IMG/VR virus record: IMGVR_UViG_3300020152_000014
Location: 1-42,017 of that record
DNA length: 42,017 nt
Reading direction: 5' to 3' (one strand)
From: a virus
Positions 1-42,017 of the stretch are shown in pieces (within the stretch, counting starts at the first letter, position 1; every line of letters starts with the position of its first letter). The position numbers and the translations under genes were made by a program. A model generated the notes under the pieces. It searched no databases and had not been told where the DNA came from. It saw nothing but the letters and a program-made list of their open reading frames with translations.

Positions 1-127
1 CCGCCCGCGAACGTGTCGCGCTCCGAATACCAGTAGGAGTTCGGGTGCTTGATGAAGCCGATGCAGCCGGCGTCCGTGTGGTTGCTGTTGTAGCTGAACC
101 CGCAGTTCACGGTGCGGACCATGCCGC
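1..127. repeat. Left copy of the 127-bp terminal direct repeat
   Basis: Identical to bases 41891-42017. Both copies lie inside the spike gene and keep its frame when merged. A repeat of exactly 127 bases is what a de Bruijn assembler using k=127 leaves when it closes a circular contig. I read it as an assembly overlap and not as a biological terminal repeat, giving a unit genome of 41,890 bp. Confidence 0.95.
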
Positions 128-1058
128 CATCCACGGCGCAGATGGCCCCTTCCGTCGTCCGCCCGTTCCAGCCCCCCGTGAAGTTGATGCAGAACCGCGG
201 AATGACCAGGCGCGAAATGGGCACGCCGTTCACCGAGGTGATTGGGGGGCCGCCTTCCGTTGCCGGGGGGAACTCCGTCGTGATCGTGGTCGGGCTGACG
301 GGCTGGTAGTAGGTTCCCTCAAGGTCGGGATCGTCGCCCGCCGAGGCGTTGCGGCGCAGCCAGAACGTGGCCGTGAGGGAGAGGCGATCCGACGCCACGG
401 TCTCCACCACCAGCGCGCCCGTGACCGCCGCCGCGTCCTCGTCGCCGTAGATGGCCTGCGTGCCGACCGCATACCCCGGGACCACCCGGTCCGGCAGCGC
501 CGTGCCCACGCCGATGGTCACCGGAACCCTTCCCGATACAGTCGTGCCATAGTCGATGGAGGTGATCGGGTAGCTCGACGGCGTGCCCGAGCCCTTTATC
601 GAAAACTCGTTCTCGTTGGCGCGCGCCTCGATGCTGTCGCCGTAGAGCTCCCAATAGCCATCGGGGATTTCGAGGTCGATCTTGCCGAAGGAGCCGGCCT
701 GCAAGCGCCGATAGCGCACCAGCATCTCGTGCAGCTCGGCCGCGGTCATGTCCTCCTCAAAGGGGACCGTGACCACCAGCCGCGTGTCGGGCTCCAGGTT
801 TCTCGCCGTGCCGTTGCCGTCGAATACGGCCTGCGCCTCCGCGTCCGACTCCACCAGCGTGGCGAAGCCGATCATGTCGGTTACGCCCGTCAGCCCGGCC
901 TTGTAGGCCCGGTTGTCGCGGAACACGGCGATGGTGTCGGTAACCTCGGGATCGACCGAGGCCACGCCCTCCAGGTCTCCAAACACCGCCGTTCCCGGCT
1001 CGACCGTCTGGTTGGGCGCCCAATCCGCGGGGATCGTGGGCCGAACCGTCCAGGTCAT
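1..1058 (-). CDS. Tail spike-like protein, N-terminal part (split by the window ends)
   Basis: The frame opens at ATG 1058 (start MTWTVRPTIPADW), runs leftward off base 1, and continues in frame from base 41890 to the stop at 40972. The joined gene is 1977 nt, 658 aa. The N-terminal third looks like a virion-attachment module. From about residue 290 the sequence is Gly/Asn/Ser/Thr-rich with short repeated strands (for example GFSYNSNHTDAGC), as in right-handed beta-helix spikes that bind or cut host surface glycan. The start overlaps the adaptor stop by 4 bases (ATGA). The receptor or depolymerase role is inferred; no catalytic residues are identified. Confidence 0.8.
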   Translation of the reverse strand, partial: MTWTVRPTIPADWAPNQTVEPGTAVFGDLEGVASVDPEVTDTIAVFRDNRAYKAGLTGVTDMIGFATLVESDAEAQAVFDGNGTARNLEPDTRLVVTVPFEEDMTAAELHEMLVRYRRLQAGSFGKIDLEIPDGYWELYGDSIEARANENEFSIKGSGTPSSYPITSIDYGTTVSGRVPVTIGVGTALPDRVVPGYAVGTQAIYGDEDAAAVTGALVVETVASDRLSLTATFWLRRNASAGDDPDLEGTYYQPVSPTTITTEFPPATEGGPPITSVNGVPISRLVIPRFCINFTGGWNGRTTEGAICAVDGGMVRTVNCGFSYNSNHTDAGCIGFIKHPNSYWYSERDTFAG

Positions 1059-1660
1059 ACGCAGACCGCCACGGGGGTGAGCGTGTCCCCCATGCTGTCG
1101 CCAAGGGACTGACGCTCGAGATCGTTCAGGATCGTGTCGAGCAGGCCGCCGTACTTGGTGACCAGCTCGTCATCCACCAGATACAGCGCCGCCTCCAGAG
1201 CGACCGCGTTGAGGTAGATGTCGGGGTGGCTTTCGATCAGCCAGTTCGTGTCGTCTTCCGACGTAAGCGCCGGGATCTTCTGGTAGAACGACAGGTCGGC
1301 CACGTAGGCGTCATTGGGGCTCGGCAGATACCAGAACTCGCCGCCGACGATGCTGTAGTACTTGGGCTTCCCCGCATCGGAATTCGCCGCTCGGACATGC
1401 TCCATGGCCTGCGGGGTCAGGTAGACCAGCGGCTCATCATCGAGCGAGAAGGACAGGACGCCCCCGAAGTAGTCCGGCACGGCGGAGAACTCGTCCGCCA
1501 GCGTCGCCGTGGTGCGCACGACCATCTCCCGCGTGCGCAGCCGGCGGTTCAGCTTGGCCTCGGCCAGCTGGATGAACGTATCGACGTTGGCGATGATGTT
1601 GGTATCGCCGGGCCGGACGACATAGCCGGGGATCAGCGCGACGAGGGAGGCGTAGTCCAT
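1055..1660 (-). CDS. Head-tail adaptor (phage adaptor / P22 gp4-like)
   Basis: 201 aa, starting MDYASLVALIPGYVV. The N-terminal region has the adaptor signature: a short segment, then an aspartate-containing helix, then LAEAKLNRRLRTREMV, the lysine/arginine-rich helix that packs against the portal in short-tailed phages. The middle holds a beta-rich insert (GGEFWYLPSPND). The C-terminal half is helical (LNAVALEAALYLVDDE), which fits oligomer packing. It lies after the capsid genes and before the spike, where a portal-tail connector is expected. The family call rests on motif and position; fold-level similarity was not tested. Confidence 0.75.
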   Translation of the reverse strand: MDYASLVALIPGYVVRPGDTNIIANVDTFIQLAEAKLNRRLRTREMVVRTTATLADEFSAVPDYFGGVLSFSLDDEPLVYLTPQAMEHVRAANSDAGKPKYYSIVGGEFWYLPSPNDAYVADLSFYQKIPALTSEDDTNWLIESHPDIYLNAVALEAALYLVDDELVTKYGGLLDTILNDLERQSLGDSMGDTLTPVAVCV

Positions 1661-1987
1661 CTAGAACCTCCAGTGAGCCGTGCGCAGGTGGCTCCAATCC
1701 GAGCAGTTCAACTTCTGCTTGAGCTTGTCGGCGTTGGCCGGGTCGAAGCAGTCCCACCCCTCCTCGTTGATCCATTTCTGGCGCACGATGGCGGGGATGG
1801 TGGCGGCTCTGCGCAGGGTCTTGTCCGCGTTCCAGCCGTTGTTGTGGTTGGCCTGCGCCTTGTTGTGGTCCAGCAGCGGGGCCACGTCCTGCGAGCTGAT
1901 GACCTGGTAGAAGCCCTCCGACTGGCGGCTGTCGTCCCACTCGTGGACAACGCCCGAGGAGGAGGTGAAGAGGGCCTTTCGGCTCAC
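1661..1987 (-). CDS. Hypothetical virion-region protein, 108 aa
   Basis: Starts GTG 1987 (SRKALFTSSSG) in a GTGA overlap with the previous gene's stop; an in-frame GTG at 1996 is the alternative. The protein is Trp- and Asn-rich in the second half (NNGWNADKTLRR, KWINEEGWDCFD). It stops directly before the adaptor gene. I recognise no domain. Its place between the capsid and adaptor genes suggests a head or neck component, but that is inference. Confidence 0.7.
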   Translation of the reverse strand: MSRKALFTSSSGVVHEWDDSRQSEGFYQVISSQDVAPLLDHNKAQANHNNGWNADKTLRRAATIPAIVRQKWINEEGWDCFDPANADKLKQKLNCSDWSHLRTAHWRF

Positions 1988-2256
1988 GCCTTCCACTCCG
2001 CTTCGGCCTCGACTTCCTTGGGCTTGGGCTGGGCCTTCGGGCGGGCGCCCTGAATCTCTGCGAAGCCGCGGTCCTCAAGGTCGAGCGCGATGGAGGCCGC
2101 GACCTTGAACTCCTCGTTGTGCTCGTAGAACTCGTCCCCCTGCATCGGGTGATGCACGCCGTTGGAAATCCGGCCCGCGCCCTTGAGGGTCACGCGAACG
2201 GTCACGAGGGGGTCTTCACGCACCGGCTGGGCCGCGCGGGGGGCTACTTTCGCCAT
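1984..2256 (-). CDS. Hypothetical protein downstream of major capsid protein, 90 aa
   Basis: Starts MAKVAPRAAQPV. A beta-rich middle (LVTVRVTLKGAGRISNG) is followed by a proline/lysine/glutamate-rich tail (RPKAQPKPKEVEAEAEW). Small proteins of this kind directly after the capsid gene are often head decoration or completion factors. No motif proves that here. It is separated from the capsid gene by a strong UUCG hairpin, so its expression may be lower. Confidence 0.7.
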   Translation of the reverse strand: MAKVAPRAAQPVREDPLVTVRVTLKGAGRISNGVHHPMQGDEFYEHNEEFKVAASIALDLEDRGFAEIQGARPKAQPKPKEVEAEAEWKA

Positions 2257-2276
2257 GGTCTCTCTGGGAAGGCGAA

Positions 2277-2294
2277 GGGGGGCCGAAGCCCCCC
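2277..2294 (-). terminator. UUCG tetraloop stem-loop after the major capsid gene
   Basis: In the leftward transcript, GGGGGGC-UUCG-GCCCCCC forms a perfect 7-bp stem with the very stable UUCG loop. It lies about 20 bases past the capsid stop and about 20 bases before the next start. There is no U-tract after it, so a partial attenuator or mRNA-stabilising 3' hairpin is as likely as a full terminator. Confidence 0.6.
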
Positions 2295-2313
2295 CTCTAG
2301 TTGCAGGTCAGGC

Positions 2314-3270
2314 TCAGGTGAGGTCGGCCACGACTCCGCCGCCAAGTTGGTTGCGGCAGACGAGCAGCTTCTCGGCGATCATCTGGAACTTCTCGTTGTC
2401 GCCAGACTTCGCCAGCGCCTGCGTGAACAGCGGGCGCAGGGTGCCGACGGCCCACATTTCCGGGTCGATCAGCAGGCAGTCGCGGGTGAGGCCGTAGGCG
2501 TGCGGGATCAGGGTCAGGTTGCCGAAGTCCGAAACGTAGACATCAGCGCCGCCGATGATCGTCGCCAGCTTCTTGCCCGGAGCGTCAGCGCGGATATCCG
2601 CGATGCCGGTGAAGGCAGAGAACTGCTGCTTGTGGGTCGCACCCATGTAGGCCTGGCTGAACTTCGCGCCGTTCGAGAACGCGGTCGCGAGAACGGCCTT
2701 CAGCAGGGCCTCGGTGAAGGTCCGCTGCGTGCCGTTGGTGGCCGCAGCCACGACGCCGGCCGAGAAGCCGCCGTCCGAGCCGCCGGAGCCGCGGGAGTCG
2801 GCCGTGGTGATCCACGCCAGCGCACCGGCCGACTTGCCGGTCGTGGCGCCGTCTTCCGCCACCGACGCGTAGTTGCCGATGAAGCGGGCCTCCATGTCGC
2901 GGACGATCTCCTTGCCCTTCAGGAGCTTCTGGCGGGCGAGTTCCGACGCGCGGCCGGCGGTGTCCACGGCTTCGGCAGTGCCCGAGACCACACCGGACTT
3001 GGTGAAGATCTGCGTGCGGTTGCCGACGCGGGTGGGAGCGTTGGCGGCCCCCAGCGTGCCGGCGTCGTCGCCTTCCAGAGCCGCGTTGGTGGCGTCCGGG
3101 GAGGCGAGGGTTTCGGTCTGCCACTCGTGGTAGCGGTTCTTGACCTTGACCTTGCCGATGTTGGAGGTGAAGGGCGTCTCTTCCGCGGCGACGCGGTAGA
3201 TGACGTTTTCGAGGTCTTCGCGCACACCGACGTTGGTGGCCGAGACGACGGTATTGGTGGGTGCAGCCAT
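2314..3270 (-). CDS. Major capsid protein (SU10 / DUF5309-like)
   Basis: 318 aa, starting MAAPTNTVVSATNVGV. It carries the features of the SU10-type capsid family: an N-terminal arm, an early EETPFTSNIGK segment followed by a Tyr/Trp-containing strand (RYHEWQTETLAS), a variable glycine-rich domain near residues 140-175, and the closing segment EKFQMIAEKLLVCRNQLG. It follows the scaffold gene by 3 bases and precedes a strong hairpin, as expected for the most abundant virion protein. Length suits a HK97-fold shell protein. Identification is by pattern and context. Confidence 0.85.
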   Translation of the reverse strand: MAAPTNTVVSATNVGVREDLENVIYRVAAEETPFTSNIGKVKVKNRYHEWQTETLASPDATNAALEGDDAGTLGAANAPTRVGNRTQIFTKSGVVSGTAEAVDTAGRASELARQKLLKGKEIVRDMEARFIGNYASVAEDGATTGKSAGALAWITTADSRGSGGSDGGFSAGVVAAATNGTQRTFTEALLKAVLATAFSNGAKFSQAYMGATHKQQFSAFTGIADIRADAPGKKLATIIGGADVYVSDFGNLTLIPHAYGLTRDCLLIDPEMWAVGTLRPLFTQALAKSGDNEKFQMIAEKLLVCRNQLGGGVVADLT

Positions 3271-3273
3271 TGG

Positions 3274-4170
3274 TTACAGTCCTAACTTCAGGATGAGGTC
3301 CACGGCGTCGTCAGTGCTGCGCGTCTGCGCGAAGCGGTTCTTGAGCGCCTGAACCTCGCGTTGGGGGGAGGTCCCCGGCTGGGCCGACGTGGGTTTCACG
3401 GGCTTGCGCGGGGCTTCGATGGGCTTGCGGGTCGTCGCGGTCTTGGCGGCGGCCTGCGCCTGGTCGAACTTCATGGCCTTGTAGGCGATGGAGAGTTCGA
3501 CGGCGGAGGCGGCGGTCAGCTGTTCCGGCGGGACACCCTGGGAGACGAGGTATTGCCCGAGTTCGGCCCGGCGTTTGGGGCCTTCCACGGGGTCGGCGAG
3601 TTCCGGCGCGACGGTTGGGAGCTTGCGCCCCTCCTCTTGCAGGAACGAGGCGAAGGCGTTCCGGTCGGCCTCGGCCTTGGCAGCCTGAAGCTGCTGTACC
3701 TTGTGTTGGGCCGCCAGCGCTTCGCCGGGGTTGGTCCGAAGCCATTCTTCCCAATCGACGGGGCCGAACAGGTCTTCGTTCAGACGCGCCGCCTCGAAAA
3801 GCTCGTTCAGCTTCTCGGCGGCGGTCTGGTATTGCTTGGTCGCTTCGGCGCTGCGCTGGATGAACTGCTCGGCGGCGCGGTTGCGGTTGTTCTCGTGCTC
3901 CACGATGGCCGCCTGAACCTCAGGGGGCGCTTTCGCGAAGGCGGCCTTGTCCTCGGCCGACCAGAAGTGCGGGGCCTCTACGGCCGGGGCGGGCTCAGCC
4001 TCTTCCTCGGCGGGCTCTTCCTCCGCTTCCGGCTCGGCGTCGTCGGCCGGCTCTTCGGCGGATTCCTCGGCCGGGGCCTCGGCCTCTGGCTGTTCGTCGT
4101 TCAGCAGCGCAACGGCGTCCTCATCGGACAGCACGGCGTCATCCGAAGGAGCTTCGGTTGCTTCGGTCAT
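3274..4170 (-). CDS. Capsid scaffolding protein
   Basis: 298 aa from ATG 4170, with AGGTGA upstream as ribosome site; the in-frame TTG at 4173 is less likely. The first 65 residues are extremely acidic and alanine-rich (runs such as EEPAEEEAEPAPA). A long helical, coiled-coil-like middle follows (QYQTAAEKLNELFEAARL, HKVQQLQAAKAEADR) and a basic C-terminus. This layout and the position directly before the capsid gene are typical of assembly scaffolds, which fill the procapsid and leave. No protease motif was seen. Confidence 0.8.
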   Translation of the reverse strand: MTEATEAPSDDAVLSDEDAVALLNDEQPEAEAPAEESAEEPADDAEPEAEEEPAEEEAEPAPAVEAPHFWSAEDKAAFAKAPPEVQAAIVEHENNRNRAAEQFIQRSAEATKQYQTAAEKLNELFEAARLNEDLFGPVDWEEWLRTNPGEALAAQHKVQQLQAAKAEADRNAFASFLQEEGRKLPTVAPELADPVEGPKRRAELGQYLVSQGVPPEQLTAASAVELSIAYKAMKFDQAQAAAKTATTRKPIEAPRKPVKPTSAQPGTSPQREVQALKNRFAQTRSTDDAVDLILKLGL

Positions 4171-4192
4171 CAATCACCTGGTGGTGGGCGTC

Positions 4193-4441
4193 CTAGGAGG
4201 ACGGGAATTGCGCTGCGATGGCCTCGGCCACCTTGCCCGTGTCGATCACGGACTGAACGGCCTGCTTCACGGCCTCCAGCACCTGAACGGAGAGGATCAG
4301 CTTCTCGCGCATCAGGGCGTCGGTAATGGGTGTGGCGGCGGCCTTCTCCAGCAGCCCCTGACGGACAGCGGCGAAGGCGGCTTCGGTCTGCTCAAGCTCA
4401 CGGGCGGCGGCGTGGCCCTTGGCTATGGCGTTAGTGGACAT
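4193..4441 (-). CDS. Hypothetical helical protein, 82 aa
   Basis: Starts ATG 4441 (MSTNAIAKGHAAARELEQ); it overlaps the end of the upstream gene by 11 bases. The whole protein is predicted helical with alternating charged and alanine residues (AAFAAVRQGLLEKAAATP). It sits between portal and scaffold genes, so a role in head assembly is possible. No family recognised. Confidence 0.7.
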   Translation of the reverse strand: MSTNAIAKGHAAARELEQTEAAFAAVRQGLLEKAAATPITDALMREKLILSVQVLEAVKQAVQSVIDTGKVAEAIAAQFPSS

Positions 4442-4625
4442 CAACGCGCTCCCACGTGCCGTCAGCGGCTTCGCGCCACAGCACGCCGTCTGTGCCCATC
4501 TGCCAGTTGCCTATGCTCATCGGCGGGCCGGGCTGGAGGAAGCGAACGGCGTGAGCATTGGTCCACTTCGGCCGAAGATCGACGCGCAGCAGGCGCGCCA
4601 GCCACATGATGAACGCTCGCCTCAT
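4431..4625 (-). CDS. Hypothetical protein after portal, 64 aa
   Basis: Starts MRRAFIMWLARLLRVD in an ATGA overlap with the portal stop. A short amphipathic, possibly membrane-touching N-terminal helix is followed by a Trp/Gly-rich stretch (MSIGNWQMGTDGVLWRE) resembling short beta-hairpin repeats. Function unknown. Confidence 0.65.
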   Translation of the reverse strand: MRRAFIMWLARLLRVDLRPKWTNAHAVRFLQPGPPMSIGNWQMGTDGVLWREAADGTWERVDVH

Positions 4626-6586
4626 CCGACTTGCCCCCCGAAGCGCACACCGGCGCCCTGTGACGCCTGCATGGCGTTGCGCAGGGTGGCCATCTGCATT
4701 TCCATCTGCATCTTCTCGCGGGCGATCTGCACTTCAGCCTCGGCCTTCTCCCGCTCAAGCTGAAGCTCGGCCTCCTGCTTCTGCTGCTCCATCTGGAGCT
4801 TGGCCTGCTCGATCTGCATCTTGCCCTGCATCTCGATCATCTTGGGATCGGGCGGGGGTTCCTGCGGCGGGATTTGCGCCGGGTCGGTGATGTAGGGGTC
4901 GGCGTTCTTGATGCCGGACTTCTCAAGGTAGCGCTTGGCGAGCTTGTAGCGGTTTTCCGGCGTGACCATGGGCGCTGTCGCCGGGTTCATCATCAGCGAG
5001 TCCTGAAGCTGGAGCCCGTTGCCGAGTGCAGCCTGCTCTTCTTCTCGCCCGCCAGCACCAACGCCGATCTCAATCGTCATGTCCGCGCGGTTGCCCCAGC
5101 TCGTGGGGTCCACGTCCACCCACTGGTTGCGAAGCCGGACCTTCTGCGCCTGCGTCGAGTGCGTGCGGGTCAGTTCGTGCAGGCCGAGGAACAGGTCTTT
5201 CAGGCCCGTCTCGGCGAAGATGCGCGCGATCATGCGGATGCGCTTCATCGCCTGCGTCATCAACTGCTGCGCACCCTTGGCGGTGTCGTGCAGGGTGTCG
5301 GGGTTCAGGCCCTGCGCGTTGCGCACTATCCCCGTGCGCTGCTCGGCCATGGTGGAGACGTATTCGAGCGCCCCCTGAACGTCGAAGCTCAGCGCGCCGG
5401 CCCCGATTGGCTTGATCGCGTTGCCCGACTTGGAGCGGATGGGAACGCCCGGCTCATTGCGCAGGAGGTCGGCAATCGTGTTCTTGCTGGCCTGCTCTTC
5501 CGACACCTCGACGCGCTGGTTGAGGGCGAAATAGCCCGAATCCAGCAGCATCCGCACGAGCGCCGTCTTGATGCGCTGGATCTCCAGCAGCTTGTCGGCC
5601 AGCGACTCCCCGTAGAAGCGGTGCGCGACCATGTAGGGCGTCAGCGCGGCGAAGCACACGCGGTTGATGCGGGTCTTCTCCAGCAGGATCGAACAGTCGC
5701 GGTCCGTGACCACGGAGTAGCGGACCAGCTTGTTGCCTTCGAGAACCTTGATGCAGTGCTGGAGGATTTCCACCCGGCGCAGGTCGTTCGTCGCCGCGTC
5801 GCGCAATTCCTCGCTCTCCGAAGCGGTATCGCGCGCCTGCGCTACAGCCTCGCCGGTCTCGACGCAGCCGGGCAGATCGTCCACCTTGGACCGCTCGTAG
5901 CCGTCCGCGATCAGGTCCTGCGCGCGGGGCCGCGAGCGCATGACGCAGTAGGTCGCATCACGCAGGGCCACGGTGTCGGGGGCGACGGCGAAGTCTTCCG
6001 GCGGGACCGCCTTGAACTTGGCGCAGCCCGCCTTCTCCACCTTGCGGACGGTGACCTTGAAGCGCGGGTCCGCTTCCACGAGCCCGCCCTCGGCCGCCTC
6101 GGCCTTGACGATCTCGTATCCGGCCTGCTCCAGCATCTGAAGCTGGACCGCGCCAACCTCCAGGCTCTCTTCCTGGTATTCGTCCTCGTTCCACCAGAAG
6201 GTGAACACGCCGGTCTTCACCAGCAGCGCGTCCTTGAAGGCGGTGTAGAGAGCCCCAAACCCGTCGTTCTCGTTGAACACGACGTGGTTGATGAAGTCGG
6301 TCTCTTGCGCCGCGCCTTCCTCGTCCTCCGGGCCCTGCGGCGCGAAGGAGGCCACGTCATCCCCGCCCGTGAAGATCTCCATCAGGTCGGGCAGCACGGT
6401 CTCGATGGCGTCGGCCACGTCGGTGCTGACAGCGCGCGAGCGGTTCGGCAGGCTCGGCACGTCGTCCATGATGCCTTGCGCGTATTGCAGGGCCTTCTCG
6501 CGGGCAGGCGCCAGTTCGTCGTCCTGATCCAGCCCAATCGCGCGGTCGAACTCGTCCTTGCAGAGCTGGAGCAGTTCGTCTGTCAT
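4622..6586 (-). CDS. Portal protein (P22-type podovirus portal)
   Basis: 654 aa from ATG 6586 (MTDELLQLCKDEFDRAIG); the start overlaps the terminase stop by one base (TAATG). The N-terminal region includes SRAVSTDVADAIETVLPDL and an acidic segment, followed by the long wing region with VLVKTG-like FKDALLVKTGVFTFWW and PPEDFAVAPD, typical of portals of this class. The last 70 residues are a Gln/Glu/Lys/Met-rich coiled coil (MQGKMQIEQAKLQMEQQ), resembling the long C-terminal barrel of P22-like portals. It forms the dodecameric DNA gate, docks terminase during packaging and later holds the tail adaptor. Confidence 0.88.
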   Translation of the reverse strand: MTDELLQLCKDEFDRAIGLDQDDELAPAREKALQYAQGIMDDVPSLPNRSRAVSTDVADAIETVLPDLMEIFTGGDDVASFAPQGPEDEEGAAQETDFINHVVFNENDGFGALYTAFKDALLVKTGVFTFWWNEDEYQEESLEVGAVQLQMLEQAGYEIVKAEAAEGGLVEADPRFKVTVRKVEKAGCAKFKAVPPEDFAVAPDTVALRDATYCVMRSRPRAQDLIADGYERSKVDDLPGCVETGEAVAQARDTASESEELRDAATNDLRRVEILQHCIKVLEGNKLVRYSVVTDRDCSILLEKTRINRVCFAALTPYMVAHRFYGESLADKLLEIQRIKTALVRMLLDSGYFALNQRVEVSEEQASKNTIADLLRNEPGVPIRSKSGNAIKPIGAGALSFDVQGALEYVSTMAEQRTGIVRNAQGLNPDTLHDTAKGAQQLMTQAMKRIRMIARIFAETGLKDLFLGLHELTRTHSTQAQKVRLRNQWVDVDPTSWGNRADMTIEIGVGAGGREEEQAALGNGLQLQDSLMMNPATAPMVTPENRYKLAKRYLEKSGIKNADPYITDPAQIPPQEPPPDPKMIEMQGKMQIEQAKLQMEQQKQEAELQLEREKAEAEVQIAREKMQMEMQMATLRNAMQASQGAGVRFGGQVG

Positions 6587-7854
6587 TAAACGGCTCCGAA
6601 TGAGGGAATGACCATGGCCTCGGCCTTCCGCGGCTCGTCGTAGGCGATGCACATCAGCCCGAAGGCGTCGGCCGCGTGGGAAGACCAGTCATGCTCTGGA
6701 CCAAGGCCGATGTTGCGGGCCTCGTCCTTCTTCTCGTGGTAGTAGCCAAGCGCCTCGCGCCCGGCCTCGGTCTTGGGGGCGAACCACATGCGGTTGAACA
6801 GCCGCCGGGCCGCCTCGATACGCATCATGGCCGCGCCCTGACCCTGGTTGGGGATCACGGTAACGTCGAAGCCCGCGTCCCTCAGGTGGTCGGCATAGCG
6901 CTTGCCGGTGATGGTGTTGGTGTTCACCCCGTCATGGGGCAGGAAGCACAGCGCTTCACCCCAGCCGCGGCGGCGAAGCTCGTTGACGTAGTAGGCGAGA
7001 ACCTGTCCCTGCCCTTCGATGTAGTCGAGCACGCGGATTTCACGGTCCACGAACTGCACGATCCAGATGGCGTTGGCGTCCGCCTTCGCGCCTGCCCCGC
7101 CGATGTCGAAGTAGGCGCGAACGGACAGCATCTCTTCCACCGGCAGGCGGGTGATGCGGCCCTCTTCCTTCGCCTTGGCCAGGTGCTTGGCGAAGTAGGC
7201 CCCTTCCAGCGCCCTCGCATAGTCGCCCTCCCAGATGTGCGGGTAGCGATCCGGGTAGAGCTCCTTGTCTAGCTGGCGCTCGGCTTCGAGCACGTCCGGG
7301 AACCACGGGTTGTCGCGCCAGTTGGCCTCAACGACGACCGCGCCCTCGGGCTGTTGCCCCCTCAGGAACTCGTCAATCGCATCCGTCTTGCGGCGCGGGT
7401 TCCAGCTCGCCCAAATCTCCGAGCCCTCGGCCCGAAGCGTCGGGCGGAGCAGCGTCAAGGACCGAGTCGAGAGCGTCTGCGCCTCTTCCACCCACGCCAC
7501 GTCAAAGCCCTCGAGCGACTTGATGCTCTCGGCCGTGTGGTCCTGCATCCCCTGGAAGATGATGACCCCGCCGCCGGGCGTCTTGATCTCGTCCCTCAGC
7601 ACCTCGAACCGGCTACCCAGCCCCAGCGCCTGTATCTTGTCCTCCACCAGCCGCTTGGCCGACTCCTTCAGCGTCTTCTGAACCTCGCGGATGCAGACGG
7701 CGCGAAGGCCAGGCTTGAGCAGGGCGGTCTCGACCAGCAGCTCGGCGAAGAAGTGCGACTTGCCCGACCCGCGCCCGCCGTGCGCCCCCTTGTAGCGAGC
7801 AGGCTGAAGAAGCGGCTCGAAGACTTCGGGGGTCTCAATCTCCAGAGCGGACAA
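6586..7854 (-). CDS. terL: Terminase large subunit
   Basis: 422 aa. Walker A GGRGSGKS at residues 26-33, Walker B with catalytic acid VAWVEEAQ at 119-126, and an RNase H-like nuclease domain starting with D250 in YFDIGG. This is the ATP-driven DNA-packaging motor and headful or site-specific nuclease of tailed phages, of the PBSX/Terminase_3 type. The gene overlaps the small subunit by 20 bases and the portal by one, giving the usual TerS-TerL-portal order. The circularly permuted assembly is compatible with headful packaging, but packaging type cannot be proved from sequence alone. Confidence 0.93.
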   Translation of the reverse strand: MSALEIETPEVFEPLLQPARYKGAHGGRGSGKSHFFAELLVETALLKPGLRAVCIREVQKTLKESAKRLVEDKIQALGLGSRFEVLRDEIKTPGGGVIIFQGMQDHTAESIKSLEGFDVAWVEEAQTLSTRSLTLLRPTLRAEGSEIWASWNPRRKTDAIDEFLRGQQPEGAVVVEANWRDNPWFPDVLEAERQLDKELYPDRYPHIWEGDYARALEGAYFAKHLAKAKEEGRITRLPVEEMLSVRAYFDIGGAGAKADANAIWIVQFVDREIRVLDYIEGQGQVLAYYVNELRRRGWGEALCFLPHDGVNTNTITGKRYADHLRDAGFDVTVIPNQGQGAAMMRIEAARRLFNRMWFAPKTEAGREALGYYHEKKDEARNIGLGPEHDWSSHAADAFGLMCIAYDEPRKAEAMVIPSFGAV

Positions 7855-8242
7855 TGCGCCGGATCACTTCAGTCACGACAGGGCCGCCACCCTCGCCCGT
7901 GTGCTCGTTGGTCAGCTTGTCGCCGTAGACCTTGGGCTTCAGCTTCGAGGCGATCCACTTGCGGGTGTCCACCTTCAGCCGATCACGGGCAACAGTGACC
8001 GCCGTATCCTCGCCCGCAGCATCCGCCAGCGAGATCAGGTCGTCCGCCAGAGTGTCAGCCTGGGCTTCGCGTGCGCGTGCGTATTGGTCGCTGAACGCCG
8101 CGTGTGCCGCGAGCCACCTGAACACCGTGGCCTTGTTCGGCATTCCCTCGGCTTCGCAGATCTTCCTCAGGCTCTTGCCGTCCGCGATCTCCTCACAGAT
8201 GGCGTCAGCCATCTCTTGAGTTAACTCAGACGGCCGGCCCAT
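7835..8242 (-). CDS. terS: Terminase small subunit
   Basis: 135 aa. The N-terminus carries a helix-turn-helix (KSLRKICEAEGMPNKATVFRWLA, residues about 24-46 in two overlapping parts), then QYARAREAQADTLADDL, then RLKVDTRKWIASKLKPKVYGDK, the conserved tail of a widespread small terminase family. It recognises phage DNA and recruits the large subunit. Its position directly upstream of terL supports the call. Confidence 0.9.
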   Translation of the reverse strand: MGRPSELTQEMADAICEEIADGKSLRKICEAEGMPNKATVFRWLAAHAAFSDQYARAREAQADTLADDLISLADAAGEDTAVTVARDRLKVDTRKWIASKLKPKVYGDKLTNEHTGEGGGPVVTEVIRRIVRSGD

Positions 8243-8245
8243 TGG

Positions 8246-8647
8246 TTAGGCCGCGCCCTGCCAGTTCGTGCCCGAGACAGCGGAGACGTGGACCAGGCCG
8301 GTGTTCGGCGACTTGGCCGCGACGTACTGATCGGTCGGGTTGGCGCTGTCCACGGCCAGCAACACGGCGATGCCGGAAGAGGCCGTCATGACGCTGAAGT
8401 GCTTCTTGGCGGTGAAGGCGGTGAGGATCGTCCCCGTCGAGGCCGTGACCGTGCCGGAGTAGCTGTCCGCGGTGAGGCCGGCGCCAGTGGAGCTTTCCGA
8501 GATCCATGCCTCAAGACAGTAGATGCCGGGCACGATCTCGCCGCGCGCATTGCGGACGGAAAGGGTCGCTTCCATCCCGTCAGTGGTGGCGGAGGCAGCC
8601 AGGTCGATCCTGACCGAAAGCGCGTTCTTCTGGGCAACAGAGGCCAT
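8246..8647 (-). CDS. Hypothetical beta-rich protein before terminase, 133 aa
   Basis: Starts MASVAQKNALSVRIDLAAS. Dominated by Ser/Thr/Ala/Gly beta strands (DSYSGTVTASTGTILTAFTA) and ending AVSGTNWQGAA; it looks like an immunoglobulin-like or decoration-type fold. It is the first gene of the structural run, three bases before terS. A head decoration or minor virion role is plausible but unproven. Confidence 0.7.
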   Translation of the reverse strand: MASVAQKNALSVRIDLAASATTDGMEATLSVRNARGEIVPGIYCLEAWISESSTGAGLTADSYSGTVTASTGTILTAFTAKKHFSVMTASSGIAVLLAVDSANPTDQYVAAKSPNTGLVHVSAVSGTNWQGAA

Positions 8648-8745
8648 TGATCGTTCCTTGTGTGGGGATCGCGGCGCAGCCTAAGCGCGCTGGGGTCATA
8701 TGCCGGGGGTGTTCGGCTTGGCTGGCCGCGAAGGGGGAAAGGTGG

Positions 8746-9030
8746 TTAGGAGCCCGTCCAGAGCGCTTCGTTGCGCGCTTGGGCGGGGCCTCGAATGATC
8801 TGCTCGGGATACTGAAAGCGCTCGTCGCCGGGCGGGAGCCCGCTGTCGTCATGCTCTTTCTTGCAGAGCGCGTAGGCAACGGCGTAGGCGGTTTCGAAGT
8901 TGTCGAACTCGCCGCGCTGGGTGCTGAAGCCTGTCGAGCCGCTGCTCGTGGCGCGGTCGTACTCCGCGTCATAACGCGTCACGACGTACCGCGTGACCGG
9001 GCGAACCCGGTAGCTGATCTGCTTATCCAT
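8746..9030 (-). CDS. Hypothetical protein, 94 aa
   Basis: Starts ATG 9030 (MDKQISYRVRPVTRY) with GAGG nine bases upstream; an upstream TTG at 9045 is less likely. Mixed beta then helical content (DNFETAYAVAYALCKKEHD). It sits alone between a structured 318-base gap and the structural genes. Function not recognised. Confidence 0.6.
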   Translation of the reverse strand: MDKQISYRVRPVTRYVVTRYDAEYDRATSSGSTGFSTQRGEFDNFETAYAVAYALCKKEHDDSGLPPGDERFQYPEQIIRGPAQARNEALWTGS

Positions 9031-9348
9031 GGTGATGATCCTCAACCCCCGCAGGGGCTAGGTGGACGCCCGAGGGCGGCAACGGCGTTGGCCGTGCTGG
9101 TGCGCCAGAGGCCCGCCCCTCGGGACGGCTACGGCGGCTGAATCTAGGAGCGAACTTCCCGCCCTTGAGCCGGAATACTACGTAACCAACCGAACGGCTT
9201 GTGATCCATAAGGGCGGGCATTTCCCCGGCGTTCGCTACACCGGGGGAAAGGAGATCGGCTGGCTTGGCTCGGAATCTCGAAGGTCGGCGCAACGCGCGA
9301 CCGCTAGCGATAGTCCCCCAGGTCGAGGACGCACACAAGGGGTTGTGG
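9031..9348. promoter_or_regulatory. Structured gap before the late structural genes
   Basis: No convincing gene. It holds CCCC-TGC-GGGG just upstream of the 9030 start, an imperfect long inverted repeat CCCGAGGGCGG near 9069 with its partner at about 9112-9123, the odd palindrome CAACGGCGTTG inside that loop, and a perfect 9-bp inverted repeat CCCGCCCTT (9158-9166) with AAGGGCGGG (9210-9218). The spacer of the last repeat includes TACGTA and is AT-richer than its surroundings. Lying between the replication and structural blocks, it is a good candidate for a terminator plus late promoter or antitermination site. Those roles are inferred. Confidence 0.4.
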
Positions 9349-9570
9349 CTACGCTTGTGTGGACAGATTGTCGCGGGCCGCCCGCTTGCCCGAGTGCCTA
9401 CGCCGCTGCGCCGTCGCTCTGTGGTTCTGGCGGGCTGCTACGCCGATTTCGCCATCCTCCACCACGAACGCGATATCGTGCACCAGGTCGCAGTGGCAGC
9501 AGGCCCAGCGCGTGACCTCACCCGGCGTCACTGTGAAGCCCTCACCGTCGATCCGTTGCTTGTAGCGCAA
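9349..9570 (-). CDS. Small Cys-containing protein, 73 aa
   Basis: TTG start at 9570 chosen because GGAGGA lies five bases upstream; the later GTG at about 9549 is the alternative. The middle WACCHCDLVHDIAFVVEDGEIG matches a small protein type common in proteobacterial phages (CCxC, LVH, VxDG pattern followed by NHRAT). A metal-binding site is possible. It overlaps the end of the previous gene by 29 bases. Function unknown. Confidence 0.65.
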   Translation of the reverse strand: MRYKQRIDGEGFTVTPGEVTRWACCHCDLVHDIAFVVEDGEIGVAARQNHRATAQRRRHSGKRAARDNLSTQA

Positions 9571-9802
9571 GCTGGTCCTCCATGTACCCCTTGGCGCAGG
9601 CCAGGCAGTCCTCATAGTCGGGGTCGGCCGGCTGGGGCTCGGCCTGCATGTAGGGCATCGACACCGGACGCCTCAGCGCGATGATCTTGTCGTGGCTTTC
9701 CCGCTCCGACCGCATCTCGCGGCCAAGGTGGTCGATCACATCCAGCAGCTCCTCGCGGGAAAGATCTTCGATTGGGCGCCCCATCCACCTATGGCCTCGC
9801 AT
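9542..9802 (-). CDS. Hypothetical protein, 86 aa
   Basis: Starts ATG 9802 in a TGATG overlap. The N-terminus MRGHRWMGRPIEDLSREEL leads into a helix, then ESHDKIIALRRPV, and an acidic DPDYEDCLACAK segment with a CxxC pair. No family recognised. Part of the leftward small-gene run after the replication block. Confidence 0.65.
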   Translation of the reverse strand: MRGHRWMGRPIEDLSREELLDVIDHLGREMRSERESHDKIIALRRPVSMPYMQAEPQPADPDYEDCLACAKGYMEDQLALQATDRR

Positions 9803-10056
9803 CACCGCGCCCCCTCACCGCGCGTCAGGGCTTCGTATTCGCCCTCCCGCATGACCAAAACACGGTTGGCCATTTGCCCTATGACTTCGAGCTGCCTGTT
9901 GACGAGCGTAAGCCTGTCGGCGGCGGTCATTGCCACGCTCTCGGCTACATCAACGGCCTCGTAGGCAACCTTGGCGATCTGGCTGACGCTGACGTTTATG
10001 TCGTCGCAGAACAGCCAGCGCTTAAACGCGTCTTCAATCACACCCTCCGGCCCCAT
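9802..10056 (-). CDS. Hypothetical protein, 84 aa
   Basis: Starts ATG 10056 (MGPEGVIEDAFKRWLFCD) with AAGGAGG seven bases upstream and TGATG coupling to the previous gene. Strongly helical (VAYEAVDVAESVAMTAADR, LVNRQLEVIGQMANRVLVM). No motif recognised. Confidence 0.65.
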   Translation of the reverse strand: MGPEGVIEDAFKRWLFCDDINVSVSQIAKVAYEAVDVAESVAMTAADRLTLVNRQLEVIGQMANRVLVMREGEYEALTRGEGAR

Positions 10057-10673
10057 CACCACACCTCCTTGCCGCACACGGGAAACGACGCCGGGTCCTG
10101 CGGCCTAAGCCTACCGACGCTGCGCTTAGCGTAGTCCACCAGACGCCACGCCTCGGCCAAGTCCTCGCTGGCATAGCGCACGCAGGCGGCTTGCGCCCGG
10201 TCGTTCCGCTCGCCGGTCAGGCGCTCGACAGTATCCCTCCAGCGGGAGAGAAGCGCCGCGCTCGGCTCCAGCAGTGCGATGAGCAACGCAGACGACCGAA
10301 CGCCCGTCTTTTCTAGCACTTTCGCCAAGTCCATGCTAGCATCAATCATGGCGTCGGTGATGTTCTGGCCGATGGTCGTAGTATCCACGCGGTCATAACT
10401 TGCCTCGGCCTTCAATGCGCCAGATGCGGTCGCCGCCAGTTCTTCGAGACGGCGAACCGCGTCATGCGCCTGCTGGCTGAGCGCATCACGGGACAGGAGC
10501 AGATCGAACACGTCGAGCCGCTTGGCCCCGGCGAGCGTGCCGTTGGTGTTCCGGGTCACGCGCACGTCCGTCTGTTGCGACAGGCGCTCGGCTTCCGCCC
10601 TGCCCTCGGCAAGCTCTCTCAGCCGGGCCTTGGCGTCGATGGGATTGGTCGGACGGGGACGGGGCTTAGCCAC
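10056..10673 (-). CDS. Hypothetical helical protein, 205 aa
   Basis: GTG start at 10673 (AKPRPRPTNPIDAKARLREL after the initiator) overlapping the previous gene by 8 bases. Long helices rich in Ala/Arg/Glu (ELAEGRAEAERLSQQTD, AHDAVRRLEELAATASGAL) and a C-terminal ERNDRAQAACVRYASEDLAEA. It could be a coiled-coil accessory factor for replication, but no family is recognised. Confidence 0.65.
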   Translation of the reverse strand: MAKPRPRPTNPIDAKARLRELAEGRAEAERLSQQTDVRVTRNTNGTLAGAKRLDVFDLLLSRDALSQQAHDAVRRLEELAATASGALKAEASYDRVDTTTIGQNITDAMIDASMDLAKVLEKTGVRSSALLIALLEPSAALLSRWRDTVERLTGERNDRAQAACVRYASEDLAEAWRLVDYAKRSVGRLRPQDPASFPVCGKEVW

Positions 10674-10875
10674 GGGCGTACTCCTTGCGGATATCTTTGA
10701 TCTCGGAGGCGGAGAGCGGCCCGCGGTCGTTGGCGACATCGCGCAGCATAGCCAGCGCGAGATCATACTCCCCGCACTGAACGTCGAGGGCCCATCGCCT
10801 CACCGCTGCATCGAGCCTTGCCTCTCGGTCTATGGATTGTGACGAGCCGTCCCGTGCTGGGTTCTGAGGGGTCAT
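10666..10875 (-). CDS. Hypothetical protein, 69 aa, starting inside a boundary repeat
   Basis: ATG 10875 in an ATGA overlap with the initiator gene. Its first residues (MTPQNPARDGSSQS) are encoded by a copy of the dispersed boundary repeat, and closely resemble the start of the 20343 gene (MTSQNKPGTARH). The rest is helical (LDAAVRRWALDVQCGEYDLA) ending SEIKDIRKEYARG. Function unknown. Confidence 0.65.
   Translation of the reverse strand: MTPQNPARDGSSQSIDREARLDAAVRRWALDVQCGEYDLALAMLRDVANDRGPLSASEIKDIRKEYARG
10839..10875 (+). repeat. Boundary repeat copy 1 (core 10844-10852)
   Basis: GTGACGAGCCGTCCCGTGC followed by TGGGTTCTGAGG. One of nine copies of a dispersed element with core GAGCCGTCC. 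This copy covers the first codons of the minus-strand gene starting at 10875. Confidence 0.75.
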
Positions 10876-11810
10876 GCCGCACGCTCCTTCGGTTCGAGGA
10901 TCTTCACGTCCCGGAGATTTCGCAGGGTCCGCAGCTTGTCGTAGGCGTAGCCGTTGCGGGTCTGGATCGCCTCGCCGGTCCATTCCGACGTATCGAGGTA
11001 GGAGCGGGCGAAGGCGTCGGACTGCTCAACGACAACCGCGGTCCGGATTTGCGGGGGGCCGGTCCAGGTGAACGACGGCGCGTCCGCCTTGGGCAGCCAA
11101 TGCTCGTGCAGCGCCCGCTTCAGCCAGCGCTCCATGGCCGGCGCGCCGCAGTCGTCCTTCGGCTCCTTGCCCTCGGCGGCGTAGCGCTTGCAGCAGCCGG
11201 GAAGGGCTTGGCGCGCCTCGGCTGTCAGATCCCTCCACCTCGCCAGCGTGTCGGGCTTGGAGCTGCGGCCGGCGGCGTGGGGGTAGAGCTTCCACGCCTC
11301 CTCGAACAGCGGAGGGTAGCTTTTCGGGGCCTTCGCCTTGGCGACCTTGGGGCGCTTGCCCTGCGGCGCAGGGCGAGGAGCTTTAGCTCCGATACCCTTA
11401 TCTACCTCTAACTCTCTATCTTTATCTGTCCCCGGCAAGTCACTGTTTTCGTTGAGGGTGGGTCGTTTTTCGACCGGTTTATCTTCGGTTTTCGCGGGAG
11501 TTTCGCCGGAATTATCTTCCGTTTTCGCGCCGATAATTCCGAGTTCAGTCGCCGCCCGCTCATTCAGCAGCCTGCCATCGTCCGTGGCGAACAGCTTGCC
11601 CTTCACGATGAGGGCGGCCCGGTGCTTGTTCCACGCGCGGACGCTCAACATGCAGTGGCCAGCCAGCCAGCGGGGCTCATCGGGGATCGCGTCGCCGCGC
11701 GCGTAGATCAGCGACAGGACGGTGATGTAGACCCCCCGCTCCTCGGCGGTCAGGCCGACAGAGCCCTCCAGGAAGTCGCGCGGGTTGAACTTGAACCAGG
11801 GGAGGCTCAC
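10872..11810 (-). CDS. Replication initiator-like protein (DUF1376 / YdaU type, lambda O analogue)
   Basis: 312 aa, starting MSLPWFKFNPRDFLEG. The first about 90 residues are the DUF1376 winged-helix domain (GLTAEERGVYITVLSLIYARG, PRWLAGHCMLSVRAWNKHRAAL), found in phage replication proteins. A low-complexity linker follows with the repeated AKTED unit, encoded by the iteron-like DNA repeats at 11478-11529. The C-terminal part (about 180-312) is a separate domain including FEEAWKLYPHAAGRSSKPD, common in phage proteins that recruit helicase. It should bind the origin and load host helicase. No helicase, helicase loader or polymerase gene was recognised nearby. Confidence 0.75.
   Translation of the reverse strand: MSLPWFKFNPRDFLEGSVGLTAEERGVYITVLSLIYARGDAIPDEPRWLAGHCMLSVRAWNKHRAALIVKGKLFATDDGRLLNERAATELGIIGAKTEDNSGETPAKTEDKPVEKRPTLNENSDLPGTDKDRELEVDKGIGAKAPRPAPQGKRPKVAKAKAPKSYPPLFEEAWKLYPHAAGRSSKPDTLARWRDLTAEARQALPGCCKRYAAEGKEPKDDCGAPAMERWLKRALHEHWLPKADAPSFTWTGPPQIRTAVVVEQSDAFARSYLDTSEWTGEAIQTRNGYAYDKLRTLRNLRDVKILEPKERAA
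11377..11541. other. Candidate replication origin inside the initiator gene
   Basis: Two 19-base direct repeats, 11478-11496 and 11511-11529 (17/19 identical, YTTATCTTCSGTTTTCGCG-like), start 33 bases apart. A perfect 10-bp inverted repeat CGGAATTATC (11507-11516) / GATAATTCCG (11532-11541) brackets the second. TTATCT recurs at 11398, 11422, 11479 and 11512. Next to the repeats, 11391-11460 is a pyrimidine-biased AT-rich tract unlike the GC-rich surroundings, bounded by the palindrome GGAGC-TTTA-GCTCC (11377-11390). Iterons plus an AT-rich unwinding tract inside the linker of an O-like gene is the lambda arrangement. Confidence 0.55.
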
Positions 11811-12409
11811 AGCCCGCCCTCCGGCATCTTCGCGCCCTTGCTGGAGTTGTGCGGGCGACAGAGGAAGCGAAGGTTCTCCAAGTCGTCGGACCCGCCCCGA
11901 CTAAGCGGGACAATATGATCAACCGTCAGGTCCGACACGACCTCGCAGTCACGCTCAGCGCACACATACTGGTGGCCCGCTTCGATCAGGCTGAGCGCAA
12001 GATGATTCCGGCTCTGACCGAACTCGCTTCGCCGCTTCTGGGTCAGCCTGCGCTTTGCGGCCTGAGTATGCCGCTCCAACGTGCGCGCCCGGATAGTCTC
12101 GATGCTGGGGCACTCGCTCCGGAACCACTCCTCAATGTGGCCCTCGGCGAGGCCACGATCCACCCACGCCTCAACCTCAAGCGCGTACTCAAGCTCGGTG
12201 AAGAAATCGACCGTGCTTTGGTTGAGCTCATGGGCGATCAGGGTGCAGATCGCCTTCCAGCTCTGAAACCGGAGAAGCGGACGCCAGTCCACGCCGTAGG
12301 CGTACAGCTCGCTCGTGGCGCCGTTGTAGCCGATGCGCCACGCGCCGTAAGCGTCGGGTCCAAGATCCTCGGAGAAGTCAGCTGGAATGTAGAAGCTGGG
12401 GGCGCTCAC
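11807..12409 (-). CDS. HNH endonuclease family protein
   Basis: 200 aa, GTG start at 12409 in a GTGA overlap. The C-terminal HNH module is clear: CAERDCEVVSDLTVDHIVPL then SRGGSDDLENLRFLCRPHNS, giving the Cys pair, the D-H active centre, the conserved Asn and the second Cys plus His. The N-terminal 110 residues are unusual, Trp/Tyr-rich (YGAWRIGYNGATSELYAYG). Located between the initiator and DnaA-like genes. It may act in replication or packaging, or be a free-standing homing-type nuclease. Confidence 0.8.
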   Translation of the reverse strand: MSAPSFYIPADFSEDLGPDAYGAWRIGYNGATSELYAYGVDWRPLLRFQSWKAICTLIAHELNQSTVDFFTELEYALEVEAWVDRGLAEGHIEEWFRSECPSIETIRARTLERHTQAAKRRLTQKRRSEFGQSRNHLALSLIEAGHQYVCAERDCEVVSDLTVDHIVPLSRGGSDDLENLRFLCRPHNSSKGAKMPEGGL

Positions 12410-12723
12410 CCGGCGAGCCCCTTATCCAGACGCTCCTGGTGGGCCTTCACGCCGTGGATGGCCGTCGTATGGTCCTTCATGCGCAGGCGGCGGGCGATGG
12501 CCGGGTAGCTCATCGTCGTCTCGCGCTTCATGCGCCACATGGCCTCCTGCCGGGGGTGGGAGACAGCGGGCTTGCGCGAGCGCACCAGCATGGCCTCGAC
12601 CGACATGCCGTGCTTTGCCGCCACCTCCCGCAGGATGGCTTTCCAGTGCATCGGGTCGGGACGGACCGGAACGGGGGGCAGGCAGGGCGAGAACGACGCC
12701 GGGCCGCTGAATGAGAGCATCAT
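12406..12723 (-). CDS. DnaA domain IV-like DNA-binding protein
   Basis: 105 aa from ATG 12723, with GAGGGAAG upstream and ATGA coupling. The C-terminal 75 residues match the DNA-binding domain of the bacterial initiator DnaA: an N-terminal helix (LREVAAKHGMSVEAMLVRSR), a basic loop, a long helix (RQEAMWRMKRETTMSYPAIARR) and the signature MKDHTTAIHGVKAHQE, which reads the DnaA box. There is no AAA+ domain. The protein could occupy host or phage DnaA boxes, either to redirect replication or to block host initiation. Confidence 0.8.
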   Translation of the reverse strand: MMLSFSGPASFSPCLPPVPVRPDPMHWKAILREVAAKHGMSVEAMLVRSRKPAVSHPRQEAMWRMKRETTMSYPAIARRLRMKDHTTAIHGVKAHQERLDKGLAG

Positions 12724-13274
12724 GCTTCCCTCTTTGATTGGCGCGCGGCTTCGAGCATCGCGGCGAGCGTGGTGGCTTCGAGCAGCACCCACGGCTTTCC
12801 GTGGTCCTCCCGCATCCAGAGCAGGTCGGAGCCGTCGATCATCCTGAGCTGGGACTTCAGGCCAGAGACCGACGCGTGGCGCTTGCTCTCCACCTTGAAG
12901 ACAGACGGGCCTATCGAGAGGCGAACGTCAGTGGAGAAGGCGGATTCGTTGTTGCGCGTGCCGTGGGCGCCAGAGCCCGCGGTGCGGTAGGCGTTGAAGC
13001 CCTGCCCTTCCGCCCACTTGCAGATCGCACGCTCCTCACCGTCCCCCTTGGCCTTGGTTCCGCGCCTGGAGCAGCGGGACTTCTTCAGGGTGGAGGCGGT
13101 CTGGATCTTGGGCGTGTCGCGCGGATCGGCCTGGTTCTCGGGGCAGTCGGGAGAACAGGTGATCCACGTCAGGGCGCGCTTGCCGATGCCGGCCTTGTGG
13201 TGGTGCTGGGGGGCGTCACACTGCTGGCAGGCAATGGGCTTGCCGAACTCGTCCTTGCGGAGGGAAGGGGTCAT
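12720..13274 (-). CDS. Hjc/VRR-like PD-(D/E)XK nuclease with N-terminal zinc knuckle
   Basis: 184 aa from ATG 13274 in an ATGA overlap. N-terminus: CQQCDAP and later CSPDCP, a likely zinc ribbon. The core contains ERAICKWAEGQGFNAYRTAG, then SGAHGTRNNESAFSTDVRL, then SVFKVESKRHASVSGLKSQ, giving the GSG, D-V and E-x-K pattern of Hjc-type Holliday-junction resolvases and related nucleases. The final segment SDLLWMREDHGKPWVLLEA completes the fold. A branched-DNA resolving role before packaging fits the absence of RuvC- or RusA-like genes. The family call is motif-based. Confidence 0.65.
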   Translation of the reverse strand: MTPSLRKDEFGKPIACQQCDAPQHHHKAGIGKRALTWITCSPDCPENQADPRDTPKIQTASTLKKSRCSRRGTKAKGDGEERAICKWAEGQGFNAYRTAGSGAHGTRNNESAFSTDVRLSIGPSVFKVESKRHASVSGLKSQLRMIDGSDLLWMREDHGKPWVLLEATTLAAMLEAARQSKREA

Positions 13275-13558
13275 TTGCGCCACACCCGCACGCCAAGGTT
13301 CGTGTTGCGCGAGACGTACCAGTCCCTGCCATGGCGATTGCACAGCCGGTTCGAGGCATTGCAGCGCCGACCTTCCGCGCAGCCGAACCACTCACGTTTG
13401 AGCAGCACGCTTGCGCCGGGCGGGGCCACGTAGAGCGCATCAAGCGCAGCAATCATCAGGGCATTGCCGGGGTGCACGCTTCGCGACGGCAGCGGCACGT
13501 CAAGCTCTATAACGAACGCCTCGCTCGCAGAATCTAAGGGGGACGGCTCGGCACTCAT
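13271..13558 (-). CDS. Hypothetical Cys-rich protein, 95 aa
   Basis: ATG 13558 (MSAEPSPLDSASEA) in an ATGA overlap; the first codons come from a boundary repeat copy. The C-terminal part CAEGRRCNASNRLCNRHGRDW has three cysteines and a histidine, suggesting a metal site. No family recognised. It directly precedes the resolvase-like gene. Confidence 0.65.
   Translation of the reverse strand: MSAEPSPLDSASEAFVIELDVPLPSRSVHPGNALMIAALDALYVAPPGASVLLKREWFGCAEGRRCNASNRLCNRHGRDWYVSRNTNLGVRVWRK
13531..13558 (-). repeat. Boundary repeat copy 2 (core 13541-13549)
   Basis: Read on the minus strand: ATGAGTGCCGAGCCGTCCCC followed by CTTAGATTCTG. It forms the start of the 13558 gene and closely matches the plus-strand copy at 24978. 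Confidence 0.7.
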
Positions 13559-13683
13559 GAGCACTTCCCCATGAGTTCCCGCAGAACCTCCTCATGCGTC
13601 TTCTCAGGAAGCTTCCTTGAGGGGACCTGATAGCCAATGTTCCGGGTGTAGAACTGGCGGAGATCGTAGAACCGGGACTTCAC
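13555..13683 (-). CDS. Small hypothetical protein, 42 aa
   Basis: GTG start at 13683 overlaps the previous stop (GTGA) and its own stop overlaps the next ATG (ATGA), so it fits exactly in the coupled chain. Sequence begins VKSRFYDLRQFYTRNIG and ends LRELMGKCS. Highly charged and helical. Function unknown; coupling and codon bias support it as real. Confidence 0.65.
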   Translation of the reverse strand: MKSRFYDLRQFYTRNIGYQVPSRKLPEKTHEEVLRELMGKCS

Positions 13684-13847
13684 TTCCCACCTCGCAGTGC
13701 GTCATGCAGACGCTCTTGCCTGAGGGCCTGCCATGGCCTGACGGGCATGTGACGGGCGCGGGCGTAGTCTTCCTTGCGCTTGAACCAGCGCTGGAAGTCC
13801 CCGTAGGCGCGGTTGGAGCGCCAGGTGTCGAGTAGGCGGGTGATCAT
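13680..13847 (-). CDS. Small basic protein, 55 aa
   Basis: ATG 13847 (MITRLLDTWRSNRAYGD) in an ATGA overlap with the membrane protein gene. Arg/Lys-rich throughout (FQRWFKRKEDYARARHMP), so it may bind nucleic acid. No family recognised. Confidence 0.65.
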   Translation of the reverse strand: MITRLLDTWRSNRAYGDFQRWFKRKEDYARARHMPVRPWQALRQERLHDALRGGK

Positions 13848-14188
13848 GACAGAGCCGCTGCGATCACGACCCACAGCAGCTTGAAGCCGACATGCAGGGC
13901 TTGGTCGATGTTGAAGCCGCGAGCGCCCACCCCGAGTTTACCGGTGCACTTGGCATCATCGATCAGGGCGTGTGCGAGCACCTCCAGCGCGCCCAACCAC
14001 CAGACGCCAGTCAGCATCCAGACAGCCCCGCCGTGCATCAACGCGTGAGCGCCGAGGGCCTGCCACCACGGCACACCGGGGATGGGCATGACCCGGTTCT
14101 TGGCCTTGGCGAGAAAGTCACCCTGCAACGGGTAGTCGCAGACGACGTGCGCCACGATCAGCGCGCCGAACAGTTCCGGTGAGTTCAT
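13844..14188 (-). CDS. DUF3307-like membrane protein, 114 aa
   Basis: Hydrophobic protein with two or three membrane segments (about residues 40-75 and 95-114). It has the DUF3307 pattern: an N-terminal LIVAHVVCDYPLQGDFLAK, a His in the first membrane segment, LAHALIDDAKC, and a late DQALHVGFKLLW. The family is widespread in phages and prophages; its role is unknown, probably in the inner membrane. Confidence 0.75.
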   Translation of the reverse strand: MNSPELFGALIVAHVVCDYPLQGDFLAKAKNRVMPIPGVPWWQALGAHALMHGGAVWMLTGVWWLGALEVLAHALIDDAKCTGKLGVGARGFNIDQALHVGFKLLWVVIAAALS

Positions 14189-14236
14189 AGTCCCCGACTT
14201 CCTTCAGTTCAGACCGACGCCCTGTGGTCTGGCGGC

Positions 14237-14437
14237 TCAGCGCCGCTGGTTTTTCATCCGGCTATGGGTCTCGAAGGCCCACACCTCGATCCGACTCGCC
14301 CCCTCGCCGATCCACCGGAAGAAACGAGCGGTGTGGCCCAGCAACAGGAGGGCGAGGATCTTGGCCTCGCGCGACACGGCTGCGCTCAGCGAGAGCTTCG
14401 AGGCGGGCGGTTCCCGCGCGGGCTTTCTGGAGTTCAT
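14237..14437 (-). CDS. Small hypothetical protein, 66 aa, overlapping the upstream gene
   Basis: Starts MNSRKPAREPPASKL. It has strongly G/C-rich third codon positions to its end, while the competing frame loses this bias past about 14375. Contains a short hydrophobic helix (KILALLLLGHTARFF) with basic flanks, so membrane contact is possible. It shares 176 bases with the upstream gene. Confidence 0.55.
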   Translation of the reverse strand: MNSRKPAREPPASKLSLSAAVSREAKILALLLLGHTARFFRWIGEGASRIEVWAFETHSRMKNQRR

Positions 14438-14714
14438 GTTCCAACCATTCTTCGTAGCTCTGACCGGTCAGGCTCTCGCCAAGCGCCAGCACCAGGGGCC
14501 AGCCCTCCGCGGCGACGACCTTCTCAAGGGTCCTGCTGGACACCACGCCCTGCGAAACGTTCTCGGCCGTCTTGGGATCGACGCCCCAGCGGCGGGCGGT
14601 CACCTTGGCCGGCGCACCGCGCGCCCAGCCTTGAACCACCTCCGCGATGCCGCCGAGGAATTGGGATTTGCGCCCCAAGAAGTCGTCCATCGTCTGCTCC
14701 ATGATGCTGCTCAT
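14262..14714 (-). CDS. Putative helix-turn-helix regulator (CII-like position), up to 150 aa
   Basis: First gene of the leftward operon. Starts at ATG 14714; the internal ATG 14690 has GGAG six bases upstream and may be the true start (142 aa). The core AKVTARRWGVDPKTAENVSQ looks like a helix-turn-helix, followed by EKVVAAEGWPLVLALGESL and a charged helix. The last about 40 residues have poor codon bias because a second gene overlaps. Position at the head of the operon next to the lysogeny switch suggests a transcription regulator. This is inference. Confidence 0.55.
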   Translation of the reverse strand: MSSIMEQTMDDFLGRKSQFLGGIAEVVQGWARGAPAKVTARRWGVDPKTAENVSQGVVSSRTLEKVVAAEGWPLVLALGESLTGQSYEEWLEHELQKARAGTARLEALAERSRVARGQDPRPPVAGPHRSFLPVDRRGGESDRGVGLRDP

Positions 14715-14899
14715 GGACGACGGGCCTTGGAGGGCCGCACGAGATGGAGGTTCGGGGTCGGCGTTTTCAGGAATGCGTTACGGCGGCGGCGAGGCTGGTC
14801 AGAGCCGCGCTGCGAGAGACAGACGAGATCACGCGCGACAAGCTGGTCAGAGCTTCGGCGCGCTACGCAATCGGAGCCCTCGCGGCTCGTTGAGGGGGT

Positions 14900-14933
14900 G
14901 CGGGCGGCGAGCCGATGAGGCTCAGCCGCCCGC
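14900..14933. terminator. Strong GC hairpin
   Basis: GCGGGCGGC-GAGCC, 5-base loop GATGA, GGCTC-A-GCCGCCCGC: a 14-bp stem with one bulged A. No U-tract in either direction. It could be an attenuator in the leftward leader or a protein-binding site. Confidence 0.5.
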
Positions 14934-14935
14934 GT

Positions 14936-14967
14936 CGTCAGGGCGGAGGGGGGGGGAGACCCTGACG
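14936..14967. other. Inverted repeat around a G9 run
   Basis: CGTCAGGG (14936-14943) pairs with CCCTGACG (14960-14967); the 16-base loop carries nine consecutive G (14948-14956). It lies directly beside the 14900 hairpin, so the two together form a structured leader or terminator. Confidence 0.45.
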
Positions 14968-15173
14968 AATGGGAATCTGCGACACGGGGACGCAGAAGCG
15001 TGGCAGTAACAGAGTGTTTACCCGCGCCGGGCGAGTCGGTTTCCCTAACGGCAACAATGGGGATTGCCGTTCCGCCGCATTCCGGCCGCAAATAAGTAAC
15101 CACGTTCAGACACTTGGCGCTCTGGACAACATAGGTGAACGCGCGCTCCACTTCCCTCGTGGAGGGAAAGAGC

Positions 15174-15425
15174 ATGTTCCATGTGAAGGATGCGGCGACA
15201 GCGTTCCTGGTGGCGGACCTCTCGGTGCGCACCGAGAAGAAGCTGGTCGCCGATTGCTCGCGGTACATGCAGCGCCGCGCGGCCAAGCTCGTGGCGCAGG
15301 GCGCAAAAGTACGGCCGTTGCGGTCAATCACCTCGCCGGATGCCGCAGGGCAGGCATACGCCATCCTCTGTGCGATGTGCACGTCCTGCCCGCGGCGAAA
15401 CGACTGCAAAGCTCCACTGGCGTAG
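15174..15425 (+). CDS. Small protein with Cys cluster, 83 aa
   Basis: ATG 15174 chosen because GGAGGG lies just upstream; an in-frame ATG at 15135 lacks this. Starts MFHVKDAATAFLVADLSV, helical and basic (SRYMQRRAAKLVAQG), and ends with CAMCTSCPRRNDC, a four-cysteine cluster that could bind zinc or iron. It is convergent with the 15427 regulator, ending one base apart. Function unknown; the location hints at regulation. Confidence 0.65.
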   Translation: MFHVKDAATAFLVADLSVRTEKKLVADCSRYMQRRAAKLVAQGAKVRPLRSITSPDAAGQAYAILCAMCTSCPRRNDCKAPLA

Positions 15426-15426
15426 G

Positions 15427-15609
15427 TCATGCCGCGACCTCGGGCAGCGGCCACGTCTTCGGCGGAATCTTCAGTTCGGTCTCGATGCGCTGGGCCAACG
15501 TCAAGGACGGAGCGCGCTTACCTTTGGCGATCTGCCACGCGTACACCCGGCTGATGCCGATGCCGCGAAGCTTGCGGGCCAGTTCAGTGCGATCCGTGGT
15601 GGCTGACAT
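15427..15609 (-). CDS. Cro-like helix-turn-helix regulator, 60 aa
   Basis: ATG 15609 (MSATTDRTELARKLRGIG), just downstream of the perfect operator at 15619-15635. The upstream ATG at 15645 lies beyond that operator, so a frame from it would run through it. ELARKLRGIGISRVYAWQIA, then KGKRAPSLTLAQRIETEL is a compact helix-turn-helix of Cro or YdaS type. It is divergent from the 15705 repressor and probably competes for the same operators. Which of the two maintains lysogeny cannot be fixed from sequence. Confidence 0.75.
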   Translation of the reverse strand: MSATTDRTELARKLRGIGISRVYAWQIAKGKRAPSLTLAQRIETELKIPPKTWPLPEVAA

Positions 15610-15618
15610 GTTGCCGAT

Positions 15619-15635
15619 GTTTGCATATCGCAAAC
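15619..15635. promoter_or_regulatory. Operator O1, perfect
   Basis: GTTTGC-ATATC-GCAAAC, a perfect 6-5-6 inverted repeat, 10 bases upstream of the Cro-like start. Confidence 0.75.
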
Positions 15636-15653
15636 TCGCATGCAAGCCCTCGG

Positions 15654-15671
15654 GTTTGCAGAACCGCCAAC
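15654..15671. promoter_or_regulatory. Operator O2, imperfect
   Basis: GTTTGC at 15654-15659 and GCCAAC at 15666-15671, one mismatch and one extra spacer base against O1. Its centre is about 35 bp from O1. Confidence 0.5.
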
Positions 15672-15687
15672 GACAGGCGGTCGGGGG

Positions 15688-15704
15688 CCTTGCAGAATGC
15701 GAAC
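15688..15704. promoter_or_regulatory. Operator O3, imperfect
   Basis: CCTTGC-AGAAT-GCGAAC, ending one base before the repressor ATG; about 34 bp from O2. Occupancy here would block the repressor's own start, as in autoregulation. With no room for a leader, the repressor mRNA may be leaderless. Confidence 0.5.
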
Positions 15705-16028
15705 ATGGATGAACAGCCCCGCCGCGCCCTGCACTTCCTCCGCGAATGGCGAGAGTTCCGCCGCATGACGCAGGAGCAGCTCGCTGCTGCTGTCGAGACC
15801 GACAAGTCGGTCATTTCCCTGCTGGAGAGCGGGAGTCGGGGCCTGTCGGACAAGTGGGCTCGCCGCCTGGCGCCTGCGCTTGGCACCACGGCCGGCTTCC
15901 TGCTGGACTACGACCCCAACGACCTGGACACCGCCTTCATCGAGGCTGCGCTGTCCGTGGCCAAGGAAGACCGCCCGCAGGCGCTGAAGATCCTTGAGAC
16001 CTTCCGCCGCACCGGCACCCACGGCTGA
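15705..16028 (+). CDS. Phage repressor-like XRE helix-turn-helix protein, 107 aa
   Basis: ATG 15705 (MDEQPRRALHFLREWRE). The helix-turn-helix is FRRMTQEQLAAAVETDKSVI, then SLLESGSRGLSDKWARRLAPAL. The C-terminal part (LDTAFIEAALSVAKEDRPQA) is helical and lacks a LexA-type Ser-Lys protease, so induction is unlikely to be by RecA-stimulated self-cleavage. It is divergent from the Cro-like gene across three operators, and a 28-aa membrane peptide is coupled to its stop. Most likely the lysogeny repressor. Confidence 0.75.
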   Translation: MDEQPRRALHFLREWREFRRMTQEQLAAAVETDKSVISLLESGSRGLSDKWARRLAPALGTTAGFLLDYDPNDLDTAFIEAALSVAKEDRPQALKILETFRRTGTHG

Positions 16029-16114
16029 TGCTGCGTCAGAACTGGCCCCTGCGGCTGGGGATCATGGCGCTTGCCGTAATCGCGTTCCTACTCCTACGTC
16101 CGATCCTGTCATAG
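16028..16114 (+). CDS. Membrane micropeptide coupled to the repressor, 28 aa
   Basis: TGATG overlap with the repressor stop. Sequence begins MLRQNWPLRLGIMALA and continues as one hydrophobic helix (VIAFLLLRP). Being cotranscribed with the repressor it would be made in lysogens, so immunity or superinfection exclusion is possible. Short length makes this tentative. Confidence 0.45.
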   Translation: MLRQNWPLRLGIMALAVIAFLLLRPILS

Positions 16115-16134
16115 GTAGCGGCTAACTGGGGCGG

Positions 16135-16284
16135 ATGACCTCCGCCCCCCCCGTTCGCGTCAAGTGCCCGTGCGGGCGGACGCGTGCCATTCTCCCCCCG
16201 GTCACCATTCCATTTGGACGCGGATGGGCGCGACTCGAACCCGCCGCATGTCCGTGCGGGCGGAGGGAATTCATAACGGTTTAG
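16135..16284 (+). CDS. Small CPCG-knuckle protein, 49 aa
   Basis: ATG 16135 (MTSAPPVRVKCPCGRTR). Two CPCGR knuckles about 30 residues apart frame a proline/aromatic segment (PPVTIPFGRGWARLEP), a plausible single zinc site. It ends just before operators O4 and O5. Weak ribosome site (GGGGCGG). Function unknown. Confidence 0.5.
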   Translation: MTSAPPVRVKCPCGRTRAILPPVTIPFGRGWARLEPAACPCGRREFITV

Positions 16285-16304
16285 CAAACCCGCCGGCGCG
16301 CGGA

Positions 16305-16321
16305 GTTGGCATATTGCAAAC
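16305..16321. promoter_or_regulatory. Operator O4, one mismatch
   Basis: GTTGGC-ATATT-GCAAAC, five of six plus six of six matches to the O1 half-sites. About 95 bases upstream of the rightward operon. Confidence 0.65.
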
Positions 16322-16339
16322 TTTTCGCTTGCGCCTTTG

Positions 16340-16356
16340 GTTTGCAGTGTGCAAAC
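16340..16356. promoter_or_regulatory. Operator O5, perfect
   Basis: GTTTGC-AGTGT-GCAAAC, perfect half-sites; centre 35 bp from O4. It places the early rightward operon starting at 16416 under the same regulator as the switch. Confidence 0.75.
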
Positions 16357-16415
16357 ATGCTTCCACACAGGGAGCCCGGCCACACGCCTCGCCTCCCGTA
16401 GACGGAGGTAGGTAG

Positions 16416-16586
16416 ATGGGCATCGAAGAGCTGAGCAACGCCGAACTGGCGGCCCTCCACCGAGAGAAGCTGCTGAAGGCGCGGATCGCCCGCGAAGATG
16501 GCGATCTGGACCTCGCGCAGTCCTACCTCGCCTTCGTCCGACCGCTAAACGCCGAGATGCTGCGGCGCATGGCGAGGGCCGCGTGA
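16416..16586 (+). CDS. First gene of the rightward operon, 56 aa
   Basis: ATG 16416 with GGAGGTAGGTAG upstream. Begins MGIEELSNAELAALHREKL and is helical and charged throughout (KARIAREDGDLDLAQSYLA). Ends in a TGATG overlap. Its place first after operators O4/O5 fits an early lytic regulator or host-takeover protein, but nothing in it is recognised. Confidence 0.65.
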   Translation: MGIEELSNAELAALHREKLLKARIAREDGDLDLAQSYLAFVRPLNAEMLRRMARAA

Positions 16587-16882
16587 TGAACGCCCTCACC
16601 TACTCCTTCCGAGCCGCCGCCCACGATCTGGCGCGCTGTCAGGACTGTGACGAATTCCTCCAGCCCTTCGAGATCAGCCCCGACCATCTGCCGGTGATCG
16701 TCTGCCATGCCTGCGCAGAGGACCGCACCCGCTGCTGTGAGTGCAGCGTGAGCGTGCGCTTCGCCGATGCGACCGAGGGCGAGGACGGACACGGCTTCCA
16801 GACCTTCTACTGCGTCCCCTGTGAACCCCAGCCCTGTCTCAACAGGATTGCTTGGGAAGCCTCTCTGATGGGGGATCGGTGA
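16586..16882 (+). CDS. Zinc-ribbon protein, 98 aa
   Basis: ATG 16586 (MNALTYSFRAAAHDLA); GTG 16583 is possible. Cysteine pairs CQDC, CHAC, CCEC and CVPC give four knuckles, enough for two zinc sites. Tightly coupled by 1-base overlaps on both sides. Possibly a nucleic-acid or host protein binder; unproven. Confidence 0.7.
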   Translation: MNALTYSFRAAAHDLARCQDCDEFLQPFEISPDHLPVIVCHACAEDRTRCCECSVSVRFADATEGEDGHGFQTFYCVPCEPQPCLNRIAWEASLMGDR

Positions 16883-17106
16883 TGGTCCCGGCAGCACACG
16901 GCGGGTTCTTCGACGCCAAGGGCATCTTCTTCGCTGATCGGCTCGAGGCCCGGCACTCTCCCGAGAGCATTCATGGCATCGCCGGAGACGCAGCTCGCGA
17001 GGGTCGCGCGATGCTCCTGCTGAACGACGAGCGCGGCCACAAGATGATGCAGCTCGCCGCCAGCCTCCGGGCGCTCGCCACGGCTTGCGAGGGGTCGCAC
17101 CGATGA
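16882..17106 (+). CDS. Hypothetical protein, 74 aa
   Basis: ATG 16882 (MVPAAHGGFFDAKGIFF) in a TGATG overlap. Mixed fold, with LEARHSPESIHGIAGDAARE then helical LAASLRALATACEG. Function not recognised. Confidence 0.65.
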   Translation: MVPAAHGGFFDAKGIFFADRLEARHSPESIHGIAGDAAREGRAMLLLNDERGHKMMQLAASLRALATACEGSHR

Positions 17107-17321
17107 CCCGCATCGTCCCCATCAGCAAGGACGTGGCCTTTCGCCAAGCCCTTCTCGACGCCGCGGTGCGCTACGCCGCCGACCGCATCGGCCAGTCCGC
17201 CCTCAACGCCCGCACCCTGCTCGGCATGTGGCTTGACGACCCCGAATACCTGATCCCCCGGCACACGATCCGCGTCGAGTTCGCCCGGCTGATCGCCCTT
17301 CCCCAAGGATCTACTCAATGA
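17103..17321 (+). CDS. Hypothetical protein, 72 aa
   Basis: ATG 17103 (MTRIVPISKDVAFRQAL) in an ATGA overlap. Helical, with LLDAAVRYAADRIGQSALN and a C-terminal IPRHTIRVEFARLIALPQG. No family recognised. Confidence 0.65.
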   Translation: MTRIVPISKDVAFRQALLDAAVRYAADRIGQSALNARTLLGMWLDDPEYLIPRHTIRVEFARLIALPQGSTQ

Positions 17322-17614
17322 CTGATATCAGGAGTGACGAGCCGTCCACGGATGCTTCCGCTGTTGTGGCGATGGCCGACGCCCTCGAATGCATCGCTGG
17401 CATCGTCGAGATGCGCTCCGGCGATTGGGCGGGGCGCTGGCCAGAATGGCAGGCGCACCTTCTCCGGATGCGAGCCGACCCGGAAAACCGGGGCCGGATG
17501 ATTGCGCCGAGGTTGGCGGCCGACATCGCCCGCGCCACCCTCGCTAAAGCCCGCCCCGCATCAGAACCCAGCACGGGACGGCTCGGCTCCTCAAACCCGG
17601 AGTCCACCCAATGA
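17318..17614 (+). CDS. Hypothetical protein, 98 aa, framed by inverted boundary repeats
   Basis: ATGA overlap at its start. The N-terminus MTDIRSDEPSTDA is encoded by a direct boundary-repeat copy, the C-terminus (ASEPSTGRLGSSNPESTQ) by an inverted copy. The middle is a Trp-containing helical domain (ALECIAGIVEMRSGDWAGRW). The repeat-derived ends suggest the gene moved as a cassette. Function unknown. Confidence 0.65.
   Translation: MTDIRSDEPSTDASAVVAMADALECIAGIVEMRSGDWAGRWPEWQAHLLRMRADPENRGRMIAPRLAADIARATLAKARPASEPSTGRLGSSNPESTQ
17333..17355 (+). repeat. Boundary repeat copy 3 (core 17339-17347)
   Basis: AGTGACGAGCCGTCCACGG, near the start of the 17318 gene; the right part diverges after GTCC. 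Confidence 0.65.
17560..17600 (-). repeat. Boundary repeat copy 4 (core 17576-17584)
   Basis: Read on the minus strand: GAGCCGAGCCGTCCCGTGC then TGGGTTCTGATG. It closes the 17318 gene and is inverted relative to copy 3. Confidence 0.7.
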
Positions 17615-17817
17615 CCCCCTCCATCTCCATCCGCTACGTCCGCACCCGCGGCCAGTGGCGCCGTGAACTCGCCGGGCTGTGGTCCGACGTGACCGTAGCC
17701 GCCTTCAACCTGGGCAGCCTGTTCGTACGACACGGACCCAACATCGCCTCCAACCTTCTCGCTGCCGGTGTGGTGGTGATCGGGGCCGTCGTGCTGATGG
17801 CGTGTGTGGCGTCATGA
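17611..17817 (+). CDS. Single-pass membrane protein, 68 aa
   Basis: Starts MTPSISIRYVRTRGQWR in an ATGA overlap. A basic N-terminal half is followed by one clear membrane helix (NLLAAGVVVIGAVVLMACVA) at the C-terminus. Function unknown. Confidence 0.65.
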   Translation: MTPSISIRYVRTRGQWRRELAGLWSDVTVAAFNLGSLFVRHGPNIASNLLAAGVVVIGAVVLMACVAS

Positions 17818-18023
17818 GCTGGCAACCGATTGAGACGGCTCCGAGGGATGGGACGTGGTTCCTCGTCTACCGCAAGGACGGGGGCGTCGTGGTCGCGTGC
17901 CGGCACAACCCGTCGTCTCGGACCGATGAAATCCTGTCAGTGCCCGGCCGGTACGCGCAGGTTGAGACCACCCACTGGATGCCCCTCCCTCCCCCTCCAC
18001 AAGGAGAAGATGATGGACGGTAG
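17814..18023 (+). CDS. DUF551-like protein, 69 aa
   Basis: ATG 17814 in an ATGA overlap. Shows the DUF551 hallmarks: WQPIETAPRDGTWFLVY at the start and THWMPLPPPP near the end. The family is common in phage early regions, of unknown function. Confidence 0.75.
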   Translation: MSWQPIETAPRDGTWFLVYRKDGGVVVACRHNPSSRTDEILSVPGRYAQVETTHWMPLPPPPQGEDDGR

Positions 18024-18879
18024 TTTTGTCCGGTCGCCGGTCATGTCGCCGTTGGGCGACGATGCCCGCTTCCCCATCACTCGCAACCCGCCCGCCCGCA
18101 CGTCAAAGGACGAAGCCATGAGCGCTGCCAGAAAGACCGAAACCGCTGTCATTGAGACCGCGCCCTCCGTCCCAACGACGTTGGGAGAGGCTGCCGCCGT
18201 GGTCCAGATGATCGAGCGGGCCGCCGCCGATCCGGCCGTGGACGTAGACAAGATGATGCGCCTGCTGGACATGCAGGAGCGCGTCATGGAGCGCCGGGCG
18301 GAACAGGCGTTCAACATCGCCTTGGCCGAGATGCAGCCGAAGCTGCCGATCATCACCGAGCGCGGCAAGATCCTGTCCAAGGGCGGGGCGGTCCAATCGA
18401 CCTACGCCTACTGGGAGGACGTGAACGAGGCAATCAAGCCTGTGCTGGCAGAGCACGGGTTCTCGCTCTCCTTCCGCACCGGCCGCGACGAGCAGCAACG
18501 CCCGACCGTCACCGGCATTCTGCGCCACGTCGGCGGCCACAAGGACGAAACCACCCTTGCCCTGCCCGTGGACGACAGCGGCAGCAAGAACGGCGTCCAG
18601 GGTATCGGCTCGTCCACCTCCTACGGGAAGCGCTACACCGCGTTTGCCCTGCTCAACATCACCTCGCGCGGCGAGGACGACGACGGCCAAAGCGGAGGCG
18701 CGCCCGCGGCCGTGACCGCAGCCATCGCGGCAATCGACACCTGCACAACGGACGCCGAACTGAAGGCGTGGGTCGCGAAGAACGACGCGGCCCTGAAGGA
18801 ACTCCCCGCCGCCCAGCACGCGGCCATCGTCAGCGCGTTCAACTCGCGGCGCCGCAAGCTCCGGGCGGAAGCGCAATGA
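18013..18879 (+). CDS. erf: Erf-family single-strand annealing recombinase
   Basis: 288 aa from ATG 18013 (AAGGAG six bases upstream); ATG 18118 (MSAARKTETAVIE, 253 aa) also has a good ribosome site and may be the real start. The ERF core is evident: FNIALAEMQPKLPIITERGK, STYAYWEDVNEAIKPVLAEH, GFSLSFRT, and GVQGIGSSTSYGKRYTAFAL, then LLNITSRGEDDD. It anneals complementary single strands during phage recombination and works with the exonuclease encoded next door. Confidence 0.88.
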   Translation: MDGSFVRSPVMSPLGDDARFPITRNPPARTSKDEAMSAARKTETAVIETAPSVPTTLGEAAAVVQMIERAAADPAVDVDKMMRLLDMQERVMERRAEQAFNIALAEMQPKLPIITERGKILSKGGAVQSTYAYWEDVNEAIKPVLAEHGFSLSFRTGRDEQQRPTVTGILRHVGGHKDETTLALPVDDSGSKNGVQGIGSSTSYGKRYTAFALLNITSRGEDDDGQSGGAPAAVTAAIAAIDTCTTDAELKAWVAKNDAALKELPAAQHAAIVSAFNSRRRKLRAEAQ

Positions 18880-19502
18880 TCGTCCAAGGCACGCCAGAAT
18901 GGCACGCCGCGCGGCTGGGCAAGGTGACAGCCTCCCGCGTGGCTGACGTGGTGGCGCGGACCAAGAGTGGGCCGTCTGCCTCTCGCGCCAACTACATGGG
19001 CCAGCTCATTGCCGAGCGCCTGAGCGGCAAGCCGACCGAGGCCTTCACCAATGCCGCTATGCAGTGGGGAACGGCCTACGAGGCTGAGGCGCGGGAGCTT
19101 TACGAGTTTCACCACGACGCCCTGACGGACGTGATCGGCTTCGTTGACCACCCGGTGATCGCCATGAGCGGCGCCAGCCCCGATGGCTTGGTGGGCGACG
19201 AGGGGCTTGTCGAGATCAAGTGCCCGAACACGGGAACTCACATCGACACGCTGCTGAGCAAGGCCGCGCCGGAGAAGTACGCCACACAGATGCACTGGCA
19301 GATGGCCTGCACCGGCCGCGCGTGGTGCGACTTCGTGAGCTTCGACCCCCGCCTGCCAGCGCACATGCGCCTGTTCGTCCACCGCATCGAGCGCGACGAC
19401 CAGCGCATTGCTGAGCTTGAGGCAGCCGTCACCGATTTCCTGCGCGAGCTGGACGACAAGATCGCCGCCCTGCGCGCCACCTACGAAAGGACCGCCGCAT
19501 GA
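18876..19502 (+). CDS. YqaJ-type recombination exonuclease
   Basis: 208 aa from ATG 18876, ATGA-coupled to the annealing protein. Motifs of the YqaJ/lambda-exonuclease PD-(D/E)XK fold: TPEWHAARLGKVTASRVADV at the start, QWGTAYEAEARELYE, GASPDGLVGDEGLVEIKCP with the catalytic D and E-x-K, and a closing QMHWQMACTGRAWCDFVSF. It digests double-strand ends to give the single strands that Erf anneals. Confidence 0.9.
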   Translation: MIVQGTPEWHAARLGKVTASRVADVVARTKSGPSASRANYMGQLIAERLSGKPTEAFTNAAMQWGTAYEAEARELYEFHHDALTDVIGFVDHPVIAMSGASPDGLVGDEGLVEIKCPNTGTHIDTLLSKAAPEKYATQMHWQMACTGRAWCDFVSFDPRLPAHMRLFVHRIERDDQRIAELEAAVTDFLRELDDKIAALRATYERTAA

Positions 19503-19942
19503 GCAGCGTCAACAAAGTCATCCTCGTGGGCAATCTCGGCAAGGACCCTGAAATCCGCACGCTCAACAGCGGCGACCGCGTGGCCAACCTGCGCCTCGCC
19601 ACCTCCGAAAGCTGGAAGGACAAGTCGTCCGGCGAGAAGAAGGAGCGCACCGAGTGGCACTCGGTCGTCATCTTCAACGACAGCCTCGTCAAGGTGGCCG
19701 AGAACTACCTGCGCAAGGGCTCGACGGTCTACGTCGAAGGCTCCCTGCAAACCCGCAAGTGGACGGACTCCAATGGTGTCGAGAAGTTCAGCACCGAAGT
19801 CGTCCTCCAGAAGTTCCGCGGCGAACTCACCATGCTCGGTGGACGAGGCGAGGGCGTTCGCGAGGGCGGTTCTGAAGGCGTTTCCGGGAACGGTCGTGAG
19901 CCCGCTTCATCCTTCGACCTGGACGACGAGATTCCCTTCTGA
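19499..19942 (+). CDS. ssb: Single-stranded DNA-binding protein
   Basis: 147 aa. OB-fold signature SSVNKVILVGNLGKDPEIR, then FNDSLVKVAENYLRKGSTVY and VEGSLQTRKW. A glycine/serine-rich linker leads to the acidic tip DLDDEIPF, the partner-docking tail of bacterial SSB. ATGA-coupled to the exonuclease. It protects single strands and should recruit host repair and replication proteins. Confidence 0.95.
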   Translation: MSSVNKVILVGNLGKDPEIRTLNSGDRVANLRLATSESWKDKSSGEKKERTEWHSVVIFNDSLVKVAENYLRKGSTVYVEGSLQTRKWTDSNGVEKFSTEVVLQKFRGELTMLGGRGEGVREGGSEGVSGNGREPASSFDLDDEIPF

Positions 19943-20346
19943 TGAGCCGGGCGGTCCTCATTCTGCGGAGCAAGGCGGCGCGCGATCAGGCGAAGAGCTG
20001 GATCGACCAGGCCCCGACGCACACGAGCGTTGAGTTTCGGAAGCCCCGCCGCTCGCTCCCGCAGAACGACCGCCTGTGGGCCATGCTCACGGACATTGCC
20101 GAGCACTTCGCCAAGAACGGCGGCTACCACGGGCTCAAGCTCACCCCGGAGGACTTCAAGGACGTGTTCACCGCGTCCCTGAAGCGGGAGCTGCGACAGG
20201 CTCCGAACCTCGACGGGACAGGCTTTGTCCTTCTGGGACAGCGCACCTCGGAAATGTCGGTCTCTGAGATGGCCGACCTGATCACCCTCATAGAGGCATT
20301 CGGGGCGGCGCAGGGCGTCGTCTTCAAGGAGAAGGCAAGCGCATGA
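19942..20346 (+). CDS. ninB: NinB-family recombination protein
   Basis: 134 aa. NinB features: PRRSLPQNDRLWAMLTDIAE, LTPEDFKDVFTASLKREL, and TSEMSVSEMADLITLIEAFG. Lambda NinB (Orf) binds single-stranded DNA and SSB and replaces host RecFOR. It follows ssb with a one-base overlap, completing the Erf-YqaJ-SSB-NinB recombination set. Confidence 0.88.
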   Translation: MSRAVLILRSKAARDQAKSWIDQAPTHTSVEFRKPRRSLPQNDRLWAMLTDIAEHFAKNGGYHGLKLTPEDFKDVFTASLKRELRQAPNLDGTGFVLLGQRTSEMSVSEMADLITLIEAFGAAQGVVFKEKASA

Positions 20347-20385
20347 CCTCTCAGAACAAACCCGGGACGGCTCGTCACCCCATAG
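20343..20385 (-). repeat. Boundary repeat copy 5 (core 20365-20373)
   Basis: Read on the minus strand: GGGTGACGAGCCGTCCCGGG, then TTTGTTCTGAGAGGTCAT. It covers the start of the 20343 gene, in the same relation as copy 1 to its gene. Confidence 0.7.
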
Positions 20386-20783
20386 ATCCCATAACAGAGG
20401 AAGCTGGGCGAGTGACCGAACAGACCGCCCTCTCCGCTCCCCCCGCTCCGGTAGGGGGAGGGGCGCTCGATGGCGAACTCCTGTGCCGCGCCTTCACCGA
20501 GACGTTCAACGGCGGCGGCTGGACCGAGCCGTTCGGCTGGAACGACTACGACGACTCGGAAAAGCAGCGCTGGAACGTCGCCGCCGAGTGGCTCGCCGCC
20601 GCCCTCGCCTCCCCTCCCTCAGAGGGGGAAGGGCTCAAGCCGGTCAACATCAACGGGCAGTGGTTCGTCAAGGATGGCCCCCGAAACCTGACCGGCCCGT
20701 ATTCCTCGCGCGGTCAGGCGGAGGAGTGGATCGGCGCCCTGCACCCCGCCCCAGCTAATCCTGGGAAGGAGGAAGGGGCATGA
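20343..20783 (+). CDS. Hypothetical protein, 146 aa
   Basis: ATGA overlap. The first codons are an inverted boundary-repeat copy. The rest contains FNGGGWTEPFGWNDYDDSE, then WNVAAEWLAAALASPP, and a C-terminal small domain (NGQWFVKDGPRNLTGPYSS) that resembles short phage repeats. Low-complexity Pro/Gly stretches are encoded by pyrimidine-purine palindromes. Function unknown. Confidence 0.65.
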   Translation: MTSQNKPGTARHPIDPITEEAGRVTEQTALSAPPAPVGGGALDGELLCRAFTETFNGGGWTEPFGWNDYDDSEKQRWNVAAEWLAAALASPPSEGEGLKPVNINGQWFVKDGPRNLTGPYSSRGQAEEWIGALHPAPANPGKEEGA

Positions 20784-21613
20784 GCAACCCGTACCTCATC
20801 GAAGGCCCGGCGCTGATCTCGTTTAGCGGGGGCCGGACGTCCGCCTACATGCTGTTCAAGATCCTGGAGGCCCGCGGCGGCAAGTTGCCCGACGACGTGG
20901 TGGTCGCCTTCGCCAATACCGGCAAGGAGCGCGAGGAGACCCTGCGCTTCGTGCACGAGTGCGGGAGCCGCTGGGGCGTGCCGGTCGTCTGGCTGGAATG
21001 GCGCGACAACGATGCCGGTTTCGAGGCCGTAGGCTTCAACAGCGCCAGCCGGAACGGCGAACCGTTCGAGGCTGTGATCTCCGCTCACAACTCGGTGCCC
21101 AACAGCTTCATGCGTTTCTGCACGGAAGACCTGAAGGTCTCTGTGATGCAGAGCTTCGTCCGCTCGCGTGGTTGGACGCGCTGCGCGAACCCGGTCGGGC
21201 TGCGGCGTGACGAGGGAAAGCGCGTCGCCAAGCAATTAGCCAGGAACGCTGACCCTAAACGTTTGTGGGATGTGCTTTGCCCACTCTACCAAGCTGGCGT
21301 CGGGCGCGAGCACGTCATGGAGTTCTGGTCTGAGCAAGAATTCGACCTGCAACTCCAGCCTTACGAAGGGAACTGCGACCTCTGCTTCATGAAGGGCGAG
21401 CGCATTCTTGAGCGTCTGATCCGTGATGCCCCCGAGCGGGCTGAGTGGTGGATCACCCAAGAGGAACGCATCGGCTGGACCTTCAAAAAGGGCCGCCGGT
21501 CATACGCCGAAATGGCCGCTCATGTCAGGAGAACCCCACTCCTTCCTATCCTCGACCCCGATGAAGAATACGACGCCGAGTGCGGCCTCTGGTGCCCGGT
21601 GGAGGCCGCATGA
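20780..21613 (+). CDS. PAPS-reductase / adenine-nucleotide alpha-hydrolase family enzyme
   Basis: 277 aa. PP-loop motif SFSGGRTSAYM (SGGRTS at residues 16-21), AFANTGKEREETLRFV, and MRFCTEDLKV with C114, the usual pattern of PAPS-reductase-like enzymes that adenylate and then sulfurate or reduce a substrate. C199 and C202 (NCDLCFMKGE) plus a C-terminal AECGLWC could hold zinc or an iron-sulfur cluster. Phages carry such enzymes often; proposed roles include nucleic-acid modification. The actual substrate is unknown. ATGA-coupled on both sides. Confidence 0.8.
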   Translation: MSNPYLIEGPALISFSGGRTSAYMLFKILEARGGKLPDDVVVAFANTGKEREETLRFVHECGSRWGVPVVWLEWRDNDAGFEAVGFNSASRNGEPFEAVISAHNSVPNSFMRFCTEDLKVSVMQSFVRSRGWTRCANPVGLRRDEGKRVAKQLARNADPKRLWDVLCPLYQAGVGREHVMEFWSEQEFDLQLQPYEGNCDLCFMKGERILERLIRDAPERAEWWITQEERIGWTFKKGRRSYAEMAAHVRRTPLLPILDPDEEYDAECGLWCPVEAA

Positions 21614-21963
21614 ACCGCACCGAAGTCCCAACCTATCGCGCCGACATCCTCGTCGCCGGCAACCGAGCCGACGCTGAGCGCCTCTGCCGGCAGCACTGCA
21701 TGGAAGTGGGCCTCTGCGTCACCGTAGAGGCCGCCGAGTTCATCTACACAGGCGGGCAGGAGTCCGGCGTTCGCGTCGGCCTGATCAACTACGCCCGCTT
21801 TCCGGCAGACCCGCCGGACATCTTCGCCAAGGCGGAGGCGCTCGCGGTGAAGCTGATCGATGGCCTGTGTCAGCACTCCGCGTCCGTCGTCGCGGATGAC
21901 CGGACTGTCTGGCTCAGCCGCCGACCCGAGCCCACCCCCAACCCCAAGGAAACCTCCCTGTGA
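21610..21963 (+). CDS. Hypothetical protein, 117 aa
   Basis: ATG 21610 (MNRTEVPTYRADILVAG) in an ATGA overlap. An alpha/beta small domain with AERLCRQHCMEVGLCVTVE and VRVGLINYARFPADPPD. Often found as an unnamed neighbour of phage early genes; no function recognised. Confidence 0.7.
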   Translation: MNRTEVPTYRADILVAGNRADAERLCRQHCMEVGLCVTVEAAEFIYTGGQESGVRVGLINYARFPADPPDIFAKAEALAVKLIDGLCQHSASVVADDRTVWLSRRPEPTPNPKETSL

Positions 21964-22346
21964 GCGGTTCTGGATATACGCGGGAAGAGCTCGCGCAAGC
22001 TGGAGCGGCTGTTCGGATCAGCGACCCCGCCGGGACCGTGCTGCACGACGGCGCAGGCAACCACTACGTCTCGCTCAAGACCATGCGCGAGATTGCAGAC
22101 GCCATCCTCGCCCTCCCGCCCCTCTCTGCCGCTTCTGAGTTGGTGGGGGCGTTGGAGGCGCTTCACGCGGCTTTGGAGCGAGACGTGTCCGGCCACAGCG
22201 ACAAGTCGAAACTCTACACCTACCGGAGAGGGCAGATGCACGGAGTTCGCGACGCTCTCGCCGCCCTCAAGGCTCTACCCTGTGGAGGGGAGCGCCAAGC
22301 CCTCTCCCCCGCTCCTGTTGGGTCTGAGGAGGGCGGTCATGTGTGA
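21960..22346 (+). CDS. Hypothetical protein, 128 aa
   Basis: GTG start in a GTGA overlap. Contains GYTREELAQAGAAVRISD, then HYVSLKTMREIADAILALP and helical EALHAALERDVSG. No family recognised. Its end runs 8 bases into the next gene. Confidence 0.65.
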   Translation: MSGSGYTREELAQAGAAVRISDPAGTVLHDGAGNHYVSLKTMREIADAILALPPLSAASELVGALEALHAALERDVSGHSDKSKLYTYRRGQMHGVRDALAALKALPCGGERQALSPAPVGSEEGGHV

Positions 22347-22602
22347 GCGAACCTGCCCGCGCTGCGGCTCAACGGAGCATTTCGAGGGCTACGGGATCAT
22401 CGGCGCGTATATGCTGTGCGAGGGCTGTGGCGTCACGCTGGCGCAGGCCGCCGACGTGTCCGCCGCCCCAACCGACTTGAGCGAGAGCGAGGCCGTAGCC
22501 TGGGCCGCCGAGCGCACGTTCGTGCTGGCGGGAGCCGAGGCCCGCAACCCGGCTCAAGATGCGATCTGGTCTCCTCCTACCTCTGGAGGTGGAGATGAGT
22601 AG
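22339..22602 (+). CDS. Lar-like zinc-ribbon protein, 87 aa
   Basis: ATG 22339 with GAGGAGGGCGG upstream. CPRCGS and CEGCG knuckles about 20 residues apart match the Lar (restriction alleviation) type ribbon, then an acidic helical tail. Small ribbons of this type also occur as unassigned phage proteins, so the restriction role is tentative. Confidence 0.6.
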   Translation: MCERTCPRCGSTEHFEGYGIIGAYMLCEGCGVTLAQAADVSAAPTDLSESEAVAWAAERTFVLAGAEARNPAQDAIWSPPTSGGGDE

Positions 22603-22798
22603 TGTCGAGCCGTCCCGTGCCAAGGACACCATCACGGATGAGCAGGTCCACGAGGCGGTTCGCATCTTCGTCACGCTGACCCGCAGGGGCGTGTCGATCG
22701 ACGAGGCCATGCGGGCTGCGCTGGTCGTCGCCCTCCCAGAACCTGACACGGGACGGCTCGTCACCCCTAAACCCCCCACCCCGGAGGATGCGCTATGA
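22595..22798 (+). CDS. Hypothetical protein, 67 aa, framed by inverted boundary repeats
   Basis: ATG 22595 with GGAGGTGGAG upstream. The N-terminus MSSVEPSRAKD comes from a direct boundary-repeat copy, the C-terminus (PEPDTGRLVTPKP) from an inverted one. The core TDEQVHEAVRIFVTLTRRG, then VSIDEAMRAAL is helical. Same organisation as the 17318 gene. Confidence 0.65.
   Translation: MSSVEPSRAKDTITDEQVHEAVRIFVTLTRRGVSIDEAMRAALVVALPEPDTGRLVTPKPPTPEDAL
22600..22625 (+). repeat. Boundary repeat copy 6 (core 22607-22615)
   Basis: TAGTGTCGAGCCGTCCCGTG, followed by CC, directly after the ATG of the 22595 gene. Confidence 0.75.
22733..22772 (-). repeat. Boundary repeat copy 7 (core 22751-22759)
   Basis: Read on the minus strand: GGTGACGAGCCGTCCCGTGT then CAGGTTCTGGG. 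It closes the 22595 gene, inverted relative to copy 6. Confidence 0.75.
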
Positions 22799-23145
22799 GC
22801 GCGGACCCCATATCCTGTCTCTTCGCCGGCCGGGTCCTGGCTACCGCGAAGGACACCGCCGCGGCGCTCGGGATCGACGTGAAGACGCTCCGCACCATCA
22901 CCGAAGCAGGCTTGATCCGCGCCGTTCGCGTGGGGAAGGTGCCCCGCTACATCGAGGCAGACGTTCGCTCCTACCTCACGGAGAGCCCAGCATGGGTGTC
23001 TACAAGCCCGCGAAAAGCCGCTTCTGGCATTACGACTTCACCATACAGGGGGAACGGTTTCATGGCTCGACGGGCCAAGAAACCAAGCGGTCGGCCCTCG
23101 CCTACGAGCGTCGTCGTAGATCTGAAGCAGCCGAGGGCCGGCTAG
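22795..23145 (+). CDS. Excisionase-like / MerR-type helix-turn-helix protein, 116 aa
   Basis: ATGA overlap with the previous gene. Residues about 15-65 form a winged helix-turn-helix of excisionase type (TAKDTAAALGIDVKTLRTIT, AGLIRAVRVGKVPRYIEADV). The last 50 residues overlap the integrase start in another frame by 154 bases and are probably not constrained. As directionality factor it would bind attP-proximal DNA and favour excision. Confidence 0.7.
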   Translation: MSADPISCLFAGRVLATAKDTAAALGIDVKTLRTITEAGLIRAVRVGKVPRYIEADVRSYLTESPAWVSTSPRKAASGITTSPYRGNGFMARRAKKPSGRPSPTSVVVDLKQPRAG

Positions 23146-24113
23146 GCGATGCGGCGCAGATGCCGCTCGACATGGCCGCCGACCGCTGGTGGATCGAAAA
23201 GGGCAGCGAGCGCGGTGACGCCGCCACCGTCGCCAAGCGGCTGGAAACCCTGATCACGATCATCGGCCCCGACAAGAAGCTCTGCAACATCGACGGGGCC
23301 GTGGTGTCCGCGGCTGTCGAGATGCGCCGGCGCCAGACCTTCGCCCGATCCGACAAGCCCAACGCCAAGCGCTACCCGATCAAGCCCGCCACGGTGAACC
23401 GCGACATCATCGAGACCCTGCGGCCGATCCTCCAGCGCGCCAAGAAGCACTGGGGCGCCCGCGGACTCCCCGAGATCGACTGGGGCGAATACCGCCTGAC
23501 CGAGCCCGCCCCCGTCCAGCGCCTCTATACCGACGACCAGATGCTCCGCTGGCGCGAGGAGGCCCACAGGAGCTGCGAGGCCGCGAGCGCCGCGCTGGGC
23601 CTGCTGCTGCGCTACGGGATGCGCTACGACGAACTGTTCTTCGAACTGGACTGGTTCAAGCCCGACACGCGCGAGCTGGTCATGCCCGGCCACGCCCGCA
23701 AGCGCGACGTGTGGAACCACATTCCCCTGCTGGAGGCGGATGCGCGGGACCTGGCGGCCAGGATCGGCCGTGCGCGCGCCGCCGGGCTGGCTACAGCGTG
23801 GTTCTACGAGAAGGGAGGGCGGCTGGTCGCCCTGACCTACGGCGGGCTGAGCGAGCGGCTGGAGCGCGCGGCGCGCAAGGCCGGGCTCACCGAGAACCGC
23901 CTGATCCACGGCGCCCGCCACCACGCCGGGACCTCCCTGCTCCGCAGCACGAAGGGCAATCTCGCGCTGGTGAAGAAGCTCCTCGGACACGAGAACATCC
24001 AGTCCACGATGCGCTACGCCCACGCCCTGACGGACGACCTTCGCGACGCGCTCGAAGCAGACCATTCCCGGAATGGCCCCGGACCCCGAACCGACAAGGC
24101 GGAAAGCGCATGA
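22992..24113 (+). CDS. int: Tyrosine-recombinase integrase
   Basis: 373 aa from ATG 22992 (MGVYKPAKSRFWHYDF), the usual start of this phage integrase class; the open frame reaches upstream but lacks homology. Catalytic residues R211 (GMRYDEL), H306 and R309 (IHGARHH), H333 (LGHENI) and nucleophile Y342 (MRYAH). It recombines attP, lying 28 bases past its stop, with the 3' end of a host tRNA-Thr gene. Confidence 0.95.
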   Translation: MGVYKPAKSRFWHYDFTIQGERFHGSTGQETKRSALAYERRRRSEAAEGRLGDAAQMPLDMAADRWWIEKGSERGDAATVAKRLETLITIIGPDKKLCNIDGAVVSAAVEMRRRQTFARSDKPNAKRYPIKPATVNRDIIETLRPILQRAKKHWGARGLPEIDWGEYRLTEPAPVQRLYTDDQMLRWREEAHRSCEAASAALGLLLRYGMRYDELFFELDWFKPDTRELVMPGHARKRDVWNHIPLLEADARDLAARIGRARAAGLATAWFYEKGGRLVALTYGGLSERLERAARKAGLTENRLIHGARHHAGTSLLRSTKGNLALVKKLLGHENIQSTMRYAHALTDDLRDALEADHSRNGPGPRTDKAESA

Positions 24114-24141
24114 CAGATCAATTGCTTAAGGCCCGCGCCGA

Positions 24142-24191
24142 GCGGTTTTGTAAACCGAAGGTCGGGGGTTCGAGCCCCTCTGCCGGCACCA
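24142..24191 (+). other. attP: attP core: 3' half of tRNA-Thr(TGT) including CCA
   Basis: The 50 bases reproduce a tRNA from the anticodon stem to CCA: anticodon loop TTTGTAA (TGT at 24149-24151, Thr), variable loop AGGTC, T-arm GGGGG-TTCGAGC-CCCTC, acceptor strand TGCCGGC, discriminator A and CCA (24189-24191). No D-arm or 5' acceptor strand is present upstream, so it is not a whole tRNA. A copy lets integration rebuild the host gene. Next to it is CCCTTG-TGCAG-CAAGGG (24199-24215), a hairpin or possible integrase arm site. Confidence 0.9.
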
Positions 24192-24235
24192 TCGAAAACC
24201 CTTGTGCAGCAAGGGAAAGCGGGCGAAAATCCGCT

Positions 24236-24418
24236 ATGACGAACACCCCCGAAAAGTGGGAACAAGCGACGAACGTTGCGAAGGAGTCCCGGAGCAATCC
24301 CCGGAATAGTCCCGGAGGATGTTCGCCGGACGTTCACGGCGGGATCGAAACCCTCTACCGCAGCCAGACCCAGGTTGGGCCGGTCGCGGTGACGTTCACG
24401 GTCGGGAGGGTGCGCTGA
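24236..24418 (+). CDS. Small hypothetical protein, 60 aa
   Basis: ATG 24236 (MTNTPEKWEQATNVAKE), with AGGGAAAG upstream. Polar, ending VGPVAVTFTVGRVR. It is the first open frame after attP. Moderate support only. Confidence 0.45.
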   Translation: MTNTPEKWEQATNVAKESRSNPRNSPGGCSPDVHGGIETLYRSQTQVGPVAVTFTVGRVR

Positions 24419-24419
24419 C

Positions 24420-24782
24420 GTGCCGATCCGCCCGGAGAACCGATCCCGCTACCCAAAGGACTGGCGGGACATCAGCCTTCGCATCCGTGGCGAGGCGGGC
24501 TGGCGCTGCGAAGGGTCCCCCGCCTACCCGGACTGCCGGGCTGTCGGTGGCGAGCTTCACCCTGTCACCGGGTCCCTCGTCGTGCTGACCGTGGCGCACC
24601 TGGATCACCAGCCGGAGAACTGCGACCGGGCTAACCTGAAGGCATGGTGCCAGCGCTGCCACAACACTTACGACATGCCCATGCGCAAAGCGGGCATCGC
24701 AGACCGGGCTCGCCAGTCGTGGGCCGCGCGCGACCTGTTCGAGGCCCAACCGCCCCTCGCCGGGGCAGGAGGACGGGGATGA
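24420..24782 (+). CDS. HNH-like endonuclease, 120 aa
   Basis: GTG start at 24420 (PIRPENRSRYPKDWRDIS follows). Cysteines CEGSPAYPDC, then VAHLDHQPENCDRANL with the D-H centre and conserved Asn, and WCQRCHNTYDMP, giving the HNH fold with its zinc pairs. Lies beside attP, a common place for cargo nucleases. Could be a homing enzyme or packaging helper. Confidence 0.75.
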   Translation: MPIRPENRSRYPKDWRDISLRIRGEAGWRCEGSPAYPDCRAVGGELHPVTGSLVVLTVAHLDHQPENCDRANLKAWCQRCHNTYDMPMRKAGIADRARQSWAARDLFEAQPPLAGAGGRG

Positions 24783-24985
24783 GTGGACGCTATTGTGACA
24801 CCTGCCATAGCGGCCTGACGGTGCTCGAACGGCACTACTACGGGCGGCACTGCGAGCGCTGCATCCAGCTTGAGCACGTCCGACTAGAAGCGTGGCGCAA
24901 GGGTGGGCCTGATCGCGAGCTAGACGCTCTGTATGGGTCTCCCGCCCCCTCCCACTCAGGGACAGGAGGAAATAGAGATGAGTAG
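24779..24985 (+). CDS. Zinc-ribbon protein, 68 aa
   Basis: ATGA overlap. Two cysteine pairs, CDTCHSG and HCERCIQ, form a ribbon; a helical tail (LEHVRLEAWRKGGPD) follows. Its last codons coincide with the ribosome site and start of the next gene. Function unknown. Confidence 0.65.
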   Translation: MSGRYCDTCHSGLTVLERHYYGRHCERCIQLEHVRLEAWRKGGPDRELDALYGSPAPSHSGTGGNRDE

Positions 24986-25316
24986 TGTCGAGCCGTCCCC
25001 CTTAAATTCTGAGGCCGTGGCGCGCTTCATCGCAGCACTGCCTGCGCACAAGGCGTCGCTGCACCTGACGCACAACGACCACCTGTCGAACTACTGGACG
25101 GTGGCCGAGTTCGACCAGAACGAGACCGCCATGCACGGCGACGCGAGCTGGGTCAGCGAAGAGCAGCGCCAGAAGGCCATCGCTCTGAACGAGATGTGGG
25201 AGTTGCAATGGTATCCCGACACGCCGGTCGGCTTCTACGTGCTCCGCGGGTGTGATCTGTGGGCTGTCATCGCGGCGGCCACGAAGGGCGACGGCGGCCA
25301 TGGCGCAGGCGCGTAG
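24978..25316 (+). CDS. Hypothetical protein, 112 aa
   Basis: ATG 24978 with AGGAGG upstream. MSSVEPSPLNSEA is from a boundary-repeat copy. The remainder includes LPAHKASLHLTHNDHLSNYW, then WVSEEQRQKAIALNEMWEL and a hydrophobic C-terminal VLRGCDLWAVIAAATKG. No family recognised. Confidence 0.65.
   Translation: MSSVEPSPLNSEAVARFIAALPAHKASLHLTHNDHLSNYWTVAEFDQNETAMHGDASWVSEEQRQKAIALNEMWELQWYPDTPVGFYVLRGCDLWAVIAAATKGDGGHGAGA
24983..25014 (+). repeat. Boundary repeat copy 8 (core 24990-24998)
   Basis: TAGTGTCGAGCCGTCCCCC then TTAAATTCTGAGG, just after the ATG of the 24978 gene. It is nearly the same as copy 2 on the other arm. Confidence 0.75.
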
Positions 25317-25367
25317 GATCGCCACGGGAAGCGAAGCGACCGAACACAATCAGACAGGAGATGGAAG

Positions 25368-25637
25368 ATGAGCGAGCACAAGATCATCGAGGCCCTGCGG
25401 GAGGCCGTAGCGGACGCTACGCTGCACGGAACCGGCACGCTCCTGCACTCCGCAGACGGATCGGTCCAGCGCATCGAGCACGCCAACGTCTTTGCGCCCC
25501 CCAAGCCCCAGGTTACTGAGGCAATGGTAGAGCGTGCGTTTCGGGAGATGGAAGACGTTCAGCACATGGCCGATCTTCACGTCGACAACTTCAAGAGCTA
25601 CCTGCGAGCCGCCCTAGAAGCAGCTCTAATCGAGTAG
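25368..25637 (+). CDS. Hypothetical protein, 89 aa
   Basis: ATG 25368 with AGGAGATGGAAG upstream. Helical first part (EHKIIEALREAVADATL), then TLLHSADGSVQRIEHANVF, and a helical end (AMVERAFREMEDVQHM). Its stop region carries the first 18-bp direct repeat. Function unknown. Confidence 0.7.
   Translation: MSEHKIIEALREAVADATLHGTGTLLHSADGSVQRIEHANVFAPPKPQVTEAMVERAFREMEDVQHMADLHVDNFKSYLRAALEAALIE
25611..25628 (+). repeat. 18-bp direct repeat, copy A
   Basis: GCCCTAGAAGCAGCTCTA, inside the last codons of the 25368 gene; identical to 25835-25852, 224 bases away. Confidence 0.85.
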
Positions 25638-25646
25638 GAGAAGAAG

Positions 25647-25832
25647 ATGAGCGTGATTATGCGAGACGTGGCGCAGCGCGGCATGGACGACCCGGCCAGC
25701 CTGTCGCCGGATGAGGTGCGCTGGGCGTGCGCGGCGCTTGCTGCCTTCATAGGGCAGCGCGAGCGGATCGTGAGCGACCTCGAAAGCGTGAAGACATCCA
25801 TCATCCGCCGGTTGGATTGCATCGCGTCGTGA
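25647..25832 (+). CDS. Hypothetical protein, 61 aa, between direct repeats
   Basis: ATG 25647 with GGAGAAGAAG upstream. Helical (VRWACAALAAFIGQRERIV), ending in SVKTSIIRRLDCIAS. The gene lies exactly between two 18-bp direct repeats, as if inserted or duplicated as a cassette. Function unknown. Confidence 0.65.
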   Translation: MSVIMRDVAQRGMDDPASLSPDEVRWACAALAAFIGQRERIVSDLESVKTSIIRRLDCIAS

Positions 25833-25834
25833 CA

Positions 25835-25852
25835 GCCCTAGAAGCAGCTCTA
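25835..25852 (+). repeat. 18-bp direct repeat, copy B
   Basis: GCCCTAGAAGCAGCTCTA, noncoding here, just before the ribosome site of the 25868 gene. Confidence 0.85.
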
Positions 25853-25867
25853 TCTGGAGAGTGAGGG

Positions 25868-26188
25868 ATGGACGAAAACGTTCAGCCGGTTGACTTCGGC
25901 AAGGAAGAGCGCGAGGCCGCGCGGAAGCTGGGCCGCCTGCTGAACCTTGTCGAGCAGCAGGAAGCCAACATCATCGCGGACCCGGTGAAATACTGGCGGA
26001 TGGCGGGCGAGGAGATCAGCCGCCTGCGCCTGATCTTGGAGGAGGCCAGCGACGCCTTGCGCTCCCCCCTCGATCTTTGGCGAGACCCGGAGCCCGTGTA
26101 TCGGCCAACCGAGACGGTCATGGTCGTCAAGAGCGAGCACGAACGCCTGCGTGCTTGCGCGGCAATCGTCGAGCGGTGGCGCCGCTAG
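25868..26188 (+). CDS. Hypothetical protein, 106 aa
   Basis: ATG 25868 with GTGAGGG upstream. Long helices (EEREAARKLGRLLNLVEQQ, AGEEISRLRLILEEASDAL) suggest a coiled coil. No family recognised. Confidence 0.7.
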   Translation: MDENVQPVDFGKEEREAARKLGRLLNLVEQQEANIIADPVKYWRMAGEEISRLRLILEEASDALRSPLDLWRDPEPVYRPTETVMVVKSEHERLRACAAIVERWRR

Positions 26189-26225
26189 CCCCTCCCCGTA
26201 TCATCTAGCTAGGGCTGGAAACGCA

Positions 26226-26252
26226 AACGGCCCCCTGGCAGGAGGGCCGCGC
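26226..26252. terminator. Hairpin in the 26189-26328 gap
   Basis: CGGCCC-CCT-GGC-AGG-A-GGGCCG gives a long GC stem with one bulge, downstream of the 25868 gene. No U-tract follows. CTAGCTAGGG occurs just upstream and again at the end of the 26329 gene. Confidence 0.4.
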
Positions 26253-26328
26253 GCCGCAACGAGATACTTGACTGACGCTTATTTTAGCCGATGCCGACGC
26301 CGGGCTCAACAGATAGGTGTGGAAGACA

Positions 26329-26487
26329 ATGAGAAGGCGGCGCTTCTATCGGGCCGAAGAAGCCTCGATGCGGATTACCCTGAGCGTGCTGGAGTCCGAG
26401 GTGGCGGCAGCGCGCCAGACGGTGACGCAGGGCGAGGCGGCCGCCGCGATCCTGCGCCGACCGCTCCAGTCTCCTCCGTCTAGCTAG
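26329..26487 (+). CDS. Small basic protein, 52 aa
   Basis: ATG 26329 (MRRRRFYRAEEASMRIT), codon bias good. Helical middle SVLESEVAAARQTVTQG. Ends within CTAGCTAGGG. Function unknown; a nucleic-acid binder is possible from its arginine run. Confidence 0.5.
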   Translation: MRRRRFYRAEEASMRITLSVLESEVAAARQTVTQGEAAAAILRRPLQSPPSS

Positions 26488-26551
26488 GGGAGGGGCTTGG
26501 CGAGGGGTGTTCACTGACGTGGCTGCTATCAAGGGGGGATGAGGAGAGAAG

Positions 26552-26812
26552 ATGACTGATCTCGCAACGCTATCGCCCGGCGCTGTGCGCTACCTGCGAC
26601 AGATGGATGATCTGCCGCGCGGGCACGACGACTCCGAGATCGTGCGCTTCGACGGGGACTGCTACCTCGGAGCCAAGCGGATCAGCGAGCAAGCGTTCCG
26701 CGCCTTGCTGGGGTGCGGCGCCATCGAGCGCGCTAGTGCCGAACTAGGCCACGAGTCCTACGTCATCACGGACGCGGGGCGGGCTATCGCGCGGCGGCCG
26801 GACCCCGACTAG
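26552..26812 (+). CDS. Hypothetical protein, 86 aa
   Basis: ATG 26552 with GAGGAGAGAAG upstream. Contains LSPGAVRYLRQMDDLPRGH, then FRALLGCGAIERASAELGH, and VITDAGRAIARRP, a small winged-helix-like pattern often seen in phage early genes. Ends directly against the next start. Confidence 0.65.
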   Translation: MTDLATLSPGAVRYLRQMDDLPRGHDDSEIVRFDGDCYLGAKRISEQAFRALLGCGAIERASAELGHESYVITDAGRAIARRPDPD

Positions 26813-27043
26813 ATGGCAGACCGCATCGGCTGGCTAGCAGAAGAAGACACGGACCTTGAGTTCAAGTGCGCCAACTGTGAGCGCGTGGTCACCTTCTCTC
26901 CGAAAGAGGCTATCGAGACGTTCGGGGCTGATACGCCTATCTCGGAGGTGCGGGCGAGAGGCGGGAAGTGCCGGCGCTGTGGATCTCGGGACGTGAGGAT
27001 CGGGGCCAGCCTGCGGGCGTACTTCCGGAGGGGCGGGGTTTAG
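26813..27043 (+). CDS. Zinc-ribbon protein, 76 aa, last rightward gene
   Basis: ATG follows the previous stop without gap. Ribbon formed by CANCERVVTF and CRRCGSRDV, about 30 residues apart, resembling small zinc-beta-ribbon domains. Last plus-strand gene before the convergent junction. Confidence 0.7.
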   Translation: MADRIGWLAEEDTDLEFKCANCERVVTFSPKEAIETFGADTPISEVRARGGKCRRCGSRDVRIGASLRAYFRRGGV

Positions 27044-27065
27044 TGTCGAGCCGTCCCGTGCCTTG
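27041..27065 (+). repeat. Boundary repeat copy 9 (core 27048-27056)
   Basis: TAGTGTCGAGCCGTCCCGTG, followed by CC, overlapping the stop of the last rightward gene; no start codon is attached, unlike copies 6 and 8. Confidence 0.75.
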
Positions 27066-27137
27066 CTTTCAAACCCTTGACGCCGATAGCCGCGGGCGTA
27101 GGCTGATCGAGCACCTTCGGGACCGGACGCGGCCGGT

Positions 27138-27167
27138 GCAGGGGCGGCCCGCTAACAGCGCCCCTGC
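27138..27167. terminator. Hairpin between the convergent operons
   Basis: GCAGGGGCG (27138-27146), 12-base loop, CGCCCCTGC (27159-27167): a perfect 9-bp stem in the 200-base gap where rightward and leftward operons meet. Position suggests a bidirectional terminator, though without U-tracts. Confidence 0.55.
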
Positions 27168-27243
27168 TGCGCCCTACCCGTTAAACCACACCACCCAGCA
27201 GAACCCGAACCCGCAGGCAAACCATACCACTCGCCAAGCCCAC

Positions 27244-28431
27244 CTAGGCAGCGAGCGCATCGGCCAGCCCCAGCATTTCCGGCCGCGTCGTGTTCCGCGC
27301 CACCTCGCCGTATTCGTCGTGGTAGGTGATGAGCATACAGCCCCGGCGGGACACCAGCCCCATGCCCAGTGCGTAGTCGTCCGAGGGCGCGAGAGACGGG
27401 TGCTGGGTCGATAGCATCCCGTCCTTCTCCTTCTCGTGGATATGGTGCTCGTGGCCCCGGTGCGCGTAGGCGTAGGTCGCCTGTCCCCACATGCTGCGGA
27501 ACATGGCGGCGAAGATCCCGGCGTAGTTCGTCAGCTTGGCCCCATGGCCGTGGTGCACGCAGATCATCACCTTGCCGAACAGCAGGGCGTAATACGGGAC
27601 CTTGGACTGGACGACGGTAAGGCGCGGCTCGTCGGCGTAGATGCGCGCCAACATCTTGCGCATCCAGACGCTGGAGGCTTCGTCGTGGTTGCCTTCCGCC
27701 CAGATCAGGTGGACTTCCTCATGGGTGCGCAGCGCCAGGTCGATGGCGAACACGGCCACGTCGAGAACCGCGTCCACCATGTCGTCAAAGTCGCCGTCCG
27801 AATGCAGGACGTGGCGGCTCTTCGGGGTCACGGGGAGAAGGCCGTCGTAGTGCGCCGCATCCCCGCCGAAGCACAGGACCATGCGCTTGGCCTTGGGCGC
27901 GACGGCGATGGCATGGGCGACCGTGCCGGTGATCGTCGCCTTGGCGGTCGCGATGTCCCAGCGGCCGGCCGGATCGTCGGAACTGATCTTCTCTCCGATG
28001 TGGAGGTCGAACAGGCCGAGGAAGTTGGTCAAGGGTGCGACAGAGGGGGCTGGCGCCGGGACGGGGGCGAACCGGGGGAAGTCCTGTAGCCGCTCCTCAC
28101 ACCGCTCGATGATCTCGTCCAGCGTCTTGGCGGCGGGGTGCATTCGCTCCCACGTCACCCCGAGCAGCTTGCCGTCCTCGTCGCGTTCAAGGCGCTGGAT
28201 CGTCACCTTGCCCATGTTGTAGCCGGGGGCGACCCCGCCGGTGAAATGGCCCGGCGCGTGGCCTAGGCGTGCGGCGGCGTTCTGGAGCCGCTTGACCGAC
28301 ATTCGCACCGCGTCGTGGCCGAGCCCCAGTGCCTGTTCAGCAGCGCGGAAGCTCCCGTGCTCGCAGTAGGCGAGATACGCGCGCCTCTGGCTTTCGCTCG
28401 CCAACTCCAGGAGCTTCGGATCGGGCGTCAT
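27244..28431 (-). CDS. Metallophosphoesterase with N-terminal helix-turn-helix
   Basis: 395 aa. Residues 1-60 hold a helix-turn-helix-like region (RAAEQALGLGHDAVRMSVKR). The calcineurin-like core has all metal motifs: FDLHIG, FGGDAAHYDG, AEGNHDEAS, VHHGHGAK and HRGHEHH. Family members cleave phosphodiesters or nucleotides. Phage enzymes of this build are common and mostly uncharacterised. Last gene of the leftward operon, TGATG-coupled to the gene before it, so it is expressed late. Confidence 0.85.
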   Translation of the reverse strand: MTPDPKLLELASESQRRAYLAYCEHGSFRAAEQALGLGHDAVRMSVKRLQNAAARLGHAPGHFTGGVAPGYNMGKVTIQRLERDEDGKLLGVTWERMHPAAKTLDEIIERCEERLQDFPRFAPVPAPAPSVAPLTNFLGLFDLHIGEKISSDDPAGRWDIATAKATITGTVAHAIAVAPKAKRMVLCFGGDAAHYDGLLPVTPKSRHVLHSDGDFDDMVDAVLDVAVFAIDLALRTHEEVHLIWAEGNHDEASSVWMRKMLARIYADEPRLTVVQSKVPYYALLFGKVMICVHHGHGAKLTNYAGIFAAMFRSMWGQATYAYAHRGHEHHIHEKEKDGMLSTQHPSLAPSDDYALGMGLVSRRGCMLITYHDEYGEVARNTTRPEMLGLADALAA

Positions 28432-28586
28432 CAGCCAGCCTCATCATCGGCAGCGTCAATGACGCCGGGGTCGGGTTCAGGCCAGTCGTTGGACTTGGGA
28501 AAGGGCATCCCGACTTTGCGTGCCCACGCCCTGCGCTTGCGGACGTAGGCGCGTTGGCGGTCGCAAAGGGGGACTTTCACCGGCAT
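28431..28586 (-). CDS. Small basic protein, 51 aa
   Basis: ATG 28586 overlaps the end of the Rz1-like gene and its stop overlaps the phosphoesterase start (TGATG). Begins MPVKVPLCDRQRAYVRK, with a basic first half and acidic end (WPEPDPGVIDAADDEAG). Function unknown. Confidence 0.6.
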   Translation of the reverse strand: MPVKVPLCDRQRAYVRKRRAWARKVGMPFPKSNDWPEPDPGVIDAADDEAG

Positions 28587-28849
28587 CCGGCGTTGGCCGC
28601 CTTCAGCTCGCCTTCGCGGGCTATGCGCTGGAGCCTTCCGGCCACGAGCAACTGGACCCTTGCGAACAAGTCAGGGGCTTGGCGAAGGGCTTCGTCGGTG
28701 TCCGCGTAAACCGGGTCGGGTCCAGGGTCGGCCGCGCACTTGACGGCGACGGGAACCTCTACCGTGCGGACCTCGATGCGGGGCTCTGTGGTGGCGCATC
28801 CAGCGAGAAGCAGGATAGCCAAAAACCCTATACAGGGCAACGGTTTCAT
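28577..28849 (-). CDS. Rz1-like outer-membrane spanin lipoprotein
   Basis: 90 aa. Signal sequence MKPLPCIGFLAILLLAGC with lipobox LAGC, so Cys18 would be lipidated. A short hydrophilic periplasmic part follows, including VRTVEVPVAVKCAADPGPD, typical of o-spanins. With the Rz-like protein upstream it should fuse inner and outer membranes at lysis. A plus-strand gene separates the two spanin genes. Confidence 0.75.
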   Translation of the reverse strand: MKPLPCIGFLAILLLAGCATTEPRIEVRTVEVPVAVKCAADPGPDPVYADTDEALRQAPDLFARVQLLVAGRLQRIAREGELKAANAGCR

Positions 28850-28864
28850 GCGAGACTCCGGGGT

Positions 28865-29059
28865 ATGTACAGGACACTCATGTCAGCGCTTCTGGTCGGC
28901 CTCGGCGCGATACAGGTCTGGGGCTGGGCCATCATGCTCGGGGCGGACGGCAATCTCGCCGGACTGCTCGCTACCTTCGCGGGCGCGGGTGTCCTGTGGC
29001 TGTGCCCGTATGATCAACCGAGGGACTCCAAGATCAGCGCATCAGCCGAGGCGCACTGA
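28865..29059 (+). CDS. Small membrane protein on the opposite strand (moron-like), 64 aa
   Basis: ATG 28865, or ATG 28880 with AGGA five bases upstream (59 aa). Two hydrophobic helices (LMSALLVGLGAIQVWGW and LAGLLATFAGAGVLWLC), good codon bias. It sits against the operon direction between the two spanin genes; its 3' end overlaps the Rz-like gene by 46 bases. Likely expressed on its own, perhaps in lysogens. Confidence 0.55.
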   Translation: MYRTLMSALLVGLGAIQVWGWAIMLGADGNLAGLLATFAGAGVLWLCPYDQPRDSKISASAEAH

Positions 29060-29418
29060 TCAGCGCGCGGCCTTGCCTGAAGCACCCTCCCCGCCTTCCG
29101 CCGTAGATCGTCAGCGGTAGAGCGGGCAGAGGCCAGTTCCTTGGCGGACTCGGCTTGGCGCTTGTCGGCTTCGGCCTTGAGGGCTTTGACGGCGTCGTTC
29201 TGGACTGTCAGCGCCCCGTCCACGACGGCGAAGTTCGCGCCGCACAGGTCCAACTCGGCAAGCCTCTTTCCTGCCAGCTTGCGCCAGTGGTCCCGGTCGG
29301 CGTCGGTCGCCCACAGGAGCCCGAGCAAGGTCAGGACCACGGCGGCCACAGCCGCCCCCACAGCCCCAAGGATGAAGCCCCCGAACTGTCCGCCGAGGAT
29401 GCGAAGGATCACGCCCAT
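29014..29418 (-). CDS. Rz-like inner-membrane spanin
   Basis: 134 aa. One N-terminal membrane helix (FGGFILGAVGAAVAAVVLTL) then a periplasmic coiled coil (QNDAVKALKAEADKRQAES, AKELASARSTADDLRRKAG), the i-spanin layout. Located after the endolysin and before the Rz1-like lipoprotein. Confidence 0.75.
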   Translation of the reverse strand: MGVILRILGGQFGGFILGAVGAAVAAVVLTLLGLLWATDADRDHWRKLAGKRLAELDLCGANFAVVDGALTVQNDAVKALKAEADKRQAESAKELASARSTADDLRRKAGRVLQARPRADQCASADALILESLG

Positions 29419-29540
29419 ATCGCCGCTCCTATGCAGACACCCACGGCCACGGCGAACAGGGGAACGCCGATCATCACACAGACCGTGACGACGGTGATGG
29501 CGTCGCCGATCTTGAACCAGCCGTCTGTCCAGTTGCCCAT
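29409..29540 (-). CDS. Small membrane protein in the lysis cassette, 43 aa
   Basis: ATG 29540 in a TGATG overlap with the endolysin stop. Begins MGNWTDGWFKIGDAITV and has one long hydrophobic segment (VCVMIGVPLFAVAVGV). It may be a holin, pinholin or antiholin. Confidence 0.6.
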   Translation of the reverse strand: MGNWTDGWFKIGDAITVVTVCVMIGVPLFAVAVGVCIGAAIWA

Positions 29541-29950
29541 CACAGCCCCGTCAGTTCGAAGTGCGGTGAATCGCTTTCACCCCGTTCGCGCGGCTTGCCG
29601 TCCCGGTCCCAATCTGCCCCCCAGCGGATGGGTGTTTTCATCTCAGCAGCAGCGGCGAACATGGCCTTGGCGATGGCGTCGAACTTGCGCAGGTCGTTCC
29701 AGTCGATGGCCCCGCTGACGTAGGGCGCGAGGTCCACGGCCAGCCCGCCGATGTGCTTGCTGTTCAGGGTCCAGGTGACCTTGCGCCCCGGCTTCGTCCG
29801 GCCTTGGGCGTAGAGTTCGGCCTGTCGCGCCTTGGTCCGCACGCCCTCCACCACGCAGACGTCGAACGGAAGCAGTTCGGCCGCTCGTGTGACGACGCGG
29901 ACGAGAGCGGGGTTGACCCCCTTCAGTCGGCCGGCGTTGATCAGGTTCAT
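29540..29950 (-). CDS. Endolysin, M15 (VanY/L-Ala-D-Glu) peptidase
   Basis: 136 aa. Zinc site of the M15 family: SKHIGGLAVD (H66, D73) and SPHFEL (H130). N-terminal VRVVTRAAELLPFDVCVVEG, then VRTKARQAELYAQG, is the usual family start. It cleaves peptide cross-links of the cell wall. No signal peptide, so it needs a holin. GTG/ATGA couplings tie it to the membrane-protein genes around it. Confidence 0.92.
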   Translation of the reverse strand: MNLINAGRLKGVNPALVRVVTRAAELLPFDVCVVEGVRTKARQAELYAQGRTKPGRKVTWTLNSKHIGGLAVDLAPYVSGAIDWNDLRKFDAIAKAMFAAAAEMKTPIRWGADWDRDGKPRERGESDSPHFELTGL

Positions 29951-30246
29951 TCACCACCTCCTGCGGCGTGACGCTGGGCATCCTCTTGAGGGGTCGGCCC
30001 GAAGCCGTAGGCGTCGAGCGGGTTGGACTTGAGCGCCCCGGCCGCCTTGACGACGTTGACGATCTGCTCGGCCGTGGGCACGGTCCAGATGCAGAACAGC
30101 AGCAGGGCGAACACGGCGGCGACGGGCCATTGATCCCCGCCCCGTTCCGCCGTCCGCCACCAGATGAAGCCCACGGCAGGAGAGGCCAGCCAGGTCCACA
30201 GGAAGCGCCGGCCGTATTTGCTGGTGGGGAACTCGGGGAGGGTCAC
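29947..30246 (-). CDS. Putative holin, 99 aa
   Basis: GTG 30246 in a GTGA overlap. Two membrane segments (FLWTWLASPAVGFIWW and WPVAAVFALLLFCIWTV) and a polar C-terminus. It directly precedes the endolysin, the expected holin place. No holin family was identified by motif. Confidence 0.6.
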   Translation of the reverse strand: MTLPEFPTSKYGRRFLWTWLASPAVGFIWWRTAERGGDQWPVAAVFALLLFCIWTVPTAEQIVNVVKAAGALKSNPLDAYGFGPTPQEDAQRHAAGGGE

Positions 30247-30464
30247 GCCCCGCCCCTCATCACGAAGGTCAGCAGGGCGAGCAGGATCGCCGCCAACAGC
30301 GACCACGCCGCCGTCTCGATGCGCCCGGTGCGGCGGTAGACATCGCCCATCCGCTCATCAAGGTTCTTGTAGCGGATGGCGCATTCCGCTTCGTGCTTGT
30401 TCTGCGCCGCGTCAACGCGGTCCACCTCTCGCTGGAGGCCAGTCAGGGATGGGCGTGCGGCCAT
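30243..30464 (-). CDS. XhlA-like membrane protein, 73 aa
   Basis: A basic coiled-coil first half (LTGLQREVDRVDAAQNKHE, KNLDERMGDVYRRTG) followed by one C-terminal membrane helix (AAWSLLAAILLALLTFVM), the layout of XhlA-type lysis proteins. First gene of the lysis cassette. Confidence 0.65.
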   Translation of the reverse strand: MAARPSLTGLQREVDRVDAAQNKHEAECAIRYKNLDERMGDVYRRTGRIETAAWSLLAAILLALLTFVMRGGA

Positions 30465-30505
30465 TGGCGATTCCTGCGCACGGAGAACCGTGCTATGTGT
30501 GGGGG

Positions 30506-30670
30506 ATGGAGAGAGACGCCCCGCGCATCATTGATGCGGAGTTCACCGTCGTAGAGCCGAAGGACGACCGCCCAATCTGGCAGCGCTACCGGCTGGAGTT
30601 CGACAAGGGGCCGATTATCGGCGCGGCGGTGATCGGTTTGATTGGCCTACTGCGCTACTTGGCAGGCTGA
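30506..30670 (+). CDS. Small plus-strand protein in the late region (moron-like), 54 aa
   Basis: ATG 30506 (MERDAPRIIDAEFTVVE). A polar first half and one C-terminal hydrophobic helix (GAAVIGLIGLLRYLAG). Upstream is TGCTATGTG with the hexamer TATGTG ending six bases before ATG, so transcription could begin at the start codon. It overlaps the end of the large ejection protein gene by 56 bases. Confidence 0.55.
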   Translation: MERDAPRIIDAEFTVVEPKDDRPIWQRYRLEFDKGPIIGAAVIGLIGLLRYLAG

Positions 30671-32825
30671 GCGCCGCAGCGCCCCACGCCGCCGGGCTGG
30701 CCAGCGCCTTAACGGACTCTTCGATCATGTTCAGCACCTGCACGCCCAAGCCGGGATGCTGCGCCTCAAGGTAGCGGATCACGTCGTCGGTCATGGCGGG
30801 GTCAACGGCCAGCCGCGCCAGTTTCTCGGCCTCGATGTCGGGGAAGCTGGACCGGCGGAGGGCTTCGCCTACCTTGCTGACCACGAACGTGATGACGCCC
30901 GACTGACGCAGGGCCTGCATATCATCCAGCGCGCCAGCCGCCGACGACGCCCCGTCCTGAAGTCGCGGAGCGGTCTGCGATCCAGTGTTCGGCGCGATGT
31001 AGCGGCTGTTGTTCAGTTGCCGGCGAGCCATTGCGGCATAGGTCGAAAGCCCCTCCGCCGTCTGCGGGTCGAACAGGTCCGCGATGATGCGCTTCAGGTC
31101 GTCCTCAAGTTCCAGCTTGCGCAGGCCGGTATCCGCCTGCGTCGAGCCCGTGAAGACGTCCTGCAACCGCTGGCGAGCGCCGATCCGCGCCCCCGCCAAT
31201 TCCTCCGGGGTCATCGCCCGCATGGCCGCCGACGCCTGTTCGTAGGACATGTCCGGGAGCTTGCGCCCAACGTCCACGCCGTCGATCTGGCCGGAGGCTC
31301 GGGCGTAGGTGTCTCGAGCGATTCTATACGCGGGCGACTGCGCGGCGAGATAGTCGTCAATCTCCTGCGCGCGGGAGGTCAAACCGGGGCCGGAGTTCGA
31401 GCGGGCGCCGGGCGCGGAGACGGCGTTGTCGGCCGCGGTGAACATCTCCCGCTTGACCTGATCCAGTGCGCCGACATTGGCCTCTCCCGTGGCAGCCTTG
31501 CGCATGGCCTCCACCTGGTCGGCAAGGTCGTATTGGCGATTGTCGCGTAGCGTCTTGGCGGCGCGAGCCAGAACGTCATCCTGCGCCTCCACGGCCCCGG
31601 CCACCGGAGGGACCGCCACGCGATCAGGCGCGGCGGCCGCGTAGTTCTGAGCGGCCTGCGCGTCCCGAATTTTCCGCAGCTCGGCCTGGATCTCTTCGGC
31701 CGCGCGGGCATCCGGCGTGATGCCGCCCACGCGGTCGGCTGCCTTGCGGGGCGCATTTGCGGTGAGGCTTTCTAGGCTGCGCTGCACCTGTTCGCGGGCC
31801 GGCGTCTGGCGCGATGCGGCTTCGCGGATCACGCCGCGCCCTGCTTCGTCCGTCACGTCCACGGGCCGCGGCTCCAATCCAGCTGCGCGGTATTCGGCCG
31901 CGCGCTGGCGCATCTCGGCTGGGGTGGTGGTCCGCGTGGCCCGGCGGACGCCTCTGGCGCCGTCTGGTTTCGGAACGCGCGGGACCTTCCTTGGCCGGGA
32001 GCCCGACAGCACGCCGCCACCGACCGCGCCAAGCACTTCGGCAGCCTGCTGCGCGTTCTCGTCGCCTCCCTGCGCCTCCACCGCCCAACGCGCGCTTTCG
32101 CTGGTGAGGCCGGGGATCACAACCTGAGCCGTCCGCGCTGCCACGCCGCCGCCGCCCGTCGCAGCATTTGGCAGCATCCGCGCTCCAGCCCGCGCATAGC
32201 GCCCCGCCTGGGTTTGCGGCTCGTGATACGGCCCGGTGACCTTCTGAACCTGCTCATCGATTTGCGCCGACGTCGGGCCGCCTATGCGCTTGCCCACCCA
32301 GTCGAGGCCAGGAATGTTCTCGTACATCCACTGGTCAAGGCCGGTGTTGATGCCCTTCCTGCGGCCGAATTCTGCCAGCTGATGCGCCACTTCCCGGATA
32401 TCCCCGCCCATGCCGAGGGACCCGGTGACGCCCTGAACGGCACCCGAACCAGCCGACATGATCACGTCGTCGGCCTTGCCTACTTTCGGCTTGCGCGGGG
32501 CTTTCCTCGGGAGTTCGGAGACGACTCCGCGCCCCTCGCCGTCGCCGCCGATGAGCACCACAGCTCCTGACGGACCGATGGCATAGCGCCCCTTCAGTTC
32601 GGGGTTCTGCGACATGCGGTAGAGGGTCTGACGGTCGCGGGCGACGTAGGGGTTGTCGCGCGTGCCGTAGGGCTTGGAGCGGTCGCCCCGGGCCGCCGCT
32701 TCGTTCGCCGCCTGGGTGGGCTTGGGCGGGAACTCCTTGCGCATCACGGCCTCGATCTGCGCATCCCCCATGTTGTCGGGGAACTCGATGATCGAGCCGT
32801 CAGGAGCCTGAATGCGCTTCGGCAT
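30615..32825 (-). CDS. Large ejection / internal virion protein, 736 aa
   Basis: Starts MPKRIQAPDGSIIEFPDNM, an N-terminal motif of phage internal virion proteins. A glycine-rich membrane-active region lies near residues 120-270 (GSGAVQGVTGSLGMGGD), followed by long alanine/arginine-rich helices. It follows the transglycosylase in the operon. In podoviruses such proteins are ejected to build a channel for DNA. The role is inferred from order and composition. Confidence 0.7.
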   Translation of the reverse strand: MPKRIQAPDGSIIEFPDNMGDAQIEAVMRKEFPPKPTQAANEAAARGDRSKPYGTRDNPYVARDRQTLYRMSQNPELKGRYAIGPSGAVVLIGGDGEGRGVVSELPRKAPRKPKVGKADDVIMSAGSGAVQGVTGSLGMGGDIREVAHQLAEFGRRKGINTGLDQWMYENIPGLDWVGKRIGGPTSAQIDEQVQKVTGPYHEPQTQAGRYARAGARMLPNAATGGGGVAARTAQVVIPGLTSESARWAVEAQGGDENAQQAAEVLGAVGGGVLSGSRPRKVPRVPKPDGARGVRRATRTTTPAEMRQRAAEYRAAGLEPRPVDVTDEAGRGVIREAASRQTPAREQVQRSLESLTANAPRKAADRVGGITPDARAAEEIQAELRKIRDAQAAQNYAAAAPDRVAVPPVAGAVEAQDDVLARAAKTLRDNRQYDLADQVEAMRKAATGEANVGALDQVKREMFTAADNAVSAPGARSNSGPGLTSRAQEIDDYLAAQSPAYRIARDTYARASGQIDGVDVGRKLPDMSYEQASAAMRAMTPEELAGARIGARQRLQDVFTGSTQADTGLRKLELEDDLKRIIADLFDPQTAEGLSTYAAMARRQLNNSRYIAPNTGSQTAPRLQDGASSAAGALDDMQALRQSGVITFVVSKVGEALRRSSFPDIEAEKLARLAVDPAMTDDVIRYLEAQHPGLGVQVLNMIEESVKALASPAAWGAAALSLPSSAVGQSNRSPPRR

Positions 32826-34526
32826 CTATTCGATCTTCCCGGTAGCGGGGTTGTAGCGGCGGACCTTGCCGGCCTTGCGGGGGGCGCTGGCGGTCGGCTT
32901 GGCCGCGGGCTTCGCGGAGTTGCCGTCGCGGGGCTTCGGGCGGCGCGGCGCACCGGTCACGTTGTCGGGGTTCAGCCCGTATTGCGGTGCGAGGGTCCGA
33001 TAGCGCTCAGCCTGGTCGGCGTAGCCTTCCGTATAGGCGTCCATCGCCGTAGTCGCGGTCTGGAAGAATTCGGTGCGCTGGCGGTCGGTCAGGCGCGTGC
33101 CGTCCCTGGCCTTGTTGAACATGTTGCGGATGCCCTCGGGCACGCCGCGAGCGTTCTCGGCCGTCGCATACTCCGTCTCCCGGACAACGGAGGTCGGGTC
33201 CAGGATCTTCATGAAGGAGTAGACGAGCGCGATGTCGTCGGCAGCCGTCACCGGCGGCCCCTCGCCCCGCGCTGCGCGTGACGCCTTCTCCGCGATGGAG
33301 CCGACCATGCGGATATGGGGCTGGACGGCGGCGAGATTCTTCACCTCGGGCCGATTCCCGAACTGCGAGCGGAGTTGGTTCTCCTGCGTGAATCGCTGAC
33401 CGGCGGGCTCGCGCGGCGCGTCCTTGGGGTTGCTCGCCACGATGCGCGGGGCGCCCTGCGCCGGGGCGGCCTGCCGACCGCCGAGGATGCTCTGCACGTA
33501 GTTGCGGGTCTCGGGGTAGGTGATCTGCTGCGCCCACTCCAGTTCCCGGCCGGGCTCTGGCATACCGAAGCGCTGCACCCACTCGGCGGCCTTCTCGGGA
33601 CCGGCGTTGTAGGCTGCGAGGGCGACCGCATCGTTGCCGAAGCGCTGGCGCTGTTCCTCGAAATAGGTGCGGCCGAGTAGTTCGTTCACCTCGGGGTCGG
33701 TGCGGGCGAGGTCGGCCAGTTCCGGACGGCCTAGCTGCCCCGCGACATAGCGCGCCGTGTCGGGCATCAGTTGAGCCCGGCCGAACGCGCCCTTCGGAGA
33801 CACCGCGGACTGATTGCCGCCGCTCTCCTGCTGGATCAGGCGGGACCACAGGTCGCCCGCGGGCGCTCCGGGTCCGACATTCGCGCCGATTGCGCCGGTA
33901 TCGGCCAGGTCCGCGCCATCGGAGAGGGGAACGAAGCGCTTGGCGTTGGCGTCGGCCACGTCCTTGAACGACGGCGGGACCGGTGCGGACACCTGGGTTT
34001 CCAGTTGCCCGCCGTTGGCCGTGCTCATCACCGAGCGGTCGCCCACGATGTCGAACTTGGGCGCGGTGATCTGCTCGCCGCCACGCAGGATGGTGGAACC
34101 CTGCGCCGCCACGTCCACGCCGTAGATTTCGGAAATCTGCTTCCCGAATTCCTCCCAGTTCGCCATGGCGGCGATCTGCGCCTTGGGGTCCTCGGGGAAG
34201 GCGCGCTGCACGAGCTCCAGACGCTGGGCGAGCACCTCCTGCGGATCGGGCGCGTTCACGCGGGCGCGCTCTCGGTCGATGGCGTCGCTGATGGTCATGT
34301 CGCCGCCAACCACGCTGTCGAACACGCGCCAGCCCCGGAACTTCTTCTCGCCCTTGCGGGGAGCTCCCGAAGAGAGCGAGCCGGAGACAGGTGCGGCCGG
34401 AGCCGCCGGAACTTGTGCCTTGGGGTTGCCCGCGCTCGCCGCCTGCTCGATAGCCTGCCGAGCAAGCGCCAGCGGGTCGATGTCCGGAAGCTGCGAGGAG
34501 GCAAGCAGGCCGAGCAGTGGTTTCAT
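32826..34526 (-). CDS. Virion-associated lytic transglycosylase, 566 aa
   Basis: An SLT (goose lysozyme-like) domain lies around residues 215-330: LWSRLIQQESGGNQSAVS with the catalytic Glu, KGAFGRAQLMPDTARYV, and NDAVALAAYNAGPEKAAEW. The flanks are long, charged and Pro-rich. It locally cuts peptidoglycan during DNA entry. It is grouped with the ejection proteins and not with the lysis cassette, so a role in infection rather than lysis is likely. Confidence 0.85.
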   Translation of the reverse strand: MKPLLGLLASSQLPDIDPLALARQAIEQAASAGNPKAQVPAAPAAPVSGSLSSGAPRKGEKKFRGWRVFDSVVGGDMTISDAIDRERARVNAPDPQEVLAQRLELVQRAFPEDPKAQIAAMANWEEFGKQISEIYGVDVAAQGSTILRGGEQITAPKFDIVGDRSVMSTANGGQLETQVSAPVPPSFKDVADANAKRFVPLSDGADLADTGAIGANVGPGAPAGDLWSRLIQQESGGNQSAVSPKGAFGRAQLMPDTARYVAGQLGRPELADLARTDPEVNELLGRTYFEEQRQRFGNDAVALAAYNAGPEKAAEWVQRFGMPEPGRELEWAQQITYPETRNYVQSILGGRQAAPAQGAPRIVASNPKDAPREPAGQRFTQENQLRSQFGNRPEVKNLAAVQPHIRMVGSIAEKASRAARGEGPPVTAADDIALVYSFMKILDPTSVVRETEYATAENARGVPEGIRNMFNKARDGTRLTDRQRTEFFQTATTAMDAYTEGYADQAERYRTLAPQYGLNPDNVTGAPRRPKPRDGNSAKPAAKPTASAPRKAGKVRRYNPATGKIE

Positions 34527-34949
34527 TTAGACACCCCGGCGATAGTCGAAGGGTTGGAACTGCGATTGACCCGGCCCGCCATTGCGGAAAGCGCCGCCGA
34601 ACAGGCCGCCGCCGAACTGGCCGGCCATCTGTGCGCCCTGTGGAGCGAAGCCGCCACCGCCGCGCCCGCCGCCGAAGCCGGCGAACTGTCCGCCCTGCGC
34701 ATGGGGACCGGGGGCGTTGAGCAGGCCCGGAGGCTGGTAACCGGGAGGCATGGGCGAGACTTCCGGCTGCATCACCTGCGGGCCGTGATTCTGGCCCATG
34801 GCCTGCTGGTAGCCCGGAAGCGGACCGCCGAAGTTGTTCATGAAGGTGTGGAACGCGTTCGGCATCTGCTTGGGAAAGCCGCCCATCTGGGGGCCGCCCA
34901 TGGTCTGCTGGAAGGCGTCGGCCGGCTTGGGCTGGTAGGGCTGCATCAT
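34527..34949 (-). CDS. Gly/Pro/Gln/Met-rich low-complexity virion-region protein, 140 aa
   Basis: ATG 34949 overlaps the previous stop (TGATG). Nearly the whole protein is low complexity: QPYQPKPADAFQQTMGGPQ, GGQFAGFGGGRGGGGFAPQ and ending FQPFDYRRGV. Such disorder fits a flexible internal virion or tail protein. Function unknown. Confidence 0.65.
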   Translation of the reverse strand: MMQPYQPKPADAFQQTMGGPQMGGFPKQMPNAFHTFMNNFGGPLPGYQQAMGQNHGPQVMQPEVSPMPPGYQPPGLLNAPGPHAQGGQFAGFGGGRGGGGFAPQGAQMAGQFGGGLFGGAFRNGGPGQSQFQPFDYRRGV

Positions 34950-36064
34950 CAGAGGGCTCCGTAGTCGACAGCGAGGAAGCCGCCGATGGACCGGACGGCG
35001 TGAGGATCGGTGTTGAGGATCTGCTGGGCCATGACGCCGCGATGGACGCCTTCGGGGGCTCCGAGCGAGCGGCCGAGGTCGTTGTAACGGTAGTCGAACC
35101 AGTTCCTGCCCTTGCCGTCCGTGAGGACGTAGGACACGTCCTCCTTCAGGCGGGCGTCGGAGTAGCTGAAGCCAGCCGACACGCCGTAGCCCGACTGCTT
35201 GCCCGTGCCCTTGGAATCGACGATGGCGGGGATGCCGCCGAGCAGGCCGCCCATGGTCCCGGCGATCTGGAGCGGCTGGGTCTGCTGGCGGACCCACTCG
35301 TCGTAAGCCATGGTGTTGGCGTTCTGCTGGGTGGCCTGGTTCTGCTGGCCGAACATGTTGAGGAGGGCCGCGTCGCCCTGCCCCAGCTGGTTTGAAAGCT
35401 GGCCGAGGTTGCCGAGCAGGCCCGCCGCCTGAATGCCCTGCGCATTGCCCTGCAATCCAGCCGACTGGTTGGCGAGCGAGGCCCCCAGCGCATTGCCGAT
35501 GTCGAACTGCGCGCCCTGCTGGGCGTTCTTGAAGGCGTCGGAGTAGATGCTGTTCAACATGCTCCCGGCCTGCTTGCCGAAGGCGTCGTTGGTCAGGGAG
35601 TCCGCGACCCCGTGGCGGGAGCCGCCAAACGCGCCCGATTTCGTCGCGTCGCCCTGCGTGTTGGTGATCGCCATCTCGCGGGCGGTGTTCAGGTCGCGCA
35701 GGGCGTTACCGGCCACGTTGGAGGCGTAGGGGTCGATATAGGCCCCCATGTCCGCGCCCTTGAGGGTCCCGGCCTGCACGGTCTGCGGGGAGTAGCCGCC
35801 GGCCGCCTTCGCAGCATTGGCAGCGGCCGACACGAGGTCGGAGCCACGCCCCATGTTCGCCTCAGCCGCCGACTGCGCCGCCAGCTGGGCCGGGTCCAGC
35901 CCCGCCCCCAGCGCGCCGGTGTAGGCCTGCGGGGTCACGCCTTGCAGCAGGCCCATGGCCGGGCTCAGGACGCTCTCGATGAGCCCCTTCGACCACGGGT
36001 CGATGGTGTTGTTCTGGCTGTTCTTGCTCTTGCTGGAAGACTTCGAGCCGCCGAGTGAGAACAT
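34949..36064 (-). CDS. Virion protein with C-terminal S74 chaperone-like domain, 371 aa
   Basis: Residues 1-280 are Ala/Gly/Gln/Asn-rich with long helices (QAGTLKGADMGAYIDPYAS, QGIQAAGLLGNLGQLSNQL). The last about 70 residues read SDARLKEDVSYVLTDGKGR, then YRYNDLG and HRGVMAQQIL, the start of a peptidase S74 intramolecular chaperone with its Ser-x-x-Arg-x-Lys motif. It is shorter than classic S74 domains, so self-cleavage is uncertain. Its neighbours suggest a tail or ejection role. Confidence 0.75.
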   Translation of the reverse strand: MFSLGGSKSSSKSKNSQNNTIDPWSKGLIESVLSPAMGLLQGVTPQAYTGALGAGLDPAQLAAQSAAEANMGRGSDLVSAAANAAKAAGGYSPQTVQAGTLKGADMGAYIDPYASNVAGNALRDLNTAREMAITNTQGDATKSGAFGGSRHGVADSLTNDAFGKQAGSMLNSIYSDAFKNAQQGAQFDIGNALGASLANQSAGLQGNAQGIQAAGLLGNLGQLSNQLGQGDAALLNMFGQQNQATQQNANTMAYDEWVRQQTQPLQIAGTMGGLLGGIPAIVDSKGTGKQSGYGVSAGFSYSDARLKEDVSYVLTDGKGRNWFDYRYNDLGRSLGAPEGVHRGVMAQQILNTDPHAVRSIGGFLAVDYGAL

Positions 36065-36373
36065 TTACGTATCCTTGATGTAGCAGACCACGCGCCGGAA
36101 GCCGTGGGGTTTCAGCACGCGTTCCCAGCCGGGCCGTCCCGCGACGATGACCCGCTGAACGCCCTTTTCAGCCTCCGGAAGGAGGGACACGATGTCCTCC
36201 ATCCGACCGGCGGCGCAGATGATTTCCCGATAGGTCGCGTCCTGGGTGATCGCGGCGCAGTCGGCGGTTTCCCAAAGCCGCGCCTCGCCCTTGGCCACGG
36301 CCTCTTCCATTTCCTCCACGGTCGGCTTGTTGAAGCGTGCGAGGTGGGCTTTGGCCCTAGGCGAGAGAGGCAA
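36065..36373 (-). CDS. GNAT-like small phage protein, about 102 aa
   Basis: The frame is clear, the start is not: TTG 36373 gives PLSPRAKAHLARFNKPT, and an internal ATG at about 36310 (MEEAVAKGEARLW) is possible. The ending VIVAGRPGWERVLKPHGFRR, then VVCYIKDT resembles short acetyltransferase-like proteins of podovirus tail regions. Catalysis is unproven. Confidence 0.6.
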   Translation of the reverse strand: MPLSPRAKAHLARFNKPTVEEMEEAVAKGEARLWETADCAAITQDATYREIICAAGRMEDIVSLLPEAEKGVQRVIVAGRPGWERVLKPHGFRRVVCYIKDT

Positions 36374-36572
36374 TGATGCGCCTGTGGTTGGCCGAGCGTT
36401 CGGGAACCAGTTCCATGACACCCTCCGAAACGTTGACCCGGCAGACGAAGGGCTTGGCGGGGTTCTCGGCATTGGGGAAGGTGAAGGTCGCCACGCCGGT
36501 GAAGGGGCCTTCCGAAGCCTCGGGCTCCAGTTCGACGTGATCGGGTAGTGGGCTGGGCAGGTTCTTTCTCAT
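36357..36572 (-). CDS. Hypothetical protein, 71 aa
   Basis: Starts MRKNLPSPLPDHVELEP in an ATGA overlap. Beta-rich (VATFTFPNAENPAKPFVCRV) and ending ANHRRIIASLA. Unknown function; between tail genes. Confidence 0.65.
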   Translation of the reverse strand: MRKNLPSPLPDHVELEPEASEGPFTGVATFTFPNAENPAKPFVCRVNVSEGVMELVPERSANHRRIIASLA

Positions 36573-36778
36573 AAGGCGGTCTTCACGAGGTCGCCGGCCG
36601 TATCGACCGTGTAGCGGTAGCGCAGGCCGTTCTCGTCGGTGAAGACGATCCCCGCCCCCGCCCCGACTTCGATGTCGGCCCCCTTGGAGTGGGTGTCCGA
36701 AAAGGCCCGCTGGATGAGGTCGATCACCTGCTGCCAGATGGTCGCGCTGTATTGCGGCGGGGCAAGCGGGAGCCTCAT
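36569..36778 (-). CDS. Hypothetical protein, 69 aa
   Basis: Starts [18 protein letters not shown] in an ATGA overlap with the tail hub stop. A helix (VIDLIQRAFSDTHSKG) followed by beta strands (GIVFTDENGLRYRYTVD). Unknown function. Confidence 0.65.
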   Translation of the reverse strand: MRLPLAPPQYSATIWQQVIDLIQRAFSDTHSKGADIEVGAGAGIVFTDENGLRYRYTVDTAGDLVKTAL

Positions 36779-38241
36779 CGGCGGCCTCGGGGTTTCATGC
36801 CGATGGTGATCACGCCCGCGCGGCTGTCGGCGCGCGTGGGGAAGTTGACCTGCATCTCGAACTGGCGGGCGGTGAAGCGGCAGTAGGCCGGCTGGGTGGC
36901 GAGCGAGACCGTCGCGAAGGTGGTTTCGGTCCCTTGCGGGGAGTCCTTGCCGTAGAACACGACTTCGGCCTGCCCCATGACCCGCTCGTCCCCGATCACC
37001 TCGTCAATGGTGTAGACGTTATCCCCGGCCCCAAGCTGGATCGGGGCGGTGCGCGCGTAGGGAACGGTCGAGCCGTAGTCGAGCCCGGCCTCGTGTTCGT
37101 AGACGTAGTTGGCGACGAGCAGGGGATAGAGGAACACGCCCCGCATGGCGCCGGAATAGCGGATGATCTCGTGCGTGGCCCACGTCCCGTTGCGGTAGTT
37201 CCAGGCTACGGCGCGGTCATTCTCCGAAGAGGCCGACGAGGGGTAGTGCCACCAGATTTCCCCGAACTCGACGTTGTGCCACGCCGCGACCTTGGACAGC
37301 TGGAGGTCGTTGATGTCCGCGAACACGTAGTCCGCCACTTCGCAGGGCATGTCAGAGACCGCCCCGCCGTTGTAGGTGTAGAAGCCGCCCCGACCCATCC
37401 AGACGGCCATGCCGTTGAAGGCCACGGCGCAGCCCTTCGAAACAGCGCCAACTTCACCCACCCGCTGCACGCCGTAGACGAACACCCCGCCGAGGTAGGT
37501 CATGGCGAAGGTCTCGGTCTGCGAGAACAGCAGGGTCTGCCCGCGGACCGACAGCCCGCAGATCAGGGCGGAGCGGGTCTCGAGGTCGAGGTCGCCCGCC
37601 TGATTGGTCGCCGCCGGGGTCCATGTGGTCTCGTCCGCCTGATCGGACCATTCGATGGCCCGGTCCTTGATGGCGACGACGAACTTCTCTTCCGTCACCA
37701 CCACGGCATTGCAGCCGGTCGGGGCGTTGGTGATGGCGGTCGCCGGGTTGGCGTTCACCAGATCCCAGATGTAGAGCTTGCCGTCGTCCTCCATGCAGCC
37801 GACCGGGTATTGGCCGAAGGTGTCCAGCGTCCACATGGAGGCGGGCTGAATGGTCCCGTTATCCGGCCGCGCCGTGCCGTAGGCCCCCGCGCCGTAGTTG
37901 CCGTAGCCGTAGCCCGCCGAGGCCGAGGCGTCCGCGCTGCCCGTGGTGAAGCCGGCCGGCGTGATGTCCGACAGGTCGCCCGTGGAGGCCATGGCGTAGA
38001 GCTTCTGCTCCGTGCCGATGAGGGCGTGGCGGACGGGGGGCGAGGCGTTGTCCCGCCAGGTCACGATGGCGCGGCCCTTGCCGGTGAGCGTGGAGGTGGA
38101 CTTGACGCGCCAGCCCCCGATGGGCTGGAGGTCCGGGCCGTTGGGCCAGCGCACGAGGTCGCTGATCCTCCAGCGCCCTTCGTTCTGCTTGTCCGTCCCG
38201 ATGGCGCGAACGCCCGGCGGGATGCCGAGAGGCTGCCTCAC
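36775..38241 (-). CDS. Tail hub / packaged-DNA stabilisation protein (P22 gp10-like)
   Basis: 488 aa; GTG 38241 chosen for the GTGA overlap with the fibre-like gene; the open frame extends upstream without homology. Begins [17 protein letters not shown]. Repeated beta-blade units with Trp and Asp-Gly turns ([56 protein letters not shown]) suggest the beta-propeller of P22 gp10-type hub proteins, which close the portal channel and anchor spike and needle. Confidence 0.75.
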
Positions 38242-38678
38242 GCGCCGTCGATCACGACGAAGGACACGCCGTCCGGGTCCGTGCCCGCTCCCGAGCCGGA
38301 GCCGGCCGCATAGTTCTTGTACCGAAGGACGGTCGTAGAAGTGAACTCGCAGACCACGCCGCCGAACTGTGACGCCGTGCTGTCGTGCGTCGTCACTAGC
38401 GCGAGGGCCGTATCCACGTCGGTCACGGGACTGGAAAGCGTGATGTTGTACTCGCCCGCCGACGCGCGGGCGACAGAGGACACGCCATAGGAGCCCGCCT
38501 GAAGCGTCGCCGTCGATCCACTGACGTTGAAGCGACCCCGGGCGACGTGGGGGATGCGCGCGTGAACGGCCGTGTCGATGGTGTCCGCGTTGGCGTTCCA
38601 CTTCGTTCCCCAGGTGTCGGGCGAAGCGCCGGGCTCCGGCTTTACAAGGCCAAGGTTGGTGGTCGTGGTGTCGGCCAT
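38238..38678 (-). CDS. Tail fibre-like protein, 146 aa
   Basis: ATG 38678 with GGAGA upstream. The first residues [19 protein letters not shown], then [15 protein letters not shown] are the well-known start of phage fibre and collar proteins. The rest is short beta strands ([19 protein letters not shown]). It is far shorter than a full fibre, so it may be an adaptor onto which another protein docks. Confidence 0.75.
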
Positions 38679-38682
38679 GGAG

Positions 38683-38720
38683 TCTCCATGTGGAAACGGC
38701 CCCGCAAAGGGGGCTGTGTC
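38683..38720 (-). terminator. Short hairpin between methyltransferase and fibre genes
   Basis: In the leftward transcript GCCCC-CTTTGC-GGGGC lies in the 63-base gap before the fibre-like gene. The stem is only 5 bp with no clear U-tract; a weak attenuator at most. Confidence 0.35.
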
Positions 38721-38741
38721 AGGCTCTGGTTGTGGGTGGTC

Positions 38742-39302
38742 TTAGGCCCGGTAGGCGGTCGCTATGATCGCTTCCCGTTCGGGGAACTTGGGTGTGGGCG
38801 AGGCTGCAAGCTCGATCAGTTCGAACCCGCGCAGGAGTTGGGCGTAATCGTGGTCCCAGCCGCGGTCACGGTCACGTTGGGCGGCCTCCTTGGCGAGGAC
38901 GCCGCGCTCTGAGAACGTGATCGCGCCGCGGATGCCGTCGAAGAACATCTGCGCCTCGGCCGGCGAGAGCTTTCCGATCTGGTTCATGGCGACGATCAGC
39001 GTCGTCGGAGAGGCCTCCCGGCGAACGATGGTCATTGCGTCCGCATGGATGAATGCGACGTGGCGGGCTGCCTCGCGGGCTACGTCCAGGCCTTCGGCGG
39101 AAGCGTCGGACCCTATCACCGATAGGCCGGTCGCGTTGTGCAGGTGCATCAGGAACTGGCCGGGCTGGACCCTCCCGGATGCAGAGCCGATCTCGACGAT
39201 CCTTTCCAGTGGCCGAGCGGCCGTCAGCTGCACGACCTGCTCCAGCGCACGGACGTAGGCGGGGCGGGTCCGAATGTCCTCGTATGCCACGGGCTTGGTC
39301 AC
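38742..39302 (-). CDS. Class I SAM-dependent methyltransferase-like protein, 186 aa
   Basis: GTG 39302 in a GTGA overlap with the sulfotransferase. A Rossmann pattern: motif I VEIGSASG (residues 36-43), VIGSDASAEGLDVAREAA with the acidic residue D66 for SAM ribose, VAFIHADAMTI as motif II, and LIVAMNQIGKLS as the later strand. The substrate part is not recognised. Translational coupling suggests it and the sulfotransferase modify the same product, perhaps a sugar on host envelope or virion. Confidence 0.7.
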   Translation of the reverse strand: MTKPVAYEDIRTRPAYVRALEQVVQLTAARPLERIVEIGSASGRVQPGQFLMHLHNATGLSVIGSDASAEGLDVAREAARHVAFIHADAMTIVRREASPTTLIVAMNQIGKLSPAEAQMFFDGIRGAITFSERGVLAKEAAQRDRDRGWDHDYAQLLRGFELIELAASPTPKFPEREAIIATAYRA

Positions 39303-40069
39303 GCCGGCTGCTCCCAGCCCGCCATGATCTCGTCCAGGTCGAGGCGGCGGCCCTTCAGGACCCGCCGGGCGACTTCGATGTCCGCCTCGCTCATTTCCGT
39401 CCGCCACTGCCCGATGCTGCCGTTGCGGGCCAGCGGGTGGGTAAGTGTCGGATTCGGGGTCAGCTCGATCTCCACCTGCCGGAACTTGTCGGCGGCTATG
39501 TCTGCGATGGTGCGGTCGATCAGCGCGTCGTCCAGAGGCTGTTCGATGAAGCGCACGACCCGGCGGAACACGTCGCCGGGCTGCTGGATCAGCTCTTCGT
39601 ACTTGACCGGCAGCACCTTGCGATCCGAGGCGATGAGGCGGGTGAACCCGACGTAGCCGCGCGCCCACTTCAGCGCGTAGTCACCGACCACGGCGCTGAT
39701 GTTCTCGACGTGCAGGCTCGTGTCTACGCGGGACTGATGACGGTAGTGATACTGGCTGACGATGAAGTCGAGCGGGTTACGGGCTTGGGTGATGATCCAG
39801 CCGGGGAAGGATTCCAGGCTCCCGAACGCGTGCTGGACCACGATGTCGCGCACGCCTTCGGGAAGCGGCCCGGTAGGCTCGTAGGGTTTGCCCTTGTTGA
39901 TGTAGTCGTAGCGCCGGTTCGGGTAGGCCTCGTGGGCCTCGCTGCCGAACAGCGCCCGCTCCTCGATCCCGATCAGCCGCCGCAGGTAGTTCACCACGAA
40001 GTGGTGCATGTAGTGCGTGCCCGACTTCGGGATCGTGGCCAGGCAGATGAAGTTCGTTTCGTCGATCAT
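39299..40069 (-). CDS. PAPS-dependent sulfotransferase
   Basis: 256 aa. Both cofactor signatures are present: the 5'-phosphosulfate loop ATIPKSGTHYMHHF (PKSGT at 14-18) and the 3'-phosphate motif ARNPLDFIVSQYHY (R97, D101, S105). Later segments VLPVKYEELIQQPGDVFRR and SIGQWRTEM match the end of the sulfotransferase fold. It would transfer sulfate from PAPS to a hydroxyl or amine, on glycan or small molecule. It sits among tail genes, transcribed late, and is coupled to a methyltransferase. Confidence 0.88.
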   Translation of the reverse strand: MIDETNFICLATIPKSGTHYMHHFVVNYLRRLIGIEERALFGSEAHEAYPNRRYDYINKGKPYEPTGPLPEGVRDIVVQHAFGSLESFPGWIITQARNPLDFIVSQYHYRHQSRVDTSLHVENISAVVGDYALKWARGYVGFTRLIASDRKVLPVKYEELIQQPGDVFRRVVRFIEQPLDDALIDRTIADIAADKFRQVEIELTPNPTLTHPLARNGSIGQWRTEMSEADIEVARRVLKGRRLDLDEIMAGWEQPA

Positions 40070-40090
40070 GGCGCGTGCTATATCGCGTCC

Positions 40091-40255
40091 ATGGACCGCG
40101 ATGAACCCGAGCCGGCCGACTTAATCACGCTTCAGGCGCTGGAGGCGCGCGCGGCGCAGATCGCCGATGAAGAGGCGCGCGCCGAGGCCCTTGGGCTGGC
40201 GTTATCGACGCCCGTAGAGTCGGACGTGACCGGCCGCGATGTTGGCGGCGCCTGA
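40091..40255 (+). CDS. Small plus-strand protein beside the sulfotransferase (moron-like), 54 aa
   Basis: ATG 40091 (MDRDEPEPADLITLQAL), acidic and helical (ARAAQIADEEARAEALG), with strong codon bias. Upstream TGCTATATC has the hexamer TATATC ending six bases before ATG, the same geometry as the 30506 gene, so a leaderless mRNA is possible. Its 3' end overlaps the minus-strand 40202 gene by 54 bases. Confidence 0.5.
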   Translation: MDRDEPEPADLITLQALEARAAQIADEEARAEALGLALSTPVESDVTGRDVGGA

Positions 40256-40693
40256 GTTGACGGTGATTCGCAGGCGGTCGTTCACTTCGGCCACGCCCCG
40301 CGTGCCGGCGCGGACTCCGCCCGACCCCTGCGGAATGCCCGTGGCGCCTTCCATGAAGGTCTCCTGATCGGCGTTGTTGAATTCGCGGAAGTAGAAGACG
40401 CCGTTGAACACGATGCTCGCCGCCTGAGCAGTATTCTGCATCGTGATCCCGGCCGTGGTGACGGTGCCGTTGCCGATGGACGAGTAGCCGGTGACACCCC
40501 AACCCGACTCCGTGCCGACCTGGGCGATCACCGTATCGGTGCCGCCCGCGTCGTGCTGGATGCCCCAGAACCTCAGGCAGAGCTCCCGGTAGCCGCCGAG
40601 GTCGTTGAACGCGACTTCGGTCACGTCCTCGGTGTAGTCCCAGGCCCCGATGGGAGCGCCCCAGGTCGACTGTGCTGCGCTGTCGATCTGCAT
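40202..40693 (-). CDS. Hypothetical virion-region protein, 163 aa
   Basis: ATG 40693 (MQIDSAAQSTWGAPIGA). Beta-rich with YRELCLRFWGIQHDAGGTD, then TAGITMQNTAQAASIVFNG, and a final GHVRLYGRR, like carbohydrate-binding or head-fibre jelly-roll proteins. Between spike and sulfotransferase genes. Function unproven. Confidence 0.65.
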   Translation of the reverse strand: MQIDSAAQSTWGAPIGAWDYTEDVTEVAFNDLGGYRELCLRFWGIQHDAGGTDTVIAQVGTESGWGVTGYSSIGNGTVTTAGITMQNTAQAASIVFNGVFYFREFNNADQETFMEGATGIPQGSGGVRAGTRGVAEVNDRLRITVNSGAANIAAGHVRLYGRR

Positions 40694-40694
40694 C

Positions 40695-40964
40695 TTAGGC
40701 CGCCGTCGCTTTGATGGTGGGGGGCGTGCCCATGGGGGCGGTGACCTTGATCGTGGCCAAGCCATTGGCCGGGACGAAGTAGTCGCCCGCGGCCGGCACG
40801 TCGCCGTTCGTGGTGATGTAGCTGTCCACGCTCGGGATGACCTGACAGACCACCGTGGCGGCGTTCAGCGCGACGGCCGAGGCGTGCGAGGTGGCGCGGT
40901 CATACGGGTGCTGCGGCTGGCCGAAGCGGTCCATCTGTCCGAACTCGAAAACCTTGATTGCCAT
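40695..40964 (-). CDS. Hypothetical protein, 89 aa
   Basis: Starts MAIKVFEFGQMDRFGQP. A beta-rich small protein (NAATVVCQVIPSVDSYITT, then GDYFVPANGLATIKVTA). Follows the spike gene by 7 bases. Perhaps an accessory of the spike; unproven. Confidence 0.65.
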   Translation of the reverse strand: MAIKVFEFGQMDRFGQPQHPYDRATSHASAVALNAATVVCQVIPSVDSYITTNGDVPAAGDYFVPANGLATIKVTAPMGTPPTIKATAA

Positions 40965-40971
40965 GTCAGTC

Positions 40972-42017
40972 CTATTCTTCAGGAACGGGGAAGATCTGTT
41001 CGAAGTCGCCGAGCGTCACGTCGCCCCGGGCGTAGACGCGCAGCACGGCGCTGGAGCCGGTCATGTTCACCACCCGCAGGTAGGTGGCATAGTCCTCGCC
41101 GTAGATGCCGATGGTGACCTTGCCGTCCGTCGCGCCTGTCTCCTCCGGCTTGGTGGTGACCACCTCCAGCGTGGAGCCGAGGTCCAGGCCCGTGGCTGTG
41201 GTGCTGGCCTCTTCCGGGGGCTCCGCCGTGGCGTCACCCGCGTTGGTGGTGAAGCGCACGATTCCCATCAGGTTCTGGTTCGAACCGACCAGTTCCAGCC
41301 ACCCGGCGCCGGAGAGCGTGGCCTGCATCACCCCGCCGTTGCCGTCGATATCCTTGGAGGCAGGCGAGACCCGCGGGCCGGGGTCGTAGAGCGGCCGGCT
41401 TAGGATCTCGAACCACCCTCCCCCGCTGGTTGTCCTCTGCGGGATCGTGCTGATGTAGTTCCCCGTTCGGACGGGGTTGCCGTAGACGAAGCCGTCGGCG
41501 TTCCAGCCCACGTCCAGGTAGGAGTTCTCGATAGAGCTGACGGCGTTGATGGTCAGCTTTCCGCTGACGCAGTAGACGCCGCGCTGGGCGTGGGTAATGC
41601 GGGTCGCAAGCACGTTCGCCACGCCATAGTTGCCGGTCCGCACCCCCGAAGTGCCGCCGGAGAGGAACGACTGATTGACGTTGGCGTAGCTGTCGTTCGC
41701 TGCGACGACGGTATGCGTCTTCCCGCCCCCGACACAGCAGCGCACCAGGAAGATGCGTCCGCCCTCCTGCGAGTTGATGACCTCGGCGTTAGACCCGCCT
41801 TCGGGGTGCGTGCCGATGCCCCCGCCGCCGTAGCAGGACAGCTGACCGCGGAACGTCCCGTCCATGGGCACGCGGACAACCTTTTCCGGCCCGCCCGCGA
41901 ACGTGTCGCGCTCCGAATACCAGTAGGAGTTCGGGTGCTTGATGAAGCCGATGCAGCCGGCGTCCGTGTGGTTGCTGTTGTAGCTGAACCCGCAGTTCAC
42001 GGTGCGGACCATGCCGC
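40972..42017 (-). CDS. Tail spike-like protein, C-terminal part (continues from the left end)
   Basis: C-terminal continuation of the gene that starts at 1058; bases 41891-42017 duplicate 1-127, so only 40972-41890 is new. This part carries beta-helix-like rungs (NAVSSIENSYLDVGWNADG, GNYGVANVLATRITHAQRG) and a distal TEPPEEASTTATGLDLGS linker before a final beta domain (VRVYARGDVTLGDF-like end, then EQIFPVPEE). The open frame here begins at an internal Met (42012) only because of the cut. Confidence 0.8.
   Translation of the reverse strand, partial: GMVRTVNCGFSYNSNHTDAGCIGFIKHPNSYWYSERDTFAGGPEKVVRVPMDGTFRGQLSCYGGGGIGTHPEGGSNAEVINSQEGGRIFLVRCCVGGGKTHTVVAANDSYANVNQSFLSGGTSGVRTGNYGVANVLATRITHAQRGVYCVSGKLTINAVSSIENSYLDVGWNADGFVYGNPVRTGNYISTIPQRTTSGGGWFEILSRPLYDPGPRVSPASKDIDGNGGVMQATLSGAGWLELVGSNQNLMGIVRFTTNAGDATAEPPEEASTTATGLDLGSTLEVVTTKPEETGATDGKVTIGIYGEDYATYLRVVNMTGSSAVLRVYARGDVTLGDFEQIFPVPEE
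41891..42017. repeat. Right copy of the 127-bp terminal direct repeat
   Basis: Identical to bases 1-127; see the left copy. Confidence 0.95.

Follow-up and report, generated by a model that had tools for sequence, protein, structure and literature searches.

The gtrABC genes of P22 and the O-antigen acetylases are phage-encoded genes that modify the receptor on the host. The sulfotransferase gene described here resembles them as cargo of a temperate phage that might change the envelope, but its chemistry is different and it lies in a late tail operon with no membrane protein alongside. Phage sulfotransferases as such are already known, and the present gene is probably an independently acquired case. 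They have been reported as auxiliary metabolic genes (AMGs), their function being called outright not known in one study (PMC10580990) and unclear in others (PMC8290583, PMC12285232, PMC13079714); we found no statement on adhesin neighbourhoods in these four papers. The 'PAPS reductase/sulfotransferase' genes of Burkholderia phages (PMC10269572, PMC2920897) are not this enzyme; the papers themselves describe them as CysH-type or in ambiguous terms.

Adhesin genes beside phage sulfotransferases

Cyanophage-type sulfotransferases (PF13469), such as those of S-SKS1, S-SRM01 and S-SCSM1, are likewise phage-encoded and often adjoin adhesin genes. They differ in belonging to a subgroup with a GLPRSGST loop, and their named carriers are large cyanophages rather than temperate podoviruses; phmmer gave no match between our protein and the S-SKS1/S-SRM01 group in either direction. 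The sulfotransferase of L058 (IMGVR_UViG_3300024348_000401), a relative of our phage, finds these three cyanophages and AG-345 marine viruses, and at least 591 IMG/VR contigs carry an enzyme of this group. Several carriers are T4-like cyanophages, to which lysogenic conversion does not apply.

The gene directly upstream of the sulfotransferase encodes a Kelch propeller in S-SKS1 and AG-345-O18, an RCC1 propeller in S-SRM01 and AG-345-E08, and a glycine-rich fibre-like protein in AG-345-E15. Such neighbours were present in 16 of 35 clusters derived from the best 80 IMG/VR loci. Random draws from the other genes of the same loci gave a mean of 8.1 and a maximum of 15 in 5000 draws, a comparison that overstates independence, as the clusters are related to each other and the effective sample is smaller. 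In the remaining clusters, members of virion structural, tail spike and baseplate families are among the upstream neighbours; glycosyltransferases and 2OG oxygenases sometimes lie downstream. S-SCSM1 is a counter-example, its sulfotransferase gene lying among endonuclease genes. Tandem arrays of Kelch-like adhesin, sulfotransferase and Kelch-like adhesin occur in five IMG/VR contigs (L165, L179, L180, L189 and L191). In AG-345-O18 (L156:4469-8597) the sulfotransferase is followed by what appear by eye to be genes for an RfaE-like cytidylyltransferase, a sugar kinase, a HAD protein and an epimerase-like protein, the whole group lying between genes for an adhesin and a fibre.

The phage genome and its PAPS supply

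The window analysed here is the whole 42,017-nucleotide IMG/VR record IMGVR_UViG_3300020152_000014. Positions 1-127 recur exactly at 41891-42017; with this 127-bp repeat counted once the sequence closes into a 41,890-bp circle, and both ends join into a single 658-aa frame. The genome is therefore complete, circular or circularly permuted. The initial annotation of this DNA had missed its circularity, as it had the methyltransferase gene discussed below and the phage sulfotransferases already described (PMC10580990, PMC8290583). Major capsid, portal, terminase, gp4-like, gp10-like, ejection, endolysin and exonuclease proteins are encoded, together with a tyrosine integrase (22992-24113, plus strand; phrog_1, 9.5e-24). 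Close behind the integrase gene, a 51-bp attP core (24141-24191, plus strand) matches the 3′ end of a Caulobacterales tRNA-Thr(TGT) at 98% identity, the match having been sought among relatives of one Caulobacterales genome. Integrase and attP together make the phage temperate, in keeping with the lysogeny that the annotation had implied, and by its gene content it is a temperate podovirus with P22-like tail genes (gp4 and gp10 homologues).

Relatives were collected with the major capsid protein (2314-3270, minus strand; phrog_1328, 2.8e-94). Related capsid loci come mostly from Alphaproteobacteria, including Caulobacterales, Hellea, Azospirillum and Erythrobacteraceae, and the host is probably a member of the Caulobacterales or close kin. 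PAPS should be available to the phage enzyme because APS kinase is encoded in 35 of 41 Caulobacterales genomes; the enzyme would draw on this host pathway.

A PAPS-reductase-family protein is also encoded (20780-21613, plus strand; phrog_424, 1.4e-47), with a C-terminal ECGL motif and a PF01507 match of only 0.002, below the cut-off. If a true CysH, it would compete with the sulfotransferase for the same cofactor. Its presence would suit an AMG role, in which the sulfotransferase modifies a small molecule in sulfur metabolism and has nothing to do with the adjoining tail genes. Cytosolic SULTs do use small molecules as substrates, and metagenomic studies count phage sulfotransferases among the AMGs (PMC8290583, PMC13079714). 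We nevertheless consider a metabolic role improbable, given the recurrent position of such genes beside adhesins and the placement of ours outside the early region that holds the reductase-like gene.

Family, motifs and origin of the enzyme

The frame at 39299-40069 (minus strand, ATG start, 256 aa) encodes a PAPS-type sulfotransferase of the cytosolic SULT type, as judged from its sequence. Pfam profile search matched PF00685 at 4.1e-18 (66.2 bits against a cut-off of 22), with residues 8-239 aligned to positions 4-248 of the 255 in the profile, and PF13469 at 2.6e-6, which bears out the family that the initial annotation had assigned and had wished to see checked by such a search; PHROG and NCBIfam models gave no match. 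The best PDB sequence matches are SULT enzymes (SULT2A8, 7d1x, 7.7e-8), and solved SULTs align across almost the full length of the protein. A two-sequence profile of our protein and its bacterial homologue L151 reached SULT1C3 at 1.1e-11 with PKSGT, RNP..VS and RxGxxGxW aligned. The strength of the PF00685 match and the near-full-length SULT alignment argue that the motifs are not chance matches. Synonymous codon use in this frame (0.47 per codon) is like that of this phage's structural genes, the other five frames scoring −0.71 to 0.27. A plus-strand ORF over the gene (39053-40255) was dropped as a coding reading, as codon use lends it no support.

Both PAPS-binding signatures, which the annotation had called intact, are indeed present. 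PKSGT (residues 14-18; 40016-40030, minus strand), the predicted 5′-phosphosulfate-binding loop, aligns with SULT and bacterial homologues. The predicted 3′-phosphate-binding motif RNPLDFIVS (residues 97-105; 39755-39781, minus strand) comprises RNPLD at 97-101 and Ser105, eight residues past Arg97 and so fitting R(x7)S. Two further elements went beyond that annotation. RNGSIGQWR (residues 215-223; 39401-39427, minus strand) aligns with RKGxxGDWK of human SULTs as a C-terminal PAPS-binding motif. His80 (39830-39832, minus strand), within VVQH, is a candidate catalytic base: in several bacterial homologues the aligned residue is the histidine of KTH, and in a low-confidence model a predicted strand (74-79) precedes His80, but the PDB alignment pairs a different histidine with the SULT KTH histidine. 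Across seven aligned homologues P14, S16, G17, R97, P99, D101, S105, R215, G217 and W222 are invariant. The protein thus shares with cytosolic SULTs of PF00685 the PKSGT loop, the R...S 3′-phosphate site, the RxGxxGxW motif and length, but is shorter, is only ~14-22% identical in fold matches and lacks the KTH lysine, VVQH standing in its place. On these motifs PAPS-dependent catalysis is very probable.

Structure prediction, which the annotation had also proposed, gave a poor model of the fold. From the single sequence the pLDDT was 34.5; a 22-sequence alignment of remote phage sequences raised it to 51.5 (pTM 0.45), still of low confidence. All 50 listed PDB matches of the latter model in Foldseek are sulfotransferases, the best at E 9.5e-6, with TM scores of only 0.35-0.44. 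The model lends weak support to the assignment.

Close relatives are scarce. None was found by tblastn or pattern scan in INPHARED, PLSDB, IMG/VR or GTDB contigs, the pattern scans being weak negative evidence as they reach close relatives only; tblastn against 50,697 phage records gave no match even at E 10, and a plasmid search gave none. One of 398 genomes of the order Caulobacterales (G151) contains a full-length homologue, L151, at 29-30% identity (1e-19), and a phylum-wide genome draw gave partial matches only. L151 is apparently an ordinary chromosomal gene beside HisZ/HisS-like and redox genes, and the 3.8 kb inspected around it contains no phage genes, in contrast to the phage tail cassette of our gene. 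Because phage relatives were not found and the bacterial homologue is rare, the gene was probably acquired independently from a rare bacterial lineage.

The gene might be a passenger, recently acquired without a selected function or inactive through loss of the KTH lysine. The gene is missing from nearly all relatives, which would fit. The frame is intact over 256 codons, however, retains all other PAPS-site residues and has phage-like codon use, and L151, its closest bacterial homologue, likewise lacks the lysine; a passenger is, on balance, quite improbable. The missing lysine would still count against the functional reading set out below.

The gp4-gp10 slot and candidate targets of sulfation

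The gene lies in a slot of ~4.7 kb, bordered by genes for a gp4-like virion protein (1055-1660, minus strand; phrog_2941, 1.3e-38) and a gp10-like protein (36775-38241, minus strand; phrog_3287, 2.3e-67; 'phage stabilization protein' in INPHARED). In order of transcription the slot holds the spike, an 89-aa protein, a 163-aa protein, the sulfotransferase, a methyltransferase and a fibre, so the annotation's placement of the enzyme inside the tail, or receptor-binding, cassette is correct. The probable tail spike runs across the contig ends (N-terminal part 1-1058, C-terminal part 40972-42017, minus strand); its 658-aa frame has no family match, and the label rests on position and length. The 89-aa tail-cassette protein (40695-40964, minus strand) has no family match either. 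The 163-aa protein just upstream of the sulfotransferase (40202-40693, minus strand) gave no Pfam or PHROG match and no phage homologue, and is by position a probable tail or adhesin accessory. The 146-aa tail-fibre-like protein (38238-38678, minus strand) matches phrog_11355 at 1.8e-7.

Related phages show that this slot is exchangeable. Both genes are present in 57 related loci. In 21 of these gp4 and gp10 abut (gap <200 bp); in the other 36 they are 0.7-8.4 kb apart, and the inserts there are mostly spikes and fibres, and also tail chaperones, lysozymes, peptidases and occasional enzymes. The fetched loci contain no homologue of the spike C-terminal part or of the 89-aa, 163-aa or methyltransferase proteins, so the content of the slot is peculiar to our phage. 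Of 49 related records, many of which are fragments, 48 gave no PF00685 match; a 13.9-bit PF13469 match in the genome G008 was below the cut-off and set aside. One other of the 49, L058, has a sulfotransferase, a lower bound because most records are fragments. L058 shares the capsid family (MCP 44%) and the same gp4-gp10 slot, but its sulfotransferase is unrelated and of another Pfam subgroup, and is paired not with a methyltransferase but with an APS-kinase-like/cytidylyltransferase-like fusion. That fusion follows the sulfotransferase in the tail cassette (L058:11260-12863), an arrangement that suggests a self-supplied sulfation pair. A glycosyltransferase-like gene (Anp1, sub-threshold) lies between the capsid and gp4-like genes of L058 (7126-7791).

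In our phage the partner is a class I methyltransferase-like gene (38742-39302, minus strand, 186 aa), which matches Methyltransf_25 at 8.6e-6, with 26.8 bits against a cut-off of 27, and gave no relatives in tblastn or pattern scans. Its GTG start overlaps the sulfotransferase stop by 4 bp (GTGA). Gaps of 132 bp and 63 bp flank the pair, whereas elsewhere in the run from spike to gp10 successive genes touch or overlap. The overlap, the gaps and the peculiar slot content make the pair look like inserted cargo. Sulfotransferase and methyltransferase might together decorate phage DNA, as in systems proposed by Iyer et al. 2013 according to a passage of PMC10829341, but we recognized neither a base hydroxylase or hydroxymethylase nor a base kinase near the pair, which lies among late tail genes, and we regard DNA modification as very improbable.

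The annotation had the sulfotransferase transcribed with the spike and fibre genes. Gene order on the same strand agrees with this, but the flanking gaps leave room for a separate transcript of the pair, which may exist. The 63-bp gap between methyltransferase and fibre genes (38679-38741, minus strand) contains a GC hairpin (−17.4 kcal/mol, z −2.0) that is terminator-like with no U tract. No sigma-70 promoter match was found in the 132-bp gap by a scan that is insensitive for this bacterial group. A 54-aa ORF (MDRDEPEPADLITL...) lies antisense in this upstream gap (40091-40255, plus strand), with weak codon support (0.20); it starts six bases after GCTATATC, which we take to resemble a Caulobacter −10 element, and is a possible leaderless gene.

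In a rival reading the enzyme would sulfate, and its partner methylate, the cytosolic precursor of an envelope glycan such as a capsule or O-antigen. This could mask the receptor in a lysogen, or at a late stage of infection, and so keep progeny or other phages from adsorbing. The phage is temperate, receptor-altering genes are expected to travel with the spike, the gaps and the hairpin after the pair would permit separate transcription, and genomes that contain related prophages frequently encode a number of sulfotransferases themselves. Set against this, the pair lies on the same strand within the late tail operon, the 132-bp gap yielded no promoter match, albeit in that insensitive scan, and cyanophages that are not known to be temperate show this gene neighbourhood too. 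Envelope modification is a real if minority possibility; in view of the temperate lifestyle and of a possible separate transcript for the pair, it is nearly as likely as a virion target.

We favour, tentatively and at rather less than even confidence, the reading in which a SULT-type sulfotransferase and a methyltransferase were acquired as cargo in the exchangeable gp4-gp10 receptor-binding slot of a temperate alphaproteobacterial podovirus. The sulfotransferase would probably be made late, together with the spike and fibre proteins. It would place sulfate on a component of the phage-host recognition interface, most likely an adhesin of the phage itself or a glycan attached to that adhesin, and the methyltransferase would modify the same substrate. 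That the enzyme works at this interface is somewhat probable taken alone; whether its target is the virion rather than a host envelope glycan is about an even call. A place beside the adhesins within the late operon, together with the recurrence of that arrangement in cyanophages, favours a role in adsorption, with virion slightly ahead of envelope; adjacency to adhesins would also suit receptor modification. No glycosyltransferase that could build an adhesin glycan was identified in the window, and proteins adjacent to the sulfotransferase have no enrichment of acidic-tyrosine sulfation sites. The best tyrosine site in the 163-aa protein (WDYTED) was rejected as evidence, ranking about tenth of 204 tyrosines.

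Two mutually unrelated groups of sulfotransferases show linkage to adhesins, as do at least two lineages of phage. The interest of the finding lies in this linkage and in the pairing with a methyltransferase. It is conceivable, if doubtful, that sulfotransferases linked to fibre, Kelch and RCC1 adhesins form a widespread virion-sulfation system that changes receptor binding, represented here by a SULT-type enzyme with a methyltransferase. The linkage turns an AMG listing into a testable question, whether the sulfate is placed on the virion or on the receptor. We know of no sulfated virion protein, and a sulfated phage adhesin, if real, would represent a novel form of virion modification.
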